Virus record (IMG/VR): IMGVR_UViG_3300030107_004520
Coordinates: 532 to 64,531 of that record
Strand: one strand, 5' to 3'
Source of the DNA: a virus
DNA length: 64,000 nt
Part shown: positions 1-64,000 of the stretch, one piece after another
How positions within the stretch are numbered: the first letter of the stretch is position 1
Layout of the letters: every line of letters begins with the position of its first letter
Translations under genes and position numbers: made by a program
Notes under the pieces: model-generated
Told to the model about the DNA's origin: nothing
What the model saw: the letters and a program-made list of their open reading frames with translations, nothing else
Databases searched by the model: none

Positions 1-1
1 A

Positions 2-241
2 TGGTCAGCGTCTAAATTTAACTATGATTCACAAGCTTATATTTATAGTAAGTTATTTGGATATGAGTTTCTGTTTATAGTTATTGATAAAGCCACACAT
101 AAATTAGGTATGTTTGATTGTTCACCTGAGTTTTATGAACGTGGGGAAGATAAGGTGCGTAGAGCAAGTGAAGCTTATGACTTGTTTTACAAGACCAAGG
201 ACTTTGATCCTAAACAGTATTTCATAAGTAAAACACTTTAA
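2..241 (+). CDS. C-terminal end of PD-(D/E)XK exonuclease-like protein (partial)
   Basis: The frame is open from the window edge to a TAA stop, giving 79 residues without the start. Residues near the beginning read SQAYIYSKLFGYEF. The Q-x-x-x-Y pattern (QAYIY) is the last conserved motif of RecB/Cas4-type PD-(D/E)XK nucleases, and the remaining helices fit the end of such phage exonucleases. It lies directly before the SSB and primase-helicase genes, which fits a recombination or DNA-degradation role. The catalytic D/E-x-K residues lie outside the window, so the family call is an inference. Confidence 0.55.
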   Translation, partial: WSASKFNYDSQAYIYSKLFGYEFLFIVIDKATHKLGMFDCSPEFYERGEDKVRRASEAYDLFYKTKDFDPKQYFISKTL

Positions 242-250
242 TCAAATCAT

Positions 251-457
251 ATGACAAAAAATAAAGACATTAGAGAATATGGTAAGGTATGTACAATATC
301 TGGTAGAAGATTTGATGCTAATGGAGAGAACTTCTATATGAACAACAACTCACCAGATGGATTGCATCCATACCATAAAGCCTTCGATAACTTTAGAAGA
401 GTTACTGGAGCAAGTGTAGAGAAAGTAAGAGAATTAGTTAACTTAATAAAAAATTAA
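251..457 (+). CDS. Hypothetical protein, 68 aa
   Basis: A small, soluble, basic protein that I do not recognise. It contains a short 'CTISGRRFDANGENFY' segment and a helical C-terminus ending KVRELVNLIKN. It sits 9 bp after the exonuclease-like gene and 2 bp before the SSB gene, so it is almost certainly co-transcribed with the replication genes. There are no membrane segments. Confidence 0.7.
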   Translation: MTKNKDIREYGKVCTISGRRFDANGENFYMNNNSPDGLHPYHKAFDNFRRVTGASVEKVRELVNLIKN

Positions 458-459
458 TT

Positions 460-765
460 ATGGCAAGTATTATTAAAGCAAGTATTAACTTGACAAATGT
501 ACCTAAGGATAAAATTATCCAAGGTAAAAAAGGGAAGTATCTTCCCATTACAATTACCCTTAATGATGAACTAGACCAGTTCGGTAATCAAGGACCAGTA
601 GTTGTAGACCAAACAAAAGAAGAACGTGATGCTAAAGCAGCTAAGACTTATTTAGGTAACGTTAAAGTTGTTTGGACAAACGGTAATAATGTTGAACCAG
701 CTCCAAGAGATAACGCTCCAGCTCAACCAGCTCCACAAGCACCAGCTGCAGATTTACCGTTTTAA
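460..765 (+). CDS. Single-stranded DNA-binding protein (SSB-like), 101 aa
   Basis: Residues 1-75 look like a compact beta-rich OB-type domain (IIQGKKGKYLPITITL; YLGNVKVVW). An Ala/Pro-rich linker follows, and the C-terminus is AADLPF. That ending matches the acidic-aromatic protein-interaction tip of bacterial and phage SSBs (DDDIPF in E. coli). The position directly before the primase-helicase supports a role coating ssDNA at the fork. At 101 aa it is shorter than the ~170 aa bacterial SSBs, as is common in phages. The OB fold is inferred; the tail is the main visible evidence. Confidence 0.75.
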   Translation: MASIIKASINLTNVPKDKIIQGKKGKYLPITITLNDELDQFGNQGPVVVDQTKEERDAKAAKTYLGNVKVVWTNGNNVEPAPRDNAPAQPAPQAPAADLPF

Positions 766-768
766 TAT

Positions 769-2475
769 ATGAATAGAGAAGAGATCAATGGATTCGTGAT
801 TGACCAGTTCAATCAACACAGCCTAAAAGAAGGTGCAACGCAGGGGATTTGTCCTCTGTGTTCACATACTAGGAAACCTAAGAATCAGAAAGCACAATGT
901 GCTTCTTATGATTGGGAACGTGGTCTCGGTACCTGTCATAATTGTAACACCACATTTCAAATGCACACTTACCAACGTAAAGGTGCTAGCGAAAGAGTTT
1001 ATGTTAGACCCGAAGTCAAATATAAAAAGACTGGAACTAAGGTTGAAGAGTGGTTTAAAACAAGAGGTATATCAAAACAAGCATTAACAGATTTAAATGT
1101 TGGTGAAGGTTCTGAATTTATGCCTCAGACAGGGAAGAAAGAGAATACTATTCAATTTAACTATTATATGGGTGGACAACTCATTAATGTTAAATATAGA
1201 GATGGTAGAAAAAACTTTAAGCTCTACAAAGGAGCTGAAAAAGTATTTTATAATATCGATAGTATTGTTGGATATGACACTTGCGTGATAACTGAAGGCG
1301 AAATGGATGTATTAGCATTACATGAAGCTGGAATACCAAACGCAATATCAGTACCTAACGGAGCCACGTTAAATAATAATAACCTAGACTATCTAGATAA
1401 TTGTATTGATTATTTTGATGATAAAACTAGGATTATATTAGCTGTAGATCAAGACGAACCAGGTCAGATGTTAAGTAAGGAATTAGTTAGACGTTTAGGA
1501 GCAGAAGTTTGTTATCTTGTAGATTTTAATGGACTTAAAGACGCAAATGATTTCTTATTAGAACATGGTACTGATGCATTGAAAAATGCTATACATAATG
1601 CTAGACCTGTACCATTAGAAAATGTATCAACTTTAAAAGACGTAGAAGATGAGCTTAGAGACTTTGTTAAAAACGGTTTTAAACCCGGTTATCAAATTGG
1701 ACTTAATAACTTCGATCAGATTTTTTCTACTTATACTGGGCAGTTTATTACTGTTACTGGTATCCCTAGTAGCGGTAAGTCTGACTTTGTTGATCAAATG
1801 GTTGTTGGTTACAATAATAACTATGGTTGGAAAACTGCGTTCGCTAGTCCAGAAAATCAACCGGTATATCTCCACGCTCACAAGTTAATGCGTAAGACGT
1901 GGCAAGACATGCCAAGGGTTGGTGATATAGGAAGTAACAAATGGCAACAAGTAACAGATCATGTTAATGACAATTATTTCTTTATTGATATGGATAAATA
2001 TAGTTTAGAATCTGTATTAAGAAAAGGAGCAGAACTTGTTAAACGTAAGGGCATTAAATGTCTTGTTATTGATCCATTTAATAAGATCAGGGACACAAAC
2101 GCAGTCTCAGATGACGTTAATCGTTATACAATGGATTATTTGGCTAAGATTGAAACGTTTTGCAAAAAATATGATGTATTAACGTTTATCGTTGCGCATC
2201 CTACGAAAATGTATAAAGGACAAGACGGTAAGATTGAAGAGCCAACCATGTATAACATTAAAGGTGGTGGTGAATGGTACGATGCTAGTTACCATGGGCT
2301 TTTAGTTCACAGGGATTATGAGAAGAAAAACACTAAGGTTAAAGTACTTAAGGTTAAATTCCAGAATCTAGGTGAAAATGGAGCTGAAGCTTTCTTTACT
2401 TGGGAACGTAACTCTGGTACATTTGTACCTGACGAACCAGTAGTAAGTCAAGAAGATAATCTACCCTGGGAATAA
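769..2475 (+). CDS. T7 gp4-like DNA primase-helicase, 568 aa
   Basis: A bifunctional replication enzyme that primes and unwinds DNA at the phage fork. An N-terminal zinc-binding domain has C28, C31, C56 and C59. The TOPRIM primase core shows ITEGEMDVLAL near residue 175 and AVDQDEPG near 225. A RecA-type helicase domain follows, with Walker A GIPSSGKS at 331-338, Walker B CLVIDPFNK near 430 and a motif H4-like IVAHPTKM near 475. The length matches T7 gp4 (566 aa). It begins 3 bp after the SSB gene, and its stop overlaps the next start as TAATG. No DNA polymerase is in the window; it is probably upstream of base 1. Confidence 0.93.
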   Translation: MNREEINGFVIDQFNQHSLKEGATQGICPLCSHTRKPKNQKAQCASYDWERGLGTCHNCNTTFQMHTYQRKGASERVYVRPEVKYKKTGTKVEEWFKTRGISKQALTDLNVGEGSEFMPQTGKKENTIQFNYYMGGQLINVKYRDGRKNFKLYKGAEKVFYNIDSIVGYDTCVITEGEMDVLALHEAGIPNAISVPNGATLNNNNLDYLDNCIDYFDDKTRIILAVDQDEPGQMLSKELVRRLGAEVCYLVDFNGLKDANDFLLEHGTDALKNAIHNARPVPLENVSTLKDVEDELRDFVKNGFKPGYQIGLNNFDQIFSTYTGQFITVTGIPSSGKSDFVDQMVVGYNNNYGWKTAFASPENQPVYLHAHKLMRKTWQDMPRVGDIGSNKWQQVTDHVNDNYFFIDMDKYSLESVLRKGAELVKRKGIKCLVIDPFNKIRDTNAVSDDVNRYTMDYLAKIETFCKKYDVLTFIVAHPTKMYKGQDGKIEEPTMYNIKGGGEWYDASYHGLLVHRDYEKKNTKVKVLKVKFQNLGENGAEAFFTWERNSGTFVPDEPVVSQEDNLPWE

Positions 2476-2741
2476 TGGGTTACCACACTAAGAAAAAAAC
2501 TGGTAGAAGTCCTGGCGCGCATCCTTATACTGCTGATGATATGAAACACGCTGGTTGGTGTTTAAGAAACGATATATCTATTTGTGTATCTCCTAATTGG
2601 GATGGCTTACCAACGCAGTGGTTAGTTGAAATAAGGATAAACGGTAACACCCATGTTGATCCTAAAATCTATACAGCAAAAGATGCTTATAAAAAAATGT
2701 ACGAATATTATAAATACTATTATGACAAATATAACAAATAA
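2475..2741 (+). CDS. Hypothetical protein, 88 aa
   Basis: A small basic, Tyr/Lys-rich protein (N-terminus HTKKKTGRSPGAHPY, C-terminus YEYYKYYYDKYNK). It is translationally coupled to the primase-helicase (TAATG, 1-nt overlap) and overlaps the following ThyA-like gene by 20 nt. The central part, with WLVEIRING and a DPKIYTAKDAYKKMYEYY segment, suggests a small alpha/beta fold. I do not recognise the family. Confidence 0.65.
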   Translation: MGYHTKKKTGRSPGAHPYTADDMKHAGWCLRNDISICVSPNWDGLPTQWLVEIRINGNTHVDPKIYTAKDAYKKMYEYYKYYYDKYNK

Positions 2742-3378
2742 TTTCTGGAATGCTAATGACGCTTTCGTTTACTTTTATGATGTGATAAGTAAATACGGTA
2801 CTAAATTTGCAGACACAAGAACCTTCTTCAATATAGGGTTTACGCTACATAGACCAGAACAGAGAATAATTACTGACGAAAAGCGTAATTGGAAATTAGA
2901 CTACGCTGAAGCTGAATGGCAGTGGTATTTATCTGGTGATAGAAACATTAAAAAATTAGGTGATATATACGGCAAGGTTCCTGAGATATGGAAGCATATG
3001 GCTGATGGTGAAGGTAATGTAAATTCTAATTATGGTTATCAATGGCAACGTAACGATCAAATAGGTTATGTAATAGATAAACTTAAGAAAGACATGTTTA
3101 CTAGACATGCTTGTATATCTATCTATGACGGTAAAGAGCATGATAAATTTACACATGATACACCATGTACTTACGCTATACAGTTTACTAATGTAAATAA
3201 TTATTTAAACATGTGTGTAACGATGCGTAGCAACGACTTGTGGTATGGTTTTTGTAATGACCAATATCAATTTTCTAAACTACAAGAATTAATCTGTAAA
3301 GAAACAAAATTAGATATGGGTACGTATTACCACTTCGCACATAACTTACATATTTATAACGACAAACTAGGATTATGA
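2722..3378 (+). CDS. Thymidylate synthase / dCMP hydroxymethylase-family enzyme, 218 aa
   Basis: It transfers a one-carbon unit from methylene-tetrahydrofolate to C5 of a pyrimidine nucleotide. Visible motifs are YQWQRNDQIGYVIDKLKK, the catalytic Cys149 in DTPCTYAIQF, the phosphate-binding MRSNDLWYG loop, and HFAHNLHIYND at the end. The residue aligned with E. coli ThyA N177, which selects dUMP, is Asp180 (GFCND). Asp at this site is the hallmark of dCMP hydroxymethylases such as T4 gp42, so the substrate may be dCMP. I chose the ATG at 2722 because the 23-residue upstream extension only reads the previous gene out of frame. It is shorter than ThyA (264 aa). Its ATGA end overlaps the next gene. 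Confidence 0.8.
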   Translation: MTNITNNFWNANDAFVYFYDVISKYGTKFADTRTFFNIGFTLHRPEQRIITDEKRNWKLDYAEAEWQWYLSGDRNIKKLGDIYGKVPEIWKHMADGEGNVNSNYGYQWQRNDQIGYVIDKLKKDMFTRHACISIYDGKEHDKFTHDTPCTYAIQFTNVNNYLNMCVTMRSNDLWYGFCNDQYQFSKLQELICKETKLDMGTYYHFAHNLHIYNDKLGL

Positions 3379-4232
3379 CATACTACTTATATCACATACC
3401 AGGAAAAAAGATCGGTGTAACTCGCGATGTAAAATATAGAGTTGAACAACAACAAGGCTATGGACCTGATGAGTATGATATAATAATGAAGTCAGATAAT
3501 ATAAAGTATATATCTGAACAAGAATTATATCTACAAAAATTCCACGGTTACAGAGTCGACGAGGTACCTTATAATAAATTAAAATGTAATAAAATGAAAA
3601 TAAACGTAACAGAACAAACAACAACATTTCCATGTCCTGTAAATAAACTCAAAGGGCAATTAATGGATAATATGGGTTTGCGTTGGGAAACAGAACACGG
3701 AGATTGTGCTATTACAAATAAATCTGTGGACTGGATAATGCTTAATGCTAAAGAATCTATGTATAATAAAAATAGATGCTATATATATAATAAAGCTTTC
3801 GCTAGATACTTTGAAAATAATGATGCCCATGAACTAGCACACTTACATTGGAGAGACCAATACAATGGTAAAACTAAAACTGGGGCTTTATACCCAACAG
3901 GCGTTAGAGAAACGTGTGACAGAGAAGATTGTTTAAACCCATCTCAGTTTGATTTAATTAGAGACTGGGCTAAACAAAGAGGATTATATGATAAAGGTGA
4001 TCCTAAAACTCAAGCTTTAAAATTAGTTGAAGAAGTTGGCGAAACATCTAGAGCAATACTTAAAGGTAATCATGAAGATATTATCGATGGTATAGGTGAT
4101 TGCGTGGTTGTATTAACAAACCTAGCTGAACTAGTAAATACACCAATTGAAGAATGTACTGCTAGAGCTTATAACGAAATTAAAAATAGAAAAGGTAAAA
4201 TGGATAACGGAACATTTAAAAAAGATGAATAA
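3375..4232 (+). CDS. GIY-YIG-like domain fused to MazG-type NTP pyrophosphohydrolase, 285 aa
   Basis: Residues 1-70 begin YYLYHIPGKKIGVT and resemble the compact GIY-YIG-like modules found in phages. I see no complete set of catalytic GIY-YIG residues. Residues 70-195 are an unassigned middle region with a CDREDC pair. Residues ~196-285 are a MazG-like all-alpha NTP pyrophosphohydrolase: KLVEEVGETSRAI, DIIDGIGDCVVVL and NEIKNRKGKM give the E-x-x-E...E-x-x-D-type metal site. MazG enzymes hydrolyse (d)NTPs to monophosphates and can lower alarmone levels. The start overlaps the ThyA-like stop (ATGA). Its role is probably nucleotide-pool control during infection. Confidence 0.78.
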   Translation: MTYYLYHIPGKKIGVTRDVKYRVEQQQGYGPDEYDIIMKSDNIKYISEQELYLQKFHGYRVDEVPYNKLKCNKMKINVTEQTTTFPCPVNKLKGQLMDNMGLRWETEHGDCAITNKSVDWIMLNAKESMYNKNRCYIYNKAFARYFENNDAHELAHLHWRDQYNGKTKTGALYPTGVRETCDREDCLNPSQFDLIRDWAKQRGLYDKGDPKTQALKLVEEVGETSRAILKGNHEDIIDGIGDCVVVLTNLAELVNTPIEECTARAYNEIKNRKGKMDNGTFKKDE

Positions 4233-4494
4233 AAAAGAAATTAAATTTAGAGACCCTGTGGTTGAAAGAGTCGTAGATAAATTCGTATCTAGGTCAGACG
4301 TTGGCTTTAAAAAATACGGAACCACATTACATCAAGAACGTACAACCAAACTAAAAGGCCTTTTAAAATATCTACAAGATATACAAGAAGAACTTATGGA
4401 TGCTGTGTTATATATACAGACAGCACGTGAAGAGTTGGAGGATAACTACACGTACCCTGAATTTGTAAAAAGACACTATGAAAAGAAAGATTAA
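4225..4494 (+). CDS. MazG-like / phage dNTP pyrophosphohydrolase-like protein, 89 aa
   Basis: I start this at the ATG at 4225, which overlaps the upstream stop. An in-frame ATG at 4147 lies deep inside the preceding gene. The pattern FVSRSDVGFKKYGTTL, followed by YLQDIQEELMDAVLYIQTAREEL, matches the small helical phage proteins of the MazG-like superfamily, where EE-x-x-DA forms half of a metal site. It follows another MazG-domain protein, giving two nucleotide-hydrolase candidates in a row. The biochemical substrate is unknown. Confidence 0.65.
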   Translation: MNKKEIKFRDPVVERVVDKFVSRSDVGFKKYGTTLHQERTTKLKGLLKYLQDIQEELMDAVLYIQTAREELEDNYTYPEFVKRHYEKKD

Positions 4495-4918
4495 AAGAAA
4501 AAGAGGTCCTGTTAGAAGTAAAAAAGTTACTTTTGACGGGATCCAATTCGCTTCTGGTTTAGAGAAGTATATGTATATGGCTCTTAAAAAAGCTAAGATC
4601 AAAGCTAAATACGAAGGGCAAACATATATACTACAAGAAGGGTTTATGTTTGATAATAGATCATACGAAAGACAAAGCAACGGTAAAGGTGAAATGGTAA
4701 ATAGAGGTTGTAAAAAGATATTACCTATAAAATATACACCTGATTTCGTAAGTACCTCATTTATAATAGAATGTAAAGGTAGAGCAAACGAAAGCTTCCC
4801 ATTACGTTGGAAAATGTTTAAAAATTACATTAATAAACATATGAAACATGTAACCTTATATAAACCTCAGAATCAGAAGGAATGTGACGAAGTAATTAAT
4901 TTAATATTGAGCAAATGA
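4478..4918 (+). CDS. PD-(D/E)XK phage endonuclease (DUF1064 / resolvase-like), 146 aa
   Basis: A predicted nuclease. FDGIQFASGLEKYMY supplies the conserved Glu of the first helix, YTPDF the PD, and FIIECKGRA the E-x-K motif; PLRWKMFKNYI follows. This order is typical of phage endonucleases related to T7 endonuclease I and DUF1064, which cut branched DNA or degrade host DNA. The N-terminus is strongly basic (KRKIKRKRGPVRSKK). It overlaps the previous gene by 17 nt and the next by 4 nt, consistent with one replication operon. Confidence 0.78.
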   Translation: MKRKIKRKRGPVRSKKVTFDGIQFASGLEKYMYMALKKAKIKAKYEGQTYILQEGFMFDNRSYERQSNGKGEMVNRGCKKILPIKYTPDFVSTSFIIECKGRANESFPLRWKMFKNYINKHMKHVTLYKPQNQKECDEVINLILSK

Positions 4919-6786
4919 ACGAATTAAATCAAAAAATACTTTCGGACATTACAGTATACATGAAGTATGCTAAATACATTCCGGAATTAAATCGACGAGA
5001 AACTTGGGAAGAACTTGTAACCAGAAACAAGGAAATGCATCAAAAGAGGTATCCCGAGCTATACAATGCGATTGAGGAGAACTATAGATTTGTCTATAAG
5101 AAAAAAGTTCTACCATCAATGCGCTCACTTCAATTTTCTGGTAAACCAATTGAAATTTCACCAAATAGATTATATAATTGTAGCTATCTACCGATAGATC
5201 ACGTTGACTCGTTCAGTGAAACTATGTTTCTACTGTTATCGGGTTGTGGTGTCGGGTACTCTGTACAAAAGCACCATGTAGACAAGCTACCGCATATAAC
5301 TAAACCTTTTGAAGGAAGAACTAGACGTTTTGTTATCGGTGATAGTATAGAAGGTTGGTCAGACGCGGTAAAGGTATTAATCAAGTCTTATCTAGGTCAA
5401 AAGAGACAATCTAAGATAAAGTTTGATTATTCTGATATTAGACCTAAGGGAGCACGTCTCGTGACTTCTGGTGGTAAAGCTCCAGGACCACAACCTCTTA
5501 AAGAATGTTTAGTAAAAATTAAAGGAATATTATATGCGAAAAAAGATGGAACGAAACTGTCCACGTTGGAAGTCCATGACATCGTCTGCCATATTGCGGA
5601 TGCTGTATTGGCTGGGGGAATTCGACGTGCCGCCCTCATATCGTTATTCTCGGCGTACGACGAAGAAATGATATCCTGTAAATCAGGAAATTGGTGGGAA
5701 CAAAACCCTCAAAGAGGTAGAGCTAATAACTCTGCCGTATTAATGAGACACAAAATAACAAAGAAGTTTTTCTTAGATTTGTGGAAACGTATTGAATTAT
5801 CCGGAGCTGGCGAGCCTGGCATATATTTTAACCACGATAAAGATTGGGGAACTAATCCATGTTGTGAAATTGCGTTAAGGCCGTATCAGTTCTGTAACCT
5901 GTGTGAAGTTAATGTAAGTGACGTCACAGACCAAGAAGATTTGAACGAACGCGTAAAAGCAGCAGCCTTCATTGGAACGCTTCAAGCAGGTTATACGGAA
6001 TTCCACTATCTAAGAGAAATATGGCAAGAGACTACAGAAAAAGATGCTCTTATAGGAGTGTCAATGACTGGTATCGCTTCAAAAAAAGTATTGAAGTTAG
6101 ATATGAAGAAAGCCGCAAGCGTTGTTAAACGTGAAAATACTAGAATAGCTAAATTAATAGGTATTAATAAAGCAGCTAGAACTACTTGCGTAAAGCCTGC
6201 AGGGACTACATCTCTAGTATTAGGTACTTCTTCTGGTATACACGCTTGGCATAACGATTATTATATACGTAGACTACGTGTAGGAAAGAACGAGTCTATA
6301 TATAATTATCTTTTAGCTTATCATAAAGATTTGATAAAAGATGAATACTTTAGACCTCATGACACCGCTGTTATTGAAATACCACAATCAGCACCTAAAG
6401 GTTCTATATTAAGAACTGAATCTGCTTTTGACTTATTAAAACGAGTTAAAACAGTTGCAACCGAATGGGTTAAACCAGGTCATAGATCTGGATCAAATAC
6501 TCACAATGTATCTGCAACAATAAGCTTGAAAGAAGATGAGTGGGATAAAGCTGGTGAGTGGATGTGGAAAAACAGAGACTGTTATAACGGTCTATCAGTT
6601 CTACCTTACGACGGTGGAACTTATACTCAAGCTCCTTTTGAAGATATAACTAAAGAGAAGTTTGAGGAATTAGTTAAATCTTTACATGAAGTAAATTTAA
6701 CACATGTAATGGAAGAGACTGATAATACTGATCTATCTGGTGAATTAGCTTGTGCCGGTGGATCTTGCGAAATAACAAGCTTATAA
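4915..6786 (+). CDS. nrdJ: Class II (adenosylcobalamin-dependent) ribonucleotide reductase, 623 aa
   Basis: It reduces ribonucleotides to deoxyribonucleotides for phage DNA synthesis using a B12-derived radical. The active site reads NPCCEI, with the thiyl-radical Cys316, N314 and E318. The redox partner C327 lies 11 residues on in FCNL, and C89 (YNCSYLP) is the other half of the active disulfide. The shuttle pair is the C-terminal CAGGSC (C613/C618). This is the layout of the monomeric Lactobacillus RTPR type (739 aa), so this enzyme is compact. No small subunit or NrdI/NrdH lies next to it, which fits class II. No cobalamin riboswitch is visible before it; the start overlaps the nuclease gene (ATGA). 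Confidence 0.93.
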   Translation: MNELNQKILSDITVYMKYAKYIPELNRRETWEELVTRNKEMHQKRYPELYNAIEENYRFVYKKKVLPSMRSLQFSGKPIEISPNRLYNCSYLPIDHVDSFSETMFLLLSGCGVGYSVQKHHVDKLPHITKPFEGRTRRFVIGDSIEGWSDAVKVLIKSYLGQKRQSKIKFDYSDIRPKGARLVTSGGKAPGPQPLKECLVKIKGILYAKKDGTKLSTLEVHDIVCHIADAVLAGGIRRAALISLFSAYDEEMISCKSGNWWEQNPQRGRANNSAVLMRHKITKKFFLDLWKRIELSGAGEPGIYFNHDKDWGTNPCCEIALRPYQFCNLCEVNVSDVTDQEDLNERVKAAAFIGTLQAGYTEFHYLREIWQETTEKDALIGVSMTGIASKKVLKLDMKKAASVVKRENTRIAKLIGINKAARTTCVKPAGTTSLVLGTSSGIHAWHNDYYIRRLRVGKNESIYNYLLAYHKDLIKDEYFRPHDTAVIEIPQSAPKGSILRTESAFDLLKRVKTVATEWVKPGHRSGSNTHNVSATISLKEDEWDKAGEWMWKNRDCYNGLSVLPYDGGTYTQAPFEDITKEKFEELVKSLHEVNLTHVMEETDNTDLSGELACAGGSCEITSL

Positions 6787-6800
6787 CTAAAACAATTATT

Positions 6801-7232
6801 ATGAACAAATTATTTTTAACAATGGCCTTAGCTTTCTCAACTATGATTGCTTCTGCTCAGTATCAAGTTATGACTACAATTACATCTACAGAAGATGAAG
6901 CTGGAGAAACAACTTACAATGCTACAGATAAAATCGGAGTTGGTTATCTAGTAAATGACAAACTTATGGTTGGTCTTACTTTAGATGGTGAAGATAAATA
7001 CGAAGTTGTAGGTCGTTATGCGTTAATGAATGGAGTTTGGGGTACATGCGTATATAATTACGATGCTGATTCCGATGCTGAATTAATGGATAAAGTAGAA
7101 CTTGGTTTAGGATATTCTTTTAAAGTTTGGAATAACTTATATGTTGATCCAAATTACACAATGCCTCTTAAAGAAGATGCAGATGGTAATAGAGAAGGCT
7201 CTTTAAACTTAAGTGTATCGTACAAATTTTAA
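6801..7232 (+). CDS. Secreted outer-membrane beta-barrel-like protein, 143 aa
   Basis: The ATG at 6801 gives a clean type I signal peptide, MNKLFLTMALAFSTMIASAQ, ending just before Q as Bacteroidota signal peptides often do. The mature part alternates polar and hydrophobic residues in short strands (KIGVGYLVNDKLMVGLTL; VELGLGYSFKVWNNLYV). It ends LNLSVSYKF, with the C-terminal Phe typical of outer-membrane barrels. The size suits about 6-8 strands. It directly follows the RNR gene. It could remodel the host outer membrane, for example as receptor masking; that role is inference. Confidence 0.68.
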   Translation: MNKLFLTMALAFSTMIASAQYQVMTTITSTEDEAGETTYNATDKIGVGYLVNDKLMVGLTLDGEDKYEVVGRYALMNGVWGTCVYNYDADSDAELMDKVELGLGYSFKVWNNLYVDPNYTMPLKEDADGNREGSLNLSVSYKF

Positions 7233-7255
7233 TTATTAACTAAAAGAAAATAAAA

Positions 7256-7480
7256 ATGGAAAAAGTAATGAATTATTTAACAGGATTTTTAGGAGGATTA
7301 ATGGCTATTATGATGGCTATCTTTCCTGTAACGATTATGTGGTACGTGTTAACAGGTACCAATGTATTCGGTATGGACGTTATTGCTAATTTAACTAGTC
7401 TAATTAATGACTTCGCAAATGGAGGATTTGTTGGTTTAGTATTGTTAGTTATTGTAATGTCTTTCTTCGTTAAAAAGTAA
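7256..7480 (+). CDS. Small two-TM membrane protein, 74 aa
   Basis: There are two hydrophobic segments, residues ~6-33 (LTGFLGGLMAIMMAIFPVTI) and ~55-71 (GFVGLVLLVIVMSFFV), with a short Asn/Thr-rich loop between and a KK end. I do not recognise it. The size and topology allow a holin-like or membrane-stress role. However, it sits with replication genes rather than lysis genes, so no function is assigned. It lies 23 bp after the beta-barrel-like gene. Confidence 0.6.
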   Translation: MEKVMNYLTGFLGGLMAIMMAIFPVTIMWYVLTGTNVFGMDVIANLTSLINDFANGGFVGLVLLVIVMSFFVKK

Positions 7481-7511
7481 TTAAATATATTAACTTAAAT
7501 TAAATTAAATT

Positions 7512-7709
7512 ATGGAAGATAATCCAATTTACGAATCGTATAAACGATTAGAGCAAATCATAGTAAACTCAACAATTGATGCCGATAAGTTTGTTAACGG
7601 TAATAATTCCGCAGGAACGCGGGTTAGAAAAGCAATGCAGGAAGTTAAAAAGATTGCTCAGGAAATAAGGTTAGAAGTTCAAGAACAAAAGAGCTCCGTA
7701 CCTGTTTAA
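7512..7709 (+). CDS. Histone H1-like (HC1 type) DNA-binding protein, 65 aa
   Basis: Residues ~26-58 read FVNGNNSAGTRVRKAMQEV then KKIAQEIRLEVQEQK. This matches the 'GN.AAGTRVRK.M..LK..AQEIRKE' core of bacterial HC1/Hc1 histone-like proteins common in Bacteroidota. These compact DNA or bind nucleoid DNA non-specifically. The usual Lys/Ala-rich tail is missing. It is the last gene before the strong terminator at 7719-7748, so it ends the replication operon. Possible roles are host nucleoid takeover or protection of phage DNA. Confidence 0.75.
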   Translation: MEDNPIYESYKRLEQIIVNSTIDADKFVNGNNSAGTRVRKAMQEVKKIAQEIRLEVQEQKSSVPV

Positions 7710-7718
7710 AATAATAAA

Positions 7719-7748
7719 GGGGGTAACGAAAGTTACTCCCTTTTTTTT
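7719..7748 (+). terminator. Intrinsic terminator closing the left plus-strand operon
   Basis: A 9-bp stem, GGGGGTAAC/GTTACTCCC (one G-T wobble), encloses a GAAA tetraloop and is followed by eight T residues at 7741-7748. It stands 10 bp after the HC1 gene stop, at the point where the plus-strand genes meet the convergent minus-strand late genes. Read on the minus strand the tail is only TTT, so it is mainly a plus-strand terminator. Confidence 0.93.
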
Positions 7749-7824
7749 ATATTGCTATCACAAAGATAGTGATCATAATTACCACATATATTAATGGGCT
7801 AAGATCTGTTTTATTTGTTTCCAT
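7747..7824 (-). CDS. Putative 25-aa single-TM peptide at the convergence point
   Basis: ATG to TAA on the minus strand gives METNKTDLSPLIYVVIMITI followed by FVIAI. There is a polar N-terminus and one uninterrupted TM-length segment. It lies downstream of the last late gene and its stop abuts the terminator T-run. There is no Shine-Dalgarno site, as for all genes here. It is short enough to be chance, but a clean TM segment with a polar head is suggestive of a small lysis or membrane peptide. Confidence 0.35.
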   Translation of the reverse strand: METNKTDLSPLIYVVIMITIFVIAI

Positions 7825-7880
7825 ACATAAATAATCACTAAAAAAAATAGTGAACTAATATATATTACACTAAATAATTG

Positions 7881-8147
7881 TTAATTTTTTGCTTTTGTTT
7901 GTTCTTCTGTTAACACGGTAGGTTTTCTAAGTTTTTCCCTATCTTTCTTATGTTGAGCTTTTATACCAAAAGGATCAGGGTGATTAGTTTGCAACCCTTT
8001 CTCTCCTTCTTTCCAAGCAGCTTTATATTGGTCATAAGTAACATTTTTATTATTTACTTTATACCAATAATTAATAGGCTTTACATACTTCTGCTTCATA
8101 GGAGAGGTACTAGCCATCATTGGAAATCCCTTCATTTTAAAACTCAT
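7881..8147 (-). CDS. FKMK-tagged small basic protein, 88 aa
   Basis: The N-terminus is MSFKMKGFPMMASTSPMKQK. The FKMKGFPMM tag and a nearby SPM are shared with other late proteins at 50520-50828, 54840-55109, 55124-55468 and 56532-57203. The rest is Lys-rich and soluble (YDQYKAAWKEGEKG; KDREKLRKPT) with no known domain. It is the last sizeable late gene and overlaps the endolysin start by 4 nt. The shared tag suggests packaging into the virion; this is inference. Confidence 0.7.
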   Translation of the reverse strand: MSFKMKGFPMMASTSPMKQKYVKPINYWYKVNNKNVTYDQYKAAWKEGEKGLQTNHPDPFGIKAQHKKDREKLRKPTVLTEEQTKAKN

Positions 8148-8599
8148 ATTATCATGTATTTAGTTTTACCATTTTCTTTATATGCTTTTAAGCACCTATT
8201 TCTATTATCTTCAGATGACACATAACTAACGTGAACCCAATCAGGATTATCATCATTACCAAATTCCCATATCATCTGATCAAAATCTAAATTCTCTTTT
8301 ATGAAATGATACATCTCAGCATTAGTACATCTACCAAAAGTATCATCTATATCCATAGCTTGACCTTTGCAATGTTGAGATTTACTAGATCCACCAATGG
8401 CTTTATTAAGCTCTGGACATCTAAAGAAACTATTTATCTTTATTGGTCCACCAACGTAAGTTCTTAACGGTTCAAAAACCTCTTCAGCAATCTTCTCCAT
8501 GCAGCTTAACTGCTCATCGTTTGGAGTATTATCTATACCCTTTCTTGTAGCTGTGTTACTTCTAACACCTTCTTTATAACTTATGTGTTCACTTATCAT
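8144..8599 (-). CDS. Peptidase M15-type endolysin, 151 aa
   Basis: Zinc-dependent cell-wall peptidase (D-Ala-D-Ala carboxypeptidase / L-Ala-D-Glu endopeptidase family) that would cleave peptidoglycan cross-bridges or stems at lysis. Motifs are INSFFRCPELNKAIGG, then SQHCKGQAMDID (zinc-binding His and Asp) and WVHVSY (third zinc His). The length fits single-domain phage M15A endolysins, and there is no separate wall-binding domain. There is no signal peptide, so access to the periplasm needs a holin. It lies at the distal end of the late operon. Confidence 0.88.
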   Translation of the reverse strand: MISEHISYKEGVRSNTATRKGIDNTPNDEQLSCMEKIAEEVFEPLRTYVGGPIKINSFFRCPELNKAIGGSSKSQHCKGQAMDIDDTFGRCTNAEMYHFIKENLDFDQMIWEFGNDDNPDWVHVSYVSSEDNRNRCLKAYKENGKTKYMII

Positions 8600-8600
8600 A

Positions 8601-8897
8601 TTATCCTATTATTACATTAACATCTACACCTGTTCCCTGCGTCTGTAGCTTCAAAGCTAGAACAGCATTATTAAAAGCAACTATATCTTTTATTACTAAA
8701 GTTACTCCACCAGGTATATTTAAATCCTCAACAATCGAGCTATCATTCGTACCATCACTTAAAAATAATCTTATCTTCGCGTCCTCGTCTTGATTACAAT
8801 TACATATAGATACATAGTTTATACTACCACCGGTAGTATTTGTATCTATCAACGTTGTTGTTGTTGCACTCGATATATTAAATAATCCGTTTTCCAT
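8601..8897 (-). CDS. Small structural-type beta protein, 98 aa
   Basis: A Thr/Asn-rich, beta-predicted protein (SINYVSICNCNQDEDAKIRLFL; NIPGGVTLVIKDIVAFNNAVLALKL) without membrane segments. It resembles small virion accessory proteins that accompany fibres; a similar length and pattern recurs in the neighbouring 10326-10769 and 10790-11185 products. It sits between the endolysin and the fibre-like gene. A fibre-tip or decoration role is likely but unproven. Confidence 0.6.
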   Translation of the reverse strand: MENGLFNISSATTTTLIDTNTTGGSINYVSICNCNQDEDAKIRLFLSDGTNDSSIVEDLNIPGGVTLVIKDIVAFNNAVLALKLQTQGTGVDVNVIIG

Positions 8898-8909
8898 TTA
8901 TTTATTTTA

Positions 8910-10316
8910 TTATGCTCCTATTGAACTTAAATCCCACTGCCACAAACAAGTTACATACCATTTTGTATTTGCTGTAGCAGTATCATCTTGTATAGACAGA
9001 TATACCGAATCTCCAGCATCTATAATATTATCTCCACTGTCTAAACTAGAAGTAAAATCATAAGTTGTCATGGTAGTGGTATTACACCCAGCTCCTGATT
9101 GCGTACCGACCACACTAGGACCCGTACCAAATGTTACTCCAGCTGCCTGCGTTTCTAATCTCCACGTTAATGTGTGTGTGGTTAAATTTTTATTTGCTTT
9201 GAGATATATTCTCATTAACTTACCAGCTAATGGAGCTGTGAATGGTAAATCAATAGCTGTTGTTGTTGTTCCTTCTGAATCAGCATCAGTTAAACCTAAG
9301 TAAGTTTTAGTTGTATCAATATCTGCTGTAAAGTTGTGATATGTAAATTGTAATTGTTTCGCTGATCTATCAGCATATAGTTTAGTAGCAGCATCACCAT
9401 CTGCAGTTGGTGTGTCTAACCCAGTAATCTTTTGACTATTCATAGCCAGTGCTGATGTTGGAGCTGTTAGCTCGTGTACTTTTCTAGACTCAATGTGAGC
9501 TTTAACACCAGCTGGAGTAGAAACAAGAGTTGTAGATGTTCCAGTTATTGTTTCAGCATTAGTAGCTAACTCAACAGCCCCTTTAGCGCTTGATGTCGCG
9601 TCTGATAATGCGTATGTTATCTTATCACTAGACCTAGCTATAGTCAACCCTGTTCCAGCCTCTAATACTATATCATCTGTACCACTACCACTACCACCAG
9701 CAGTTAATCTTATTTTTTCTTCATCAGAATTATCGCCATCAACACACGATATACTATAAGTAGTATTTGTATTAGCATCTAACTCAACTGTAGCCAAACC
9801 AGTAACGTGTCCATACGTATCAAGCGTAACATCTTGTATAACACTTGTACCACTATTATCCACACTAGCCTGTGAAGAAGTATCATCATGGTTAATAGTT
9901 AAAGTATCACCACTCATAGCTGAAGTTAAAGCATCACCACCCGCTATAGTAACAGTATCACCTAGTGTTATTGCGGTTACACCACTATCTCCAGCTACTC
10001 TAAAATCAGATGCTGTTATAGTTAAATCGTACGGATCACCATCAGTACCATTATCTACATCTGTCCAGTCGGTTGTTATACCTCCAGCACCTATAATCTT
10101 AACCTCTTTACCGTCTGATATAGTTACCTCTGTACCGTCATCGTCCTCTAGCTGGAAAGTCATATCGTCTCCAGCCCCAGTATTCTTAGTTACCTTCCCA
10201 TTAGAATCAACAACAAGTATATTAGTCTCTGAAGATGTGTCTAACTTTTCTAAGTATACATCATTGCGAAATCTAGATACGAAACTCCATATATGCTGCC
10301 CTATCCACTTAATCAT
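8910..10316 (-). CDS. Tail-fibre-like protein, 468 aa
   Basis: Residues 1-46 (IKWIGQHIWSFVSRFRNDVY, then LEKLDTSSETNILVVDSNGK) form a conserved attachment-type N-terminus that I recall from marine phage fibre proteins. A long Thr/Ser/Asp/Gly-rich repetitive shaft follows (residues ~55-260). After a KVHELTAPTSALAMNSQKITGL-type segment split over residues ~280-300 comes a globular beta-rich C-terminus ending WQWDLSSIGA. This layout is typical of host-range fibres. No enzymatic motif is visible. The receptor is unknown. Confidence 0.72.
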   Translation of the reverse strand: MIKWIGQHIWSFVSRFRNDVYLEKLDTSSETNILVVDSNGKVTKNTGAGDDMTFQLEDDDGTEVTISDGKEVKIIGAGGITTDWTDVDNGTDGDPYDLTITASDFRVAGDSGVTAITLGDTVTIAGGDALTSAMSGDTLTINHDDTSSQASVDNSGTSVIQDVTLDTYGHVTGLATVELDANTNTTYSISCVDGDNSDEEKIRLTAGGSGSGTDDIVLEAGTGLTIARSSDKITYALSDATSSAKGAVELATNAETITGTSTTLVSTPAGVKAHIESRKVHELTAPTSALAMNSQKITGLDTPTADGDAATKLYADRSAKQLQFTYHNFTADIDTTKTYLGLTDADSEGTTTTAIDLPFTAPLAGKLMRIYLKANKNLTTHTLTWRLETQAAGVTFGTGPSVVGTQSGAGCNTTTMTTYDFTSSLDSGDNIIDAGDSVYLSIQDDTATANTKWYVTCLWQWDLSSIGA

Positions 10317-10325
10317 TTTATTATT

Positions 10326-10769
10326 TTATCCTTTAGTCCAATATCCAAACTCGATCATAACCGCCGCAGAACCAGCTTCTACTTTCAAACCTCCAGGTTC
10401 AACACCACCATCACTTCCATCAAATTCTAAAAGCGGGAAGAAAGCAAACTCGCTTGGTTGTAGCTTTATAAAATCATGGTCTCCGTCAGCATTACTTAAT
10501 CTAATAAAGTCGTTGCTAGCGTGACTAGCAGTTGTACCATCTGAAGCTAATAAGCCCAAGTGTTTTACATAGACATAAGTTGTAGCCGTAGCATCAGCTT
10601 CTGCTATTAGTATTCCAGCACCAGCGCCTAAAGGATCTGCTGCTGATGACACTTTTGATATACCAGCTGTAGGAGCTGTTACTGTTAAATCAATTGTGGT
10701 AGAAAGACTTAATGCGTCCGTATAAGCGTCTGTACTTGTTATTGTTAATGTCGGTGTTAGTGTTGCCAT
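10326..10769 (-). CDS. Structural paralog A, beta-rich, 147 aa
   Basis: It begins MATLTPTLTITSTDAYTDAL and is clearly related to the next gene (MATLVPTLTLVSTDATSGE). Both carry a 'YVYVKHLGLL / FIYLKNNHAS' strand and a 'LQPSEFAFFPL / LAAGEFAWFPW' strand. The product is all-beta and acidic, with no membrane segments. The pair probably arose by tandem duplication and supplies minor virion, decoration or fibre-base proteins. Function is inferred from context only. Confidence 0.65.
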   Translation of the reverse strand: MATLTPTLTITSTDAYTDALSLSTTIDLTVTAPTAGISKVSSAADPLGAGAGILIAEADATATTYVYVKHLGLLASDGTTASHASNDFIRLSNADGDHDFIKLQPSEFAFFPLLEFDGSDGGVEPGGLKVEAGSAAVMIEFGYWTKG

Positions 10770-10789
10770 ATTTTAATTTTTATTTATTA

Positions 10790-11185
10790 TTATACTGCGT
10801 ATATTATTACCTCTAAACCATTTGTAGCTATCCCCGCTCCATTGTCTCCAGTACTAGCGAAAAGATCTACTACTCCAGCCCATGGAAACCATGCGAACTC
10901 ACCAGCCGCTAGCTCCATCCAAGCAGCTGATTCAGCTGTATCTGCTGCAGCCTGTATATGTATCGTTAGTGATGCGTGATTGTTTTTTAAATATATAAAA
11001 GATTTACCTAGATTAGTGTCAAATATCTGAACTCCACCTGGATCTACATCATTTGGTGAGTACGTTCGACTTAACACAACATCGTTAGCTCCCAATGCTA
11101 GTGAATCGGTTACGGACAAGTTTAAAGTTTCACCACTTGTAGCGTCGGTACTTACTAAAGTTAATGTTGGTACTAATGTTGCCAT
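10790..11185 (-). CDS. Structural paralog B, beta-rich, 131 aa
   Basis: Paralog of the 10326-10769 product, sharing the MATL-PTLT start, the central Y-x-K strand and the GEFAWFPW motif. It ends GLEVIIYAV, without the extra C-terminal strands of its partner. It is preceded by the AAATTATG-type leader common to these late genes. Likely a small virion surface protein; the binding partner is unknown. Confidence 0.65.
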   Translation of the reverse strand: MATLVPTLTLVSTDATSGETLNLSVTDSLALGANDVVLSRTYSPNDVDPGGVQIFDTNLGKSFIYLKNNHASLTIHIQAAADTAESAAWMELAAGEFAWFPWAGVVDLFASTGDNGAGIATNGLEVIIYAV

Positions 11186-11188
11186 AAT

Positions 11189-14100
11189 TTATTTTTTAAT
11201 TATTTTCTTGTTTATTATTTTGTTTTTATATGTTATTTGTATATTATACACTCCAGGAGTTAAATAGGAGACATCTAAGACACTTACTCCGTATTCCTGC
11301 ATGATAACATCCCCCATCATATTGTATACTCTAACATCAACTTTTCTATTTATGTTAATTTCACCATCTGTTGGGTTTGGGTATATAACTAAGTTGTCCT
11401 CTACGTTTCTTGATAATACTGGACCAGTCCAATTATTCTCACAATAATTATATGTTGATTGGCATATAGTATCCCACTCATTCTCACAACAATAATCATC
11501 TACTGAAATAACCCAAGCGTAACAAGGGTCGTTAAGCCAATATGGATCACCCGCACCAGTAATACAACCAGCATCGTAAAGACAAGAAATGCTATCGTGA
11601 ACATTAGCAAGTGGATCGTAGTTATACGCTGATTGGTCCATGCAACCGGTAACGATCGTAATACACGAACCATTATCCGTATTGGCAAGTGAATCATAGT
11701 TAAGAGCTGTAGAATCCATACAACCGTAGATATAAGGGATACAGCTAAAATCTTCTGTATTAGCTTGAGGATTATAGTTAAGCATCGATGGATCAGTACA
11801 GCCATAAACATAAGGAACGCAGCTATTATTATCAACATTTGCTAAAGGGTTATAATTAAACATTGTACTATCTGTACAGCCATATATAGGTAGTATACAA
11901 CTAAAATCATCTATATTACAACTATCACAATAGTTTAATGCTATTGGATTTGTACACCCATAAATAAATGGTATACACGTTCCGTTATCTGTATTTGCCA
12001 ATGGATCGTAATTAAACATAGTAGAATCCATACATCCATAAACAAATGGTATACAGTTTCCATTATCAGTGTTAGCCAATGGATTGTAGTTAAACATTGT
12101 TGGGTCCATACAGCCGTATATATAAGGTATACAAGAACTGTCATCAACATTAGCACTTGGGGAATAATTCCACATAGTAGAATCTGTACATCCGTAGTTA
12201 ACACCTATACAAGAGCCATCATCTGTATTAGCTAGTGGATCATAGTTTATAGCTATAGAGCTCATACAGCCATATATTACAGGTATGCAAGTGTCTGAAG
12301 TATTTGCATTAGGGTTGTAGTTAAACGCTAAAGGTTGCATACATCCAGTTATTACTGGTACACATCCACCATTACTAATATTAGCTAAAGGGTCATAGTT
12401 AAATGCAGTCGAATCAGTACAACCCCAAACTACTAATGTTGAACAACTTCCGTCATCTATATCAGCATTATACCCTTGAATGTAATATTGCAAATAACCA
12501 GGATTAGTACAACCAGGACTATAATAGCAAGTATCGTTGGTATTAGCTAGTTCGTTATAATTATAAGCAGTAGTATCCATACAACCCATAACTACAGGTA
12601 TACACTCATTACCACAATAAGGTTGTGCTTCGTATATATCTAAAGCGCTTCTATAATTTCTTAATTTATTTTCATTTGGACCAGGCCAAGGATTATTACC
12701 TTCATATATTATAGTTCCAAAATCATTTTCTACTTTAAAAGAGTTTTGTATTGTTTGTATATCTAACTGTTGAGGATTCTGTTGAGGTGTAGGTATTTCA
12801 AAGTAGTAAAAATATACCTCATCATTAGAATTAAGTGTTAATGCAAACGTATCAGAATATACATTATTTTGATCTATTTTAAATTGCCATAAAGAATCTC
12901 CTTGTTCTACACCTAACCAGCAAGCTCCCCACGAATCACCACCATCATCATATAATATTAAATCATAAGTACAAGGTGAGGTTAGTAACATTCTATCTGC
13001 TGTAGGATCATAGTTAAAAGCCATAGAATCTACACACCCATAAGTGGCTAATGTCATACAACTACCATCATCAATCGTAGCTAGAGGATTATACTCTATA
13101 TAGCTAGGTGTCGTACACCCATATATTATAGTATCATTATTACACGTGTCAGATACATAAGGATTAGACGATGCTGTATATCCAAAGTTTGGTGGGTTTA
13201 ATAAAAACAATGTATCTTCACAATCTAAATTTGTTACTAAGCAACTACCAACTACAGATCCACCACCAATACCATCACCATACGTATCGTTAATAGTGAA
13301 TACTATTGTATCACTTACAGGTATACAAACTTGTGTGTGTATTGTTTGTCCTGTCTGTGTATAATCATAAGTTCCAGAAGGAACAGAATATATTACATTA
13401 CCATTAGCTATTACTTCCCAAGATGTCTCACTAGGCCAGTTATCTAGTTTTATAGCCACATCAATTAAAGATTGAGTTGTATCACAAGAAACCTCTTGTA
13501 CACAACTACCATCATCTACGTTAGCCCAAGGATTGTAATTAGTTGCTGTAGGATCTATACATCCAAAATAATAAATACAACTACCATCGCTATGAGTTGC
13601 TAATGGGTTGTAGTTAGAAGAAACATTATCAGTACAACCGTATATAACTGTAAATGGATCACTAACCATTATATCATCTATAGCTATATCACTATAAAAC
13701 GAACTACCTGTTGTAGCTATAAAAACTACTTTAAACGAATCTACAGCAGCTATAGGATAATAAGCAAACTTCCATTGATCTCCTTGGTTACCAGATATAA
13801 TACCTAATGATGTATATCCATTAGCATCTATATAACCCGCTTCCAAATCTCCCATAGTTGAACCATACATGTGATACCAGAAAGATAATACTTTACCTGG
13901 TGTTTGTGATATATCAAATGTAGGTGTGTATGATACAAATGTTTGATATGGAAAACCTATACCATTTGTAGAGGCTTCTGCATAGTAGTATATACCATTA
14001 CCATAGGTATGATCTCCTTGTGGTCCTGTCATTTGAGAACTCGTTGGCCCTTGCATTAACCACCAATCTCTATCATTAGTTGGATCTTGTTCTAAACCTA

Positions 14101-14194
14101 CTATATTTTCAAAATTATGAACCCATGGAAAACTATTTATAGTTTGTCCAAAACTAAATATTGGTAGTAATAATAGTAATAATATTTTTTTCAT
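11189..14194 (-). CDS. Secreted repeat adhesin with type IX secretion C-terminal tail, 1001 aa
   Basis: A signal peptide, MKKILLLLLLPIFSFG, ends just before Q. Residues ~20-180 form a beta-sandwich (MAM/jelly-roll-like) domain. About 17 cysteine-paired repeats of ~25 residues (consensus YGCTDSTAFNYDPLANxDDGSC) then fill residues ~184-870, with a non-repeat insert near 400-530. The last ~75 residues (NLVIYPNPTDGEIN ... YLTPGVYNIQI ... KIIKK) match the type A C-terminal sorting domain of the Bacteroidota type IX secretion system. The protein should be exported by the host T9SS to the infected cell's surface. Such proteins are normal in flavobacteria but unusual in a phage late operon, which suggests acquisition from a host. 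Confidence 0.85.
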   Translation of the reverse strand: MKKILLLLLLPIFSFGQTINSFPWVHNFENIVGLEQDPTNDRDWWLMQGPTSSQMTGPQGDHTYGNGIYYYAEASTNGIGFPYQTFVSYTPTFDISQTPGKVLSFWYHMYGSTMGDLEAGYIDANGYTSLGIISGNQGDQWKFAYYPIAAVDSFKVVFIATTGSSFYSDIAIDDIMVSDPFTVIYGCTDNVSSNYNPLATHSDGSCIYYFGCIDPTATNYNPWANVDDGSCVQEVSCDTTQSLIDVAIKLDNWPSETSWEVIANGNVIYSVPSGTYDYTQTGQTIHTQVCIPVSDTIVFTINDTYGDGIGGGSVVGSCLVTNLDCEDTLFLLNPPNFGYTASSNPYVSDTCNNDTIIYGCTTPSYIEYNPLATIDDGSCMTLATYGCVDSMAFNYDPTADRMLLTSPCTYDLILYDDGGDSWGACWLGVEQGDSLWQFKIDQNNVYSDTFALTLNSNDEVYFYYFEIPTPQQNPQQLDIQTIQNSFKVENDFGTIIYEGNNPWPGPNENKLRNYRSALDIYEAQPYCGNECIPVVMGCMDTTAYNYNELANTNDTCYYSPGCTNPGYLQYYIQGYNADIDDGSCSTLVVWGCTDSTAFNYDPLANISNGGCVPVITGCMQPLAFNYNPNANTSDTCIPVIYGCMSSIAINYDPLANTDDGSCIGVNYGCTDSTMWNYSPSANVDDSSCIPYIYGCMDPTMFNYNPLANTDNGNCIPFVYGCMDSTMFNYDPLANTDNGTCIPFIYGCTNPIALNYCDSCNIDDFSCILPIYGCTDSTMFNYNPLANVDNNSCVPYVYGCTDPSMLNYNPQANTEDFSCIPYIYGCMDSTALNYDSLANTDNGSCITIVTGCMDQSAYNYDPLANVHDSISCLYDAGCITGAGDPYWLNDPCYAWVISVDDYCCENEWDTICQSTYNYCENNWTGPVLSRNVEDNLVIYPNPTDGEININRKVDVRVYNMMGDVIMQEYGVSVLDVSYLTPGVYNIQITYKNKIINKKIIKK
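11575..13645 (-). repeat. About 17 tandem Cys-rich repeats in the secreted adhesin
   Basis: Each unit is roughly 75-80 bp and encodes a GC-x-D-x-x-x-x-NY-(N/D)-P-x-A-x-x-x-DGSC pattern with two cysteines. The run is interrupted once by a unique segment. Copies with TMFNYNPLAN are most alike and lie together, pointing to recent tandem amplification. Confidence 0.85.
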
Positions 14195-14530
14195 TTAAAA
14201 GTCACTCATTAGTTGATTATCTATTTCTTCTTGTACCTCTTCTTTTGTAGCTACCATTTTAAAACTAAGGTCTGCTTGAAACCTAGCGGCTTCTTCTCCA
14301 TCTTTAAATATTATAATGGTTGGTACTACTGCTATTTTATATTTTGTCTGTGCTTCTTTATCTTTTCCTATATCTGTATAAGCTATAGTTTTACAGTCCT
14401 TTAAATCCCTTACCCACTCAACATCATTAGCACTGTTCCAACCAGCATTAAACTGCATTACTTTTATTTGACCAAACGCGGTTTGAGTAAAAAGTATTAG
14501 AAAGAGGATGGTAGTATTTATACTATTCAT
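14195..14530 (-). CDS. Exported thioredoxin-fold protein lacking the CxxC site, 111 aa
   Basis: A signal peptide, MNSINTTILFLILFTQTAFG, ends just before Q. The mature part has the thioredoxin order: KVMQFNAGWNSANDVEW where WCGPC is expected, then TKYKIAVVPTIIIFKDGEE with the cis-Pro and the following strand. Both redox cysteines are absent (WNSAN), so it cannot act as a dithiol reductase. It may be a periplasmic chaperone, a partner of the neighbouring secreted proteins, or a decoy. It abuts the T9SS adhesin gene and overlaps the upstream gene by 8 nt. Confidence 0.72.
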   Translation of the reverse strand: MNSINTTILFLILFTQTAFGQIKVMQFNAGWNSANDVEWVRDLKDCKTIAYTDIGKDKEAQTKYKIAVVPTIIIFKDGEEAARFQADLSFKMVATKEEVQEEIDNQLMSDF

Positions 14531-14801
14531 AAAGCTTATCTTCTATTTTTTCTATAGATTTTTTAATCTCCTTCACGTCTTCCTGTGTAGTTATAATAGT
14601 TTGACGAATCATTTGATCTTTCATATCAAACTCCATACGAGTTACTTCAGGATCTGGTGGTTGTGGTAATTCTTTTGCTTCAGCTATATCAGCTTGTAAA
14701 GCAAACCACATACCAACAACAGTTGTTATTCCAGCGCCAATACCCATTAAAGTTTTTATACTTACCGTGAACCCGGTTTCTTCATTTAGTTCTTTTGCCA
14801 T
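14523..14801 (-). CDS. Single-TM protein with C-terminal coiled coil, 92 aa
   Basis: One TM segment lies at residues ~16-36 (LMGIGAGITTVVGMWFALQA). A Pro-rich hinge (ELPQPPDPEV) follows, then an amphipathic helix ending VKEIKKSIEKIEDKLYE. Small proteins of this shape often sit near lysis genes in marine phages and may act as a holin, pinholin or i-spanin-like partner. No defining motif is present, so lysis is a possibility only. Confidence 0.6.
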   Translation of the reverse strand: MAKELNEETGFTVSIKTLMGIGAGITTVVGMWFALQADIAEAKELPQPPDPEVTRMEFDMKDQMIRQTIITTQEDVKEIKKSIEKIEDKLYE

Positions 14802-14986
14802 TATATTTCAAATCCTAAGTTAAATAACATCATTCTAAATTTAGCACACTTCTTTACCGCACATGCGCAGTATTTCATTTCTAATATAGTAAACTTTCCT
14901 AATCTAATTTCTATATTATATTTTTCTTTTTTATTACCTTCTTTCCAAGAGTTTATCCAATTCATAATTTTATCTTTTTCCGCCAT
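14801..14986 (-). CDS. Hypothetical small protein, 61 aa
   Basis: A basic, Cys-containing peptide (YCACAVKKCAKF near residues 39-50) that I do not recognise. It overlaps the nuclease gene by 17 nt and shares one base with the TM/coiled-coil gene, so it is tightly packed in the operon. The C-A-C-x4-C pattern might bind metal, but this is weak. Confidence 0.5.
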   Translation of the reverse strand: MAEKDKIMNWINSWKEGNKKEKYNIEIRLGKFTILEMKYCACAVKKCAKFRMMLFNLGFEI

Positions 14987-15338
14987 GATATTCTACAGCA
15001 TGGCCTTCTTTAATTAATAATTCATTGACACTTTCTAATGTCATTTTTTCCTGTCCATCAACAACATCTACAAATAATTCACCTAAACATCTACCATATT
15101 TCCCAACACCGTGAGAAGTAAGCTTTATATTATCGCATCCTTCTAGTAGTTGTTTAACTCTATCTTTAGCAGCTAAACCTCTAGCTTTTTCTTCTAAGTC
15201 TCTAGTTCTAGATTCTGGAGTATTAATACCCATAAACCTAATACGTTTTTTTACACTAACATCAAAACCTAAATCTATATAAGCGTCAACAGTATCACCA
15301 TCAACCACTCTGTCTAATTTTATTTTATACTCGTACAT
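14970..15338 (-). CDS. Staphylococcal-nuclease-like (thermonuclease family) protein, 122 aa
   Basis: A Ca-dependent nuclease-fold protein. RVVDGDTVDAYIDLG holds the metal-binding Asp. RFMGINTPES holds the R-x(n)-TPE catalytic Arg and Glu. EEKARGLAAKD and GKYGRCLGEL, with the second catalytic Arg, complete the site. All key catalytic residues seem present, so it should cut DNA or RNA. It lacks the signal peptide of the secreted staphylococcal enzyme, which suggests a cytoplasmic or virion role such as degrading host nucleic acid. It is compact compared with ~150 aa for the catalytic domain. Confidence 0.85.
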   Translation of the reverse strand: MYEYKIKLDRVVDGDTVDAYIDLGFDVSVKKRIRFMGINTPESRTRDLEEKARGLAAKDRVKQLLEGCDNIKLTSHGVGKYGRCLGELFVDVVDGQEKMTLESVNELLIKEGHAVEYHGGKR

Positions 15339-15341
15339 ATC

Positions 15342-16427
15342 TTAAAAGATTACATAATTTATCCCACACTTAAAATCATACCACTCTCTATTCCAATATT
15401 TGTTGTATTTTCCTTCAAAAAAGTAACCTAAACTTTTATTTACTTTTATACCATAAATTAGTCCACCAGAGTAATCGTACCATTGATCACCATCTATATA
15501 GTTGTGATATGAGAACTCGCTACCATCGTTATAATGGTAAGGTAAAACACTACCCCAAGCGTGTAACCAAGTCTTTTTATTATATTTATAATAATCAAAT
15601 CCAACAACTAAAGAATGTTGTATAACATCTTTTAATTCATCTCTTTTCTTTTCAGTATAATTTGCTAATACTTCTGGTACAACAACAGCTTCCCAAACTT
15701 CTGGACTAGTGGCAACAACGTTACCATTAGGATCTGAATATACCGAATTATGTACATCGATATTATAACCTTCTTGTATGGCTAGATACGTATAGTGCAA
15801 ATTACCATTTGATAACATCCATTCTGCTAACGGATCATAACCATAAGGTTCTGCTAATCTATGAGCTAAACCTATATTCCAAGATAAGTGTTTATGTTTT
15901 CTATACCTATATCTTTCTGATGCTTCAAAATACCTTACGTCTGCAAAACCATCTTCTAAATACTCAAATTTTAAAGCAAAGAAATTTATACAAACATCAG
16001 TTTCACAACCATCATCAGAGCTCCATCTAACAAAATGATGTTGATCAATAAAATCTTTACCTTGTTGTCTAGCGTAGTTTACTTCAAATAAATACTCTAA
16101 TCCTCTTACCTTACCAACCGTAGCGGCATCACTATAATTAGTTTCAGTACCATCATAAAAAGCTTTAGCCTTATTTTCATAACCAAATCTTGCTATCTTT
16201 CTAATACCTAATGATAAATTATAATCATAAGGCGTTTGTATTTTCGATGTCTGTAGTCCGTTTTCTATAGAGAACACGTCTACATCTGATATAGAAGTAC
16301 CTCCACTTCCAGCAGCATATATCGTAGAGAATTTCAATAGTTGATCAAAATTTATTTGTCCGCAACAAGTTTTAGGAGCGGCACAAGAAGTTATTATTAT
16401 TAGTAATAGTATTATTAGTTTTTTCAT
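15342..16427 (-). CDS. Exported outer-membrane barrel-like lipoprotein, 361 aa
   Basis: I use the ATG at 16427. A start 30 nt earlier would overlap the preceding gene and spoil the signal. MKKLIILLLIIITSC forms a lipoprotein signal with lipobox ITSC; an alternative type I cut before Q (CCGQ) is possible. The mature protein is Tyr/Trp-rich, has many alternating beta strands (LSWNIGLAHRL; HSLVVGFDYYKYN; YSGGLIYGIKVN) and ends CGINYVIF with a terminal Phe. This fits an outer-membrane beta-barrel. With the neighbouring secreted proteins it forms an exported-protein cassette inside the late operon. Confidence 0.65.
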   Translation of the reverse strand: MKKLIILLLIIITSCAAPKTCCGQINFDQLLKFSTIYAAGSGGTSISDVDVFSIENGLQTSKIQTPYDYNLSLGIRKIARFGYENKAKAFYDGTETNYSDAATVGKVRGLEYLFEVNYARQQGKDFIDQHHFVRWSSDDGCETDVCINFFALKFEYLEDGFADVRYFEASERYRYRKHKHLSWNIGLAHRLAEPYGYDPLAEWMLSNGNLHYTYLAIQEGYNIDVHNSVYSDPNGNVVATSPEVWEAVVVPEVLANYTEKKRDELKDVIQHSLVVGFDYYKYNKKTWLHAWGSVLPYHYNDGSEFSYHNYIDGDQWYDYSGGLIYGIKVNKSLGYFFEGKYNKYWNREWYDFKCGINYVIF

Positions 16428-16438
16428 ATAGTATTTGT

Positions 16439-19400
16439 TTAATCGTGGTAAAAACAATAACCTGATTTATTTGACGTATCTATTCCACAAGGTCCTCCAT
16501 CTGATCTAGTACCTTTACATCTAACTTTCTTACCATCTGTTCTTTGAGGCTTACTTTCATGTATAGTACACTTGTCGCCAGGCTTAGCTACGGATAATCC
16601 GCAACGACCGCCTTTGGATGTAACACCATTACATTTAGGATCGTCCAACTTACCCTCCTCAAATAGTTTCTTTTCTTCCTCAACTTGGGCGTTTATATCG
16701 TCTTGTATAACTTGTTGTTGTTCTTCCTTTTTTATTCTCGCCTTCTCTTTTCTTGCGAAAGTTTTTTGTTCCTTTATCTCTTGTTTAACCTGTTCTATTT
16801 CTTCATTTTTTATACCTAAATTCCACTGGCTCCAACCTAAGAACATAGCTATTCTTTGCCATAACTCATGATCACTATTCATAGCCTCTCTAACATTCAT
16901 AAGCTTACTGTACATCCTCTGTAGTGGTATGTTAGTTGTTGCCTCTACAACACCAAAAACAGAACTGTATATTGGATTATCTATATCCCAACCCATTTCT
17001 TTTATAACGTCCTCGTTATATTCCCAAGTCTGTGTAGCTCCATATAATTTTCTAGCTTTAATACCTATAGGTGGAGATAGGTTCAACATCTCAATTAATG
17101 TATGAGCGTGGTCTGGTTGTCTCTTACCTTCTTGTTCCATGAATTCTAATATCATATTTTTTGCAGTGGAAACAACAGCACCAGCAACTCCCATACCTCT
17201 TAACACACCATCAATCATGCTATTGACAATTCTTTCTTTTTTAGAATCAAAGAACTCTTCGTCTTCTTCATCATCACCACCAAACATTAAACCAAACATA
17301 GCTGATTGTAGGCTATAAAATATTAAATTTTGTGCAGCACCATAATACAGTATCTTGGATACGTTTGTTTTAGCATCACCTCTATTGTTAACTAAATCTA
17401 ATATAGCCTTTTTTGTTAAACGAGCATACTGCATAGGCGTGTTTTGGAATGCTAAAACTAATTTACCCAAAGCGGATCTTTGTTGTTGTGACACCCTATC
17501 TGGTCTAGCAGACTGCTGTGTTTCTTCTGATACTTCCATAAAATCATTCCAAGCTTTAGCCTCTGCATCTTTCTGAGTCATACCCTGTTCTAAGTAAGTC
17601 TTTATTCTATTTCTATACATAGAAGCCCCACCCATAGATATAGCAAAACTATCCATTATCTGTGTAATAACAAAACCTTTTTTCAAGAAATAACCGATAG
17701 CAGCAACCGCTGGGTTCTTCGCGTCTTTAATAGATTGAGCTAATTCATTAGCATTTACATCTTGTTTTAAACCGGTACGTCTTTGTTTTAAGTACGGTGA
17801 ATTAAATATATTTGCGAAGTCACTCCAGAATTGTTTTTGATTACCAAAAGCTTTAGCTGCTTTGAATATATTGTTATCACCCCAATTTATAAAGTTAACT
17901 GTTGATAGAGTTTGTAACACACCTGATCTTGTGTTAAAGTTCATAACAGCACCAATAGAACCATTTATCCAGTTCATGAAGTTATTTACTAATTTATTAC
18001 TACCGTAAGGTCTACTGGTACCATTCTCCATAGCATACAACATATCTTCTAAGGCCTCTCTAAAATTATCACCTAATGTCGCTTGAATTTTATTTAAATT
18101 AGCAGGGCTAAATATTATATCTTTATTTGCTTTCCATTCTGCTAAAAAGTTTTCTCTTGAAGCTTGTGAAGAATAATCTAAGTCTGATCTTATATTACCA
18201 ACCAACCATTCCTGTGTAGGCTCTATAATACCGTCAGCATTGTGATTAACCATAGCTGATACATTCTCAGCGAAGGCTTGTAAATCAGGGTTTTTTTCAA
18301 CCGCTTTAATCAACGCGGCTTGATCTGTTTTAGACAAACCAAATTCGGTCATATCATAACCAGCCTTGTTCCAGTTGTATACTCTAACAGCGTTCTCATG
18401 TGAAAATTCTGTACCAGGAACATCTTTTCTAAGAATCTTTCTAACCTTTGGCATCATCTTTTTCAACGTACTAAAATCATTAGCTAAATTTTGTTTAGCC
18501 ATGTTTATAGCTCTAATACCTCTAGAGAATGGATCAAATAAATGCTCTTTAAACCACGCGTGATGTTTATCACCCTGCTTTCCCTTACCAAAGAAACTGT
18601 AGCATAGACCAGCAAAATCTTCAGCAGAAGGTGGAATAAAGAATTTAAATCTTTCTACCTTCGCGCCTCTTACTTTTGCTTTAGCAGCTGTGAAACGTCT
18701 CTCTTTACCAACACCAAATACATCTTGCATAATCTGATTAAACTCAGCATCGACGCTTGGTTTAACCTCAGAAATAATGTTATCTAATTTTTTCGGAGCA
18801 TCTTTACTAAACTGTAATTTAGCCTGTTGTGATTTACCTTTAATATCAAACTGGTTCAATACATCTTGAACCGAATTAACATTAATTAAAGCATCATCAG
18901 CAAAGTATATATCATTGTATCCTTGATCACCAATCATTTCTGCTATCTTTAAAGCCTTAGCTTCAGGTGTAGAGTTTTCTAATGTTATAACGTTTTCTAT
19001 TGGTATATTTATACCTTGAGATTTTAAGAAAGCATGTATATGTGGTTGTGCCGCGTGTGGTCTAGCTGTTAATACAAAATTAGACTTGTCTCCATACTTA
19101 GCAACCCTATCTTTAGCTTGATTAAACATAGGTCCTTTCTCTCCTTCAACAACCGTATCAAACTCTGCAAAATCAAATGTACCTCCTTGAGCCACTATAT
19201 CAGCACCCTCAGCAGCGAACTCCTCAGCATCTAACCTTCTATTCTCGTAGCTATTAGTAAAATTGTTTATTCCACCAACAAAATCTTGTGGTAAAGCATC
19301 TTCAAGAGCTAAAGAATCTGTGTTTACTAAATTAAAGTTTTGGCCAAATAACTCGCTATAAGCTTCTTTGTTAGCCATAACTTTTTTATGATTCTTTCTA

Positions 19401-22400
19401 ACTATATCTTCTCTTAATGATCTCTCTTTACGCTTAGCATTTCTATCAACAGAAACATCTTCAGATGTCTCAACAAACATCATTGCAACATCGTAACCCT
19501 TATCTTTAAATTCTTTAACTTGTTTATTCATTACATTAACAGAAGCACCAGTACCATCAATAATAACACCATCACCATTACCTTGATATTTAGCTTTTTT
19601 ACGTTTAGCTATACGTCTAGATTCTCCTTGTAACTTACCAAGCATACTTAATTGTTCTCTAGTATAATCTTTCATGCTAGCTGGTAAACCATGGTTTTTC
19701 TTTAACCATTCTAACGATATATCAGAATTAACTAATTTATATCCCTGCTTTTGTAAACCTACTTTTTTAACTACACTAGATTTACCACTACCAGCACCAC
19801 CAGCTAAGAATATAACTTTTCTACCAGGTTTAGGCGTACCATCTGTATTAGGTATCTTAGCTCTAACACCAGATTTAGTTCTAGCTAACGTATCATCAAA
19901 ATCCCAGAAGCTAGCGCCTTTAGGTTTTGGTGATGGTTTAGATTTAGAAAACTGTAATTTAGCTTGCTTAAGATTATCGACTACACTTAACTGATCTTCC
20001 ATAGTCATCTCCGGGGTTACTAAAGGAGATACAGCCCCTGCATTCTTCTTAATCTTATTTATATTATCTATGTTATTTACCTTGTTTGTAAGGTGAACAG
20101 CGTCTACACTAGATCTTTGTGGCGGTTGGTTGTTTGAAACCTCATTATATGCCGATGCTATTAGTTCAGCACGAGCGTTTTTAAGGTCTACATTTTTAGA
20201 TATCTTTTCTTTATTTTTATTTATAACATTTAGATTATCACCAGCAGCTTCTTTAATTTGTTTTACTAAAGGCATAAACTCTCCTTTTAATTCTTTTAAA
20301 GCTAGTTCAGCTGCTATAACATCATTTAAAGTAGCGCCGTAATCAAATAACACTATGTCGTTAGCTAATTTAGGATCCACAGCAACAAACCTTATAGCCG
20401 GCATCATTCCAAAAGAATAACCTTCTGCATTACCGGTTTTACCGAATAATCCATCTACAAGTATTCTAAAATCTTCATTTAATGCTGTTTGTGTATAGTA
20501 TTTTGAAACTTTAGGATATACGGTGTCGAAGTTACCATCTATCATAGATTTAAATAAATTCGTACTTGTTAACAATAAAGCTAAATCGTGTTCACCATGA
20601 TGAGATTTTCTTTTCTGCATAGTGCCTCTAATCTGCTGCCTCAACTCTTTTATGCTAATACCATTTTCTTTTGCTTTTTGCTTTAGCTTATTTTGAATTT
20701 CAGCCTCAAAAACTGCTCTTTCTTTCGCTTTAACCTTAGGATCTTTAGGGTTGTTGATTAATCTAGCTGCTTTTTTAGAAAGGTTGTAGTCCTTCATAAC
20801 TTTCTGACGAGCTTTTTTACCACTAAATTTTGTAACATTCGAAGGCGTCATAGACATAGCTGTAAAATTAGCAGAACCTTTAAATATACTTGCAGACCTA
20901 TTAGTAGCATCTTGCAATGTTGATACTACGAATCTTTGTCTTTCTAATGCATCTGCTTTATCTACTGTTTTGGTTTTAGCTAGAGCTGCAGTTCCAAAGT
21001 AATTTGTTTTTGGAGTGTTCATGTACTCCATTAAAGATCTATACATAAGCTCCTCAGCTTTTTTAACTTCTACTGGATCTGATTTTTGTTTGTTTCTGAT
21101 CTCATTAACAGCTCTTATTACTGTTTGAACTCGTTTAGACTCATTTTTTATATAGTCTGGAGACGTTGGATCGCCGAATTTAATAGATATATTTTGTATT
21201 TTTCCTGCAAATTTACTTTGAAAACTAACTTTATCCCATTTGATATTTGTTTTTGGCTCAACAAAGTTTTTATCTTTTCTTCTTCTATTCATCTCAGCGA
21301 GTGCTAAAGCTTTAACCTCGCCTGATGTAGAAAAGAAATCGCCCCTAGTACCACTTTGAAATGTATTATTAAAAAACATTACATTTGTAAGGGCTGCGCT
21401 AGGTAGCGTTGTTAAAAACTGTGCGGTATGTCTCTTATATATAGCTCTATCTTTCGGATTAGTTTTGTCAAGCGGTGTTAATCCTGGGATACCAAGTGTT
21501 TTTAGAAAATCATTCCAATTTTTAGAATAAATAACATCACTATTTTGTTTTACATCTGATAATTCAATAATAGATTTATACGCGCCTTTTTCAGTTACTT
21601 TAATTTGATGCTTTTTTATGACGCTATTTATAAACCCTGCTGCATTACCAAAATCAGCTACCTGTAAACCGTGTTTTTGAGCCGCTAGTTCTACAGCTTG
21701 TTGTGGATCCAACCTTAAATCTTTAATTTCAAGCATCTCCTGTACAACCAAACCTATATCAGCTGTACCATTATATCTCACGGCTGCAGCAGGTTGAGAG
21801 AAGAAAAGATCGGATTTACCATCACCAATAATATTAATTGTTTCAAGTGGATCAACACCTTTTTCTATACCAATTTCTCTTAAAGCTTGATTAGCAGCTA
21901 ACATAGTATTCTGTATAGCTAGGTTTCTTATAGCACCATCTACAGATGTATCATTTGCGTTAGGTTGTCCTTTAACTATACCGAATAAACTTTGGAAATC
22001 TCCTCTATCTATATTCTTTTGTTTATATTGCAAAGCTAGACCTTGAGCTGAACCTGTCTTAGCAAATTTAGCTTTTGCTCTTTTCTCATATAATAAATCA
22101 GGCTTACCTGTTTTTGGATTTACAGCATTTAATAGAGTTGGAGGAACACCAGTAGCTTTACCACTAGCGTTATGACCTTCTGGTAAACTAGCTATTTGCG
22201 TGTCTGTAGTTTTAAGTATATGATTTTGAGCAGATTTTCTTTGTGCTGTATCTAAATCTTTCTGTTCAATAATTTTAGAAGATGGTATACCATATAAACT
22301 ACCAACGACATCTAGAACCTGTCTAAGCGGAGCATTCTTACCTACTACTAATTTTTTAACACCCTTATATGTTTTAGCGTCTTTAGAATTTACTTTAGAT

Positions 22401-25400
22401 TCTCTAACAACATGCTTAACGGCTTCAGCTGCAAATGCAGAATTAATTTGGCTTTGTAAACCATCTACAGTCATATTTTGTAAAGCCTCATTTACTGGAA
22501 CATTGTTTTCCTTAGCTTTTCTAGCATCTTCAGCTTGACGTCTCTTTAAGTCCTTACCTATTTCTGATTTCGTTCTCCTGTATATATCGCTAAACTTAGG
22601 ATTAATCTTTCTTATTGTAGCTACTTGTGTGTCATTTACGCTTAACGATTTCATTAGATTTTTAACACCTATATCTGGTTTTTGAACACCAGATAAATCC
22701 GCATTATCTAAAATCTGTGTAGCTGCATCTGTTTCAGCTGCAATTTGAGCGGTTATTACTTCACCAGTTTCTGTAACTCTTTCTATAGGTGTTGTTTTAG
22801 GTTCTACCCCGTATTTAACCATTACATCACCTTTAGCGCGATATAAAATAGATTCTGTAAATTTACCGCTACCACCAGTTAACCAACCGAACAAACTACC
22901 ATTAGCCATTGATGGGTCAAAGTTTTTCTCCAATCTATTCTGCAACTCAACTTTTACATCACTAACAAACTGAGGCATAGCTTCAGATGGAACACCTTTA
23001 GCTGTCACACCCGCTCTAATAAGTCCGTCTAAATGTTTACCATCTAGAGCCGTGTAAGCATTCCAAAACGTTTCAGAACTTCTCCACTCAGCTTTACTAT
23101 TAAACTTTTTACTACCATCTTCGTTTTGTGTAAACGTGTCAAATGTATCTTTTAAATCAGGATTATTCTCTACAGCTTGATCAACATTTTTAGAGAATGC
23201 CATTCTATCAGCTCGGTCAGCATCTTTCTTTTGTAAAGCAGCTTTAGCATCATCAATTAATTTTCCTTTAGCGCCACTAACTATCATTCTAGTTAGTGCT
23301 TTATTTTGTACGTTGTTCTTTATAGAATGATGATAATCTTTTATAAAGTTTTTAACATCTTCTTTTGTATCGAATTTAATATCTCTACCTAGGTAATTTT
23401 GGGAGAATCGTCTAAATATATCTTTAACTTTAGTAATCGCGTTGTCATTAAATTCTATATCATTATCCATCATCATTTCAGAACTTACAGCAAAAGCTTC
23501 CTCACCTTGCTGCTCAGCTCTATAACCTTGAACCCTCGCGTTCCATGTGTCTTGATCTTTAATAGTAACATCATCACTTTCTAAAATTTCCATGAGCGGT
23601 CCCGCTAAAGCTAGAGCAGCATTACCATCTTGTTTTAGTGTATTATAAAATGTAGCGTGTACAAATTCATGAGCACCTGTATGAAACATACCATCTTCTA
23701 AAGAAGTTTCCTTATTAACAAACATGTCATAACTAGTTATCTCACCCGCTTCATTCATAACAGGTACCATAACCCCATATCTAGAAGCTTGTCCAGCTAT
23801 CATATTTGGTATCTCTTGTATTACTCCATCTTGCAATTGATCTAAATACGATTGCGCTTGAGCTTTTTCTTCTGTTGTAGCGTTTGGATCGGCTAACACC
23901 TCTTGCATTCCAACGGCAAGACCTTCTCTATATGTCTGTTCCATAAGATTATCATTAGTGTTAGCTAAGAACGTTTCAAAATCCTTTGTGTTACCTTCTT
24001 GTACATTTATTGACGGTCCACCAGCTTTTCTTACCTCATCAGCTCTATCTCTGATGCTTTCCATTGTTTGAGCGTACTTCTCTTTTGCTAACTCTACAGA
24101 GTGTTTATCTAGAATTTCTTGCTTTTTAGTTAAATTCCTGTTATAAATATCTTCTATCTTACTAACCTCAGCTGCTTTTTGCTGATCTGTTAAACCTGTA
24201 TCGTTATATATTTCTTGAGCCGCCTGCTGTAATTGTCTATTATCAGATTCTATATCTAATAAACTTCTTTTTTCAGAATTACTTAAAAGATCTACCCTTT
24301 TTATATCGTTTGTTACTAGTTCTGTATTTTGTTGTATTATTTGAGCTAACTCATCTGATAATCTATCTTCAACTTCTTTAGATAAGTTTTGATCAGTCAT
24401 CATGTTCTGAATCTCCTGTATCCTAGCAAAATTAGCGTCCATAGTAGTAGACGTTTCTTGAGATTTAAATGGAGACATAAGCTGTTTAAACACTGGCATG
24501 CTTTTCATAGAGGTACTTATTAAAACACCACTAACAAAAGCTTCTTCTAAATTATCATAAAGACTAACTGTTTTATCACCACTATAGTAATCTGCCATAT
24601 TCTCAGCCATTGATGCTAGCATTTCAGAACCACCTTCTTGAAATATATCCACACCACCCGCCAAAAGAGCTTGTTTGTTAAATACGTTTGTGCGAAGATA
24701 TTTTGCTAATCCCTGTCTTCCACCAACAGACTTAAGTGCGCCCTTCATTGTTTTCATTTGACCTAACGTAACTTTTTCAGACAAAGCCTCAGCTAACCCA
24801 ACACCACTAGAATATAAAAACATTTCTGCAAAAGATATATCTTTACCGTATAAACCTTTAGTTTGTTCAAAAAGCTCTTTTTGCTCTTGATAATCAGCAA
24901 ATTTAGAACCAGCAGAACTAGCGCCCATAACATACAGTGAAGCACCACCAGTTGCGTACATTAAGGCTAAGTTAGGTATTTGACCACCTAACATTTGACC
25001 AGCCCATTCTGTAAAATCAGAAAAGCTATCTATACTATCATAAGCTATAGGTTGCTCTACTAATTCCGCCATGTTTTCTTGCCAACCATCAATAGATTTG
25101 TGCATTTTCTGCCTCCAACCTGGTTCTCCTTCTGGTCCTGAACCCATATCATGATACATTGCAAGTGGAGAAAGTAAGGTAGTTGTTCCGGTTAAAAATG
25201 CTTTTAATGTAGGATCTTCTATATTAGCTGAGTCCATTATCCATTTGGATCCTCTATCTACAGCCTCACTAATCATAGCTACAGAATACTCCAAACCTTG
25301 CAATAAATCAACTAAACCATTTGCTGTAGCAAGCGCAATTCCGGTTCCATCTTGATAATTTTTTCCTAACGCTTTAGTTATAACTTTAAGATCTTCCTCT

Positions 25401-27571
25401 TCTATATCTAAATCCTCTATTATTCCCGCGTTACTTCTTGCTAAGGATAATAATCGATCAACACGACCACCATGCTCCCTGTATCCATTTAAATGGTAAT
25501 TATACTCTTTTACCAAGCTGTCTATTTCTTCTTGAGCGCCTTCTACTTCCCACCCGGAAACAAAATCTCTACCTTTTATTTTTTCTATTTCAGCAATTAT
25601 ATCCGTATTTTCTAAGTAGTTAATATGCGTGTTTAGTTGTTTTTTAACGTCATTTATTTCAACTTCCAAAATATTATGCTTACGCATTGCCATTTCTTTT
25701 TCTTCGCTTAACGCATCACCCCGCTCTTTAGCTTGCGCCTCTAACACTTTTTGATATTCTGATTTTGTAAAAACACCACCATCAAAATCTTCAATAGTAT
25801 CTTTTAGTCTTTCTTGCATTACAGCCTCTGCCTCATCCTCAGAATGCCTTTTAATAGCCGCGTCGTAAACATCGTCAAATGTTATTTCTTCCATTAACGC
25901 TCTAACACCTTCATGTGCACCTTTTAACTCAAATTCCTTACCCTCTAACTCTCCTTCTCCAACAAGTTTTTCCTTCAAAAGGTCACCAAGTTGGCCAATT
26001 GGACTTTCGCTAAGTAATTTTTGGGTAGAATCTAAACCTACCACTTCCCAAGTTCCCTCAATTTCTCCAATTAACAATTTACTAAGCTGTAAATACTCAG
26101 TTGTATTCGCTTTTTGCCAAGCTTCATCGTTTAAATCTATATTGTTTTCCTTTATATATCTCTTAGCCGCTAGTATTCTTTTTTCTTTTTGTATTGCTTC
26201 TCTAACACCTTTATCAATTTTTGGATCTGACCTTTTATAAGTCGCTTTACCAGCAGCTGCCAAAGGCTGGTCTTCCAAGCTAGATTTAATAACACCCTGT
26301 TTTAATACTCTAATCTCAGTAGTAATTTCTTTTAATCTTTTTTCCTTAGCTTCTTTTCCACCCTCCCAATCATAATCTACACGGCCATCTTTAATTGCTT
26401 TTAACTCTTTCTCTAATTCAAAAAGTCGTTCTATATCTTCTCTTGAATTGTCAATTGCGTTTGTACTATTTGTTTTAATTTGCTCAAGATCGTCCTTAGA
26501 AGGCGTTACACTCTTTGCTATGGTTGTAATCTCACCTTGTACTTTACCCTTTTTATAAGCTTCAACGTCAATAGCGTGCTCTTGTAAAAATGCGTTTATA
26601 TGATCTGCTGCTTTTTGATTGTTTGCTTTACCCCAACGATCAACCCTTACACCTTCCTTACCATCTTCGTCATCATAAATTCTCTTGCCATCCCAAGATT
26701 CTATATATAATCTATCTCCAGCAGATTTACCTTCTGAAGATGTTTGTGAAAATGTAAATCCATATTTATTATACATTTCACCAAAATCTGTAACAGACTT
26801 AGACTCATCTTTCCACGTGCTTCCATATCCACCTTGCTCAGCTGTAACTTTTGGTAGATCTTTTCCATCTACTCTAACACTTTTCTTCAACTCTTCGTCC
26901 TCCTGTTCTTTCCTAACACTTTCCATAACAGCGGTTTGCTCTGTAAAGTAATCTAAGTATTCTTGATCTTTAGTATCTATATCCGCTACATCAATACCCT
27001 TTTGTTTAGCGTAATTTTCTCTTACCTGCTCAGCTTCCAATTGTTCTTGTTGGAAAGTTTGTTCACCATGTTCAACCCAATACCCGACTCTTTGATTACT
27101 TATCTCCTCTGATAAAGCTAAACCTCTATTATAATCTTCCTCAGATAAAGAACCCTGTATACCGGGCTCATATAAACTATCCCATTGCTCTTTAGTATAT
27201 TGTCCTCCCTTATCATCAAAAGTGAATGTATCATCTTTTAAAGAAACTTTTATTTTTCTATCACCTTTAAAATTAGGTCCGTGATATGCGAACGCGGGTC
27301 TCTCTTTCTTAACCTCCTGCTCTTGTCGCTGCTCTTGTATTGCGTTTTGTACTTCTTGTTGTGTTGTTGTGGGTTTTGGTGTGCCTAAAACATTATTTTT
27401 CCATGTATCGAGGTCATTATCTATATAACCATTACCTACAAGCCATTTATGTATATTAGCTTGTTTTGCAGGATCAGCAGTCATATTAGCTTTCCACGTA
27501 GTGTAATCGTTGTCGATTGCACCCATGTTAGATAATGTTCTATGTATATTTTGTAATTTTTCCTCGTTCAT
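16439..27571 (-). CDS. Giant multidomain internal/ejection-type protein, 3710 aa
   Basis: One uninterrupted frame of 11.1 kb. Visible parts are: two ~30-residue repeats at 5-63 (IHRTLSNMGAIDNDYTTW / IHKWLVGNGYIDNDLDTW); long charged helices to ~750; hydrophobic Gly/Ala-rich segments near 860-925; a zinc-peptidase motif HEFVHA near 1300; and HAD motif I DFDDTLA near 2557. A P-loop kinase-like domain (GGAGSGKSS near 2590) is inserted before the rest of the HAD fold (VLTARP near 2834, FADD near 2890). Helical polyvalent-protein regions follow to ~3500, with a TM-like stretch near 3415, and two C-x-G-x-T/R...C...C-x-x-H zinc motifs end the protein (~3645-3710). LQFSK-type linkers occur near 1459, 2542 and 2920. 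Size and position suggest a virion-carried protein injected with the DNA, as for T7 gp16 or N4 vRNAP. I found no convincing polymerase motifs. Confidence 0.8.
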   Translation of the reverse strand: MNEEKLQNIHRTLSNMGAIDNDYTTWKANMTADPAKQANIHKWLVGNGYIDNDLDTWKNNVLGTPKPTTTQQEVQNAIQEQRQEQEVKKERPAFAYHGPNFKGDRKIKVSLKDDTFTFDDKGGQYTKEQWDSLYEPGIQGSLSEEDYNRGLALSEEISNQRVGYWVEHGEQTFQQEQLEAEQVRENYAKQKGIDVADIDTKDQEYLDYFTEQTAVMESVRKEQEDEELKKSVRVDGKDLPKVTAEQGGYGSTWKDESKSVTDFGEMYNKYGFTFSQTSSEGKSAGDRLYIESWDGKRIYDDEDGKEGVRVDRWGKANNQKAADHINAFLQEHAIDVEAYKKGKVQGEITTIAKSVTPSKDDLEQIKTNSTNAIDNSREDIERLFELEKELKAIKDGRVDYDWEGGKEAKEKRLKEITTEIRVLKQGVIKSSLEDQPLAAAGKATYKRSDPKIDKGVREAIQKEKRILAAKRYIKENNIDLNDEAWQKANTTEYLQLSKLLIGEIEGTWEVVGLDSTQKLLSESPIGQLGDLLKEKLVGEGELEGKEFELKGAHEGVRALMEEITFDDVYDAAIKRHSEDEAEAVMQERLKDTIEDFDGGVFTKSEYQKVLEAQAKERGDALSEEKEMAMRKHNILEVEINDVKKQLNTHINYLENTDIIAEIEKIKGRDFVSGWEVEGAQEEIDSLVKEYNYHLNGYREHGGRVDRLLSLARSNAGIIEDLDIEEEDLKVITKALGKNYQDGTGIALATANGLVDLLQGLEYSVAMISEAVDRGSKWIMDSANIEDPTLKAFLTGTTTLLSPLAMYHDMGSGPEGEPGWRQKMHKSIDGWQENMAELVEQPIAYDSIDSFSDFTEWAGQMLGGQIPNLALMYATGGASLYVMGASSAGSKFADYQEQKELFEQTKGLYGKDISFAEMFLYSSGVGLAEALSEKVTLGQMKTMKGALKSVGGRQGLAKYLRTNVFNKQALLAGGVDIFQEGGSEMLASMAENMADYYSGDKTVSLYDNLEEAFVSGVLISTSMKSMPVFKQLMSPFKSQETSTTMDANFARIQEIQNMMTDQNLSKEVEDRLSDELAQIIQQNTELVTNDIKRVDLLSNSEKRSLLDIESDNRQLQQAAQEIYNDTGLTDQQKAAEVSKIEDIYNRNLTKKQEILDKHSVELAKEKYAQTMESIRDRADEVRKAGGPSINVQEGNTKDFETFLANTNDNLMEQTYREGLAVGMQEVLADPNATTEEKAQAQSYLDQLQDGVIQEIPNMIAGQASRYGVMVPVMNEAGEITSYDMFVNKETSLEDGMFHTGAHEFVHATFYNTLKQDGNAALALAGPLMEILESDDVTIKDQDTWNARVQGYRAEQQGEEAFAVSSEMMMDNDIEFNDNAITKVKDIFRRFSQNYLGRDIKFDTKEDVKNFIKDYHHSIKNNVQNKALTRMIVSGAKGKLIDDAKAALQKKDADRADRMAFSKNVDQAVENNPDLKDTFDTFTQNEDGSKKFNSKAEWRSSETFWNAYTALDGKHLDGLIRAGVTAKGVPSEAMPQFVSDVKVELQNRLEKNFDPSMANGSLFGWLTGGSGKFTESILYRAKGDVMVKYGVEPKTTPIERVTETGEVITAQIAAETDAATQILDNADLSGVQKPDIGVKNLMKSLSVNDTQVATIRKINPKFSDIYRRTKSEIGKDLKRRQAEDARKAKENNVPVNEALQNMTVDGLQSQINSAFAAEAVKHVVRESKVNSKDAKTYKGVKKLVVGKNAPLRQVLDVVGSLYGIPSSKIIEQKDLDTAQRKSAQNHILKTTDTQIASLPEGHNASGKATGVPPTLLNAVNPKTGKPDLLYEKRAKAKFAKTGSAQGLALQYKQKNIDRGDFQSLFGIVKGQPNANDTSVDGAIRNLAIQNTMLAANQALREIGIEKGVDPLETINIIGDGKSDLFFSQPAAAVRYNGTADIGLVVQEMLEIKDLRLDPQQAVELAAQKHGLQVADFGNAAGFINSVIKKHQIKVTEKGAYKSIIELSDVKQNSDVIYSKNWNDFLKTLGIPGLTPLDKTNPKDRAIYKRHTAQFLTTLPSAALTNVMFFNNTFQSGTRGDFFSTSGEVKALALAEMNRRRKDKNFVEPKTNIKWDKVSFQSKFAGKIQNISIKFGDPTSPDYIKNESKRVQTVIRAVNEIRNKQKSDPVEVKKAEELMYRSLMEYMNTPKTNYFGTAALAKTKTVDKADALERQRFVVSTLQDATNRSASIFKGSANFTAMSMTPSNVTKFSGKKARQKVMKDYNLSKKAARLINNPKDPKVKAKERAVFEAEIQNKLKQKAKENGISIKELRQQIRGTMQKRKSHHGEHDLALLLTSTNLFKSMIDGNFDTVYPKVSKYYTQTALNEDFRILVDGLFGKTGNAEGYSFGMMPAIRFVAVDPKLANDIVLFDYGATLNDVIAAELALKELKGEFMPLVKQIKEAAGDNLNVINKNKEKISKNVDLKNARAELIASAYNEVSNNQPPQRSSVDAVHLTNKVNNIDNINKIKKNAGAVSPLVTPEMTMEDQLSVVDNLKQAKLQFSKSKPSPKPKGASFWDFDDTLARTKSGVRAKIPNTDGTPKPGRKVIFLAGGAGSGKSSVVKKVGLQKQGYKLVNSDISLEWLKKNHGLPASMKDYTREQLSMLGKLQGESRRIAKRKKAKYQGNGDGVIIDGTGASVNVMNKQVKEFKDKGYDVAMMFVETSEDVSVDRNAKRKERSLREDIVRKNHKKVMANKEAYSELFGQNFNLVNTDSLALEDALPQDFVGGINNFTNSYENRRLDAEEFAAEGADIVAQGGTFDFAEFDTVVEGEKGPMFNQAKDRVAKYGDKSNFVLTARPHAAQPHIHAFLKSQGINIPIENVITLENSTPEAKALKIAEMIGDQGYNDIYFADDALINVNSVQDVLNQFDIKGKSQQAKLQFSKDAPKKLDNIISEVKPSVDAEFNQIMQDVFGVGKERRFTAAKAKVRGAKVERFKFFIPPSAEDFAGLCYSFFGKGKQGDKHHAWFKEHLFDPFSRGIRAINMAKQNLANDFSTLKKMMPKVRKILRKDVPGTEFSHENAVRVYNWNKAGYDMTEFGLSKTDQAALIKAVEKNPDLQAFAENVSAMVNHNADGIIEPTQEWLVGNIRSDLDYSSQASRENFLAEWKANKDIIFSPANLNKIQATLGDNFREALEDMLYAMENGTSRPYGSNKLVNNFMNWINGSIGAVMNFNTRSGVLQTLSTVNFINWGDNNIFKAAKAFGNQKQFWSDFANIFNSPYLKQRRTGLKQDVNANELAQSIKDAKNPAVAAIGYFLKKGFVITQIMDSFAISMGGASMYRNRIKTYLEQGMTQKDAEAKAWNDFMEVSEETQQSARPDRVSQQQRSALGKLVLAFQNTPMQYARLTKKAILDLVNNRGDAKTNVSKILYYGAAQNLIFYSLQSAMFGLMFGGDDEEDEEFFDSKKERIVNSMIDGVLRGMGVAGAVVSTAKNMILEFMEQEGKRQPDHAHTLIEMLNLSPPIGIKARKLYGATQTWEYNEDVIKEMGWDIDNPIYSSVFGVVEATTNIPLQRMYSKLMNVREAMNSDHELWQRIAMFLGWSQWNLGIKNEEIEQVKQEIKEQKTFARKEKARIKKEEQQQVIQDDINAQVEEEKKLFEEGKLDDPKCNGVTSKGGRCGLSVAKPGDKCTIHESKPQRTDGKKVRCKGTRSDGGPCGIDTSNKSGYCFYHD

Positions 27572-27583
27572 GTTTTAATTATA

Positions 27584-28792
27584 TTAACCACCTAATGCTG
27601 ATTTTTTTTCTGCATACGTACCGCTACCAGACATTACCTGCTTACGTGTTCCTCTTCCTTTATCAAAATTCTGCTTATTTATTAAGGTCATATATTCTGC
27701 TAAATAACCTTTTGCTGTTTCAAAATTTTCTGGTTCCATCATTAGGGCTACTACAGCATTTTTATCCTCTATTGATAACTGCATAAATTCTTGTGGATCT
27801 ATCTTACCATCTTCTGCCGCTTTATCAGCATCAGAGGAAAGATTCGCAGCACCAGCAAAAGATTGACCAGGTGGACCTAATTTAATATCACTTTTTGGTG
27901 TAATTGTACTAAACTCTGGATGATCGAGTACCGTTTGAGCAAATGGCTTGGCGCCGAACATGTCATCATAGAATAGAGATCTTATATTGTTTTTGTTTAT
28001 TAGTTTTGAGTTTTTATGATACACCTCTCCTTCATTCCAAGCTAAAGATTCCTCATTAACATCTCCAGACGGATCTTTCTTTCCAGCTTCTAAAAATGAT
28101 TTATTAGATAGAGCAAACTGTTCAGCCTCATTAGTAGCTTTCATATTATTTGCCATCATATCATTAAGGTCTTGAAGGCGTACTTCTTTATCTAACCCAT
28201 GCGGACCTTTTATTTTAAAATACACCTCATTTTCATCATCAACAGCTATTTCATAAGTTCCGGGTTCTTGAGAATTTAATGCCATCATTACATGCCTATC
28301 TTCATCAGACAACGATGCGCTGTATACTTTATTCTCCCAAGCATCTTGATTTTCTAAAAAAGCTGTTTTCCAACCCTGTATAGATGCTGACCTTTGCTGT
28401 TGTTGTTTTAAGATTTTTTCAGCTCCAATTGTATCTTCGGCTTCTACGGCAGCCAAATAATCATCTTTATATTTTGCCTCATTAGTAGCAAACATCTCAA
28501 ACAACTCCGGTGTAGCCCATGAACTTCTTGCTCCAAACTTTTCAAAACTTGCATTCCAACCTTCTTCGAGTTTATAGCGATCTTCCTCCGCTTTCCTAGC
28601 CTCTTCCTCCGCTTTCTTAGCTTCTTCCTTCCTTGCTGTATCTATACCTATAAGGCCTTTGGATATAGTCTTACCTACTTTCTCAAGACCAAACTCCCCT
28701 GCCATTCTATCTTTACCAGCTGCTTTAACCCTGTTGAGTATATCAGCTGATAACGAATAATCTAATGTTCTACTTGCTGCTTGTTTTGCCAT
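27584..28792 (-). CDS. Internal virion-type protein, helical, 402 aa
   Basis: A mostly alpha-helical, highly charged protein. It has a coiled coil at residues ~52-80 (ARKEEAKKAEEEARKAEED) and Gln-rich helices near 130 (KILKQQQQRSAS). There are no membrane segments or enzymatic motifs. It lies between the giant protein and the Gln-rich 28811-29446 product, the order of the T7 internal core genes 14-15-16. A component of the ejection core is likely from that context. Confidence 0.65.
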   Translation of the reverse strand: MAKQAASRTLDYSLSADILNRVKAAGKDRMAGEFGLEKVGKTISKGLIGIDTARKEEAKKAEEEARKAEEDRYKLEEGWNASFEKFGARSSWATPELFEMFATNEAKYKDDYLAAVEAEDTIGAEKILKQQQQRSASIQGWKTAFLENQDAWENKVYSASLSDEDRHVMMALNSQEPGTYEIAVDDENEVYFKIKGPHGLDKEVRLQDLNDMMANNMKATNEAEQFALSNKSFLEAGKKDPSGDVNEESLAWNEGEVYHKNSKLINKNNIRSLFYDDMFGAKPFAQTVLDHPEFSTITPKSDIKLGPPGQSFAGAANLSSDADKAAEDGKIDPQEFMQLSIEDKNAVVALMMEPENFETAKGYLAEYMTLINKQNFDKGRGTRKQVMSGSGTYAEKKSALGG

Positions 28793-28810
28793 AATTTACT
28801 TTTTATTTTT

Positions 28811-29446
28811 TTATTTCGTAGTTCCTCCTAAAGGAGCGCCTCCACCCGCATAACTCATCCCTGCTTTTCCAACATCACTCATACCCGCCCACATCTGTTC
28901 GTTGTATTCTTTTTGGGCAAGTTTAGCGTTACTAATCTCATCAGCGGTCATACCCATCATTCCTGATATTTTCCCATGCTCAGCTTGTCTGCTAATTAAC
29001 TCACCTTCTCTTTGTAAATCTTGTAATCTACCTGCTTCTTTCTTTATTTCTAACTGATTAGCTGATTCCTGCTTACCTATTGACACAGATGCTTTTTGAG
29101 CATCTATAGAACCTTGATTTACTAAAGTTTGTGCTAACGCTGCAATACCAGAAGATCCTGCTGATTGTCGCATTTGTTGTAGTACATTTGCTTGTTGTTG
29201 CATTTGTTGCTGCTTCATAAACTCAGCCTCTTGTTGGTTTATAGTTAAATCTTCCATAGTGTTCTCCATATTTAAATACGGATTACTCGTGTCCAAACTA
29301 GCAAACATGGTTTTTTGTTTATCTAACTCTTTTTGTGCCGCTATGGCTTCCTCTTTTGCTTTTTTTGCTTTTATACCCCCAGATATAGCTTTAGCCACTC
29401 CGACTCCAGCGGTAACTACAGCTGCTCCTGCTAATAAAAACGACAT
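28811..29446 (-). CDS. Gln-rich internal virion protein (T7 gp14-like position), 211 aa
   Basis: The N-terminus has a small-residue hydrophobic segment (SFLLAGAAVVTAGVGVAKAI), followed by long Gln/Met-rich helices (FMKQQQMQQQANVLQQMRQ) and a Gly-rich tail. The hydrophobic start with amphipathic helices is typical of small podovirus internal proteins that form a channel in the outer membrane during ejection. This role is inferred from composition and position. Confidence 0.65.
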   Translation of the reverse strand: MSFLLAGAAVVTAGVGVAKAISGGIKAKKAKEEAIAAQKELDKQKTMFASLDTSNPYLNMENTMEDLTINQQEAEFMKQQQMQQQANVLQQMRQSAGSSGIAALAQTLVNQGSIDAQKASVSIGKQESANQLEIKKEAGRLQDLQREGELISRQAEHGKISGMMGMTADEISNAKLAQKEYNEQMWAGMSDVGKAGMSYAGGGAPLGGTTK

Positions 29447-29449
29447 AAT

Positions 29450-29923
29450 TTATTTTTTTTGATTAATATATTCTTCATATTCTTTAAAATTTTTTGCTAC
29501 TATATTCTTTTCTAACTGTTCAATATCCTGAGTATTAGTAGGATTTTTATGGACATTTACAAATATAGAATCTTCTTTTGCATATATAACTCTTTTTGTT
29601 CCAGGACTAGCCACCACATAACATGGTGCTATATATTCTTCGTCAGCATCTTCAGTTACAACATAAATATTACCTGTTAGTAAAAACCAAACATGCAGAT
29701 GTTTATGTATAGCTCCCACGACTAAAGTACCCGCGCCCATAGACATTTGCCTAACATATATCTCGTCAGCAAATGTATGTTTTAAAGGAAACAAGTGAGA
29801 GTCTTGATGTGTAACTATATTTACTTCATCTGCATTATCAACTAAGATATTTTGTAATTGCAATATTTTATCTCTTTTGCTTAATGATATTTCATTATCA
29901 TCAGCTTTTTTAATTTTACCCAT
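29450..29923 (-). CDS. Cupin-fold phage protein, 157 aa
   Basis: Residues ~45-130 show a beta-helix-like cupin pattern: LFPLKHTFADEIYVRQM, GAGTLVVGAIHKHLHVWFLL, a conserved Gly, and VASPGTKRVIYAKED. HKHLH would supply metal-binding histidines. Similar small cupin proteins occur in phage structural modules, but their substrate is unknown. It lies among tail and internal protein genes, and a virion-associated role is possible. There is no signal peptide. Confidence 0.75.
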   Translation of the reverse strand: MGKIKKADDNEISLSKRDKILQLQNILVDNADEVNIVTHQDSHLFPLKHTFADEIYVRQMSMGAGTLVVGAIHKHLHVWFLLTGNIYVVTEDADEEYIAPCYVVASPGTKRVIYAKEDSIFVNVHKNPTNTQDIEQLEKNIVAKNFKEYEEYINQKK

Positions 29924-29966
29924 TTAATTTAATTTATTACAATAGTATAGTTACACTTTTTAGCGA

Positions 29967-30338
29967 TTATTTACTACTAAGGAAAGTATCTACACCAACA
30001 CTAAACAATTCAGCATCATCTGTTGAAGCATTGTTATTTTTAAACTGAACACTTAAGTAATAACCCAACATACTACTTAAATTAGCTTTGTTATCTTTAC
30101 TAAACAATACAAATTTAGTAGACCCATGTAGATTTGTTGATATCGATGTATTTATAACTATCGTCGGTGCGTCTGAAGTAGAATTGTTTATAGTTTTAAT
30201 AACACCTATTTCTTGTACAGCATTACTATTTATTGTAAAACCACCTGAACTGCTAGTATCTACCCAGTAAGCTGTATCACCAACTTGACAAGATGTGTTT
30301 AGTGGAGCTGAAAATGTTAATGTTAAATCTACTGCCAT
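29967..30338 (-). CDS. Small structural-type beta protein, 123 aa
   Basis: A Ser/Thr/Asn-rich all-beta protein (VDLTLTFSAPLNTSCQVGDT; GFTINSNAVQEIGVIKTI). It resembles small tail or fibre accessory proteins elsewhere in this operon. It sits 9 bp after the giant nozzle gene in transcription order. No catalytic or membrane features are visible and I do not recognise a family. Confidence 0.6.
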   Translation of the reverse strand: MAVDLTLTFSAPLNTSCQVGDTAYWVDTSSSGGFTINSNAVQEIGVIKTINNSTSDAPTIVINTSISTNLHGSTKFVLFSKDNKANLSSMLGYYLSVQFKNNNASTDDAELFSVGVDTFLSSK

Positions 30339-30347
30339 AATTTATTT

Positions 30348-33300
30348 TTAAGAGTTATTTATAAAATTATCTATATATATGTGAGCAGCTGTAGCTGTCT
30401 CGCTATTACCAAGTCCGCCTACGTGTAATAATCCTTGAACCTTAGTGTTAGATCCACTCATGACTGCTGATATATCTATAACCTTTATACCACTATGATT
30501 TGAATAGAAGCTTAGAGATTCATTATCAGCTATAGTGTTTGTTTTACTCAATACTAGAGTTGTAGCATTAGTAACACTGCTAACAGTAGTATCGCTAGCA
30601 ACACCAGTTCCAGTAACAGTCATACCAGCAACAGCACCATCTGTATCATCTAAAACAACAGTTGCACTCTCAGTAACAACACCATTAGTTTGAAGTAGTC
30701 TATTATCAAAACCACCAACATCTGAAGCAGTTGGTTGTCTACCAACACCGCTAGATATACTTAACGTTCTACCTTCAGTAGGTGTTACTGTAAAATCGAA
30801 CGCTATAATAGCCGATGTGTTTCTTTCAAATGTAAGTGTTGTTCCATTAGCAACACTACAAGCTGTAGATATTGTAACTGTTCTTTTTCTTACACTACTA
30901 ACAGTAACTCCATATGTTATGCCAGTACCTAACACATACATTCCAGGTTGGATTTTTGGGTTTTCTTTAGTTAACGTTATTGTCGTACCAGAGCTACCAC
31001 CGTTACCACCTGTTTCAACAAAATTAACTCTCCTAAGACCACCAAACGTTTTCTCGCCATATTCTATAGGAGCTTTTATCGTTACCGCTGAAGGCATTGC
31101 ACCAAAATTGCTAGTATGATTGTGTGTTTTTGGTTGTAATGTTACAGTATTAATACCATACTGCGTTATACTAGCATCTTCAAAGTTAGTTGGCACCCCA
31201 CTCGCTAGTGTAACTCCACTTCCTGCAGATAAAACTATATCATATCTTACTTTAGCTGTCGTTGTACCAGGTATAAGTATATGGTGAGTTGTGAGACCAC
31301 TACTTCCAACAGTTGTTGTTAAATTTTGAGAATTTCCAGCTGAAGTTATATTCGCTAAAGTCTCAAACTCATTCTCTGTAAAATCATAGTACTTAGCAAT
31401 AGTATTTTTTACTGGATCGCTATGCTGCGTTATTCTTATAGTATATTCACTACCACTAGCGCCTCTAACAGTAACAGGTACTTCTTGCGCTATATGTGAT
31501 ATTTCTGCTGGATAACTAACTCTAGTTATTTTGTTTGTAAACGTCTCGTTTTGTCTAAGTACAAATTGGAATTGAGCTATATGGTTTAATTCACATAAAC
31601 TTGGTGGATCTGGACTTAACCCATTTGTCTGTCCTGGTGTATAATATATCTTGTAAACAAGCTTTGTTGTACCAGCCGTTGAAGTTGTGGGTGTTATTGT
31701 ATAATTATATTGGGAAGAGTAATCGACACCTCCATTCGTTAAATTATTAAAAGATAATCCCCAACCTTCATATTTATAACCACTACTAGCTGTAAATGAT
31801 ATTTCAGCAATTTTAGTAGAAACATTGTCGGTTACTGTTCCTGAATGTAAGTTTTTAGTTGTACCACTAGAAACACCATTGTCTACTACAGAGTTACCTA
31901 AACCAGTTGGAGCACTTGTTATAGATACCGTATGACCAGTTGAATAATAAGGATAATAGGTTCTTAAACAAGCATCTCTTCTAGGTATAATAGGAGCACT
32001 CTCCTCATCTATATCTATATAATAAGAAGTATTCGAAGTTGGACATGTAAACGAACCAACGGCTACTCTAGCCCTAACTGTATTTGCTGGATCACCAGCT
32101 ATACCTAAATCAGTAAACGTTACGCCGGTAATAGGAGAATCTACGTTACCACCGTTCCATACGCCACTACCACTACTAGTTTCTGAAGCTCCACCAATTT
32201 GAAAATCAGCAGCTGTTAAAACATATCCAGACCAAATACCATTAATAATAGGTGTTATTACTAAGTCAACATTTTGACCACTAACAGTAGCACCTACAGT
32301 TTGTGTTTGAGTTACGTCTGCAACTGTCCATTTTAATCCTTCTGCAGAAACCACAGAAGAACTATCCCAAGCGCCACCACTTCCATCAATACCAACATAA
32401 CTAGAACTTGTGTTATTAGCAAATGTTAATGTTACAGCGGTTGTATCTGGATCAGTACCACTACCACCGCCAACAAAAGAAAACGAGGCGTTACCTAATC
32501 CTTGAACAGTAAATTCTCTTTCATCTAAATTACTTAACTCTGTTGTTTCTCCAGAAGTAACACCAAACCATTTACCTTCTTTTTCTTTAAACTCTATAAC
32601 TCTACCTGTTTGTTTGTCTGTTATCATTTTACCAGCAGGTATATACCAACCAGTTTTAGCTGATAAATTAAAATATTCATTGTGTGCTGCGGCTGTAGAA
32701 GATATAGAGTTACCAGCAGCATCTGCTATAGATGTTGTAGATGGATTATAAATTCTAGCTTGCGTACCTTCATAATTAACAGTGTTAAAACTTTTAACAG
32801 CTTCCGGTGTATCGTTAAATAATATTGTTATATCCGACTCGTAAGCCGCACCATAAAAACTATTTCTATTTACAGTTGAATCATGGTGTTTCCATAACTG
32901 TCCTTGGTAAAATGTATAATAATCGTTATTTAAACTAAGACCATTTTCTGGAGTAAATGATTTAAAACTAGACCAACCTTTTGCTCTTTCACTGTAACTA
33001 ACAGTAGTGTACGTAGCTTGCTTTTGTCCATTTGAATATTTTTTACCAAAAGTTAAGTTATACTCATGTTTCTTTTCATCGTAAGTTCCTAACGCGCTCC
33101 ATACGTAACTTTTTAGTTCATCTGCAAAATAATCTTTCATACCAAGATCTGATATTGATCTTACACCTTCTCCAGATAAAGCTAACACTTGACCTCTAAT
33201 TATATCTGCAAAATAAATTTGTTGAGGTGTTGCTACAAAAGATTCTGGATTCTTGGATATACCCCAATCACCAGAGTAAGCAGACGCTGATCCCAATACT

Positions 33301-36300
33301 TTATTCGATGTACTAACATTTGATGAGCCGTCAGCATTATATAAAGCATCTCTATTCGTTAGTATTTTTATCACCTTATCCTCACAAAAAGCTAATATTT
33401 GTGTTGGTCTTGTGTATAGTTTTTGTATACTACCGTATATAGGATTTAAATCTTTTGTTATAGCTTCTGCTGCTATAAATTGATTTGTTTCGTTTACACC
33501 ATTAATAGAATTATATATACCAGAATATATTAAACCATGTTCTCTTCTCTCTTCTTTTATTGGCTCAGCTAATACGGTAGAAGCTTTAACACCATTATCT
33601 ACTTGTTTAGCGTTATAATCATCTCTTATTCTATCTGACTCTACACCATTACCAAAAGTCCAGCAGTTACTCCAATCTAATATGTGATATTGTCTATATA
33701 ATTTTTGATCTTCACTTACTGTTGTTGGTCCACCGTGTAGTTTTAACGTGGTACCAGTTGCAGAAACAGCACCATTAGCTTTTGCTCCTAAAGAATAATG
33801 TACGCCAAATTGTTCTCTTTTATTAAAATACACGTCTGCACCATCTGCTATAGAAGCACCTGTAACTAATGCTGGTGAAAACGTAAGAGTTTGATCACTC
33901 CAAGAATCAACGGTGTGTTTGGTACCTGAAATACTAAAATTAGAACCTAAAGGTAGCAATTCTTCGTTTGTAGCTGAATTTAACTCTAAAGGTATTAATC
34001 CGCTAGCTTGATAATAAATATCCATATCAACGCTTTCTTTTGGCTCTGTCTCCCAAATAGCTGGATCTTCTGAAAAATTATCTCTACCACCATTGTCTGT
34101 AAATTTTGATAAAATTTCTATTACATCAGTGCTACTAGTATCGTGTTTTAAAGGTGCGGTACTATCTGGCGCACCATTTATAGTACCTGTTACGGGGTTG
34201 TAGAAGTTAGGCCCTTTACTACCAATAGGTGGATCTACCTCTATTGTCCATTTTTGTCTCATACACGCTCCTTCATATAGTAACCTATTATAGCGCCACC
34301 CCTCGTCTTTATAATTTCTTATACCAAAATGTCCAGTTAAACGGCTTATGGCTAAAAAATGACCTCCTGAACCAAAAGGATGTGTTGTGTAATTACTATA
34401 TGTAGGATAATTATATTCACTAACCGTATAAACTGTCTCATCTGGATCGTTTCTAAATCTGAATTTTGTACCTTCTTGAGTAAGTCTTTCTATAAACGTA
34501 GCGGCTTTTACAAATATACCGTCTTCTAAACCAGCTTGATTATTTGCACAATCTTGAAGTGTGTGGTCAAAAGGCCTATCGCTCCAATTACCACCATCAT
34601 AACCTTTACCCATACCTGTCCAAGATATATCTATTTTTCTACCACCGTCCCATATTCCTCTAGAAAGAGGACCTGCACCCGAAATAGCATTACCAAAAAG
34701 ACCGGCATGCCCAAATCTATCTGGAGCACCTGGCCCTTCATTTTGAGCATCTACATTTGTACCACCAAAAATATTATGGGTTCCAGTACCTTGATTTTTA
34801 TCTCCTGGAATCATATCCGTGTGACCAGTCCATTGGTACGCACTACAAGCATCAATAAAGAATTGCCGTTTTCCACCCAGTTTTTCCCAAAACTGTCTAG
34901 CGTCTGTAGATCCGCTACTTAACCAACTATCGTTATTTAATGCTTCACAACTATCATCAGCCATATCAGAATTTTCTACACCAAAACGACTACCACTAGT
35001 TCCACCACCCCACTCATAAGCTGATCCAGTAAAATGACTATATTTAGTTGGGTGATCGCTACCATCTCTGTCTGTCTTCTGCTTCGCGTTCATTCCTATA
35101 ACACCTCCCTGTACGTGCTTATAAGCATTGTTATTTAAATATCTTAACTTCCAAGTATGTGAAACAAAATAATCCTCTATACCACCACCACCAGTTTCTA
35201 CAACACGTTTGTTTAATACACTATCTCTATATATTTTTACAAAAAATCTACCATCAAATTCAGGTTTGTTTTCAACTTCATCTTCAATTAATTCTAATTG
35301 TAAACCGGTGATAGCTGTAGCGTAGGTACCACCCGTTGATGTAAATTCCATCTCTTCTCCAAATTTACCTTTTATTTTTATTTTGTATGGCGTTGAGCTG
35401 TCACCACTAATTTTTACAACTTCATAAATCTCAGATCTATCATTAGGTCCCCATATCCTCATACTCAATCTATCAGGTGTTTGTATAGGTAAATTGCTAC
35501 CAAAAGTGCTCTCAAACGTGGTAGCTTCTACTTCTATTTCAACCTCATCCGGCATTGGAAAACCACTTACACCATTACCTATTTGTGTGTTACTTGTATT
35601 TGGCATTAAACCCAAACTTTTCTTTTCTGTTTTTATAAAGTCTGGAGCTTCATCTTCAATAGCTAATATCTTATATCTTGCTCTCTCTTTCACCGCTGAA
35701 CCTGAACCATGCTCTTTCTTAAGTATTAAAAATGTTTCTTCATCTAATTTGTTTCTTTCAGAAGAAGGAAAGGATAACCATATATTACCGTCAGCAGCGT
35801 GGTACCATCTATCCATAGCTAGAGTATAATACTCTGTAGATGTTTCTTTTACATACCAAGAAAAATACTTAGCCCAGTCAGGAACATTTGTTCCTTGATC
35901 TAATCTTACATTTAACCTGTTTCTAGTTAACGCAGCTTCTTTTGGTATATCTATAGAAGCGTCTTTACTAGTCAACACTGGTGTTTCTCTACCATACCCA
36001 TCACTATATACTACACCAACTTGGTAAGTTCTCATAGATTTAAGAGATGCAACCTGTGTTACTTCGCCTAATTCAGAGTTACTACCTAAATTCTTTATTT
36101 CCTGTGAATGCAATAATACTTTTATTTTCGGGTCTTCTAGTGCTGTATAGTTTTGTAAGTAGTTACCGTATATTAATCTATTAGCGCTAATTTCTTGTGC
36201 TTTAGCTGTTCTAGGAACATTATCCCATGGTCTTAATAATTGATTAGAAGGAACTACAGCGTGTACTAATTCTGATTTTATTTCATATTCACCTCTAGCG

Positions 36301-38021
36301 TAAGCATTTGTATAATTTAAGTCAGGCCAAATTGGGTGACCATCTGTAGGTTTTATAGTTTTAACAGTATATACTGTTGGATCATTTGTTTCTTTATACA
36401 ACAGATCTATCTCTACAACATCTCTAGGTAAAGCATCTAATTCAGGGTGATACCCTTTTAACTTTAAATTCCTTAATTGGTTTCTCATACCTAGATTATA
36501 ACCCTTTTTAGGTTTGTATTCGTAATCACCTGGTATAAAAGCTATTTGGGACCAAGGTGCGAAAGTAGAATATTCACCATCTTGGTATTTATATCTATAA
36601 GAAAATCTAACAAATTTAAACTCAAAAAGAGGTTCTCCATCTTCTAATCTAACAAACCAATCCTCATCAGAGTCTGGTAAATCAGAATCAATAGATAGTA
36701 CTCTAACATCAAAAGATGTTGAAAATAAGTTATCTGGATCTGTAACTGGCGAAGACTCAACAACTGTTCGCACTTCATAATTATCAAAAGTGTCTGAGCC
36801 TTGTGCATCTGAATTGTTTGTCCATAACAATATATCACCTTGTCTAAAATCAATAGCTGTATCAAACGTTATACCGGTTATAAGATCACCGGATTGATAA
36901 GCAACGTTATTGCTATAAAATCTACCATTGAATGAAGTGTTTTTTGGGTTAGAAAGCCCGTCCGCAACCCGTATACGTGGGTCCTTTGAAATAGACATGT
37001 CTAGTTCTAATGGCTGCGTAGGTGATTTTTTAATTACGGTTATATGTTCTTCTTCAACGTACTGTGCTCTATCTTCTGTTCTATTAGTAACCACTTGTCT
37101 AAGACCATTACTGTCTACATCTGCCACTAATCTAGTATGGAAATAATTTGTATCACCATAAAATAGTTGCGTTGGATCTGGTGTTCCAGCGGCATAACCA
37201 GCCACACCACCACCAGCTAAATACGCAACACCACCAGTTCCTTCTATAGATCTTTTTATATTTATTTTTTTCGGCTCTGTATAACCGTCTGTCCAGAATA
37301 ATAAATCATCAATAACATTTATCGCTGTAATATGTGAAGATGCTTTAGCTTTAAAATTTAAAACCCTATCCGCTAAAAACTCTACTGTATCATTATTAGA
37401 TACTGTTAGGTTTTCAGATGTGTATATTCTCCAAGTATCAGGCGAGGTGGACGTGTCAACCCTAATATCAGTTACAGTTATATTATCTGCTCTGGTGTAA
37501 GTAGTACCACCTAAAGTACCTGTTACATACATACCGATTCTTATACCTGTTTTATTTATTGTGGAACTACCATTTTGCAGAACAGCAAAATAGGGGCTGC
37601 TAGATAGTGCGCCCTGTACGGTTGTTTTAACATAATATATGTCTACAAAAACATATTTAAGTATTTCTTGTATAGCGTTATATTCTAATATATAATCTCT
37701 ACGTATATCGAGCCCTTGACCCGTAGTGTTATTTATACCAGCAGATACAAAGTAATATATTTTATCAGTATCTGGAACAGCAATTGAACCTACGCAAGTA
37801 GATGTTGTCGGAACATCATAATTAGCATTACTTGAAAAACTCGTATCCATCGTGTTTTTTTGTACATTACCGTATAATGTTTGTAACGAACCAACGTTAG
37901 AATCATCCGAGGTAGATATCTGTACATTTTTTGCATCTCTATACTGCCCAGCTGGAACAAGTCTTTCGTCCATGTCCTTGTTCATTTTTGCCTGGGAGAA
38001 ATTACGTTTAAACTCTGGCAT
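30348..38021 (-). CDS. Giant tail nozzle / tail-tubular-B-like protein, 2557 aa
   Basis: The N-terminus, PEFKRNFSQAKMNKDMDERL then VPAGQYRDAKNVQIS, is a strongly conserved opening that I recall from podovirus tail nozzle or stabilisation proteins (T7 gp12-type). Residues ~1-1000 have a beta-propeller-like pattern with fibronectin-like segments. The middle holds Trp/Gly-rich blocks. Residues ~1850-2557 are Thr/Ser/Val-rich beta domains with repeats such as TVSSVTNATTLVLSKTN. T7 gp12 is 794 aa, so the C-terminal two thirds look like fused receptor-binding or spike domains. It follows two adaptor-like genes, as expected for the tail tip. Confidence 0.75.
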   Translation of the reverse strand: MPEFKRNFSQAKMNKDMDERLVPAGQYRDAKNVQISTSDDSNVGSLQTLYGNVQKNTMDTSFSSNANYDVPTTSTCVGSIAVPDTDKIYYFVSAGINNTTGQGLDIRRDYILEYNAIQEILKYVFVDIYYVKTTVQGALSSSPYFAVLQNGSSTINKTGIRIGMYVTGTLGGTTYTRADNITVTDIRVDTSTSPDTWRIYTSENLTVSNNDTVEFLADRVLNFKAKASSHITAINVIDDLLFWTDGYTEPKKINIKRSIEGTGGVAYLAGGGVAGYAAGTPDPTQLFYGDTNYFHTRLVADVDSNGLRQVVTNRTEDRAQYVEEEHITVIKKSPTQPLELDMSISKDPRIRVADGLSNPKNTSFNGRFYSNNVAYQSGDLITGITFDTAIDFRQGDILLWTNNSDAQGSDTFDNYEVRTVVESSPVTDPDNLFSTSFDVRVLSIDSDLPDSDEDWFVRLEDGEPLFEFKFVRFSYRYKYQDGEYSTFAPWSQIAFIPGDYEYKPKKGYNLGMRNQLRNLKLKGYHPELDALPRDVVEIDLLYKETNDPTVYTVKTIKPTDGHPIWPDLNYTNAYARGEYEIKSELVHAVVPSNQLLRPWDNVPRTAKAQEISANRLIYGNYLQNYTALEDPKIKVLLHSQEIKNLGSNSELGEVTQVASLKSMRTYQVGVVYSDGYGRETPVLTSKDASIDIPKEAALTRNRLNVRLDQGTNVPDWAKYFSWYVKETSTEYYTLAMDRWYHAADGNIWLSFPSSERNKLDEETFLILKKEHGSGSAVKERARYKILAIEDEAPDFIKTEKKSLGLMPNTSNTQIGNGVSGFPMPDEVEIEVEATTFESTFGSNLPIQTPDRLSMRIWGPNDRSEIYEVVKISGDSSTPYKIKIKGKFGEEMEFTSTGGTYATAITGLQLELIEDEVENKPEFDGRFFVKIYRDSVLNKRVVETGGGGIEDYFVSHTWKLRYLNNNAYKHVQGGVIGMNAKQKTDRDGSDHPTKYSHFTGSAYEWGGGTSGSRFGVENSDMADDSCEALNNDSWLSSGSTDARQFWEKLGGKRQFFIDACSAYQWTGHTDMIPGDKNQGTGTHNIFGGTNVDAQNEGPGAPDRFGHAGLFGNAISGAGPLSRGIWDGGRKIDISWTGMGKGYDGGNWSDRPFDHTLQDCANNQAGLEDGIFVKAATFIERLTQEGTKFRFRNDPDETVYTVSEYNYPTYSNYTTHPFGSGGHFLAISRLTGHFGIRNYKDEGWRYNRLLYEGACMRQKWTIEVDPPIGSKGPNFYNPVTGTINGAPDSTAPLKHDTSSTDVIEILSKFTDNGGRDNFSEDPAIWETEPKESVDMDIYYQASGLIPLELNSATNEELLPLGSNFSISGTKHTVDSWSDQTLTFSPALVTGASIADGADVYFNKREQFGVHYSLGAKANGAVSATGTTLKLHGGPTTVSEDQKLYRQYHILDWSNCWTFGNGVESDRIRDDYNAKQVDNGVKASTVLAEPIKEERREHGLIYSGIYNSINGVNETNQFIAAEAITKDLNPIYGSIQKLYTRPTQILAFCEDKVIKILTNRDALYNADGSSNVSTSNKVLGSASAYSGDWGISKNPESFVATPQQIYFADIIRGQVLALSGEGVRSISDLGMKDYFADELKSYVWSALGTYDEKKHEYNLTFGKKYSNGQKQATYTTVSYSERAKGWSSFKSFTPENGLSLNNDYYTFYQGQLWKHHDSTVNRNSFYGAAYESDITILFNDTPEAVKSFNTVNYEGTQARIYNPSTTSIADAAGNSISSTAAAHNEYFNLSAKTGWYIPAGKMITDKQTGRVIEFKEKEGKWFGVTSGETTELSNLDEREFTVQGLGNASFSFVGGGSGTDPDTTAVTLTFANNTSSSYVGIDGSGGAWDSSSVVSAEGLKWTVADVTQTQTVGATVSGQNVDLVITPIINGIWSGYVLTAADFQIGGASETSSGSGVWNGGNVDSPITGVTFTDLGIAGDPANTVRARVAVGSFTCPTSNTSYYIDIDEESAPIIPRRDACLRTYYPYYSTGHTVSITSAPTGLGNSVVDNGVSSGTTKNLHSGTVTDNVSTKIAEISFTASSGYKYEGWGLSFNNLTNGGVDYSSQYNYTITPTTSTAGTTKLVYKIYYTPGQTNGLSPDPPSLCELNHIAQFQFVLRQNETFTNKITRVSYPAEISHIAQEVPVTVRGASGSEYTIRITQHSDPVKNTIAKYYDFTENEFETLANITSAGNSQNLTTTVGSSGLTTHHILIPGTTTAKVRYDIVLSAGSGVTLASGVPTNFEDASITQYGINTVTLQPKTHNHTSNFGAMPSAVTIKAPIEYGEKTFGGLRRVNFVETGGNGGSSGTTITLTKENPKIQPGMYVLGTGITYGVTVSSVRKRTVTISTACSVANGTTLTFERNTSAIIAFDFTVTPTEGRTLSISSGVGRQPTASDVGGFDNRLLQTNGVVTESATVVLDDTDGAVAGMTVTGTGVASDTTVSSVTNATTLVLSKTNTIADNESLSFYSNHSGIKVIDISAVMSGSNTKVQGLLHVGGLGNSETATAAHIYIDNFINNS

Positions 38022-38024
38022 ATT

Positions 38025-38948
38025 TTAGTGTTTTATAAATTTCGACGAACCTCTAAGTGTTTGGGTTATTTCTTCAAGTTTAATATTTGACAATCTTATT
38101 TTTGCTTTTCTAGTTTCTGCAGCTCTTTCTTTTTTAACCTGTGTTAATAAATTAGGTGGCGTATCTTTTCGAGCTAAAAGAACGCCGTAAAGTATATGTT
38201 TATATATAGCTTCTTCAGCAAATTTGTGTATAAATGTAGCGTCTAAGTCTAAAGCGGTGTTACCGGCATTTGTAACTAAACCATCACTGATATATTTGAG
38301 TACTAGTGTTTTTCCCGCTAAGTTAGAACTGAAGTGAAACTTACCAGCATCTTCATCTATAAAGAAAGAACCGTTAGCTTGTGAGTATTGAGGGTCTATT
38401 CCATATCTCTCTCCATCCATAGGCCAATAAGTATCGTCCATATAATCATCTTGATTTACAGACGGCGTAGTGGCTTTGTAGCTACCCCATGTGTCAGAAG
38501 TGTCATTACCATCACTATCAGTTGTTCCATCTAAAGGTTCATTAGAACCATCTGTTGCAAAACCACCAAAAGCCGTTATAGCCTCCTCTATGTCTTTTGG
38601 ATTAGATGTTTTAGATGTTGGGTAAATAATTCGCTCAACACCAGCACCATCACTCCAAGATAATTTTACGTAGTTGATATAATCTACAGGCATTACCATT
38701 ACTAATGTTGATGGTACTTCTATCTCCCAATCTTTAGTAGATCTTAAAGTATCGTAACTAAGCTCCTGCATTGCTCTTGTAGCATGGAACGTTATATCTG
38801 AAACTAAAACTTTTTCACATATTTTACCTTCACCAACATAGGTAGCAGAGAACGCTGTTATAATTTCGGTTAAATTTATTTTTTGATAATTACCGTGATC
38901 ACCACCTGTTGCGTAATACGCTTGCTGGTCTGTCCTTATTATACCCAT
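38025..38948 (-). CDS. Structural protein, probable head-tail adaptor / tail protein, 307 aa
   Basis: A mixed alpha/beta protein with no membrane segments. It has an N-terminal GGDHGNYQKINLTEIITAF, a VPSTLVMVMPVDYINYVKLS strand pair, an acidic insert (~130-190), and a helical basic C-terminus. Lying between the nozzle gene and another tail-type gene matches the tail tube/adaptor (T7 gp11-like) position in podoviruses. Sequence alone does not prove this. It starts 4 bp after the 38953-39690 gene. Confidence 0.62.
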   Translation of the reverse strand: MGIIRTDQQAYYATGGDHGNYQKINLTEIITAFSATYVGEGKICEKVLVSDITFHATRAMQELSYDTLRSTKDWEIEVPSTLVMVMPVDYINYVKLSWSDGAGVERIIYPTSKTSNPKDIEEAITAFGGFATDGSNEPLDGTTDSDGNDTSDTWGSYKATTPSVNQDDYMDDTYWPMDGERYGIDPQYSQANGSFFIDEDAGKFHFSSNLAGKTLVLKYISDGLVTNAGNTALDLDATFIHKFAEEAIYKHILYGVLLARKDTPPNLLTQVKKERAAETRKAKIRLSNIKLEEITQTLRGSSKFIKH

Positions 38949-38952
38949 TTAT

Positions 38953-39690
38953 TTATGTTTTTTGATTTGTATTCTCTGCGTTATCTTTAGCTGTGGTTAT
39001 TTGTGTTAAACCAGATTTATTAATAACTATACCAGCTAGATCTAATATTTTTATAACCAACGTGTCTTCTTCTGAATCGTGTAATTCGAAGTTTACAGAA
39101 GTGTTTGAGTTGTATAATGCTTTTTCATTTACAACAACATATCCCCAAGCAACATCTTCTCTTGGTTGCGCTATAGTCTCGCAAGTTACGCTTGAGGTTA
39201 CTACCGCTCCATCTGAATATACTATTATATCTCTATCTGAGGTTGTGTTGTTGTCTATATAAATTGGTTCAGTAACAGTACCGGCGAAGTGTCTGCTTGA
39301 AGCTATTAATCTTTTTATATCATTTCTAGGAACTCTCCTACACTCGTAATCACTATAGTATATTGCACCTATTTGCCATACTGGTCTAGCTACACTACTT
39401 ATAGTAACTGATGTAGGAAATGTGTGACCGGATGTCACTGTTTGGACGGTTGTAAATGGAGCCAACTTCCTTGTAATTAAATCCGATATATCGGATTCAC
39501 TAGGAAAAGATCTATCTTTATTTGCTTCTAGCCTTTCTCTTTGATTTTTATTATAAAAATAGGATTCAAAGATCTGTAATTGGGCTTGGTTAGCTAACAA
39601 GTTAAATTCTTGTGGTGTTATATAACCTCTTTGCTCTTTATTAGCCATTGCTAAAACTCTTTGATATACTGTGTCTACACTTATCGCCAT
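38953..39690 (-). CDS. Structural protein, probable tail/connector component, 245 aa
   Basis: The N-terminal ~65 residues are helical (VDTVYQRVLAMANKEQRGYI, TPQEFNLLANQAQLQIFESY). A beta-rich body with PVWQIGAIYYSDYECRRV and SSVTCETIAQ follows. The 'TPQEFN.LANQAQL.IFE' block recurs, as I recall, in tail-connector proteins of marine podoviruses. It lies immediately upstream of the 38025-38948 gene. The exact position in the virion is unknown. Confidence 0.62.
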   Translation of the reverse strand: MAISVDTVYQRVLAMANKEQRGYITPQEFNLLANQAQLQIFESYFYNKNQRERLEANKDRSFPSESDISDLITRKLAPFTTVQTVTSGHTFPTSVTISSVARPVWQIGAIYYSDYECRRVPRNDIKRLIASSRHFAGTVTEPIYIDNNTTSDRDIIVYSDGAVVTSSVTCETIAQPREDVAWGYVVVNEKALYNSNTSVNFELHDSEEDTLVIKILDLAGIVINKSGLTQITTAKDNAENTNQKT

Positions 39691-39714
39691 AATTTATTTT
39701 TAATGTAGTTACGA

Positions 39715-39730
39715 TCGCCCCGTAGGGCGA
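39715..39730 (-). other. Intergenic GC hairpin between tail genes
   Basis: TCGCCC-CGTA-GGGCGA forms a perfect 6-bp stem in the 56-bp gap between the 39747-40565 gene and the next gene downstream. On the minus strand no T-run follows, so it is not a classic intrinsic terminator. It may be an RNA-stabilising or processing hairpin, or a weak attenuator. Confidence 0.55.
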
Positions 39731-39746
39731 CCGCTCTACAGTTTGA

Positions 39747-40565
39747 TTAATTATTTAATCGTTTTTCTATATTGGAGTAAATCTCCATTCCTTCATCAGT
39801 TTTAAACCAAGCGGCTAAAGCCGAGTAAGGATGTTCATCAAAAGGAACGTTCATTAACTTTCTATCATTAGAACCCCAACTAAACGTTCTTTGATCTGAA
39901 GATAGTTTTAATATTCCTAATTCAGTTGCTTTAATACCAAAGTTTCTAAGTATAACGTTTTCGTCATTTACTAACTCTAAGAACAGTTTAGGGTTTCTCT
40001 TAGCATACACTAGTAAATCACGTCTAAGCTCCTTAGAACTCATCGTAGACACTTCAGAACCTTTTTCTACACGTAATACCGCTTCAGCCATGTCTATATC
40101 TAAAGCTTGAGCAGCTGTTAATGCCTCTATTTCTAACTCTATAACCGCTACTTCACTTTGAGCTATCATTTGAGGTTTATATTCTACGTACAAATGTTTT
40201 CTACCTGGGTGATATAGAGATAATAATTTTTGTAACGTTTGTTTTTCCCTAGGAACGAATAGCGTTCCTCTTCTAAAAATTATATGTGATAACCTTTGAT
40301 CTCCCTCCATTTCATCAACAAAACAAGTTCGTTGGTTTTCACAGTATTTTAACTCTCTCTCATATCCCTTTTCTTCGTCAAAATAAAATATATTTGCACT
40401 CTTTATAGATCTTGATAAAGATCTTTTAGCTTTACCTCTTATAAAATAAGTTCTATTTTTTATTTCCCAACCATCTTCTGGGTGAGGTTTTTTATTTTGT
40501 TTTGGTTGTTCTACAACCCGTGGAGTTGATTCCACTTCTATTTTTGTTTCTTGTTTTTTTGCCAT
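39747..40565 (-). CDS. Structural-module protein of unknown function, 272 aa
   Basis: The N-terminal ~35 residues are disordered and Lys/Glu/Pro-rich. They are followed by GWEIKNRTYFIRGKAKRSLS, a FYFDEEKGYERELKYCENQRT segment split across residues ~60-80, and a helical half (LRRDLLVYAKRNPKLFLELV). It is the first gene after the capsid gene's terminator. Its conserved place next to the capsid gene suggests a head-completion or connector role, but no family is recognised. Confidence 0.62.
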   Translation of the reverse strand: MAKKQETKIEVESTPRVVEQPKQNKKPHPEDGWEIKNRTYFIRGKAKRSLSRSIKSANIFYFDEEKGYERELKYCENQRTCFVDEMEGDQRLSHIIFRRGTLFVPREKQTLQKLLSLYHPGRKHLYVEYKPQMIAQSEVAVIELEIEALTAAQALDIDMAEAVLRVEKGSEVSTMSSKELRRDLLVYAKRNPKLFLELVNDENVILRNFGIKATELGILKLSSDQRTFSWGSNDRKLMNVPFDEHPYSALAAWFKTDEGMEIYSNIEKRLNN

Positions 40566-40589
40566 AATATAATATATAATAAAATTAAT

Positions 40590-40643
40590 AAAAAAATAAA
40601 GAGAAGGACGGAGAACGTTTACATGTATGCCGTCCTCCTCTTT
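40590..40643 (-). terminator. Terminator after the major capsid gene (minus strand)
   Basis: AAAGAG-A-AGGACGG at 40598-40611 pairs with CCGTCCT-C-CTCTTT at 40630-40643: 13 pairs with one mismatch and an 18-nt loop. Read on the minus strand it is followed by ATTTTTTTATT, a good U-tract. It starts 13 bp after the capsid stop. It probably terminates part of the transcripts so that the capsid mRNA outnumbers the downstream tail mRNAs. Confidence 0.88.
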
Positions 40644-40656
40644 AAAATATAAATGC

Positions 40657-42162
40657 TTACTTCATTAACATGAAATTGTTAGCACCTTGAGTAATTAAAC
40701 ATCTTTCAGATAAGAAATGCATTTGCATTGCGTCTAAATCAGATGTTACAGCTCCAACAGAACCAGTAACCCAAGTTTTCATTTTTCTACTTTCTGTTTG
40801 AGAAGCTCTATATCTAACGTGTAAGAAAGGACGTTTAAGGTTCCTTCCTAGGGTTTCATCATAAACTGAAGAAACACCCGCTGGAATAAATACACCACGA
40901 ACAGCATCAGAAGTAGCAGCGTCGTTAATACCACCTCTAGTAGCACTGTCGTTTAAGTATTTCCAATCAGATTTGTAGAAATCGTAAGATCCACGTCTGA
41001 AACCAGAGAAACCTAAATTAAGCGCCATATCTTCTGAGTTGTTAAATACTCCGTAAGAAGTACCACCAGCTCCGTAAGAATTCATTGAAGCTAACATATC
41101 ATCAATCGCAAGAGACGTTGCTCTATTAACAAACATCATGTTTTCTTCAATAGCACCTTGCTTATCAAACTCTGCTAAGATAGCATCGAATTCAGCTAAA
41201 TCAACAGCTGCGTTAACACCAGTAACACCTGAAGTTATATTACCTCTATCTTCGATAGCTGCAAATAAACCTTCAGTACCACCTGGGTTACGACCAGATG
41301 AATAATAAGCAGCATCATCAGTAGCACCAGCATCAAGAATGTGAGATTCAGCATTCACTTTCTCAGCTTCAATACACATCATCTCTACGTAATCATTGAA
41401 ACGAGCTCTTGTATCACCAGCTGCTTTTAAGTACCATAAGTAACCACTTTGTCCAGCTTCACCTGTAATCTCAACCCAACCAATTTGAGAAGCATCAGAT
41501 CCAGAGATCTCATAGTAATCTTTCATTATGATTGGTTTGTTAGATTGAGAAGTGTGAGTTGGTTTTACTGCTTTTGCTGAAGAGTTAGCTGGTGTAATAC
41601 CACCTAATCCAGTTGAAGCTTTTTCCCAGTCAGAACCAATAACTACAACTTGCGTATTTGCTAAAGTTGCATTTGATCCATGAAACGGAGCATCAGCCCA
41701 AGTTTCTTCACCATAAGGTATAATTGTAACAGCTGTACCGTTAACTAATACTACTTGACCAGTTCCTGACCAACCTGCGTTAGCTACTAAACATACGTCA
41801 TATAATCTCATACCATGATTAGCAATAGTATAACCGTCACCTGATACATTTCCATCAGAATCACTAACTACTGTAAAAATATTTGTATTTGTAACAAGTG
41901 AACCAATACACGAAATGTGTAATCTACCTTGTTCTGACCAAACTACTTGGTCTGAGGACATAGCCTCTTCTGCTCCAACTTGAGATAAAAAACCTGAGAT
42001 AGTTCTTTTTCCAAAAACCTCAGCTTCTTTTTCCATTAAGTCAGGCAGATATTGTTGTTCCCATCCGGTTGAACCGTCTGTGAAATCTATATAATTTGAA
42101 TTCAACGTCTGCTTCTGTGAAGCTGGTGTGTTATTCAAATTAGTTCCTGCTGTAATTGCCAT
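40657..42162 (-). CDS. Major capsid protein, 501 aa
   Basis: The assignment rests on position, directly after an acidic scaffold and portal and before a strong terminator, and on composition: Ala/Gly/Ser-rich and soluble. The C-terminal block RPFLHVRYRASQTESRKMKT, then VTGSV and MHFLSERCLITQGANNFMLM, resembles from memory capsid proteins of Bacteroidota podoviruses. It should have the HK97 fold: an N-terminal arm at residues 1-60, an E-loop-like region with inserted beta domain ~80-230, and a P-domain helix near VNAESHILDAG. No cleavage site is obvious. Confidence 0.82.
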   Translation of the reverse strand: MAITAGTNLNNTPASQKQTLNSNYIDFTDGSTGWEQQYLPDLMEKEAEVFGKRTISGFLSQVGAEEAMSSDQVVWSEQGRLHISCIGSLVTNTNIFTVVSDSDGNVSGDGYTIANHGMRLYDVCLVANAGWSGTGQVVLVNGTAVTIIPYGEETWADAPFHGSNATLANTQVVVIGSDWEKASTGLGGITPANSSAKAVKPTHTSQSNKPIIMKDYYEISGSDASQIGWVEITGEAGQSGYLWYLKAAGDTRARFNDYVEMMCIEAEKVNAESHILDAGATDDAAYYSSGRNPGGTEGLFAAIEDRGNITSGVTGVNAAVDLAEFDAILAEFDKQGAIEENMMFVNRATSLAIDDMLASMNSYGAGGTSYGVFNNSEDMALNLGFSGFRRGSYDFYKSDWKYLNDSATRGGINDAATSDAVRGVFIPAGVSSVYDETLGRNLKRPFLHVRYRASQTESRKMKTWVTGSVGAVTSDLDAMQMHFLSERCLITQGANNFMLMK

Positions 42163-42180
42163 TTTTAATTTGTTTTAAAG

Positions 42181-43380
42181 TTATTTTCTATTTTTAATTT
42201 TAAACTTAAAATCAGAAGAATTGTCACCTAATACTCTTACTTTTATACCACCCGCTTGAACTTCACCGTGTTGTTGCCTAGGGTTAACATTAACGTTTTT
42301 ACCTTTAGCAATACTATCTTTTATAGCATCGGCTTTACCTTGTTCATAAAAATGCTTAGCAACAGCGTCAGGATTCATTGCTGTAAACAAACCTTTGTGA
42401 TAACCTTTAGCATCTTCCATCATGTTCTTTTTGTTCAAAAACTTTTTGACAAAATTATTGATATCGCTTTGAGTATCTTTTACTTCGTTTGCGTCTTTAA
42501 CGTTAAACCTATATTTCTTATCTCCAACATTATATTCAAAACCTTTGAACTTGTCGTTAAAAACCTGATTGGTTTTATTTAAGAAATTAGATTTTTGCGA
42601 TTCAGCAACTTTCTGATTTTCTTCAGATTCCTTGTTGTATCTATTAAAGAAATCAATAGCTTTTTGTTGCTCATTGGTCAACTTTGACCCAGCTTTAATT
42701 TCTTCATAGTATTTGGACTTATACCCGTCCAGGTGGGTTTTAGCGTTGGCAACTTGCTCTTTTAACGCTAATTTTTTTCTTCTTATATCTTTATCCTCAT
42801 CAACTTCTTCGTCATACGAAAACTGATCTTCCATAAGGAAATCAATTTCATCTGATGTTAAGTGAGGTTTTGTTTGTTTGTAATATTCTTTTAGTACCGT
42901 TTGATTATCCATTTCAGAATAATCTTTGTTAAGTTTTACATAATCTTGTAAATCACCGCCAGTATCTTCCATAAAATCCATTAGCTTTTGTATGTTCTCT
43001 GGAATCTCCTTACCGCTAGCAGCCGCTTCTTCAACAGCTTCTTTTACTTCTTCCTCTGTAGTTTCTTCTGTTATTTCTTCTAATACGGGTTGTTCTTCAT
43101 CTTGAACGGTGGTTTGTTCTTGTGGTATTTCCTCAACCACTTCTTGTAAAGTTTCGGCTTGTTTGTCTTCAACCACATTTGTTGTTTCTTGCTCTTTATT
43201 GGCATCTTCTAATTCTTTTACTTTAGACATATCAATTTTATAATCACCTTCTTCGTTTATTGATACTGGTGATTCTTGTTCTTGACTTTCTGTAGTTTCT
43301 GTGGTTTCTGTATTTTCTACAGTTTCCTCCACAGGTTGTGTAGTTTCTTCAACTACCTCTTTGTTTTCGTTTTCTTCCAT
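42181..43380 (-). CDS. Scaffolding protein, acidic, 399 aa
   Basis: Residues 1-135 are extremely acidic and low-complexity (runs of E, T, V and Q such as VVEETTQPVEETVENTETTE). Residues ~135-330 are helical and Lys/Glu-rich, and the C-terminus is basic (NSSDFKFKIKNRK). An acidic coiled body with a basic capsid-binding tail, encoded between portal and capsid genes, is the usual form of a podovirus scaffold. No protease motif is visible. Confidence 0.78.
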   Translation of the reverse strand: MEENENKEVVEETTQPVEETVENTETTETTESQEQESPVSINEEGDYKIDMSKVKELEDANKEQETTNVVEDKQAETLQEVVEEIPQEQTTVQDEEQPVLEEITEETTEEEVKEAVEEAAASGKEIPENIQKLMDFMEDTGGDLQDYVKLNKDYSEMDNQTVLKEYYKQTKPHLTSDEIDFLMEDQFSYDEEVDEDKDIRRKKLALKEQVANAKTHLDGYKSKYYEEIKAGSKLTNEQQKAIDFFNRYNKESEENQKVAESQKSNFLNKTNQVFNDKFKGFEYNVGDKKYRFNVKDANEVKDTQSDINNFVKKFLNKKNMMEDAKGYHKGLFTAMNPDAVAKHFYEQGKADAIKDSIAKGKNVNVNPRQQHGEVQAGGIKVRVLGDNSSDFKFKIKNRK

Positions 43381-43400
43381 GATAAAATATTATATAATTA

Positions 43401-45818
43401 CTAATCTATTTGTGGTGTGAACTTATCTAAACCAATCCCTCCACCTAGTACGTCATGACCAGATGATTCGAATTTTTTAGGTGGTCCACCCGTTTTTCTT
43501 TGTTGTATAAGCTCGCTTTGTTGTGAAGCTTGCATTTTTGTTCTTTCGTCTTTTCTATCCTCTTTCTGTGAATCAGTTAAAGTTCCTGGTGTTGGTCCCT
43601 GATCTTGGTTCATCTTCATGTTTAACTCAAACTCATGATCCATTAACTCTTTCTTTAACCTAACCTCTTCAGCTAAGTACGCAAGTTTATTATCAGATTT
43701 TTTCTGCTCTAACGCTAGCTCAGCCTCTGATTTAGCTTGATTTTTCTGCATCTCTGTTTGTGCCGCAGCTTGTTGAGCTTGCGAGTTAGCTTGAGCTTGT
43801 GCCTGCATGTTTTGTTGTTGTATTTGCTGATCTCGCTCTTGCTTCTTTTTCTTCTTTAACTTTAATAGTTGATTTGCTAGTTTTAAATTTTTAACCTGCC
43901 TAACATCTATAGCGTCATCTAAATCAATTAACTGTTGTGATAGTGCTACTTGAATATTATTTTCTAATAACGCTTTTTCTTCTTCGTCTGGTTCTAACTC
44001 TATAAATATACCAAAATCATAAAGATGTAATTCTGACATCTCGCTTAATGTGGCTACATTATGAGCACCTATAGCTTGAATAAACGCATCTGCTGTTGGT
44101 GAGTATTCCAATATGTCTGATATTCGAAGTGATAACGCTTCAGCAACCTCAGCAGTTAAGAATAATCCAGATTGTAATATATGTCTAGTTGCTACATTTG
44201 AATTTGCAGCAGCCATCTTTTGAACACCGACTAGACTATTTGGATCAGGAGTTCCAGCGTCTCTAGCTTCATTTAACCCAGTAGTATCTCTTATCATTTG
44301 TAAGTAATAATTGTAATTACTGATAAGTGCTTGCATTTTGTTACCACCAGCACCACTAGCTATCTGTTGTATAGGTATTTTACCAGGATTTGGGTCACCA
44401 TCTTGAGTCATAGACCTACCAATAACACTACCAGTTTGAAAGAACATGTTTAACGCCTCTTGTGGATTATAGTTAGTACCATTACCTAAGTCTATTTCAG
44501 CTAAACCGTCAGCATCTAAATAAACTCCATCTGGTACCATACGAGACATCACTTGCTGTATTTTTAAGTGTGTTAACTGAATCATATCTGCAAAACCAGT
44601 TACTCTACTGACTAAAGACTCTATTTTACCGTTATACATTCTAGGAGCTACTATACTGTAATTCATTTTAACCTTGTTGAAATCACTTTTTTCCCGCATC
44701 ATATTCTCTGCCTTTTCCCACTTAAGTAATTTGTTTGTACCCAAAACAATAGCGCCTTCAAACAAACACTCAACAGACCTTTGTAATCTAGTAAAGGTAC
44801 TTTGCATTTCTTCAGGTGGATTAAAGGTATCTGGTTTAGATATAACTTTCTCTGCTCCACTACCAACTTCCTTAATTTTATAAACATCGCTCATAAAAGT
44901 CTTATAGTTAAAATATAAAACTTCAACCGTATTTTTGTCTTGTATTTTTTGTCTAGAGGGGCTACTCATCGAATGCTGAGAACCGCTTTGTATATCTTCT
45001 AGTTGTTCAAGTGTTAATTGTGGAAATTGCTTGACTAATTCATTTATAGGTATAGTTTTAACTTCGCCTACATAGTATATATCATCAAAGTAAGGGTTGT
45101 CAGTATATGAATAAACTAAGTTTGCTGGGTCTACGTAATCAACAGCCACACCGTCACTAAAATTAAACGAAGTTTTTACACAAGCTATACCCAATACTGT
45201 TAAGTCATATAGTAGTCTTCTTCTTATAAGATCGTAGTTGTTTCCATCTAGCAAAACATTTATAGCCTGTTCTTCGGCTATTTCCACAGCCTGCTTATAG
45301 TTTAACTGCATATGTAATGCTAGTTCTTCAGTAGTTTCAGGTAGAGATTCTTTATCGTTTTCATAAAGATCGATATTAAACTGAGTTTTTGCAGCATCAT
45401 TAAACTCTCTAGACTGCATATCTCTAATTATAGATTCCATGTACTCAGTTCTCTTACTAACGCCGAACTGATCTTGTGAGTATGCTTTTATACTAAACAT
45501 TCTCTCAGACATACCATTAACAACTATATCTACAAATTTAGGTATAATTGGAACTGGTTTCCAATCTAGATTGAGGTAAGATAGGTCACCATTTGTCGAC
45601 AGTTCATCTTTATATTTTTGTATTGATTGTTCTCCCCGAGCATATAGTCTTAGGTTATGAAATTTAGATTGTGAATCAGAAAATTTATTAATTTGTTGTC
45701 CGGCAAACCACTCACCCTCTATAGCTCTAGCTACTTCAAGACCGTATTCGTGGCTCATTTTCTCAGCGTCACTTACGACTTGGGATGGAAAATTGACATA
45801 CGCGACATTTCGATTCAT
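43401..45818 (-). CDS. Portal protein, 805 aa
   Basis: Forms the dodecameric DNA gate at the capsid vertex. The gene lies between terminase and scaffold. Helical wing and stem regions dominate: IQLTHLKIQQVMSRMVPDGV, NYNYYLQMIRDTTGLNEARD, MAAANSNVATRHILQSGLF. Residues ~640-760 form a long Gln/Ala/Lys-rich coiled coil (LLKLKKKKKQERDQQIQQQ) resembling the barrel extension of podovirus portals. The length exceeds T7 gp8 (536 aa) and is close to those of large Bacteroidota podoviruses. Confidence 0.85.
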   Translation of the reverse strand: MNRNVAYVNFPSQVVSDAEKMSHEYGLEVARAIEGEWFAGQQINKFSDSQSKFHNLRLYARGEQSIQKYKDELSTNGDLSYLNLDWKPVPIIPKFVDIVVNGMSERMFSIKAYSQDQFGVSKRTEYMESIIRDMQSREFNDAAKTQFNIDLYENDKESLPETTEELALHMQLNYKQAVEIAEEQAINVLLDGNNYDLIRRRLLYDLTVLGIACVKTSFNFSDGVAVDYVDPANLVYSYTDNPYFDDIYYVGEVKTIPINELVKQFPQLTLEQLEDIQSGSQHSMSSPSRQKIQDKNTVEVLYFNYKTFMSDVYKIKEVGSGAEKVISKPDTFNPPEEMQSTFTRLQRSVECLFEGAIVLGTNKLLKWEKAENMMREKSDFNKVKMNYSIVAPRMYNGKIESLVSRVTGFADMIQLTHLKIQQVMSRMVPDGVYLDADGLAEIDLGNGTNYNPQEALNMFFQTGSVIGRSMTQDGDPNPGKIPIQQIASGAGGNKMQALISNYNYYLQMIRDTTGLNEARDAGTPDPNSLVGVQKMAAANSNVATRHILQSGLFLTAEVAEALSLRISDILEYSPTADAFIQAIGAHNVATLSEMSELHLYDFGIFIELEPDEEEKALLENNIQVALSQQLIDLDDAIDVRQVKNLKLANQLLKLKKKKKQERDQQIQQQNMQAQAQANSQAQQAAAQTEMQKNQAKSEAELALEQKKSDNKLAYLAEEVRLKKELMDHEFELNMKMNQDQGPTPGTLTDSQKEDRKDERTKMQASQQSELIQQRKTGGPPKKFESSGHDVLGGGIGLDKFTPQID

Positions 45819-45821
45819 ATT

Positions 45822-48041
45822 TTATTTTTTTATTAATTTTGACATACTTCCTTTATTGTTATATCTTGCTATGTTTAGATTTAACTCTTGCTTCTTTCTA
45901 TTTGGATTTGGTGCATACAAGTGTCTATTACAAGCCATTATCGCTAATCCTGAGCTTATCGTTGCATCAAACTTTGTTCTTTTATTTATATCGAATCTAG
46001 ACCACTCGTTTAGAGTCCTATTAAAATACATGTTACCATAATTACCATTACCTAAATGACCAACGTGGCTCTGTATATACATCTCTATAGCCGCCGCGTG
46101 TGCTTGTTTTATATCTTCACTTGAATTAGGTATTCCACCAACTTCCTTTTCCGCTGCAGAAAGTTTGTTCCAAACTCTATCAGGTCTATTCATGCTAAAC
46201 CCTCTATAACCTCTTCTTCTCAAATAATATAATAATCTAGGTTTATTATTCTCTGCAAGTATTGGCATTCCATAAAACACTAAAGCCATCAATACATCTT
46301 CAAAAAATATATCAGCTGTTTGTGGTCTAGCTATATATTCTAAAAAGAAACTATTAGCTGGAGCATCTTCCATGCTGAATTTAGTCAACCCATGCAAAGC
46401 TCCCTTAGAACCTCTTCCGTCAACGGTACCAGATATATCATAAGAATCACAACCAAAGGCTCCCATGTGTTCATTGCCAGGGTATCTAATACCATTTTTT
46501 AATATAACTTTATTTTGCAAATGTACTTGTGGTACCCAGCTTACATGAAACCTTCCTTTAGGATCTGGATAGAATATAACATTAGTATCTTTAATACCGT
46601 TCACCCACTGGAAATTCCCTATAGACGTGCCACCATGTTGCCTACTTGCGCCGTTGTAATCTATCTGCTCGTATATTTTTATAAGATTAAATATACTGTT
46701 TTTTGTTTCATCTCTAAAAGCATGGTCCTCAGTTCTTGGGAATTGTCTATAAAACTCATTTAAACCATCTTGATCATCTTTTAAACCATCAGCCTCATTC
46801 TCCCAGTGTTCTATTATACCATAATCTATTAATTCACCGTCAGGTCCGAAGACATCATCGTCAGGATTATTGAATACTGGAAATCCATGTTCATCAATAA
46901 ATCCTTCGTAGTTCCACTCCATTGGGATAAACAAAGAATATAAACCAGACTTTGTTTGTCCATTACGGTTCCTTTTAGTGACGTCTGAATCATAGTATAG
47001 TTTTTTAAAGTTATCACCACCTTTATCTAACGCGTTGCTAGTTGATCCCATCATACATTTACCAACTATCCTACTACCTAATCGTAAACATGTTTTTGTA
47101 ACTCTCCAGTTGTTTAATATATTGTCTGGTCTCTCCCACTTACCACTTTCATCATGTACTAGTAAATTTAACTTTTCACCGTCATAGCTATTATCACCAG
47201 TGTTCTTCCAATCTATAGTTGTATCCAACCCAACTATTTCCTCTAACCTCTCATTGCTCTGTATTTTCTTTCTCGTAAACTTACTAGCTGGCACTCTATA
47301 CGCTAATTCTGATTTAGGTCTATCCATACCATCTTGAATAGGTTTAAAGAAAAACGGGTAGTTTATACTAATAGGCACGACTTTGTCTGTAAACATTTTC
47401 TTAGCGTCTGCACCTGTTTTAGAAAGTATCCCATATCTAGAATCACTCGCTAAAGTGGCTAAATTAACTGTTTCTGCTGACGACATGAAAGAAAAACCAG
47501 AACGACGGTTTTTAAGATAACATATACCATAGCACCTCTTATCAGCCTTACATGCCTCCCAAAATATATAGAACAATCTATTTGCTTCTCTAAAATCTGG
47601 AGCGCCTACATCAATTTTACTCCATTGTAAATACATATAGTGTGTTCCTGTTATATAAGTTGGCTTGCCATTATTAGTAAACCAAAAACCCTCCTCTCTT
47701 CTCTTGAACTCTTCATCTATATAGTCGTACCACTGCTCTTTAGCTTCTTCTGGATAGCTTCTCCAATCAAATATATTTTTAAGTCTAGATAATTCTTTGG
47801 ATATATCGATTTTCTCCCACTTGTTCTTCTTACCTTTAAACACTTTTTTAGGTGCTTTTGGTAATGCTATTCTAAGACCTTGTATTTCGTATATTTCACC
47901 TATGACACCTGTCTTAGAAATAACCACAATATCATGTTCTTTGTTGTGTCCGTATCTCCATTTCTTACCCTTATTAAGTCTACTTATCGTAGTCTTTTTT
48001 ATAGGTTCTACTATTTTAATTAATGTTTGCTCGTAACTCAT
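45822..48041 (-). CDS. terL: Terminase large subunit (packaging ATPase-nuclease), 739 aa
   Basis: Motor that packages DNA through the portal. Conserved blocks are FWFTNNGKPTYITGTHYMYL, CYGICYLKNRRSGFSF (in place of a standard Walker A), LNLLVHDESGKWE (Walker B with catalytic Glu), RIVGKCMMGSTSN (coupling motif), and nuclease acidic residues in AFGCDSYDISGTVDGRGS and ADIFFEDVLMALV. From memory this pattern is that of crAss-like and related Bacteroidota podovirus terminases. The start overlaps the small upstream gene by 4 nt. Confidence 0.9.
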   Translation of the reverse strand: MSYEQTLIKIVEPIKKTTISRLNKGKKWRYGHNKEHDIVVISKTGVIGEIYEIQGLRIALPKAPKKVFKGKKNKWEKIDISKELSRLKNIFDWRSYPEEAKEQWYDYIDEEFKRREEGFWFTNNGKPTYITGTHYMYLQWSKIDVGAPDFREANRLFYIFWEACKADKRCYGICYLKNRRSGFSFMSSAETVNLATLASDSRYGILSKTGADAKKMFTDKVVPISINYPFFFKPIQDGMDRPKSELAYRVPASKFTRKKIQSNERLEEIVGLDTTIDWKNTGDNSYDGEKLNLLVHDESGKWERPDNILNNWRVTKTCLRLGSRIVGKCMMGSTSNALDKGGDNFKKLYYDSDVTKRNRNGQTKSGLYSLFIPMEWNYEGFIDEHGFPVFNNPDDDVFGPDGELIDYGIIEHWENEADGLKDDQDGLNEFYRQFPRTEDHAFRDETKNSIFNLIKIYEQIDYNGASRQHGGTSIGNFQWVNGIKDTNVIFYPDPKGRFHVSWVPQVHLQNKVILKNGIRYPGNEHMGAFGCDSYDISGTVDGRGSKGALHGLTKFSMEDAPANSFFLEYIARPQTADIFFEDVLMALVFYGMPILAENNKPRLLYYLRRRGYRGFSMNRPDRVWNKLSAAEKEVGGIPNSSEDIKQAHAAAIEMYIQSHVGHLGNGNYGNMYFNRTLNEWSRFDINKRTKFDATISSGLAIMACNRHLYAPNPNRKKQELNLNIARYNNKGSMSKLIKK

Positions 48042-48313
48042 TTCGATCTTCCTTCTGCGAATCCCTTAAATACTCTTTCTTTCTTCTCTTCAGGTTCTTT
48101 ACCCTCGAGAATATTCTCTTCCTCTTGGATTCTATTAAGTATTTCAAAAGCATCAAATATGGCGAGTTTTTTGGTAGCGGCAGCATTCTTAAGTCTGTCT
48201 GCAGTAATATCATCTCCACTATCAACGATAGCTTCTTTTGCCACTTTGATAAGCTCATCAACCGCCTTGTGCCCAGCTTGGATTATACGTTTCTTCGTCT
48301 CCTTGGTGTCCAT
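48038..48313 (-). CDS. Candidate terminase small subunit, 91 aa
   Basis: A short helical, charged protein (GHKAVDELIKVAKEAIVDSG; RLKNAAATKKLAIFDAFEIL) with a Glu/Lys-rich end. It lies just upstream of the terminase gene with a 4-nt overlap. The size, helical content and place fit a small terminase, but there is no clear helix-turn-helix. It also overlaps the upstream GroES-like gene by 56 nt in another frame. Confidence 0.55.
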   Translation of the reverse strand: MDTKETKKRIIQAGHKAVDELIKVAKEAIVDSGDDITADRLKNAAATKKLAIFDAFEILNRIQEEENILEGKEPEEKKERVFKGFAEGRSK

Positions 48314-48848
48314 ATTTTATTGTAATTAAATTTGATAAAACTCTATATAATTTCTTTCCATCTATAACAAACTCACACTCTGTTTTAGGTACATAACCTA
48401 TAACGTCACCTATATCAACTGTACCATCAGTATACTTAACTATACCCATTAGTGGTTTTTCTATATCTATATTAAATTGGTCCTTATCTTTCATAGGCTG
48501 TATGAAACAATAACCTTTTGGAGTTTTCCACCTACTATCTCTTTTATATAGAAATATTTGATCTGACGTTATAAAGTACGTGTCTTTGTCAAAATAGCTT
48601 CTACTATTCTTTTCCTTACCCCTAACATTGTACCATCTACGAAATACATTAAAATGTGTAATCACTTCATCCCCAGCTTTTATTTCGGTTTCTCCAACAA
48701 TAGGTGTTGATATAACTTTAGCTAATCTATTAACATACTGATGATTGCTTATTTCTGTATTTATAATTAGCTCCGAATTACCTACTTTCTTTTTATTATT
48801 GTATCTTTCTCCTATAGGCTTTACAACGAAGTTGTAAACACTTTTCAT
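48258..48848 (-). CDS. GroES-like beta-barrel protein, 196 aa
   Basis: Residues 5-75 resemble a co-chaperonin-10 barrel: NFVVKPIGERYNNKKKVGNS, NRLAKVISTP and IKAGDEVITHFNVFR, comparable to GroES 'VKPLGDRV...G.V...VKVGDIVIF'. A long insert (~75-150) and a second barrel-like half follow, ending VIDGKKLYRVLSNLITI. It is clearly distinct from the standard-length GroES at 52667-52924. It could be an atypical co-chaperonin or a structural protein of related fold. The family call is moderate. Confidence 0.5.
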   Translation of the reverse strand: MKSVYNFVVKPIGERYNNKKKVGNSELIINTEISNHQYVNRLAKVISTPIVGETEIKAGDEVITHFNVFRRWYNVRGKEKNSRSYFDKDTYFITSDQIFLYKRDSRWKTPKGYCFIQPMKDKDQFNIDIEKPLMGIVKYTDGTVDIGDVIGYVPKTECEFVIDGKKLYRVLSNLITIKYGHQGDEETYNPSWAQGG

Positions 48849-49069
48849 CAGTACTCTAGATTATATTCTACTGATACAGCCATGTTTTTGTTGAAGTCTT
48901 TCCAAGGTAATACGTCTTTATCTTTTTTGATATAAACAGAAAACTTATCATCTTCTTCTAATATATCACAAATAGTATGTCCACCATAAACTTCTTGACC
49001 AACAGCATAATGCATGGCATCATTTTTGTAGTCTTTACCTACACTAATTTTTCTTATTAACTTCGCCAT
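48848..49069 (-). CDS. Hypothetical protein conserved in packaging modules, 73 aa
   Basis: A compact alpha/beta protein (LIRKISVGKDYKNDAMHYAV, GQEVYGGHTICDIL, FSVYIKKDKDVLPWKDFNKN). I recall similar small proteins next to terminase genes in Bacteroidota phages, but no function is known. It shares one base with the GroES-like gene, indicating co-translation. Confidence 0.65.
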   Translation of the reverse strand: MAKLIRKISVGKDYKNDAMHYAVGQEVYGGHTICDILEEDDKFSVYIKKDKDVLPWKDFNKNMAVSVEYNLEY

Positions 49070-49076
49070 TATTATT

Positions 49077-49337
49077 TTATTTATAGTTTATAACACCATC
49101 TTGAATATTAATATCAGCTGTACCGTATTCTTCTTCAAACTTCTTTTGTAATCCCATTATTGCATTATTTAGTTCAAATGCTCCGTGTAACATGTCGTGC
49201 TTTCTAGATTCCAAATTACCTATATTCATATGTATTCTATTTACGTCTGATACTAATTTTTGCAATTTATCTAGTTGTTCACTAGATATTTTATCTGGTC
49301 GAAGATCTTTAATCTTCGGTGTTTTTCTTTTTGCCAT
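49077..49337 (-). CDS. Hypothetical coiled-coil protein, 86 aa
   Basis: A mostly helical protein: basic start KRKTPKIKDLRPDKISSEQL, coiled-coil centre LVSDVNRIHMNIGNLESRKH, and MGLQKKFEEEYG near the end. It has no known domain. It lies 7 bp before the next late gene and travels with the packaging genes. A small accessory or assembly factor is plausible. Confidence 0.6.
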   Translation of the reverse strand: MAKRKTPKIKDLRPDKISSEQLDKLQKLVSDVNRIHMNIGNLESRKHDMLHGAFELNNAIMGLQKKFEEEYGTADINIQDGVINYK

Positions 49338-49366
49338 TTTATTTAATTTAAGTTAATTATTTGTTT

Positions 49367-50119
49367 TTAATACTCGAAATGTAATCTAAATGTTATTGGG
49401 GCTTGATTATACACAATATCATTATTTACTACAGCTGTTGTAAACGCTGATTCAAGAGTTATTTGAGTTGCTGAATCAATACTTTTAATAATACCCATAT
49501 CTTTAGACACTGATGTATCAGCTGTTGTTGTAACCCCTATAGTATCACCTACCGCCATGAATAATCTTGGATCTGTACCATCAACAGTTAATACTGGACC
49601 TGTTAAATCCCCAGCGTTGATTAATGTTTCAGATCTAAAATCAAACGCTCCTTCAGCTATAGCTGCCATGTAGTATCTATCATAACCTTTTGTAGTTACT
49701 TGCGGTCCAGGGTTACTAAAAAACATACCACAATTCACTTCACGACATTGTGTGTAAGCAGTACTATCTAAATGCGCCTCATGAGCCTCCCAGCTACCGT
49801 TCGCAATAAAACCCATCATATTATTTGAAAGATTAACAGCAGATCCTAAAGCAGCTGAATTTACTGTACCTATACTACTTGGAGCAGTACCATCTTGATT
49901 TGCTTTGGCAAGTAGTAAGTCTAAATCAAACTCATTTACTGTTGATCCCGAGTCACCCTTAGGTCTTATTTCTTGATCTATATGTAACAATCTACATGTT
50001 CCTTTTGGTACATCAAAAGCGTACCAGTCAAATAAAAGATCATTCTGTGCAAATGCCGCATGCTGTCCAGCCGCAACGTTTGGTATTGTTGGTTTTACTT
50101 CTACTGTAAAATATCCCAT
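49367..50119 (-). CDS. Structural-type beta protein, 250 aa
   Basis: An Ala/Gly/Thr-rich soluble beta protein (YFTVEVKPTIPNVAAGQHAA; RLLHIDQEIRPKGDSGST; APITFRLHFEY at the end). It looks like a capsid-associated or minor head protein. The 'MGIIKSIDSATQITLESAFT' segment is like those in other structural products here. No enzymatic site is seen. It is encoded between the holin-like gene and the packaging genes. Confidence 0.62.
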   Translation of the reverse strand: MGYFTVEVKPTIPNVAAGQHAAFAQNDLLFDWYAFDVPKGTCRLLHIDQEIRPKGDSGSTVNEFDLDLLLAKANQDGTAPSSIGTVNSAALGSAVNLSNNMMGFIANGSWEAHEAHLDSTAYTQCREVNCGMFFSNPGPQVTTKGYDRYYMAAIAEGAFDFRSETLINAGDLTGPVLTVDGTDPRLFMAVGDTIGVTTTADTSVSKDMGIIKSIDSATQITLESAFTTAVVNNDIVYNQAPITFRLHFEY

Positions 50120-50123
50120 AATT

Positions 50124-50516
50124 TTATTTTTTTACTTTTTCTAGTGAGCGTCCGCCGAAATAGGCACCGATCACAGTTATTAATACTAATTGTAATAAAT
50201 CCACCCATGAAGCTTTAACTTCAAAAGCAATAACTCCAGCATCAATAAAAACTAACAATACTGTAGATACTACTAGAAATATTAAAACTAGTGGTCTTAT
50301 ATTCTTACTAAGCCATGAATCAGACTTCATATCCATTGCCCATCGTTCTGTTACTTGTTTTTGCATTTCAGCCTCATAACCCATTACTAGGTCTTTAATC
50401 TTTCTTTCGGCCTCCATTTTTTCTTCTTTAGATGTAGTTAAGTTATCTATAACTCCACCTACGTTTTTTACTAACTCCCCAGCTCCTGCTGAAAATATTT
50501 TACTTATTATACTCAT
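50124..50516 (-). CDS. Holin-like membrane protein, 130 aa
   Basis: The N-terminal helix (ISKIFSAGAGELVKNVGGVI) may be amphipathic. Two clear TM segments follow at ~73-94 (IRPLVLIFLVVSTVLLVFID) and ~104-121 (WVDLLQLVLITVIGAYFG), ending GRSLEKVKK. The 'W...SW.SKNIRPLVLIFL' pattern and topology match the 3-TM holin type found in many phages. It would release the M15 endolysin, which is encoded far away at the other end of the operon. Confidence 0.75.
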   Translation of the reverse strand: MSIISKIFSAGAGELVKNVGGVIDNLTTSKEEKMEAERKIKDLVMGYEAEMQKQVTERWAMDMKSDSWLSKNIRPLVLIFLVVSTVLLVFIDAGVIAFEVKASWVDLLQLVLITVIGAYFGGRSLEKVKK

Positions 50517-50519
50517 TGT

Positions 50520-50828
50520 TTATTCGTCTATTTCGTCTCCTATATTTTCTATATACTTTCCTTTATCGTCTTGTCTAACTCTAGAGTAATCTCCTATACT
50601 ATATTGAGGATAATCTCGAGCTTTATCACCTGTCTGCTTAAACCTCGATTCAAAATCAGACTCATCTACATGATCACCCACTTTGTAGTCTGGCCAACCA
50701 TATAACCTTTTACCTTTACCACTAGCAGTTGGATCATCACCTTTTGTGCTTTGTTTACCTGCCATTGGATTTTCTTTTTTTAATGCCGACGAATTCATCA
50801 TCGGAAAACCTTTCATTTTAAATGCCAT
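50520..50828 (-). CDS. FKMK-tagged small protein, 102 aa
   Basis: It begins MAFKMKGFPMMNSSALKKEN, almost the same as the start of the 7881-8147 product 42 kb away, while the rest differs. The remainder is charged and low in hydrophobics (DDPTASGKGKRLYGWPDYKV), ending in an acidic stretch. It is 3 bp before the holin-like gene. The shared tag suggests common targeting to the virion (inference). Confidence 0.68.
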   Translation of the reverse strand: MAFKMKGFPMMNSSALKKENPMAGKQSTKGDDPTASGKGKRLYGWPDYKVGDHVDESDFESRFKQTGDKARDYPQYSIGDYSRVRQDDKGKYIENIGDEIDE

Positions 50829-50831
50829 AAT

Positions 50832-51227
50832 TTATACGTTTTTAATTGCTTTATTTGCTAATTTTTCCCAAGGAAAAGAACGATCACCTTCATCTAACCA
50901 TTTACCTTGATATTTTATTTTACCATCTTTTCTATGGTATGTTTTTCCTCTAAACCTCACCCAATCATCACCATAACCTAGCTCACCACTTCGCATTCGT
51001 TTCATGTGATCTTTCTCATGCGCTTGTATCTGTTTGTCTAATTTGCTACCAGGTTCAACTTTACTATCAACAACTATTTCACCGTTGTTATTAGCTTCAC
51101 CTAAAACGCCATCTTCTAAATCCTTCCTAACCACTTTGCCTTCCGAAGAGGATTCTGACTTCCCAAAATTAAACATCTTACGTCTGTTCTTTAACTGGAA
51201 ATTTGTATTTTTTTGAAAATTAGGCAT
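50832..51227 (-). CDS. Small protein with HExxH zinc-peptidase motif, 131 aa
   Basis: The N-terminus is basic (MPNFQKNTNFQLKNRRKMFN). Around residue 70 comes KQIQAHEKDHMKRM, which contains H-E-x-x-H, followed by GELGYGDDWVRFRGKTYHRK and a conserved-looking KYQGKWLDEGDRSFPWEKLA. A zincin-like metallopeptidase is possible, for example a small prohead or maturation protease, although the third ligand is unclear. It is encoded among FKMK-tagged proteins. Its stop and the next start share bases. Confidence 0.62.
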   Translation of the reverse strand: MPNFQKNTNFQLKNRRKMFNFGKSESSSEGKVVRKDLEDGVLGEANNNGEIVVDSKVEPGSKLDKQIQAHEKDHMKRMRSGELGYGDDWVRFRGKTYHRKDGKIKYQGKWLDEGDRSFPWEKLANKAIKNV

Positions 51228-51667
51228 TATCTATCTTTATCTTTAATCATATCATCTATAGCTTTATTATAAACTTTATCTGTATATGATTTATTTTTAT
51301 AAAATACACTTCGTTCTGAAGTGGGTAAGTCTTCCTCACCTAATAGGATACGATATATCCTACTAATCATTTGAGAGCATTTCCAAGATGTTTTAAATAC
51401 TGAGTACATTATAGTAGTTCTATTACGATGTCTCCAAGTATCTATCCAACCATCTCTTCTTAATCTTTCCCATCTGTTTTTATCCCATGAATAAGTATAT
51501 ACTCCGTCCATGAAATCTTTTCGTGTAAATCTTCCTTTACAATCTAAATAAATTAATAATTCTAAATCTGCATCTTTTAACCCGTAAGTTTTACAGACCC
51601 ACTTTCTAGTGAGCCTGTAATACTTAAGGATATTCATTTCACGCAGATCTTGCGCGGTTAGTCGCAT
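51227..51667 (-). CDS. Winged-helix (MarR-like) DNA-binding protein, 146 aa
   Basis: LKDADLELLIYLDCKGRFTR, KDFMDGVYTYSWDKNRW, ERLRRDGWIDTWRHRN and TTIMYSVFKTSWK follow the winged-helix order: helix 2, recognition helix, then the two-stranded wing. This is like MarR-type regulators. It has a basic surface and no ligand domain. Such genes recur in late modules of Bacteroidota phages. It may regulate late transcription or act in the head as a DNA-binding packaging factor. Confidence 0.7.
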   Translation of the reverse strand: MRLTAQDLREMNILKYYRLTRKWVCKTYGLKDADLELLIYLDCKGRFTRKDFMDGVYTYSWDKNRWERLRRDGWIDTWRHRNRTTIMYSVFKTSWKCSQMISRIYRILLGEEDLPTSERSVFYKNKSYTDKVYNKAIDDMIKDKDR

Positions 51668-51670
51668 CTA

Positions 51671-52090
51671 CTATGATAATGCAGCAGCTTGAGTAATTGC
51701 TCCTACAGAAGTAATTCCTGAGTGAACATATACAGCAGCTTTAGTAGAACCATCGTAATCAGTAGTTGCATCGTCACCAATAACAACAACACCATCTGAA
51801 TGTGGGTGTCCATTAGCAGCTTCTGCAATTGCTACTAAAACGTCTTTTGCTTTACCAGCAGTTACGTTTAGTACAACGGTATCTTGTATAATGATCTCAC
51901 CGTTTTGTCCTGCTCCAGCTTGATTCAAAGCTGATTTAAAATACAATGTGATAACATTAGCAGCAGTTCCTCCTGAAGAATTAGTAGGTATTGCACCCAT
52001 AAATCTATCAACTGGAATCATAGCTGAGTTACTTTTAGCATCATCATCATCTTCATCAGCGTCTGTTCTGAAATAAAAATATTTTCTCAT
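51671..52090 (-). CDS. Structural paralog C, 139 aa
   Basis: An acidic, Ala/Thr-rich beta protein starting MRKYFYFRTDADEDDDDAKS. It shares with the next gene upstream an 'YFRT.ADEDDDD' start, a TLYF/VLYF strand, an 'IIIQDTVVLNV / ITISDSVTLLI' strand and a VYVHSGIT / VFIHPDIT ending. Tandem duplicates of this kind are typical of capsid decoration proteins. No catalytic residues are seen. Confidence 0.66.
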   Translation of the reverse strand: MRKYFYFRTDADEDDDDAKSNSAMIPVDRFMGAIPTNSSGGTAANVITLYFKSALNQAGAGQNGEIIIQDTVVLNVTAGKAKDVLVAIAEAANGHPHSDGVVVIGDDATTDYDGSTKAAVYVHSGITSVGAITQAAALS

Positions 52091-52122
52091 TTTAATAATT
52101 TTTAAAGTTAATAATTAATTTA

Positions 52123-52590
52123 CTATGATCCAGCGTGAACTGCTACAGCTGCTAATCCAGTAGCATTAGTATCAGAGGTATAACCTCCAAAACCAGTGAT
52201 ATCTGGATGGATAAATACTTTATCCACAGTACTACCGGCTACATTTGTTGTTACTGTATCAGCAACTACAATTAAACCAGTTTTACTACCATTAATAGCT
52301 TGAACTATACCATTCATTACTTCTCTATGTTGATTAGAATTGATTAATAATGTTACTGAATCTGAAATAGTAATCTCATCAGCTTGATCATCTGCTCCTT
52401 CAGTGTTTTTAATACTATCGAAGTATAATACCAACGTTGTATCACTAAGTGGATTCATCCATTTTAGGTTTTTTGCTGGTAGTAAAACAGATGAAAGCTG
52501 TGTAGCTGCTCCGCAGTTACCGTCATCATGATCTTCATCAGCAACAGTTCTAAAATATAACATAACATCCTTTGCTTCTCTATACGCCAT
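52123..52590 (-). CDS. Structural paralog D, 155 aa
   Basis: Paralog of the 51671-52090 product: MLYFRTVADEDHDDGN, TTLVLYFDSIKN, ITISDSVTLLINSNQHREVM, KVFIHPDITGFGG. It is slightly longer at the C-terminus (Ala/Gly/Thr-rich). The 32-bp gap between them is A/T-rich with no terminator. A head decoration or minor structural role is likely; the chaperonin genes lie just upstream. Confidence 0.66.
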   Translation of the reverse strand: MAYREAKDVMLYFRTVADEDHDDGNCGAATQLSSVLLPAKNLKWMNPLSDTTLVLYFDSIKNTEGADDQADEITISDSVTLLINSNQHREVMNGIVQAINGSKTGLIVVADTVTTNVAGSTVDKVFIHPDITGFGGYTSDTNATGLAAVAVHAGS

Positions 52591-52666
52591 AATTTTAAAT
52601 TTTTTTTGTTAATAATTAGTTAATTTTACGTTTTTGTGTTTTTGGGTTTAGGTTTATGGTTTAGGT

Positions 52667-52924
52667 CTAATCTATTAATACCACGTCACCTGAGCGGATA
52701 ACTTGGTATAATATATCTTTATATTGCACACCATGACCAGCGTGCTTATCATAATATACAATATCTGTTTCTTTTATCCCTTCGACTAAATTTCCTATAG
52801 AAATAACTTTAGCCTTTATATACCTATTGTCATCATCTAAATCTTCTGTCATTAATAGGCCAGCAACCTTTTTAGGTTCTGTTTTTATATTTTCTACGAT
52901 TATATAATGGTTAACTGCTTTCAT
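52667..52924 (-). CDS. groES: GroES-like co-chaperonin, 85 aa
   Basis: A barrel of standard co-chaperonin size. NHYIIVENIK corresponds to the first strand, KKVAGLLMTEDLDDDNRYIK holds the mobile loop with a GLLMTE hydrophobic contact, AKVISIGN... and TDIVYYDKHAGHGVQYKDIL match later strands, and IRSGDVVLID the end. It overlaps the phage groEL 3' end by 14 nt and lies downstream of it, the reverse of the usual bacterial groES-groEL order. It probably caps the phage GroEL to fold capsid or tail proteins. Confidence 0.85.
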   Translation of the reverse strand: MKAVNHYIIVENIKTEPKKVAGLLMTEDLDDDNRYIKAKVISIGNLVEGIKETDIVYYDKHAGHGVQYKDILYQVIRSGDVVLID

Positions 52925-54473
52925 CTACTCGTATGTTTGAAATTACACAATCAGCGGATATTATAGTAGTCACAACAGAAACCGCATTTTTAAGTGCAGA
53001 CTTAGTAACAAGTACAGGATCAATTATTCCTGAATCAATCATATTAACGGCTTCGCCTGTTACAACATCTATACCTAAACCTTTAGCAGGTCTTGGTTCT
53101 ACTTGTTCTAAACCTGCATTAGCAAGTACAGTATGAAAAGGAGCTGTTATAGCTTTAAGTAGTATCTCTTCACCCACCGCTTTAGCGGTGATTTTTTGTG
53201 AAGCATTTAATAGTGCTACACCACCACCTGGAACAATACCTTCTTTTAACGCAGCTTTTGTAGCGTATATTGCATCCTCTACTCTATCTTTCTTTTCTTT
53301 CATCTCAACTTTAGAATTAGCACCTACTTTTACAATCCCTACAGAACCTGAAAGCATTGCCAGTCTTTGCCTATGTTTTTTCTGTATAAACGGATTTTTA
53401 TCCCATTTATCTATAGTTTTCTTAATACTCTCAATTCTTTCTTCCATTTCATCTTCTGGAGTATCTATAGTTAAAACTGTATTTTTATCATCCGTTATAG
53501 CTGTATAAGCCTCTCCTAAGCAATCTATATCGATTAAATCAAGGTCATCACCTAATTCTTCATTTATCACTTTGGCTCCAACTAAAAAAGCTAAATCTTC
53601 TAAGGTGTCTTGTTTTGTAGGTCCAAAACCTGGTAAATCTACTATGTTGATCTTTATATTACCTTTAACTTTGTTCATAAGTAAAGCGGCTTTAACTTGT
53701 TGATCTACTGGTGCTACTACCAATAAAGCGCGTTTATTTTTTATAACATACTCTAATATCTTTTGTATTTTCCTTATATTAGGTATTTCTGAAGATACTA
53801 TTAGTACTAGTGGGTTGTCAAGCTCACACACTTGTTTATCTTTGTCTGTTATAAAATGTGGGGATGTAAGACCAACGTCTATTTGCACACCGTCAACTAT
53901 CTCGACGTATGTTTGTTCGGTTGGTGACTCTTCCATTAAAACCACACCATCTTTACCTACTTTCTCATAAGCTTCCGCTATAATCTTTCCTAGTTCCGCA
54001 TCATTATTACAACTAATTGAACTAACAGATTCCAGCATATCGCCCTCGATCTTGACAGAAGTCTTATCTAGATATTTATTTACTTTTTCTAGACCGGATT
54101 TTATCCCATCTTTTATTTCTCTAATAGATCCTTCGTGTTTATTTACTTCTTTTAACAAGGATTCAGCAAGGACAGTAGCTGTAGTAGTACCGTCACCCGC
54201 CTCTCTCACTGTATTTTTAGCAGCTTCTTTAATAAGGGTTGCTCCCATATTCTCAACCGGGTCAAATAAGACTACGCTTTCAGCTACGGTTACACCATCT
54301 TTTGTTATGACCGGGTTTCCTCGTGCATCTTCGTAAATAACACACTTACCAGATGCTCCTAAGGTTGATTTTACTGCTTTTGCAAGCTTTTCTACACCTG
54401 CAATTACCTTATTTTTGGCATTTTTACCAAAATTGAGATCTTTTACAATCTCACTTGGGTGATTATATTCCAT
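52911..54473 (-). CDS. groEL: Phage-encoded GroEL chaperonin, 520 aa
   Basis: ATP-driven protein-folding chamber. Visible group I chaperonin motifs are VITKDGVTVAESV, EAGDGTTTATVLAESLL (ATP site with catalytic Asp), an apical domain with VDVGLTSPHFITDK-like segment, ERIESIKKTIDKW, EGIVPGGGVALLNAS and GIIDPVLVTKSALKNA. It is shorter than host GroEL (~545 aa) and lacks the GGM tail, ending CVISNIRVDESS. Sequence is complete, with no obvious inactivating change. It is encoded in the late operon, pointing to folding of virion proteins. Confidence 0.95.
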   Translation of the reverse strand: MEYNHPSEIVKDLNFGKNAKNKVIAGVEKLAKAVKSTLGASGKCVIYEDARGNPVITKDGVTVAESVVLFDPVENMGATLIKEAAKNTVREAGDGTTTATVLAESLLKEVNKHEGSIREIKDGIKSGLEKVNKYLDKTSVKIEGDMLESVSSISCNNDAELGKIIAEAYEKVGKDGVVLMEESPTEQTYVEIVDGVQIDVGLTSPHFITDKDKQVCELDNPLVLIVSSEIPNIRKIQKILEYVIKNKRALLVVAPVDQQVKAALLMNKVKGNIKINIVDLPGFGPTKQDTLEDLAFLVGAKVINEELGDDLDLIDIDCLGEAYTAITDDKNTVLTIDTPEDEMEERIESIKKTIDKWDKNPFIQKKHRQRLAMLSGSVGIVKVGANSKVEMKEKKDRVEDAIYATKAALKEGIVPGGGVALLNASQKITAKAVGEEILLKAITAPFHTVLANAGLEQVEPRPAKGLGIDVVTGEAVNMIDSGIIDPVLVTKSALKNAVSVVTTIISADCVISNIRVDESS

Positions 54474-54501
54474 ATTTGATTAAATTTGATTAAATTTTGT
54501 T

Positions 54502-54795
54502 TTATTCGAATGTTTTTACAACTTTTGGGCCTTTTATAGCCTCTAACTTTTTCGAGAAATGGTCGATGCTACCATCAATTGCTGCTTCAGCACCTTCTAT
54601 GGTTTCTCGTCTGGTTACATCGTGCCATTCCTTTTCGTTATTAGGATTTTGGCACTCCGTTTGGTAAAATCCATTGGGTAATTGGGTAATCCTCCAGTTC
54701 TTTTTCTCTGCAAGATGTGTCCATTGCTCAATAGTTTTTTCATTCGGTTTTTGGTTGCTAGTATAAGTACTAGTCTTGTAATATAAATAAGTCAT
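54502..54795 (-). CDS. Hypothetical protein, 97 aa
   Basis: A soluble, acidic-basic mixed protein: TIEQWTHLAEKKNWRITQLP, NGFYQTECQNPNNEKEWHDV, TRRETIEGAEAAIDGSIDHF. The second half is helical. I recall this pattern as a small conserved protein in Bacteroidota phages of unknown role. It sits 28 bp before groEL on the minus strand, in the same transcript. Confidence 0.66.
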   Translation of the reverse strand: MTYLYYKTSTYTSNQKPNEKTIEQWTHLAEKKNWRITQLPNGFYQTECQNPNNEKEWHDVTRRETIEGAEAAIDGSIDHFSKKLEAIKGPKVVKTFE

Positions 54796-54839
54796 TTTTT
54801 TGGTTTTTTTGGTTAATAACTTGGTTCTAGGGTCTTTCC

Positions 54840-55109
54840 CTATTTCTTTTTTCTATATCTTTGCTCTGCTTCAGAGCCAGCTGCATCTAAAGCTTTTAAG
54901 TCACCAGGTTTTACAAGAGAAACGCTTTGGTTTACCTTACCAACCTCTATCGCTTGCTTTTTTCGTTTTTTAACATACTTAGCTATCTTATCTTCTTTTT
55001 CTGTATGAGGATGGGGATGCGCAAATCCAGCCTCGCTTTTAGTATGCTTCATGGGACTTTTAAATGGAAAACCACTATTATTATATTTCATTTTAAATGG
55101 TCCTGACAT
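54840..55109 (-). CDS. FKMK-tagged basic protein, 89 aa
   Basis: It starts MSGPFKMKYNNSGFPFKSPM, with the FKMK tag, a GFP element and SPM. The rest is rich in Lys/His (HPHTEKEDKIAKYVKKRKKQ) with no membrane or catalytic features. It is one of four neighbouring late genes with the tag or related motifs. The strongly basic nature suits DNA or scaffold binding. Confidence 0.68.
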   Translation of the reverse strand: MSGPFKMKYNNSGFPFKSPMKHTKSEAGFAHPHPHTEKEDKIAKYVKKRKKQAIEVGKVNQSVSLVKPGDLKALDAAGSEAEQRYRKKK

Positions 55110-55123
55110 AATGTTTATTTTTT

Positions 55124-55468
55124 TTATCCTTTAAGCTTTTTGGTTTTTTTAGTTTTTTTATGTGTTGATTTCATATGTTCTTCAACGCGTCTTTTTGAGG
55201 CTTTTCTTGCCGCTATTTCCTCATCATGTTTCTTTTCCCTCTGATAACCTTCTTTAAAAGCTTCTAAGGATCTTGTTCCTGGGAATCTCGGACTAGCTCC
55301 AATAGGAACGTCTGCAGCCAAAGCGGCTTCTTTCACTCCCATTCCTATTTGAGTTAATTTGTCCCATGCTTTTCTCGGTAATGATCTTTCGTCACTAGAT
55401 GTTTTTTTTAATACCGACGTCATTTTTAATAATGTCGGTCCTTTCATTTTAAATGGTTTGTATGTCAT
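55124..55468 (-). CDS. FKMK-tagged basic protein, 114 aa
   Basis: It starts MTYKPFKMKGPTLLKMTSVL, matching MEYKPFKMK of the first gene of this cluster. The central 'SLPRKAWDKLTQIGMGVKEA' helix is followed by a very basic C-terminus (KSTHKKTKKTKKLKG). It looks like an internal, DNA-associated protein; no enzymatic motifs. The gene is 15 bp from its tagged neighbour downstream. Confidence 0.68.
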   Translation of the reverse strand: MTYKPFKMKGPTLLKMTSVLKKTSSDERSLPRKAWDKLTQIGMGVKEAALAADVPIGASPRFPGTRSLEAFKEGYQREKKHDEEIAARKASKRRVEEHMKSTHKKTKKTKKLKG

Positions 55469-55472
55469 AATT

Positions 55473-56216
55473 TTAAGCTTTTTTAGTCTTTTTTAGTTTA
55501 GTAGTATCGTCCATAGCAAGATTATGTTTTTTATAAAAATCTATACGAGCTTGTGTTCCTGATTTTGGGGCCTTACTCCATGGAATTTTACCTTCACTCT
55601 TCTTTTTCTTTTTTCCCCAACCTTGAAAATTTTGGTCCATTGTCTCAGTAGCTCCTGTATATGGAAGCGCGCCTGTTTTTTGTTCAGCTAGTTGCTTTGC
55701 TTTATCTTTTTTTTTCTGTTCTTTTCTATAATATTTTTTAAAATTTCTATATCTTTCTCCAGGAGTTTTTGAACCACCTACTTCCAAAAAATGTAATGTA
55801 GCTAATCCCGCTGATTTAATTTTATCAATTGTTCTTGTTTTTCTGGTACCATCTTTTTTTCCTTTAGCTTTATATTTCATAGCACCTCTAGCGCCTGCAC
55901 CTGCCGCAGCACCTGTAGCAGCCATTGACTCCATCGAAGGCTCATCTCCACCTAAAGCTTGCCGCATTTGGGATAGATCAGTGTTTTGACTTACATGAAA
56001 CTTTTCCTTTCCAGAAAGTGCATCATACTTTGCTTTTTCTTCTGGAGTTAATTGTTTTAATAAATCTGTTCTTGCTTTTGATTTACGAGCTCGCTCTACC
56101 ATTTCATCACCCACCATATCAAAAGGAGATGTACTACCCATCATTTTGTATGACGGTGCGTTTCCAGATTTTAAAGTAAACTTAGCTCCTTTTTTATATT
56201 TTCCTATTCCTGCCAT
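55473..56216 (-). CDS. Basic protein with variant tag, 247 aa
   Basis: The N-terminal region carries a diverged version of the tag (KYKKGAKFTLKSGN, then SYKMMGSTSPFDMV). Residues ~45-80 are helical (LLKQLTPEEKAKYDALSGKE). An Ala/Gly stretch (AATGAAAGAGARGAMKYKA) and long Lys-rich segments follow. No known domain is present. Composition and neighbours suggest a DNA-binding internal head protein. Confidence 0.65.
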   Translation of the reverse strand: MAGIGKYKKGAKFTLKSGNAPSYKMMGSTSPFDMVGDEMVERARKSKARTDLLKQLTPEEKAKYDALSGKEKFHVSQNTDLSQMRQALGGDEPSMESMAATGAAAGAGARGAMKYKAKGKKDGTRKTRTIDKIKSAGLATLHFLEVGGSKTPGERYRNFKKYYRKEQKKKDKAKQLAEQKTGALPYTGATETMDQNFQGWGKKKKKSEGKIPWSKAPKSGTQARIDFYKKHNLAMDDTTKLKKTKKA

Positions 56217-56241
56217 TTTTTTTATTTTTAATTGTTATTAT

Positions 56242-56529
56242 TTACTCTATTGCCATTCCTTCATCTATAACCTCGTCATCTACGCTTGGCATATCACCCG
56301 CACCTTCAGGTTCTCCTTCACCTCCTGATACTTTGTATCCAGTTACTTTTTCTACAGTCTTACCAGTTCCTTCAAGTAATTCTTGAGGCCCTTCATCTTT
56401 TCTTCTTCCCATAAGACGACCTGCAGCGAAACCTGCAGCTGCTCCTAAAAAATTCATTGGACTATTTTCTCCACTTACATGTTTGTGTATGGAGGTTCCC
56501 ATTACGGTTCCTTTTCTTGATCCTTTCAT
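56242..56529 (-). CDS. Small Gly/Ala-rich protein, 95 aa
   Basis: A basic start (MKGSRKGTVMGTSIHKHVSG) is followed by ENSPMNFLGAAAGFAAGRLM, a short Ala/Gly-rich possible membrane-associated helix, and an acidic C-terminus. The SPM motif links it to the tagged proteins around it, although FKMK itself is absent. Function unknown; a minor virion protein is plausible. Confidence 0.6.
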   Translation of the reverse strand: MKGSRKGTVMGTSIHKHVSGENSPMNFLGAAAGFAAGRLMGRRKDEGPQELLEGTGKTVEKVTGYKVSGGEGEPEGAGDMPSVDDEVIDEGMAIE

Positions 56530-56531
56530 AA

Positions 56532-57203
56532 TTATGTTTTTAGAGTTTGTTTTCTTTTATTCCAAGCCATAGCTTGATTCTCGAAATCTTTAAAATTATT
56601 ATATCTTTTCTTCATTTCAGCAGGCATACTAGCCCAAGCTTCCTTGTAGGTTTTTTTCTTATTAGTTGGTAATTTAGTAACACCTTTATTTTTGAGTTCG
56701 TTAGTAGATACCGCTGCCATTTTATTAGAATCTTTTTTACCTACACCAGCGTGCTCAATAATACCTTCAACTATATCTTTAGTTCCAGATGCTTTACTAT
56801 ATACATCCGTATGCTTATCAAATTTTCCTGCAATCCTAGCCCCTTCTCTAAAAGCACCACGTGCTAATTTACCACCTGCAACAACCTGACCTAATCCAGG
56901 TATCATCATTAATGCGTTTGATGCTGCTTCTCCCCATTTTCCTCTAGCTAAAGATATTATTGTATTCGCAGCATCTGCTGCAATACCACCTCCAGGCGTC
57001 ATTCCCATGCCAGTTAAAGCAAGTTGCGTTTTATCTAAGTTTTCAGGTGACGCATACTCCTTTGCTTTAGACCACATACCTTTTAAATCAAATTGCATAG
57101 GTGATCCAACTCCACCTTCAGGCATACCGATACCAAAGTTCTTTTGGAACGGTGTCGAATACCCGGCTGCAGTAGCTTTCATTTTAAAAGGTTTATATTC
57201 CAT
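56532..57203 (-). CDS. FKMK-tagged protein, first gene of the late region, 223 aa
   Basis: I start at the ATG at 57203, which gives MEYKPFKMKATAAGYSTPFQ and aligns with MTYKPFKMK of the 55124-55468 product. An in-frame ATG 18 nt upstream is less likely. A second motif, GVGSPMQFDLKGMW, follows near residue 30. Residues ~60-115 contain small-residue hydrophobic helices (LALTGMGMTPGGGIAADAAN; NALMMIPGLGQVVAGG). The C-terminal half is Lys-rich. It is the promoter-proximal late gene next to the divergent control region. Confidence 0.68.
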   Translation of the reverse strand: MEYKPFKMKATAAGYSTPFQKNFGIGMPEGGVGSPMQFDLKGMWSKAKEYASPENLDKTQLALTGMGMTPGGGIAADAANTIISLARGKWGEAASNALMMIPGLGQVVAGGKLARGAFREGARIAGKFDKHTDVYSKASGTKDIVEGIIEHAGVGKKDSNKMAAVSTNELKNKGVTKLPTNKKKTYKEAWASMPAEMKKRYNNFKDFENQAMAWNKRKQTLKT

Positions 57204-57284
57204 GTTTTTTTTAATTAGCACTATAATCTATATGATTACATGGAAAAGTGGATTTTTACAACTGTGTGACATTAGCTTGTTACT

Positions 57285-57343
57285 CCTATATCCTATAACC
57301 TATATCCTATCCTAGATATTAGGAACTAATATCCTTAGGTATA
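57285..57343. repeat. 7-bp tandem repeats and inverted repeats in the divergent control region
   Basis: Four consecutive units of CCTATAN (starting 57285, 57292, 57299, 57306) are followed by TCCTA-GATAT-TAGGA (57310-57324) and a CCTTAGG palindrome. They lie between the start of the late operon and the first early gene. Iteron-like repeats in such a place are often origin or regulator sites. The block is short, so function is inferred. Confidence 0.5.
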
Positions 57344-57378
57344 GAAAAACATATTATAAATATAGGGGTACTGTGTTG

Positions 57379-57407
57379 CCCCCTCCCTCTACCCCCCTCC
57401 CCTCCCC
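57379..57407 (-). other. G-quadruplex-capable tract
   Basis: On the plus strand five C-runs of 3 to 6 bases (57379-57383, 57385-57387, 57392-57397, 57399-57402, 57404-57407) are separated by 1-4 bases. The minus strand, which is the late-gene coding strand, therefore has five G-runs of at least three within 29 bases. In this AT-rich genome this is strikingly atypical. It lies ~175 bp upstream of the first late gene. Confidence 0.7.
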
Positions 57408-57479
57408 ACAGAAACTCAATCCCTTAACCCAGCCCCGTATGACCCTTTTCACCCCTTTCAATCCTTTTTCAACACTTTC

Positions 57480-57509
57480 TTATTACGAATCATTTCAGAT
57501 AATATATAT
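57480..57509 (+). promoter_or_regulatory. Two-box early motif, copy 1 (diverged)
   Basis: TTATTACGA, then exactly 7 bases, then CAGATAATATATAT. This matches the recurring consensus TAAATACGA-N7-TAGATAATATAAAT with a few changes and the same spacing. The 31-aa peptide gene begins 2 bp after the box. If the AGATAAT part acts like a -10 element, the transcript would start at or next to the ATG. Confidence 0.65.
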
Positions 57510-57511
57510 GT

Positions 57512-57607
57512 ATGAAAACAATAATAGAAATATATAAAATCGGAATTTGTCTCCTCTTCTCACCAATTATAATTACATTCTTAATGGTGAATGAATTGAT
57601 AGACTAG
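57512..57607 (+). CDS. Small single-TM peptide, 31 aa
   Basis: MKTIIEIYKIGICLLFSPII followed by ITFLMVNELID. A short basic/amphipathic start is followed by one hydrophobic segment. It lies directly behind copy 1 of the early motif, which supports it being a real gene despite its length. Early phage peptides of this type often modify host membrane functions or block superinfection; nothing specific can be said. Confidence 0.5.
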   Translation: MKTIIEIYKIGICLLFSPIIITFLMVNELID

Positions 57608-57627
57608 TCGTCAGTGGGTTGTATAAG

Positions 57628-57694
57628 GTCTACCTCTACTATGTAGTTGACAACCGTAGACGAGATGTAGTGTGACCAGATTGGTATGCATCTC
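57628..57694 (+). ncRNA. Structured RNA element, copy A
   Basis: P1 GTCTAC (57628-33) pairs with GTAGAC (57656-61). After CT, hairpin P2 CTAC-TAT-GTAG follows, and then the sequence GACAACC just before the P1 3' strand. P3 starts at the next base: GAGATGTA (57662-69) pairs with TGCATCTC (57687-94), with a GTGTG internal bulge and an ACCA-GAT-TGGT tip. The same order, bulge length and conserved GACAACC and ACCA/TGGT elements recur in copy B, while stem sequences differ but still pair. It does not match a ribozyme or riboswitch that I know. Confidence 0.72.
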
Positions 57695-57712
57695 CAACCT
57701 CAATATGCTGAC

Positions 57713-57742
57713 TAAATACGAACTATAATAGATAATATAAAT
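57713..57742 (+). promoter_or_regulatory. Two-box early motif, copy 2
   Basis: TAAATACGA (57713-57721), 7 bases, TAGATAATATAAAT (57729-57742): a perfect match to the consensus. It stands 29 bp before the 50-aa gene at 57772 and after structured RNA A. Confidence 0.78.
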
Positions 57743-57771
57743 AACTAATAATAATAATTAAATAATTAAAT

Positions 57772-57924
57772 ATGAAAAATAAATTAACTGGAAGATATAT
57801 CCAACATTATTATGACGCAGCAGTAGCTGGCATAATAACAATAGATGAATTCTTCGAATTGTCAATGATTCTACCTACTAGAAATCTATATAAAAGAAAT
57901 TCGCAGATTCTGAATATATTATAA
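57772..57924 (+). CDS. Small early protein, 50 aa
   Basis: Reads MKNKLTGRYIQHYYDAAVAG and continues IITIDEFFELSMILPTRN to a TAA. A basic amphipathic start and mixed helix; no TM segment or motif recognised. A perfect copy of the early motif upstream and a large hairpin 5 bp after the stop make it a self-contained expression unit. Confidence 0.6.
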   Translation: MKNKLTGRYIQHYYDAAVAGIITIDEFFELSMILPTRNLYKRNSQILNIL

Positions 57925-57928
57925 AACA

Positions 57929-57973
57929 GTGACAATAGCCTGTTACTAATACCTCTTAATAGGCTTATGTCAC
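57929..57973 (+). other. Long hairpin after the 50-aa gene
   Basis: GTGACA (57929-34) pairs with TGTCAC (57968-73), and AGCCT (57937-41) pairs with AGGCT (57961-65) across matching 2-base internal loops, closing a 19-nt loop. There is no T-run, so it may stabilise or separate transcripts rather than terminate in the classic way. Confidence 0.6.
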
Positions 57974-58033
57974 AGTGTGGTCTGACTTTGAAATAGCGTT
58001 GAAAGATTATACTCCAACCTACGTCATACTTTC

Positions 58034-58075
58034 TGTGTCATAATGTCATGTCAAGATGTCACATTATTAATCACA
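58034..58075 (+). other. Hairpin immediately upstream of early motif copy 3
   Basis: TGTG/CACA (58034-37, 58072-75) encloses ATAATGT/ACATTAT (58040-46, 58061-67) and an inner CAT/ATG. That is eleven outer pairs in two blocks. It ends 3 bp before the TAAATACGA box at 58079, suggesting an upstream transcript boundary or a regulator-binding inverted repeat. Confidence 0.55.
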
Positions 58076-58078
58076 GGG

Positions 58079-58108
58079 TAAATACGACTCAATTTAGATA
58101 ATATAAAT
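58079..58108 (+). promoter_or_regulatory. Two-box early motif, copy 3
   Basis: TAAATACGA (58079-87), 7 bases, TAGATAATATAAAT (58095-58108): a perfect match. No gene longer than 13 codons follows before the next motif copy, so this one may drive a noncoding or leader RNA. Confidence 0.75.
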
Positions 58109-58234
58109 GTAAACAAACTAAAATGAATAATAAATATAAATTGAATATGACAAATTGTCAGTGACAAAGAGTCATGGTGGTATACCAGTAGTATAAAAAT
58201 ATCAAATAAATAAATTACATACTTTTATACGAAC

Positions 58235-58264
58235 TAAATACGAGATAAAATAGATAATAGAATA
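58235..58264 (+). promoter_or_regulatory. Two-box early motif, copy 4
   Basis: TAAATACGA (58235-43), 7 bases, TAGATAATAGAATA (58251-64). It matches the consensus except for the last bases. It lies 41 bp before the gene at 58306. Confidence 0.74.
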
Positions 58265-58305
58265 AAGATAAATAAATAAATTAATAATTAAATAAAAAAA
58301 AAATT

Positions 58306-58551
58306 ATGTCAGTAGAAAAATTAGAAAAAACTTTAAAATCAAAAAGATTTGTAGTAAGAAAATCATTAATCGGTAAAAATGTAATAATTACATTCACTAA
58401 TAAAAAAGGTGATGAAATAACATATAATCACGATAAAGTGTATGAACTTATGAAAGAAAAACTTGAAACTTTACCATGTTGGGAAAAGTATAAAAGTTAC
58501 ACTGCAACTAATAATATACCATTAGTATGTCGTGGAGTGGAGTTAGTTTAA
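58306..58551 (+). CDS. Hypothetical early protein, 81 aa
   Basis: A basic N-terminal half (VEKLEKTLKSKRFVVRKSLI) is followed by a short strand pair (GKNVIITFTNKKGDEITYNH) and a helical end with two cysteines. No family is recognised. It is driven by motif copy 4, and its 3' region carries structured RNA copy B starting 30 bp after the stop. Confidence 0.7.
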   Translation: MSVEKLEKTLKSKRFVVRKSLIGKNVIITFTNKKGDEITYNHDKVYELMKEKLETLPCWEKYKSYTATNNIPLVCRGVELV

Positions 58552-58581
58552 TAACTCTACTTTTCGTCTCGATATTATAAG

Positions 58582-58652
58582 ATTCACCTTCACCGAGGTA
58601 GGTGACGACAACCGTGAGTACACTGTAGTTGGACCAAAATGGTATATAGTGT
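58582..58652 (+). ncRNA. Structured RNA element, copy B
   Basis: P1 ATTCAC (58582-87) pairs with GTGAGT (58614-19, one wobble). After CT comes P2 TCACC-GAGGTA-GGTGA, then the conserved GACAACC directly before the P1 3' strand. P3 starts at once: ACACTGTA (58620-27) pairs with TATAGTGT (58645-52), with a GTTGG bulge and an ACCA-AAA-TGGT tip. Every helix of copy A is preserved with different bases, so the fold appears to be maintained by compensatory change. It lies after the stop of the 81-aa gene. Confidence 0.72.
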
Positions 58653-58673
58653 GTGTCGAGTATAAATAAACTA

Positions 58674-58714
58674 AGTAGTCTTGGAGTATAAGTGAGTTCG
58701 ATTCTCACACTACT
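58674..58714 (+). other. tRNA acceptor/T-arm-like minihelix
   Basis: AGTAGT (58674-79) pairs with ACTACT (58709-14). Inside is GTGAG-TTCGATT-CTCAC, a perfect 5-bp T-arm with the canonical TTC-R-A-N-N T-loop. A 12-nt segment containing TTGG replaces the D and anticodon arms. It is either a tRNA-like elbow mimic or a degenerate tRNA. A full tRNA cannot be folded here. Confidence 0.45.
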
Positions 58715-58751
58715 ACAATTAAATTAATATAAATTAAATAAATAAATTAGT

Positions 58752-58841
58752 ATGAGTAAGAATTGTGAAAATGCGAGAAATATAGTGTTAGGAGTTTGGA
58801 TAACTCTAGTAAGTATTGTAGTACTATTTTCAAGCTACTAA
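58752..58841 (+). CDS. Small single-TM peptide, 29 aa
   Basis: A polar start (MSKNCENARN) leads into one hydrophobic segment (IVLGVWITLVSIVVLFSSY). The stop overlaps the start of the next gene as TAATG, an arrangement expected for translational coupling, which supports both being genes. Function unknown. Confidence 0.55.
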   Translation: MSKNCENARNIVLGVWITLVSIVVLFSSY

Positions 58842-58963
58842 TGGAGTTATACGAAGCGATACCAATGCCAGATGGTGACCCAATAGAACACTTGAAAATA
58901 ACAGTGATTCTAATAGCTATTTGGTATTTGGTGACGTTAGTGAATGATAAAATTACAAGATAA
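58841..58963 (+). CDS. Small membrane protein, 40 aa
   Basis: An acidic N-terminus (MELYEAIPMPDGDPIEHL) is followed by one TM segment (KITVILIAIWYLVTLV) and a basic end. It is coupled to the 29-aa TM peptide, suggesting a two-component membrane pair. Its TAA stop is also the first three bases of motif copy 5. Confidence 0.55.
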   Translation: MELYEAIPMPDGDPIEHLKITVILIAIWYLVTLVNDKITR

Positions 58964-58990
58964 ATACGAATGTTATTAGATAATATAATA
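58961..58990 (+). promoter_or_regulatory. Two-box early motif, copy 5
   Basis: TAAATACGA (58961-69), 7 bases, TAGATAATATAATA (58977-90). It begins within the stop codon of the preceding gene and lies 13 bp before the next ATG at 59004. Confidence 0.76.
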
Positions 58991-59003
58991 AAGATATAAA
59001 AAT

Positions 59004-59282
59004 ATGAGTAGAAAAATAATACTAGAGTCATACGAGAATAACACTGTTTATGGTGTAAGTGTATTCGATAGTTATGGAGTTGAGCATCACTTAGGTGATA
59101 TTAATGCGAGTGATATAGGAATTTTAAAAATTCATGATAGAAGTATTGCTTCTCATGCTCACCAAATATGGTCAGATGAAGTAGAACCTGAAGAGAATTT
59201 ACTTGGAAATGCTATTAGAGCGTGTAATGAACTTGACAAAGAAAATGGTTTATTAAGAGGAAATAGTGACGGATTAGATTAA
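59004..59282 (+). CDS. Hypothetical early protein, 92 aa
   Basis: A soluble alpha/beta protein: KIILESYENNTVYGVSVFDS, then HHLGDINASDIGIL, and a helical acidic C-terminus (EENLLGNAIRACNELDKENG). No domain is recognised. It heads a run of seven closely packed small genes behind motif copy 5. Confidence 0.7.
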   Translation: MSRKIILESYENNTVYGVSVFDSYGVEHHLGDINASDIGILKIHDRSIASHAHQIWSDEVEPEENLLGNAIRACNELDKENGLLRGNSDGLD

Positions 59283-59293
59283 AAATAGAAATT

Positions 59294-59413
59294 ATGAGAA
59301 TAGAATGTAAATTATGTAAAAGAAATTTAACTGGTCAAGCAATAGCTTTATTAGAAGGTAAAATAAAAGAAATTATTTGCAAATGTCAAGTTAAAAATAA
59401 AATTAAAAAATAG
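59294..59413 (+). CDS. Small zinc-finger-like protein, 39 aa
   Basis: MRIECKLCKRNLTGQAIALL ... IICKCQVKNKIKK. CxxC near the start and CxC near residue 29 could bind one zinc ion, as in tiny phage translational regulators such as Mu Com. The ends are basic. It is too short for firm assignment but well placed in the small-gene cluster with the shared 'ATAGAAATT-ATG' leader. Confidence 0.6.
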   Translation: MRIECKLCKRNLTGQAIALLEGKIKEIICKCQVKNKIKK

Positions 59414-59418
59414 AAATT

Positions 59419-59598
59419 ATGAAATATAAAGACGAATTACAAGAAAAATTAGCAAAAGAATATGGATTAGATATTTTAATTACTAATCATGCTTATGATA
59501 ATAAACCATTTAATGAAAATACTAAAGAGGTATATTTTAAGCAATTTGATAAATTCTTAGCTAAATTAAAAGAAAAAAACGGAATAACTAATTATTAA
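59419..59598 (+). CDS. Hypothetical early protein, 59 aa
   Basis: A helical charged protein (KYKDELQEKLAKEYGLDILI; EVYFKQFDKFLAKLKEKNG). It is preceded by the same TAGAAATTATG leader as its neighbours at 59294 and 59611. No TM segment or motif; function unknown. Confidence 0.6.
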   Translation: MKYKDELQEKLAKEYGLDILITNHAYDNKPFNENTKEVYFKQFDKFLAKLKEKNGITNY

Positions 59599-59610
59599 AA
59601 AATAGAAATT

Positions 59611-59727
59611 ATGAGAAAATTATTAGCAATTATTGCAATCGCTACATTATTAGCGAGTTGCGCAAGTACGCCACATCACGCATGTGGAATCACTGAACTT
59701 AACAAGCAATACTCAAGGTGTAAGTAG
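59611..59727 (+). CDS. Tiny lipoprotein, 38 aa
   Basis: The signal peptide MRKLLAIIAIATLLASC has a good lipobox (LASC). Cleavage would leave a 22-residue lipid-anchored peptide, CASTPHHACGITELNKQYSR and two further residues, with three cysteines. Very small phage lipoproteins are known superinfection-exclusion factors (T5 Llp type) or o-spanins. Its early, non-lysis position favours the former. The stop overlaps the next start (TAGTG). Confidence 0.65.
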   Translation: MRKLLAIIAIATLLASCASTPHHACGITELNKQYSRCK

Positions 59728-59807
59728 TGTTAGGTTGGATGATATTAATAGCGGTAGTATTAACTATGATTAAATGGATTAGAGATGAAGACGAGACTTA
59801 CGAATAA
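59727..59807 (+). CDS. Putative single-TM peptide with GTG start, 26 aa
   Basis: GTG at 59727 overlaps the lipoprotein stop. The product, MLGWMILIAVVLTMIKWIRD and EDETYE, has one TM segment and a charged tail. Coupling to the lipoprotein suggests a small envelope pair. The GTG start and short length make it uncertain. Confidence 0.42.
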   Translation: MLGWMILIAVVLTMIKWIRDEDETYE

Positions 59808-59934
59808 ACAAAAGAGTAGAATCAGGCGGGAATTAGACTTAGAAATGGGTGTAAAACCGCCTAAATCCGCTATATTTAAGAATAAAAAGAAATATAATAG
59901 AAAGAAAAAACATAAAAATGAGCAAGAAAAATAA
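59785..59934 (+). CDS. Small basic protein, 49 aa
   Basis: A strongly basic protein (MKTRLTNKQKSRIRRELDLE; KSAIFKNKKKYNRKKKHKNE) without hydrophobic segments, suggesting RNA or DNA binding. It overlaps the upstream TM peptide frame by 23 nt and the next gene by 17 nt. The pattern resembles small conserved basic phage proteins of unknown role. Confidence 0.58.
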   Translation: MKTRLTNKQKSRIRRELDLEMGVKPPKSAIFKNKKKYNRKKKHKNEQEK

Positions 59935-60136
59935 ATATATAACAGTATTAGATTTTGAAGTAGGAAGAGTATTTCAATATAAAGTGGAACCTTTATGGGA
60001 AAATATGAGACCTAGAGCAGATTATGGAGAATATTTAACTATTAAAGGTCATAATTTAGCTAATTGTGAGTGGATGGTACATGATACTGCTCAAATAATT
60101 ACTAAAGATGACTATAGAGAAGTAATATATAATTAA
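59918..60136 (+). CDS. Hypothetical early protein, 72 aa
   Basis: A small alpha/beta protein: KYITVLDFEVGRVFQYKVEP, ADYGEYLTIKGHNLANCEWM, IITKDDYREVIYN. It is acidic and soluble and not recognised. It is the last gene before motif copy 6, so it probably ends that transcription unit. Confidence 0.65.
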   Translation: MSKKNKYITVLDFEVGRVFQYKVEPLWENMRPRADYGEYLTIKGHNLANCEWMVHDTAQIITKDDYREVIYN

Positions 60137-60147
60137 ATATCACAAAC

Positions 60148-60177
60148 TAAATACGAATACTATTAGATAATAATAAT
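60148..60177 (+). promoter_or_regulatory. Two-box early motif, copy 6
   Basis: TAAATACGA (60148-56), 7 bases, TAGATAATAATAAT (60164-77). The following ATG starts at 60178 with no gap. If AGATAAT is a -10-like element, the mRNA would be leaderless. Confidence 0.76.
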
Positions 60178-60387
60178 ATGATATGTAAATGTAAAAATAT
60201 AATACCTGAGCAACGAGTTAATCTTGGCTACAGTGTGTGTATTAGTTGTTCTACTGTTGAACAGTATGGCTGTGCACCACTAATTAATCATAAAACTGGT
60301 AATTCTATCCAGATTATGTCAAGCAGTGACGCTGCACGTATAGCTAAGTTGACTCAACGCCGAGGTTATGGTACAATGTTAAAATAA
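60178..60387 (+). CDS. Small zinc-finger protein (DksA/TraR-like C4), 69 aa
   Basis: MICKCKNIIPEQRVNLGYSV then CISCSTVEQYG. The CxC-(N)IIPEQR-...-CxxC pattern resembles the zinc-finger end of DksA/TraR proteins (C-x-x-C...IP..R...C-x-x-C). TraR-type phage proteins bind RNA polymerase and alter host transcription. The helical coil of DksA is missing, so this is only a partial match. The start directly abuts motif copy 6. Confidence 0.6.
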   Translation: MICKCKNIIPEQRVNLGYSVCISCSTVEQYGCAPLINHKTGNSIQIMSSSDAARIAKLTQRRGYGTMLK

Positions 60388-60393
60388 AGAAAT

Positions 60394-60543
60394 ATGAATA
60401 GAATAAAATTTTTAAAAGAAGATAAAATAAAGTTGAACGGTATACTTTATAAACCATATAAAATATGTGAATTACCACCAAGTTTTGGTAAAGATATATT
60501 AGAATGGTTCAATTATAAAGGTTATACATATATAGCAGAATAA
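60394..60543 (+). CDS. Hypothetical early protein, 49 aa
   Basis: MNRIKFLKEDKIKLNGILYK then PYKICELPPSFGKDILEWF. A small basic-aromatic, likely beta-rich peptide with no motif. It sits 6 bp after the zinc-finger gene and 1 bp before the next small gene. Function unknown. Confidence 0.58.
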   Translation: MNRIKFLKEDKIKLNGILYKPYKICELPPSFGKDILEWFNYKGYTYIAE

Positions 60544-60544
60544 T

Positions 60545-60640
60545 ATGGAATTAATAGCAATAATAATGGTAGTAGGATATGCTTATGCAATTTACTTAAT
60601 GTTAATGTATATCTACAACAATAATAAAAGAAGATGGTAA
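60545..60640 (+). CDS. Small single-TM peptide, 31 aa
   Basis: MELIAIIMVVGYAYAIYLML followed by MYIYNNNKRRW: one TM segment with a positively charged end. Genes abut on both sides within 1 bp, as expected for a packed phage operon. Function unknown. Confidence 0.52.
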   Translation: MELIAIIMVVGYAYAIYLMLMYIYNNNKRRW

Positions 60641-60641
60641 T

Positions 60642-61178
60642 ATGAATAGAAGAGAATACAATAGTGATCCAAGGTATGCTAAAGTACTAGAGCAGATGGA
60701 TTTACTAGGAATAATGGATATTAGTACAAAAAGACAAGCAGAAAATGGTACGATAGTATGGAAACTACCTATCAAAAACGAGTGGCCAGGAAATCAAGAG
60801 AATGCAACTTGTATTGAAGTAGCTAGTTTTAAAACTGGTTATGTACGTAATCAAAATAGTGCGTATAGTAATTACCAATTAAACAAACGGGTTGATGGTG
60901 AACCAAAATACTATAAACTATCTAATGGTGATTATAGAAAATATACACTCAAAGAATGTGTGTTAATACCAATAGAAATAGATAGATTAGAATACTTAAT
61001 AAGCTATTGTATTAAAAATTATTACATAAAACGAGCTAATAAAGTGGTAAACGGTGAGTATATACCTAAATGGAAAAATGAAGCAGATAAATCTGAGCAA
61101 TTTGCAAAAGGATTTGGTCATGCCAACGAAACACAAGAAGTAGAAGTAATAATTAACGGATTTAGATATAAAATATAA
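60642..61178 (+). CDS. Hypothetical early protein, 178 aa
   Basis: The largest complete product in this region. It is soluble, with KVLEQMDLLGIMDISTKRQA, a beta segment TIVWKLPIKNEWPG, YKLSNGDYRKYTLKECVLIP and an end in VEVIINGFRYKI. No catalytic motif or known family is apparent. Its stop overlaps the next start (TAATG). Confidence 0.72.
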   Translation: MNRREYNSDPRYAKVLEQMDLLGIMDISTKRQAENGTIVWKLPIKNEWPGNQENATCIEVASFKTGYVRNQNSAYSNYQLNKRVDGEPKYYKLSNGDYRKYTLKECVLIPIEIDRLEYLISYCIKNYYIKRANKVVNGEYIPKWKNEADKSEQFAKGFGHANETQEVEVIINGFRYKI

Positions 61179-61309
61179 TGAAAGAATTAAATAAAGAAGA
61201 TAGATTTCTAATAATAGAAGCGATAAACGAGTTAGTAGAAATAATTTCCGAGTGGGAAGATAATGAAGAATGGATTAAAGAATTAAACGATTTATTAAAA
61301 AGATTATGA
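61178..61309 (+). CDS. Small acidic helical protein, 43 aa
   Basis: MKELNKEDRFLIIEAINELV and EIISEWEDNEEWIKEL form one amphipathic acidic helix pair. It is coupled to the 178-aa gene by TAATG and overlaps the next start by ATGA, which supports it as a gene. Function unknown; acidic small proteins like this can act as DNA mimics, but nothing shows that here. Confidence 0.52.
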   Translation: MKELNKEDRFLIIEAINELVEIISEWEDNEEWIKELNDLLKRL

Positions 61310-61443
61310 GATTATTTAAGAAAAGATTAAGTCAAAATGACAAATTATTAAAAAATATAGAAAAATATGAGCAAAAAGAGAAAATTAAACAGCAAGAATC
61401 CAAAATATATGGACAAAAGCCAGTTAAAAGAGCAAAAAGTTAA
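61306..61443 (+). CDS. Small basic helical protein, 45 aa
   Basis: MRLFKKRLSQNDKLLKNIEK then YEQKEKIKQQESKIYGQK: Lys/Gln-rich helix. It overlaps the acidic 43-aa gene by 4 nt and shares 77 nt with the frame at 61367. One of the two overlapping frames may be spurious. Confidence 0.42.
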   Translation: MRLFKKRLSQNDKLLKNIEKYEQKEKIKQQESKIYGQKPVKRAKS

Positions 61444-61516
61444 AGAAAAAAGATTAATATCTAACGTAGATGGAGTAAAAATATACGCTACCTTCTACGA
61501 AGATGACACAAAATAA
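61367..61516 (+). CDS. Small basic protein, 49 aa, in overlapping frame
   Basis: MSKKRKLNSKNPKYMDKSQL then KEQKVKEKRLISNVDGVKIY: basic first half and a short strand pair at the end (DGVKIYATFYED). Its TAA stop forms the first bases of motif copy 7, as copy 5 does with its upstream gene, which favours this frame. It overlaps the 45-aa gene in another frame. Confidence 0.48.
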   Translation: MSKKRKLNSKNPKYMDKSQLKEQKVKEKRLISNVDGVKIYATFYEDDTK

Positions 61517-61543
61517 ATACGAATGTATTTAGATAATATAAAT
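61514..61543 (+). promoter_or_regulatory. Two-box early motif, copy 7
   Basis: TAAATACGA (61514-22), 7 bases, TAGATAATATAAAT (61530-43): a perfect match, starting in the stop codon of the preceding frame and 20 bp before the ATG at 61564. Confidence 0.78.
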
Positions 61544-61563
61544 GTAATAAAAAATGTAATAAA

Positions 61564-61917
61564 ATGAGTGATTCAAAAGAACTGTTAGAGGCTACAGTAA
61601 AAGGTCTCCAAGAAAAAGTAGATAGTCTTACTAAAGATTTAGCTGCTAAAAAAAATGAGTTAGAAGATATAAATAAACCTAAAATGTCTAAATTTATATA
61701 CGAAGAAATAGAAGATAGTGTTTATAATAACATGATGGATGCTTTAGATCGTCTAAGTGAAAGTGACTATGACATTGAACTAGAACTAAGCGGTCTTGAA
61801 CTTAGTGTATATCAGTTAGATTTTCATGATACTACTAGTATATCAGAGTATATTATGGATGCTATTAATGATAAATTCAACGTTGTAGAAGACGAAACTA
61901 CTACTGACAATAGCTAG
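61564..61917 (+). CDS. Hypothetical acidic coiled-coil protein, 117 aa
   Basis: Residues 5-40 are a coiled coil (LLEATVKGLQEKVDSLTKDL). The rest is acidic with Asp/Glu/Ser segments (RLSESDYDIELELSGLELSV) and an acidic tail. No known domain. It has its own copy of the early motif and precedes the structured RNA and tRNA-Asp. Confidence 0.68.
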   Translation: MSDSKELLEATVKGLQEKVDSLTKDLAAKKNELEDINKPKMSKFIYEEIEDSVYNNMMDALDRLSESDYDIELELSGLELSVYQLDFHDTTSISEYIMDAINDKFNVVEDETTTDNS

Positions 61918-62008
61918 TTAAATAAGTGTATAAATGTAGATTATATACAAAAAATGAGTTATTCTGAAGAATAATGGAAAAATAGGTATAATAATCTCTA
62001 AATACACG

Positions 62009-62139
62009 CGAGGTGAGGGTGGTAACGTAATATGCTGTGATCTCTATGAGACAGCCAGTAATTACAAACGGCAGGATAAAGCGAGTTCCGAAACTCGGCT
62101 CACCGAAACCCGGAGAAGAACCACACCTGTCCCACCTCG
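62009..62139 (+). ncRNA. Putative branched structured RNA upstream of tRNA-Asp
   Basis: A closing stem CGAGGTG/CACCTCG (62009-15, 62133-39) is followed by AGGGTGGT/ACCACACCT with one bulge (62016-23, 62120-28). Inside are GTAAT...ATTAC with GCTG/CAGC and TCTC-TAT-GAGA (62027-65), and CGAGTT-CCGA-AACTCG (62082-97). The GC content is far above the surrounding sequence. It ends 5 bp before the tRNA, so co-transcription is likely. It does not fit RNase P, tmRNA or a cobalamin riboswitch as I know them. Confidence 0.6.
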
Positions 62140-62144
62140 TTTAT

Positions 62145-62218
62145 GGTCTGGTAGTTCAGTTGGTTAGAATCCCCGCCTGTCACGCGGGAGGTCGCGAGTT
62201 CGAGTCTCGTCCAGACCG
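62145..62218 (+). tRNA. tRNA-Asp (anticodon GTC)
   Basis: Acceptor GGTCTGG/CCAGACC with discriminator G, a D-arm with AGTTGGTTA, anticodon stem CCCGC/GCGGG with loop CTGTCAC, and T-arm GCGAG-TTCGAGT-CTCGT. All arms pair. CCA is not encoded. From memory it closely resembles flavobacterial tRNA-Asp, which supports the host guess. It may supplement a codon need or be a remnant of host DNA. Confidence 0.96.
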
Positions 62219-62233
62219 CTAAAATTAAATAAT

Positions 62234-62488
62234 ATGACAGCAACACAAATAACAAATTACTTAAAAAATGAATATGGAGAGTGTAGACACGACGCTTACG
62301 CTCTAGCAGAAGCTATAAATCAAACTCGTGAAGATATGGACTACGAAGATGAGTGGGATTTATTTCATTTACTAGTAGAAAACAAACCAATTAATAGCCT
62401 AATGACACATAGTTATGGGTTTCACACAGCTAATGGTAGGGGAATTATAGAGAGAATAAAGAGCTACTATTACGAAAACATTAAATAA
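62234..62488 (+). CDS. Hypothetical early protein, 84 aa
   Basis: A small helical acidic protein: TATQITNYLKNEYGECRHDA, YALAEAINQTREDMDYEDEW, and GIIERIKSYYYENIK at the end. It is not recognised. It starts 15 bp after the tRNA, so it is probably co-transcribed with it. Confidence 0.65.
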   Translation: MTATQITNYLKNEYGECRHDAYALAEAINQTREDMDYEDEWDLFHLLVENKPINSLMTHSYGFHTANGRGIIERIKSYYYENIK

Positions 62489-62489
62489 T

Positions 62490-62705
62490 ATGATAAAAGA
62501 AATAAATATGAGAAAATTACCGAAATACAAAGAAAATCTACGTATAATAAACGGTAAAGATGTATACTCTTATTCAACTAGAGTTGCACAGATAAAAGAT
62601 AATGAACTACATGTATATGGTTGGTGGAGTCCAACTACGTCTAAACATATAAATTATGTAGCGGATTATTATAACTTAAATAGAGTAAATAAATATGATG
62701 CATAA
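62490..62705 (+). CDS. Hypothetical early protein, 71 aa
   Basis: A short basic-aromatic protein (KYKENLRIINGKDVYSYSTR; NELHVYGWWSPTTSKHINYV), beta-rich in appearance. An internal ATG at 62508 (MRKLPKYKEN) is an alternative start. There is no known family. It ends just before motif copy 8. Confidence 0.6.
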   Translation: MIKEINMRKLPKYKENLRIINGKDVYSYSTRVAQIKDNELHVYGWWSPTTSKHINYVADYYNLNRVNKYDA

Positions 62706-62715
62706 ATATACAAAC

Positions 62716-62745
62716 TAAATACGAATAAAGAAAGATAATATAAAT
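62716..62745 (+). promoter_or_regulatory. Two-box early motif, copy 8
   Basis: TAAATACGA (62716-24), 7 bases, AAGATAATATAAAT (62732-45). The gene's ATG begins at 62746 with no gap, as for copy 6. Confidence 0.76.
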
Positions 62746-63003
62746 ATGACAAAAAAACAACAATTACCAGATTGGTTTGAGGGTGATATCTACGATAAAG
62801 GAGGTATTGCTACAAATCAATTTTCTGGACAATCAATAAAATTAAATAGATATGAACTGAGTATGTATGATTTTTTACTCGGTGCACAAATTGTATTAAG
62901 TTACGGTGGTACACTGAAAGATAAAACTATAAAAGAAGTTCAAAAAGGAACCGATTGGTTTTTAAAGAATAACCCTGAGGCTTACATGATTTTATTAGAC
63001 TAA
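62746..63003 (+). CDS. Hypothetical early protein, 85 aa
   Basis: A soluble small protein: LPDWFEGDIYDKGGIATNQF, SGQSIKLNRYELSMYDFLLG, GTDWFLKNNPEAYMILLD. The acidic/aromatic composition with WF pairs suggests a compact fold, but no family is recognised. It is placed directly behind motif copy 8 and overlaps the next TM peptide by one base. Confidence 0.68.
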   Translation: MTKKQQLPDWFEGDIYDKGGIATNQFSGQSIKLNRYELSMYDFLLGAQIVLSYGGTLKDKTIKEVQKGTDWFLKNNPEAYMILLD

Positions 63004-63089
63004 TGGTTGTTGTTTTAATAGTAATCTGGGTGTGTATGTTTGTATATATGTTTATAGAATGTAGTATACCCACAAAATTTAAAGAATAA
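63003..63089 (+). CDS. Small single-TM peptide, 28 aa
   Basis: MVVVLIVIWVCMFVYMFIEC then SIPTKFKE: a hydrophobic N-terminal segment and a short polar tail. The start overlaps the preceding stop (TAATG) and the next ATG follows 1 bp after its stop. Function unknown. Confidence 0.5.
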   Translation: MVVVLIVIWVCMFVYMFIECSIPTKFKE

Positions 63090-63090
63090 T

Positions 63091-63462
63091 ATGAGTACAA
63101 GAGCACAAGTTAGATTCGCAACACGCGAAGAAGGAGTAACGTTTAGTGAAATGACGGATAAATTTCACGCACAATTTTATAAACACCACGATGGTTATCC
63201 AGAAGGATTAGGTGTAGATTTAGCTACAACATTATTAGATAGTGGTAGTTGGAACGGAGTACCACTAGAAATAGATAGCTTAGACACAAGGAGAGGTGAC
63301 ACAGAATATATGTATTATATTTGGCAGGCACCATTAAAAACTACATGGATAAGTGTATTTCAACTAAATAGATGGTCAGATAAAGAAGTTGAATGTATAT
63401 TTGTAGGCGAACCGCAAAAATTATTAGATAAATACAAACAAAATACGAATTATGACAGATAA
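63091..63462 (+). CDS. Conserved phage hypothetical protein, 123 aa
   Basis: STRAQVRFATREEGVTFSEM, then HAQFYKHHDGYPEGLGVDLA and GDTEYMYYIWQAPLKTTWIS. The 'Y.H.DGYPEGLG' block is a recurrent motif in phage proteins of unknown function. It may contain a metal-like HHDG site. The 3' end overlaps the next gene start by 11 nt, in another frame. Confidence 0.72.
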   Translation: MSTRAQVRFATREEGVTFSEMTDKFHAQFYKHHDGYPEGLGVDLATTLLDSGSWNGVPLEIDSLDTRRGDTEYMYYIWQAPLKTTWISVFQLNRWSDKEVECIFVGEPQKLLDKYKQNTNYDR

Positions 63463-63468
63463 TAAAAG
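63440..63468 (+). promoter_or_regulatory. Two-box early motif, possible copy 9 (diverged, within coding sequence)
   Basis: AAAATACGA, 7 bases, CAGATAATAAAAG. The spacing is identical to the consensus, but the motif overlaps the end of one gene and the ATG at 63452 of the next. As a promoter its start point would lie inside the gene. It may be a chance match in AT-rich coding DNA or an internal promoter. Confidence 0.35.
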
Positions 63469-63826
63469 AGTAACAAACAAACAAATAATAGAAGAATTAG
63501 AAAGCTTTAGAAAAGCCTTATCAAAAACTGCTGTAGATTTCAAACTACAAGATGAAGATTTAAATTCATTAGCTACTAAAGTTGTTAGTAGAATGATGAA
63601 ATTAAAGTCAATGGAAGACTGGTATAAACACGTATACAACTCTGAAATGGCTAACAATGATGAGGATTTAGTTTTAACTGAAGAAGAAGATGCTCTAGGT
63701 GAAGCAGCTAGACTGATGACACTAATGAACCTTTTTCAAGAAGATGAAAAGTATGAAAAATGTGCTATTATAAAACGTAAAATGGATAGAGTAAACAAGA
63801 TATTAAGAAAAAATAATAAGAAATGA
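63452..63826 (+). CDS. UVR-motif-like helical protein, 124 aa
   Basis: Residues 1-55 are helical and basic (NKQIIEELESFRKALSKTAV). The centre is acidic. The C-terminal ~40 residues (EAARLMTLMNLFQEDEKYEK, CAIIKRKMDRVNKIL) resemble the UVR helical hairpin of UvrB/UvrC-type proteins, a protein-protein interaction element. No catalytic domain is present. It overlaps the ligase start by ATGA, suggesting a link to DNA repair or replication. Confidence 0.6.
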   Translation: MTDNKRVTNKQIIEELESFRKALSKTAVDFKLQDEDLNSLATKVVSRMMKLKSMEDWYKHVYNSEMANNDEDLVLTEEEDALGEAARLMTLMNLFQEDEKYEKCAIIKRKMDRVNKILRKNNKK

Positions 63827-64000
63827 GAAGAAAACCAATGTTAGCTTACCCGGTAAGCGATAAACCAATTGAATACAACAAAGTGTCTATGCAACCAAAA
63901 TTAGATGGTGTTAGATGTTTAATACAGCTAGAGGACAGCGTTATAACCGCTTATTCCCGTACGGGTAAGAAGTGGAAAAATATAGCCCATATACTTATGG
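63823..64000 (+). CDS. ATP-dependent DNA ligase, N-terminus (partial)
   Basis: Begins MRRKPMLAYPVSDKPIEYNK, then VSMQPKLDGVRCLIQ. K-L-D-G-V-R is the ligase motif I, whose Lys becomes adenylylated. The following TAYSRTGKKW fits motif Ia. The gene runs off the window edge. It would seal nicks during replication. The overlap (ATGA) with the UVR-like gene indicates one operon. Confidence 0.88.
   Translation, partial: MRRKPMLAYPVSDKPIEYNKVSMQPKLDGVRCLIQLEDSVITAYSRTGKKWKNIAHILM

Follow-up and report, generated by a model that had tools for sequence, protein, structure and literature searches.

Viral exoribonuclease-resistant RNAs and 3' tRNA-like structures are compact folds located at or close to the 3' terminus of viral messages, and the known examples act in RNA viruses. 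The purine riboswitch aptamer is a three-way junction entered by a UAUAA-type strand (J1-2). Compact RNAs also lie between same-strand genes in phage and prophage intergenic regions, where hammerheads (including RAGATH-1-hammerhead, RF03152) are recognized by a CUGANGA...GAAA core. Multiple hammerheads flanking prophage genes have been proposed to process long phage transcripts (Perreault et al., PMC3088659).

The RNA analyzed here, present in two copies on a stretch of 64,000 bases (the window) of a 68,091-base virus record, has features in common with each of these. Like the hammerheads, it is a compact RNA between same-strand phage genes, and hammerhead-like RNAs fill the same slot in relatives of this phage; however, the CUGANGA plus GAAA core is absent from both window copies, neither has an Rfam hammerhead match, and no cleavage site was identified. 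It resembles exoribonuclease-resistant RNAs and 3' tRNA-like structures in its compactness and in its location, at or close to the 3' terminus of a viral message, and an adjacent module is tRNA-like, but a ring-forming pseudoknot like that of the exoribonuclease-resistant RNAs was not seen in it by eye, and Rfam gave no match to them. The likeness to the purine riboswitch aptamer consists of the three-way junction and the UAUAA-type strand; the arms differ, our RNA lies after a gene and not before one, and the aptamer model has no Rfam match in either copy.

An earlier, sequence-only reading of this DNA knew no RNA family of such a layout, and neither Rfam nor the open-licence literature yielded one to us: neither copy has a match in Rfam 15, and we found no matching description in that literature. 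Across the window, Rfam 15 reported only a tRNA-Asp. In the region around the copies, matches at E values up to 5 were at chance level, and a tRNA-Sec match overlapping copy 2 scored 18.9 bits against a cut-off of 47.

Architecture of the RNA

The sequence-only reading had placed two copies of a structured RNA at 57628-57694 and 58582-58652, and both are found there on the plus strand. Each contains the 6-bp helix P1 that it described (GTCTAC/GTAGAC in copy 1, ATTCAC/GTGAGT in copy 2), a CT linker with the P2 hairpin, and an 8-bp P3 with a GTGTG or GTTGG bulge and an ACCA-N3-TGGT tip. Two parts had been overlooked: the outer helix P0 and a UAUAAG linker that does not vary. With these added, the element becomes a three-way junction of P0, UAUAAG, P1 with P2, and P3, in which P1 adjoins P3 and P3 adjoins P0 with zero linker in both cases (Table 1). 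The GUCG/CGAC pairing in the copy of contig L006 (L numbers are our handles for contigs and loci) is likely, from its sequence, the counterpart of the extra outer helix of copy 1.

Table 1. Features of the two copies and their surroundings in the window
Feature	Position	Strand	Remarks
Small ORF (31 aa)	57512-57607	+	8 nt separate its stop codon from P0 of copy 1
Copy 1, P0 to P0'	57616-57700	+	88.5 bits with covariance model R1
Extra outer helix, copy 1	57610-57615 with 57707-57712	+	GUCAGU with GCUGAC; MFE fold
P0, copy 1	57616-57621 with 57695-57700	+	
UAUAAG junction linker, copy 1	57622-57627	+	Invariant in 6/6 copies
P1 arm, copy 1	57628-57661	+	GUCUAC, CU, P2 hairpin CUAC/GUAG, GACAACC (57649-57655), GUAGAC
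P3 arm, copy 1	57662-57694	+	GAGAUGUA, GUGUG bulge, ACCA-GAU-UGGU tip, A, UGCAUCUC
Promoter-like motif AATACGA-N9-GATAATA	57715-57737	+	Right after copy 1
81-aa ORF	58306-58551	+	Stop codon and P0 of copy 2 are 16 nt apart
Copy 2, P0 to P0'	58568-58660	+	93.2 bits with covariance model R1
P0, copy 2	58568-58575 with 58653-58660	+	
UAUAAG junction linker, copy 2	58576-58581	+	
P1 arm, copy 2	58582-58619	+	AUUCAC, CU, P2 UCACC/GGUGA, C, GACAACC (58607-58613), GUGAGU
P3 arm, copy 2	58620-58652	+	ACACUGUA, GUUGG bulge, ACCA-AAA-UGGU tip, A, UAUAGUGU
Module C, anticodon-less tRNA-like minihelix	58674-58714 (within 58672-58718)	+	Adjoins copy 2
AATACGA-N9-GATAATA sites	57715, 58081, 58237, 58963, 60150, 61516, 62718, 63442	+	

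Two matches to GACAACC-N8..22-ACCA-N2..8-TGGT are present in the window, where 0.03 are expected, and the full 68,091-base record likewise has two. Folding energies are ordinary (z of -0.4 to -1.3 in most copies, -2.6 in that of contig L136); as most are not significant, we dropped folding energy as proof of structure, and the case for the fold rests on covariation among homologues. By eye, no conserved long-range pairing or ring-forming pseudoknot was seen across the six copies known to us. An alternative pairing, GGUUGU/ACAACC, is possible in copy 1 alone and is lost in copy 2.

Homologues and covariation

Of the findings that were to refute the sequence-only reading (no further copies, no covariation, a clear Rfam match), none came about; pattern scans of IMG/VR revealed four further copies in three other contigs. 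The family thus comprises six copies in four phage contigs: two in the window, one in L003, two in L006 and a diverged one in L136. The L136 copy has no P2 and reads AUUCAUCC (CAUCC) in place of GACAACC, while UAUAAG, CANCC and the P3 tip are kept. GACAACC, described earlier as invariant, is present in both window copies and in five of the six overall, so the constant part is CANCC.

In an alignment of the six copies (A2), with 26 base pairs counted outside P2, 99.3% of pair cells are paired and 16 of the 26 pairs show changes on both sides, a result obtained in 0 of 500 shuffles. The covariation score is 0.677, compared with 0.288 in shuffles, and sliding the partners by 1 to 3 columns lowers pairing to 23 to 43%. 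This set is small, and because three of its six sequences are near-identical orthologues of copy 2, the independent changes are fewer than the cell counts. On the plus strand G-U pairs are tolerated, and it folds better than the other strand in five of the six copies. The interpretation in the sequence-only reading is largely upheld. Its wording, strong evidence for a conserved fold, claimed more than two copies from one genome could give; it is the covariation among homologues that now argues for such a fold. As judged from these sequences, the three-way-junction structure is well supported, and there is good support for regarding it as a new structured RNA family. Its function we infer from position only.

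The ACCA/UGGU tip stem of P3 and the GUNNG/A internal loop are unvarying in all six copies, with neighbouring helices that vary freely. The same tip, GUNNG-ACCA-N3-UGGU-A, recurs at L186:6352-6372, inside a tRNA-like element of another phage.

The family is rare. A covariance-model search, the check proposed with the first reading, recovered the known copies with model R1 and no others across roughly 160 related loci, made up of a first set (the window plus 82 loci) and 79 additional ones, partly from the same contigs. The cultured relatives elemoF (a Flavobacterium phage) and phi38:1, as well as the Manatee Spring phage, contained no copy by R1. A loose pattern, ATAAG-CT-GACAACC, run on viral contigs gave real copies only in contigs already known, among the matches listed; the relaxed TATAAG..GTNNGACCANNNTGGTA matched 33 stretches, of which the real ones were again in known contigs and the rest were chance or coding by inspection. 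Six pattern matches in a genome collection all lacked the surrounding structure by inspection. Among annotated phages, nothing matched the region at the DNA level, and the 81-aa ORF had no relative there.

Genomic setting

The portal and terminase of the phage match PHROG head-and-packaging families, and the portal shares 53% identity with its counterpart in the Manatee Spring phage and 41% with the portals of Flavobacterium elemo phages. The two window copies follow two different ORFs, and in every copy of the family the distance from the stop codon to the start of P0 is 5 to 16 nt, on the same strand. Relatives of the 81-aa ORF mark a syntenic slot in other phages.

The motif AATACGA-N9-GATAATA occurs eight times in the window, always on the plus strand, with 0 expected, and is likely an early promoter of the phage. 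In the window and in L006 alike, a gap of about 14 nt separates copy 1 from this motif, which places copy 1 at the end of one unit and not in the leader of the next.

Identity between the window and L003 is 92.7% for the element and 70.3% for the adjacent ORF; between the window and L006 it is 96.5% for copy 1 and 81.2% for the 31-aa ORF. Compared with the same, closer L006, copy 2 is no better conserved than the 81-aa ORF (93.5% versus 98.8%), and the conservation argument therefore rests mainly on L003 and copy 1.

Other structured RNAs in the same slot

Pattern labels were assigned to the 260 nt that follow relatives of the 81-aa ORF, using the best 80 of 213 relatives; a second locus set, the best 80 of 87, overlaps this one. 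After three duplicates and two short stretches were left out, 75 labelled loci remained. At least one pattern-recognized module is present in 67 of these 75 distinct relatives, an upper estimate because B, D and E were labelled with loose patterns; the label for C is the firm one. Besides the three-way junction, the slot holds tRNA-like minihelices (C), an H-type pseudoknot (B), a hairpin with a conserved loop (D) and hammerhead-like RNAs. By label, the loci divide into BC (16), DBC (12), E (8), C (8), none (8), DB (4), DC (4), B (4), DE (3), AC (2), CE (2) and one each of H, BH, ABC and G.

In the window, module C begins 13 nt after copy 2, with no pseudoknot B between them, and consists of an acceptor stem (AGUAGU/ACUACU), a GG-bearing loop and a T-arm (GUGAG-UUCGAUU-CUCAC). 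It occurs in many relatives, for example at L136:6367-6411 and L175:5124-5169, between early genes and on the early-gene strand. In its acceptor and T-arm, 100% of cells are paired and 10 of 11 pairs have changed on both sides, with a constant UUCGAUU T-loop. Scanning gave 72 distinct matches, including ordinary tRNAs and some chance hits, versus 16 in shuffled sequence; a covariance model (R2) gave 50 matches at E values up to 0.1, all on the plus strand. Module C is like tRNA and the tRNA-like domain of tmRNA in its acceptor, its T arm with a UUCGAUU loop and its GG-bearing loop, but has no D stem and, in the 30 aligned copies, no anticodon arm; it received no ARAGORN call and no Rfam match.

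Module B (for example L141:6280, L175:5078, L212:6228, L305:3234) lies mostly just 5' of the tRNA-like module. Its pseudoknot strands (S2) covary, as in ACUUGUUU/GAACAAGU, ACUAUUC/GAAUAGU and ACUCGUUU/GAACGAGU. A pseudoknot search reached a score of at least 20 in 17 of 55 real stretches, a set picked by eye, compared with 6 of 165 shuffles; several of the listed matches fall inside module C. Module D, often found 5' of the pseudoknot, is a hairpin with the conserved loop UGAAGUNCNGANUAG and a covarying stem (for example L140:6248, L172:4551, L190:6236).

Hammerhead-like RNAs, lying between early genes, were recognized by core pattern at L137:6225, L157:6235, L178:4521 and L211:766, and by eye in L300 after 3213. 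They are candidates, since only the one in L157 reached an Rfam score, and a weak one (32.6 bits against RF03152, cut-off 56.3, E value 0.1). A hammerhead-like core pattern is also seen on the minus strand near 16096 of the cultured Flavobacterium phage elemoF (L335), where stem II looks weak.

Possible roles

The RNA lies after stop codons, is indifferent to the upstream ORF and is exchanged for other structured modules, three features that point to a function at the ends of messages. Our preferred reading, to which we assign a probability of roughly 0.4, is that each copy acts in cis, between cistrons or in a 3' UTR, to set or protect the end of the transcript of a small early phage gene. 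Once ribosomes have gone, the folded module would halt exonucleases that degrade the upstream message from its 3' end; alternatively, it would part that message from the next unit of a cotranscript. UAUAAG, CANCC and the GUNNG-ACCA-N3-UGGU-A tip might form a tertiary core or a protein site. The presence of different folded RNAs in one slot suggests a kit of parts that mark or protect transcript ends. The three-way junction would be one interchangeable part of this set, alongside the tRNA-like minihelices and the hammerhead-like ribozymes, which would do the cutting. RNase P and RNase Z accept acceptor-T-arm minihelices, and the minihelices found here are plausible substrates of both. The rarity of the three-way junction implies that it is not essential to the lineage.

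A position close to the stop codon would also fit an RNA that is processed out of the transcript. Such an RNA, or one made independently, could act in trans, for instance with the P3 tip as the docking site for a protein of the host or the phage. A tip and GUNNG/A loop fixed in 6/6 copies amid free helices is what one would expect of a binding site, and the tip recurs in the tRNA-like element of L186, yet the RNA always lies on the 3' side of a same-strand ORF, no AATACGA-N9-GATAATA-type motif directly precedes either copy, and no terminator-like site (a GC-rich hairpin plus a U run) occurs in 57222-59010, so we regard action in trans as rather unlikely. It is unlikely, too, that the three-way junction is a domain of a larger composite RNA, in which it or hairpin D would be the 5' module, followed by pseudoknot B and the tRNA-like 3' end C. 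The three-way junction does precede B and C in L136 and L003/L179, the order D, B, C is found in many relatives, copy 2 is closely followed by C, C covaries strongly on its own and B has covarying pseudoknot strands; against this, copy 1 stands alone with neither B nor C, C and B also occur without the three-way junction or D, and the window has no B between copy 2 and C.

Other classes of ribozyme were found by such neighbourhood logic, and the compact junction, its conserved unpaired bases and the hammerhead-like RNAs directly 3' of the same ORF in L137 and L157 would suit a new self-cleaving ribozyme, an idea made improbable by the lack of a known core, an Rfam match or an identifiable candidate cleavage site. 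A riboswitch-like leader of the downstream gene is very improbable: the junction and UAUAAG linker resemble the purine J1-2 strand only distantly, as a lead, whereas a promoter-like motif separates copy 1 from the next ORF, the downstream genes vary between copies and contigs, and no Rfam riboswitch matches. Unexceptional folding energies and a family of only six copies might hint at chance or a coding-sequence artefact, which the covariation and the rarity of the pattern, together with P2 length differences that are not multiples of three, make scarcely credible.

Tentatively, the modules that follow early genes in this phage lineage (three-way junction, H-type pseudoknot and anticodon-less tRNA-like 3' end) may combine into multi-domain RNAs or transcript-end markers. 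We know of no such combinatorial RNA-module system. The setting is one in which several types of structured RNA replace one another behind the same gene. Should these modules set or protect the ends of transcripts, the phages would own a swappable toolkit for dividing early transcripts, anticodon-less tRNA mimics included.

Additional structured stretches

Two further regions of the window appear to hold structure. At about 57930-58070 there is a possible UGUGACA..UGUCACA hairpin, also present in many relatives, and a possible structured stretch, CUGACUUUGAAAUAG..CUCCAACCUACGUC, that resembles one in L201. At about 62030-62140, immediately ahead of the tRNA-Asp gene, lies a probably structured stretch whose 3' part, AGAACCACACCTG, has counterparts at L138:8996 and L161:9446.
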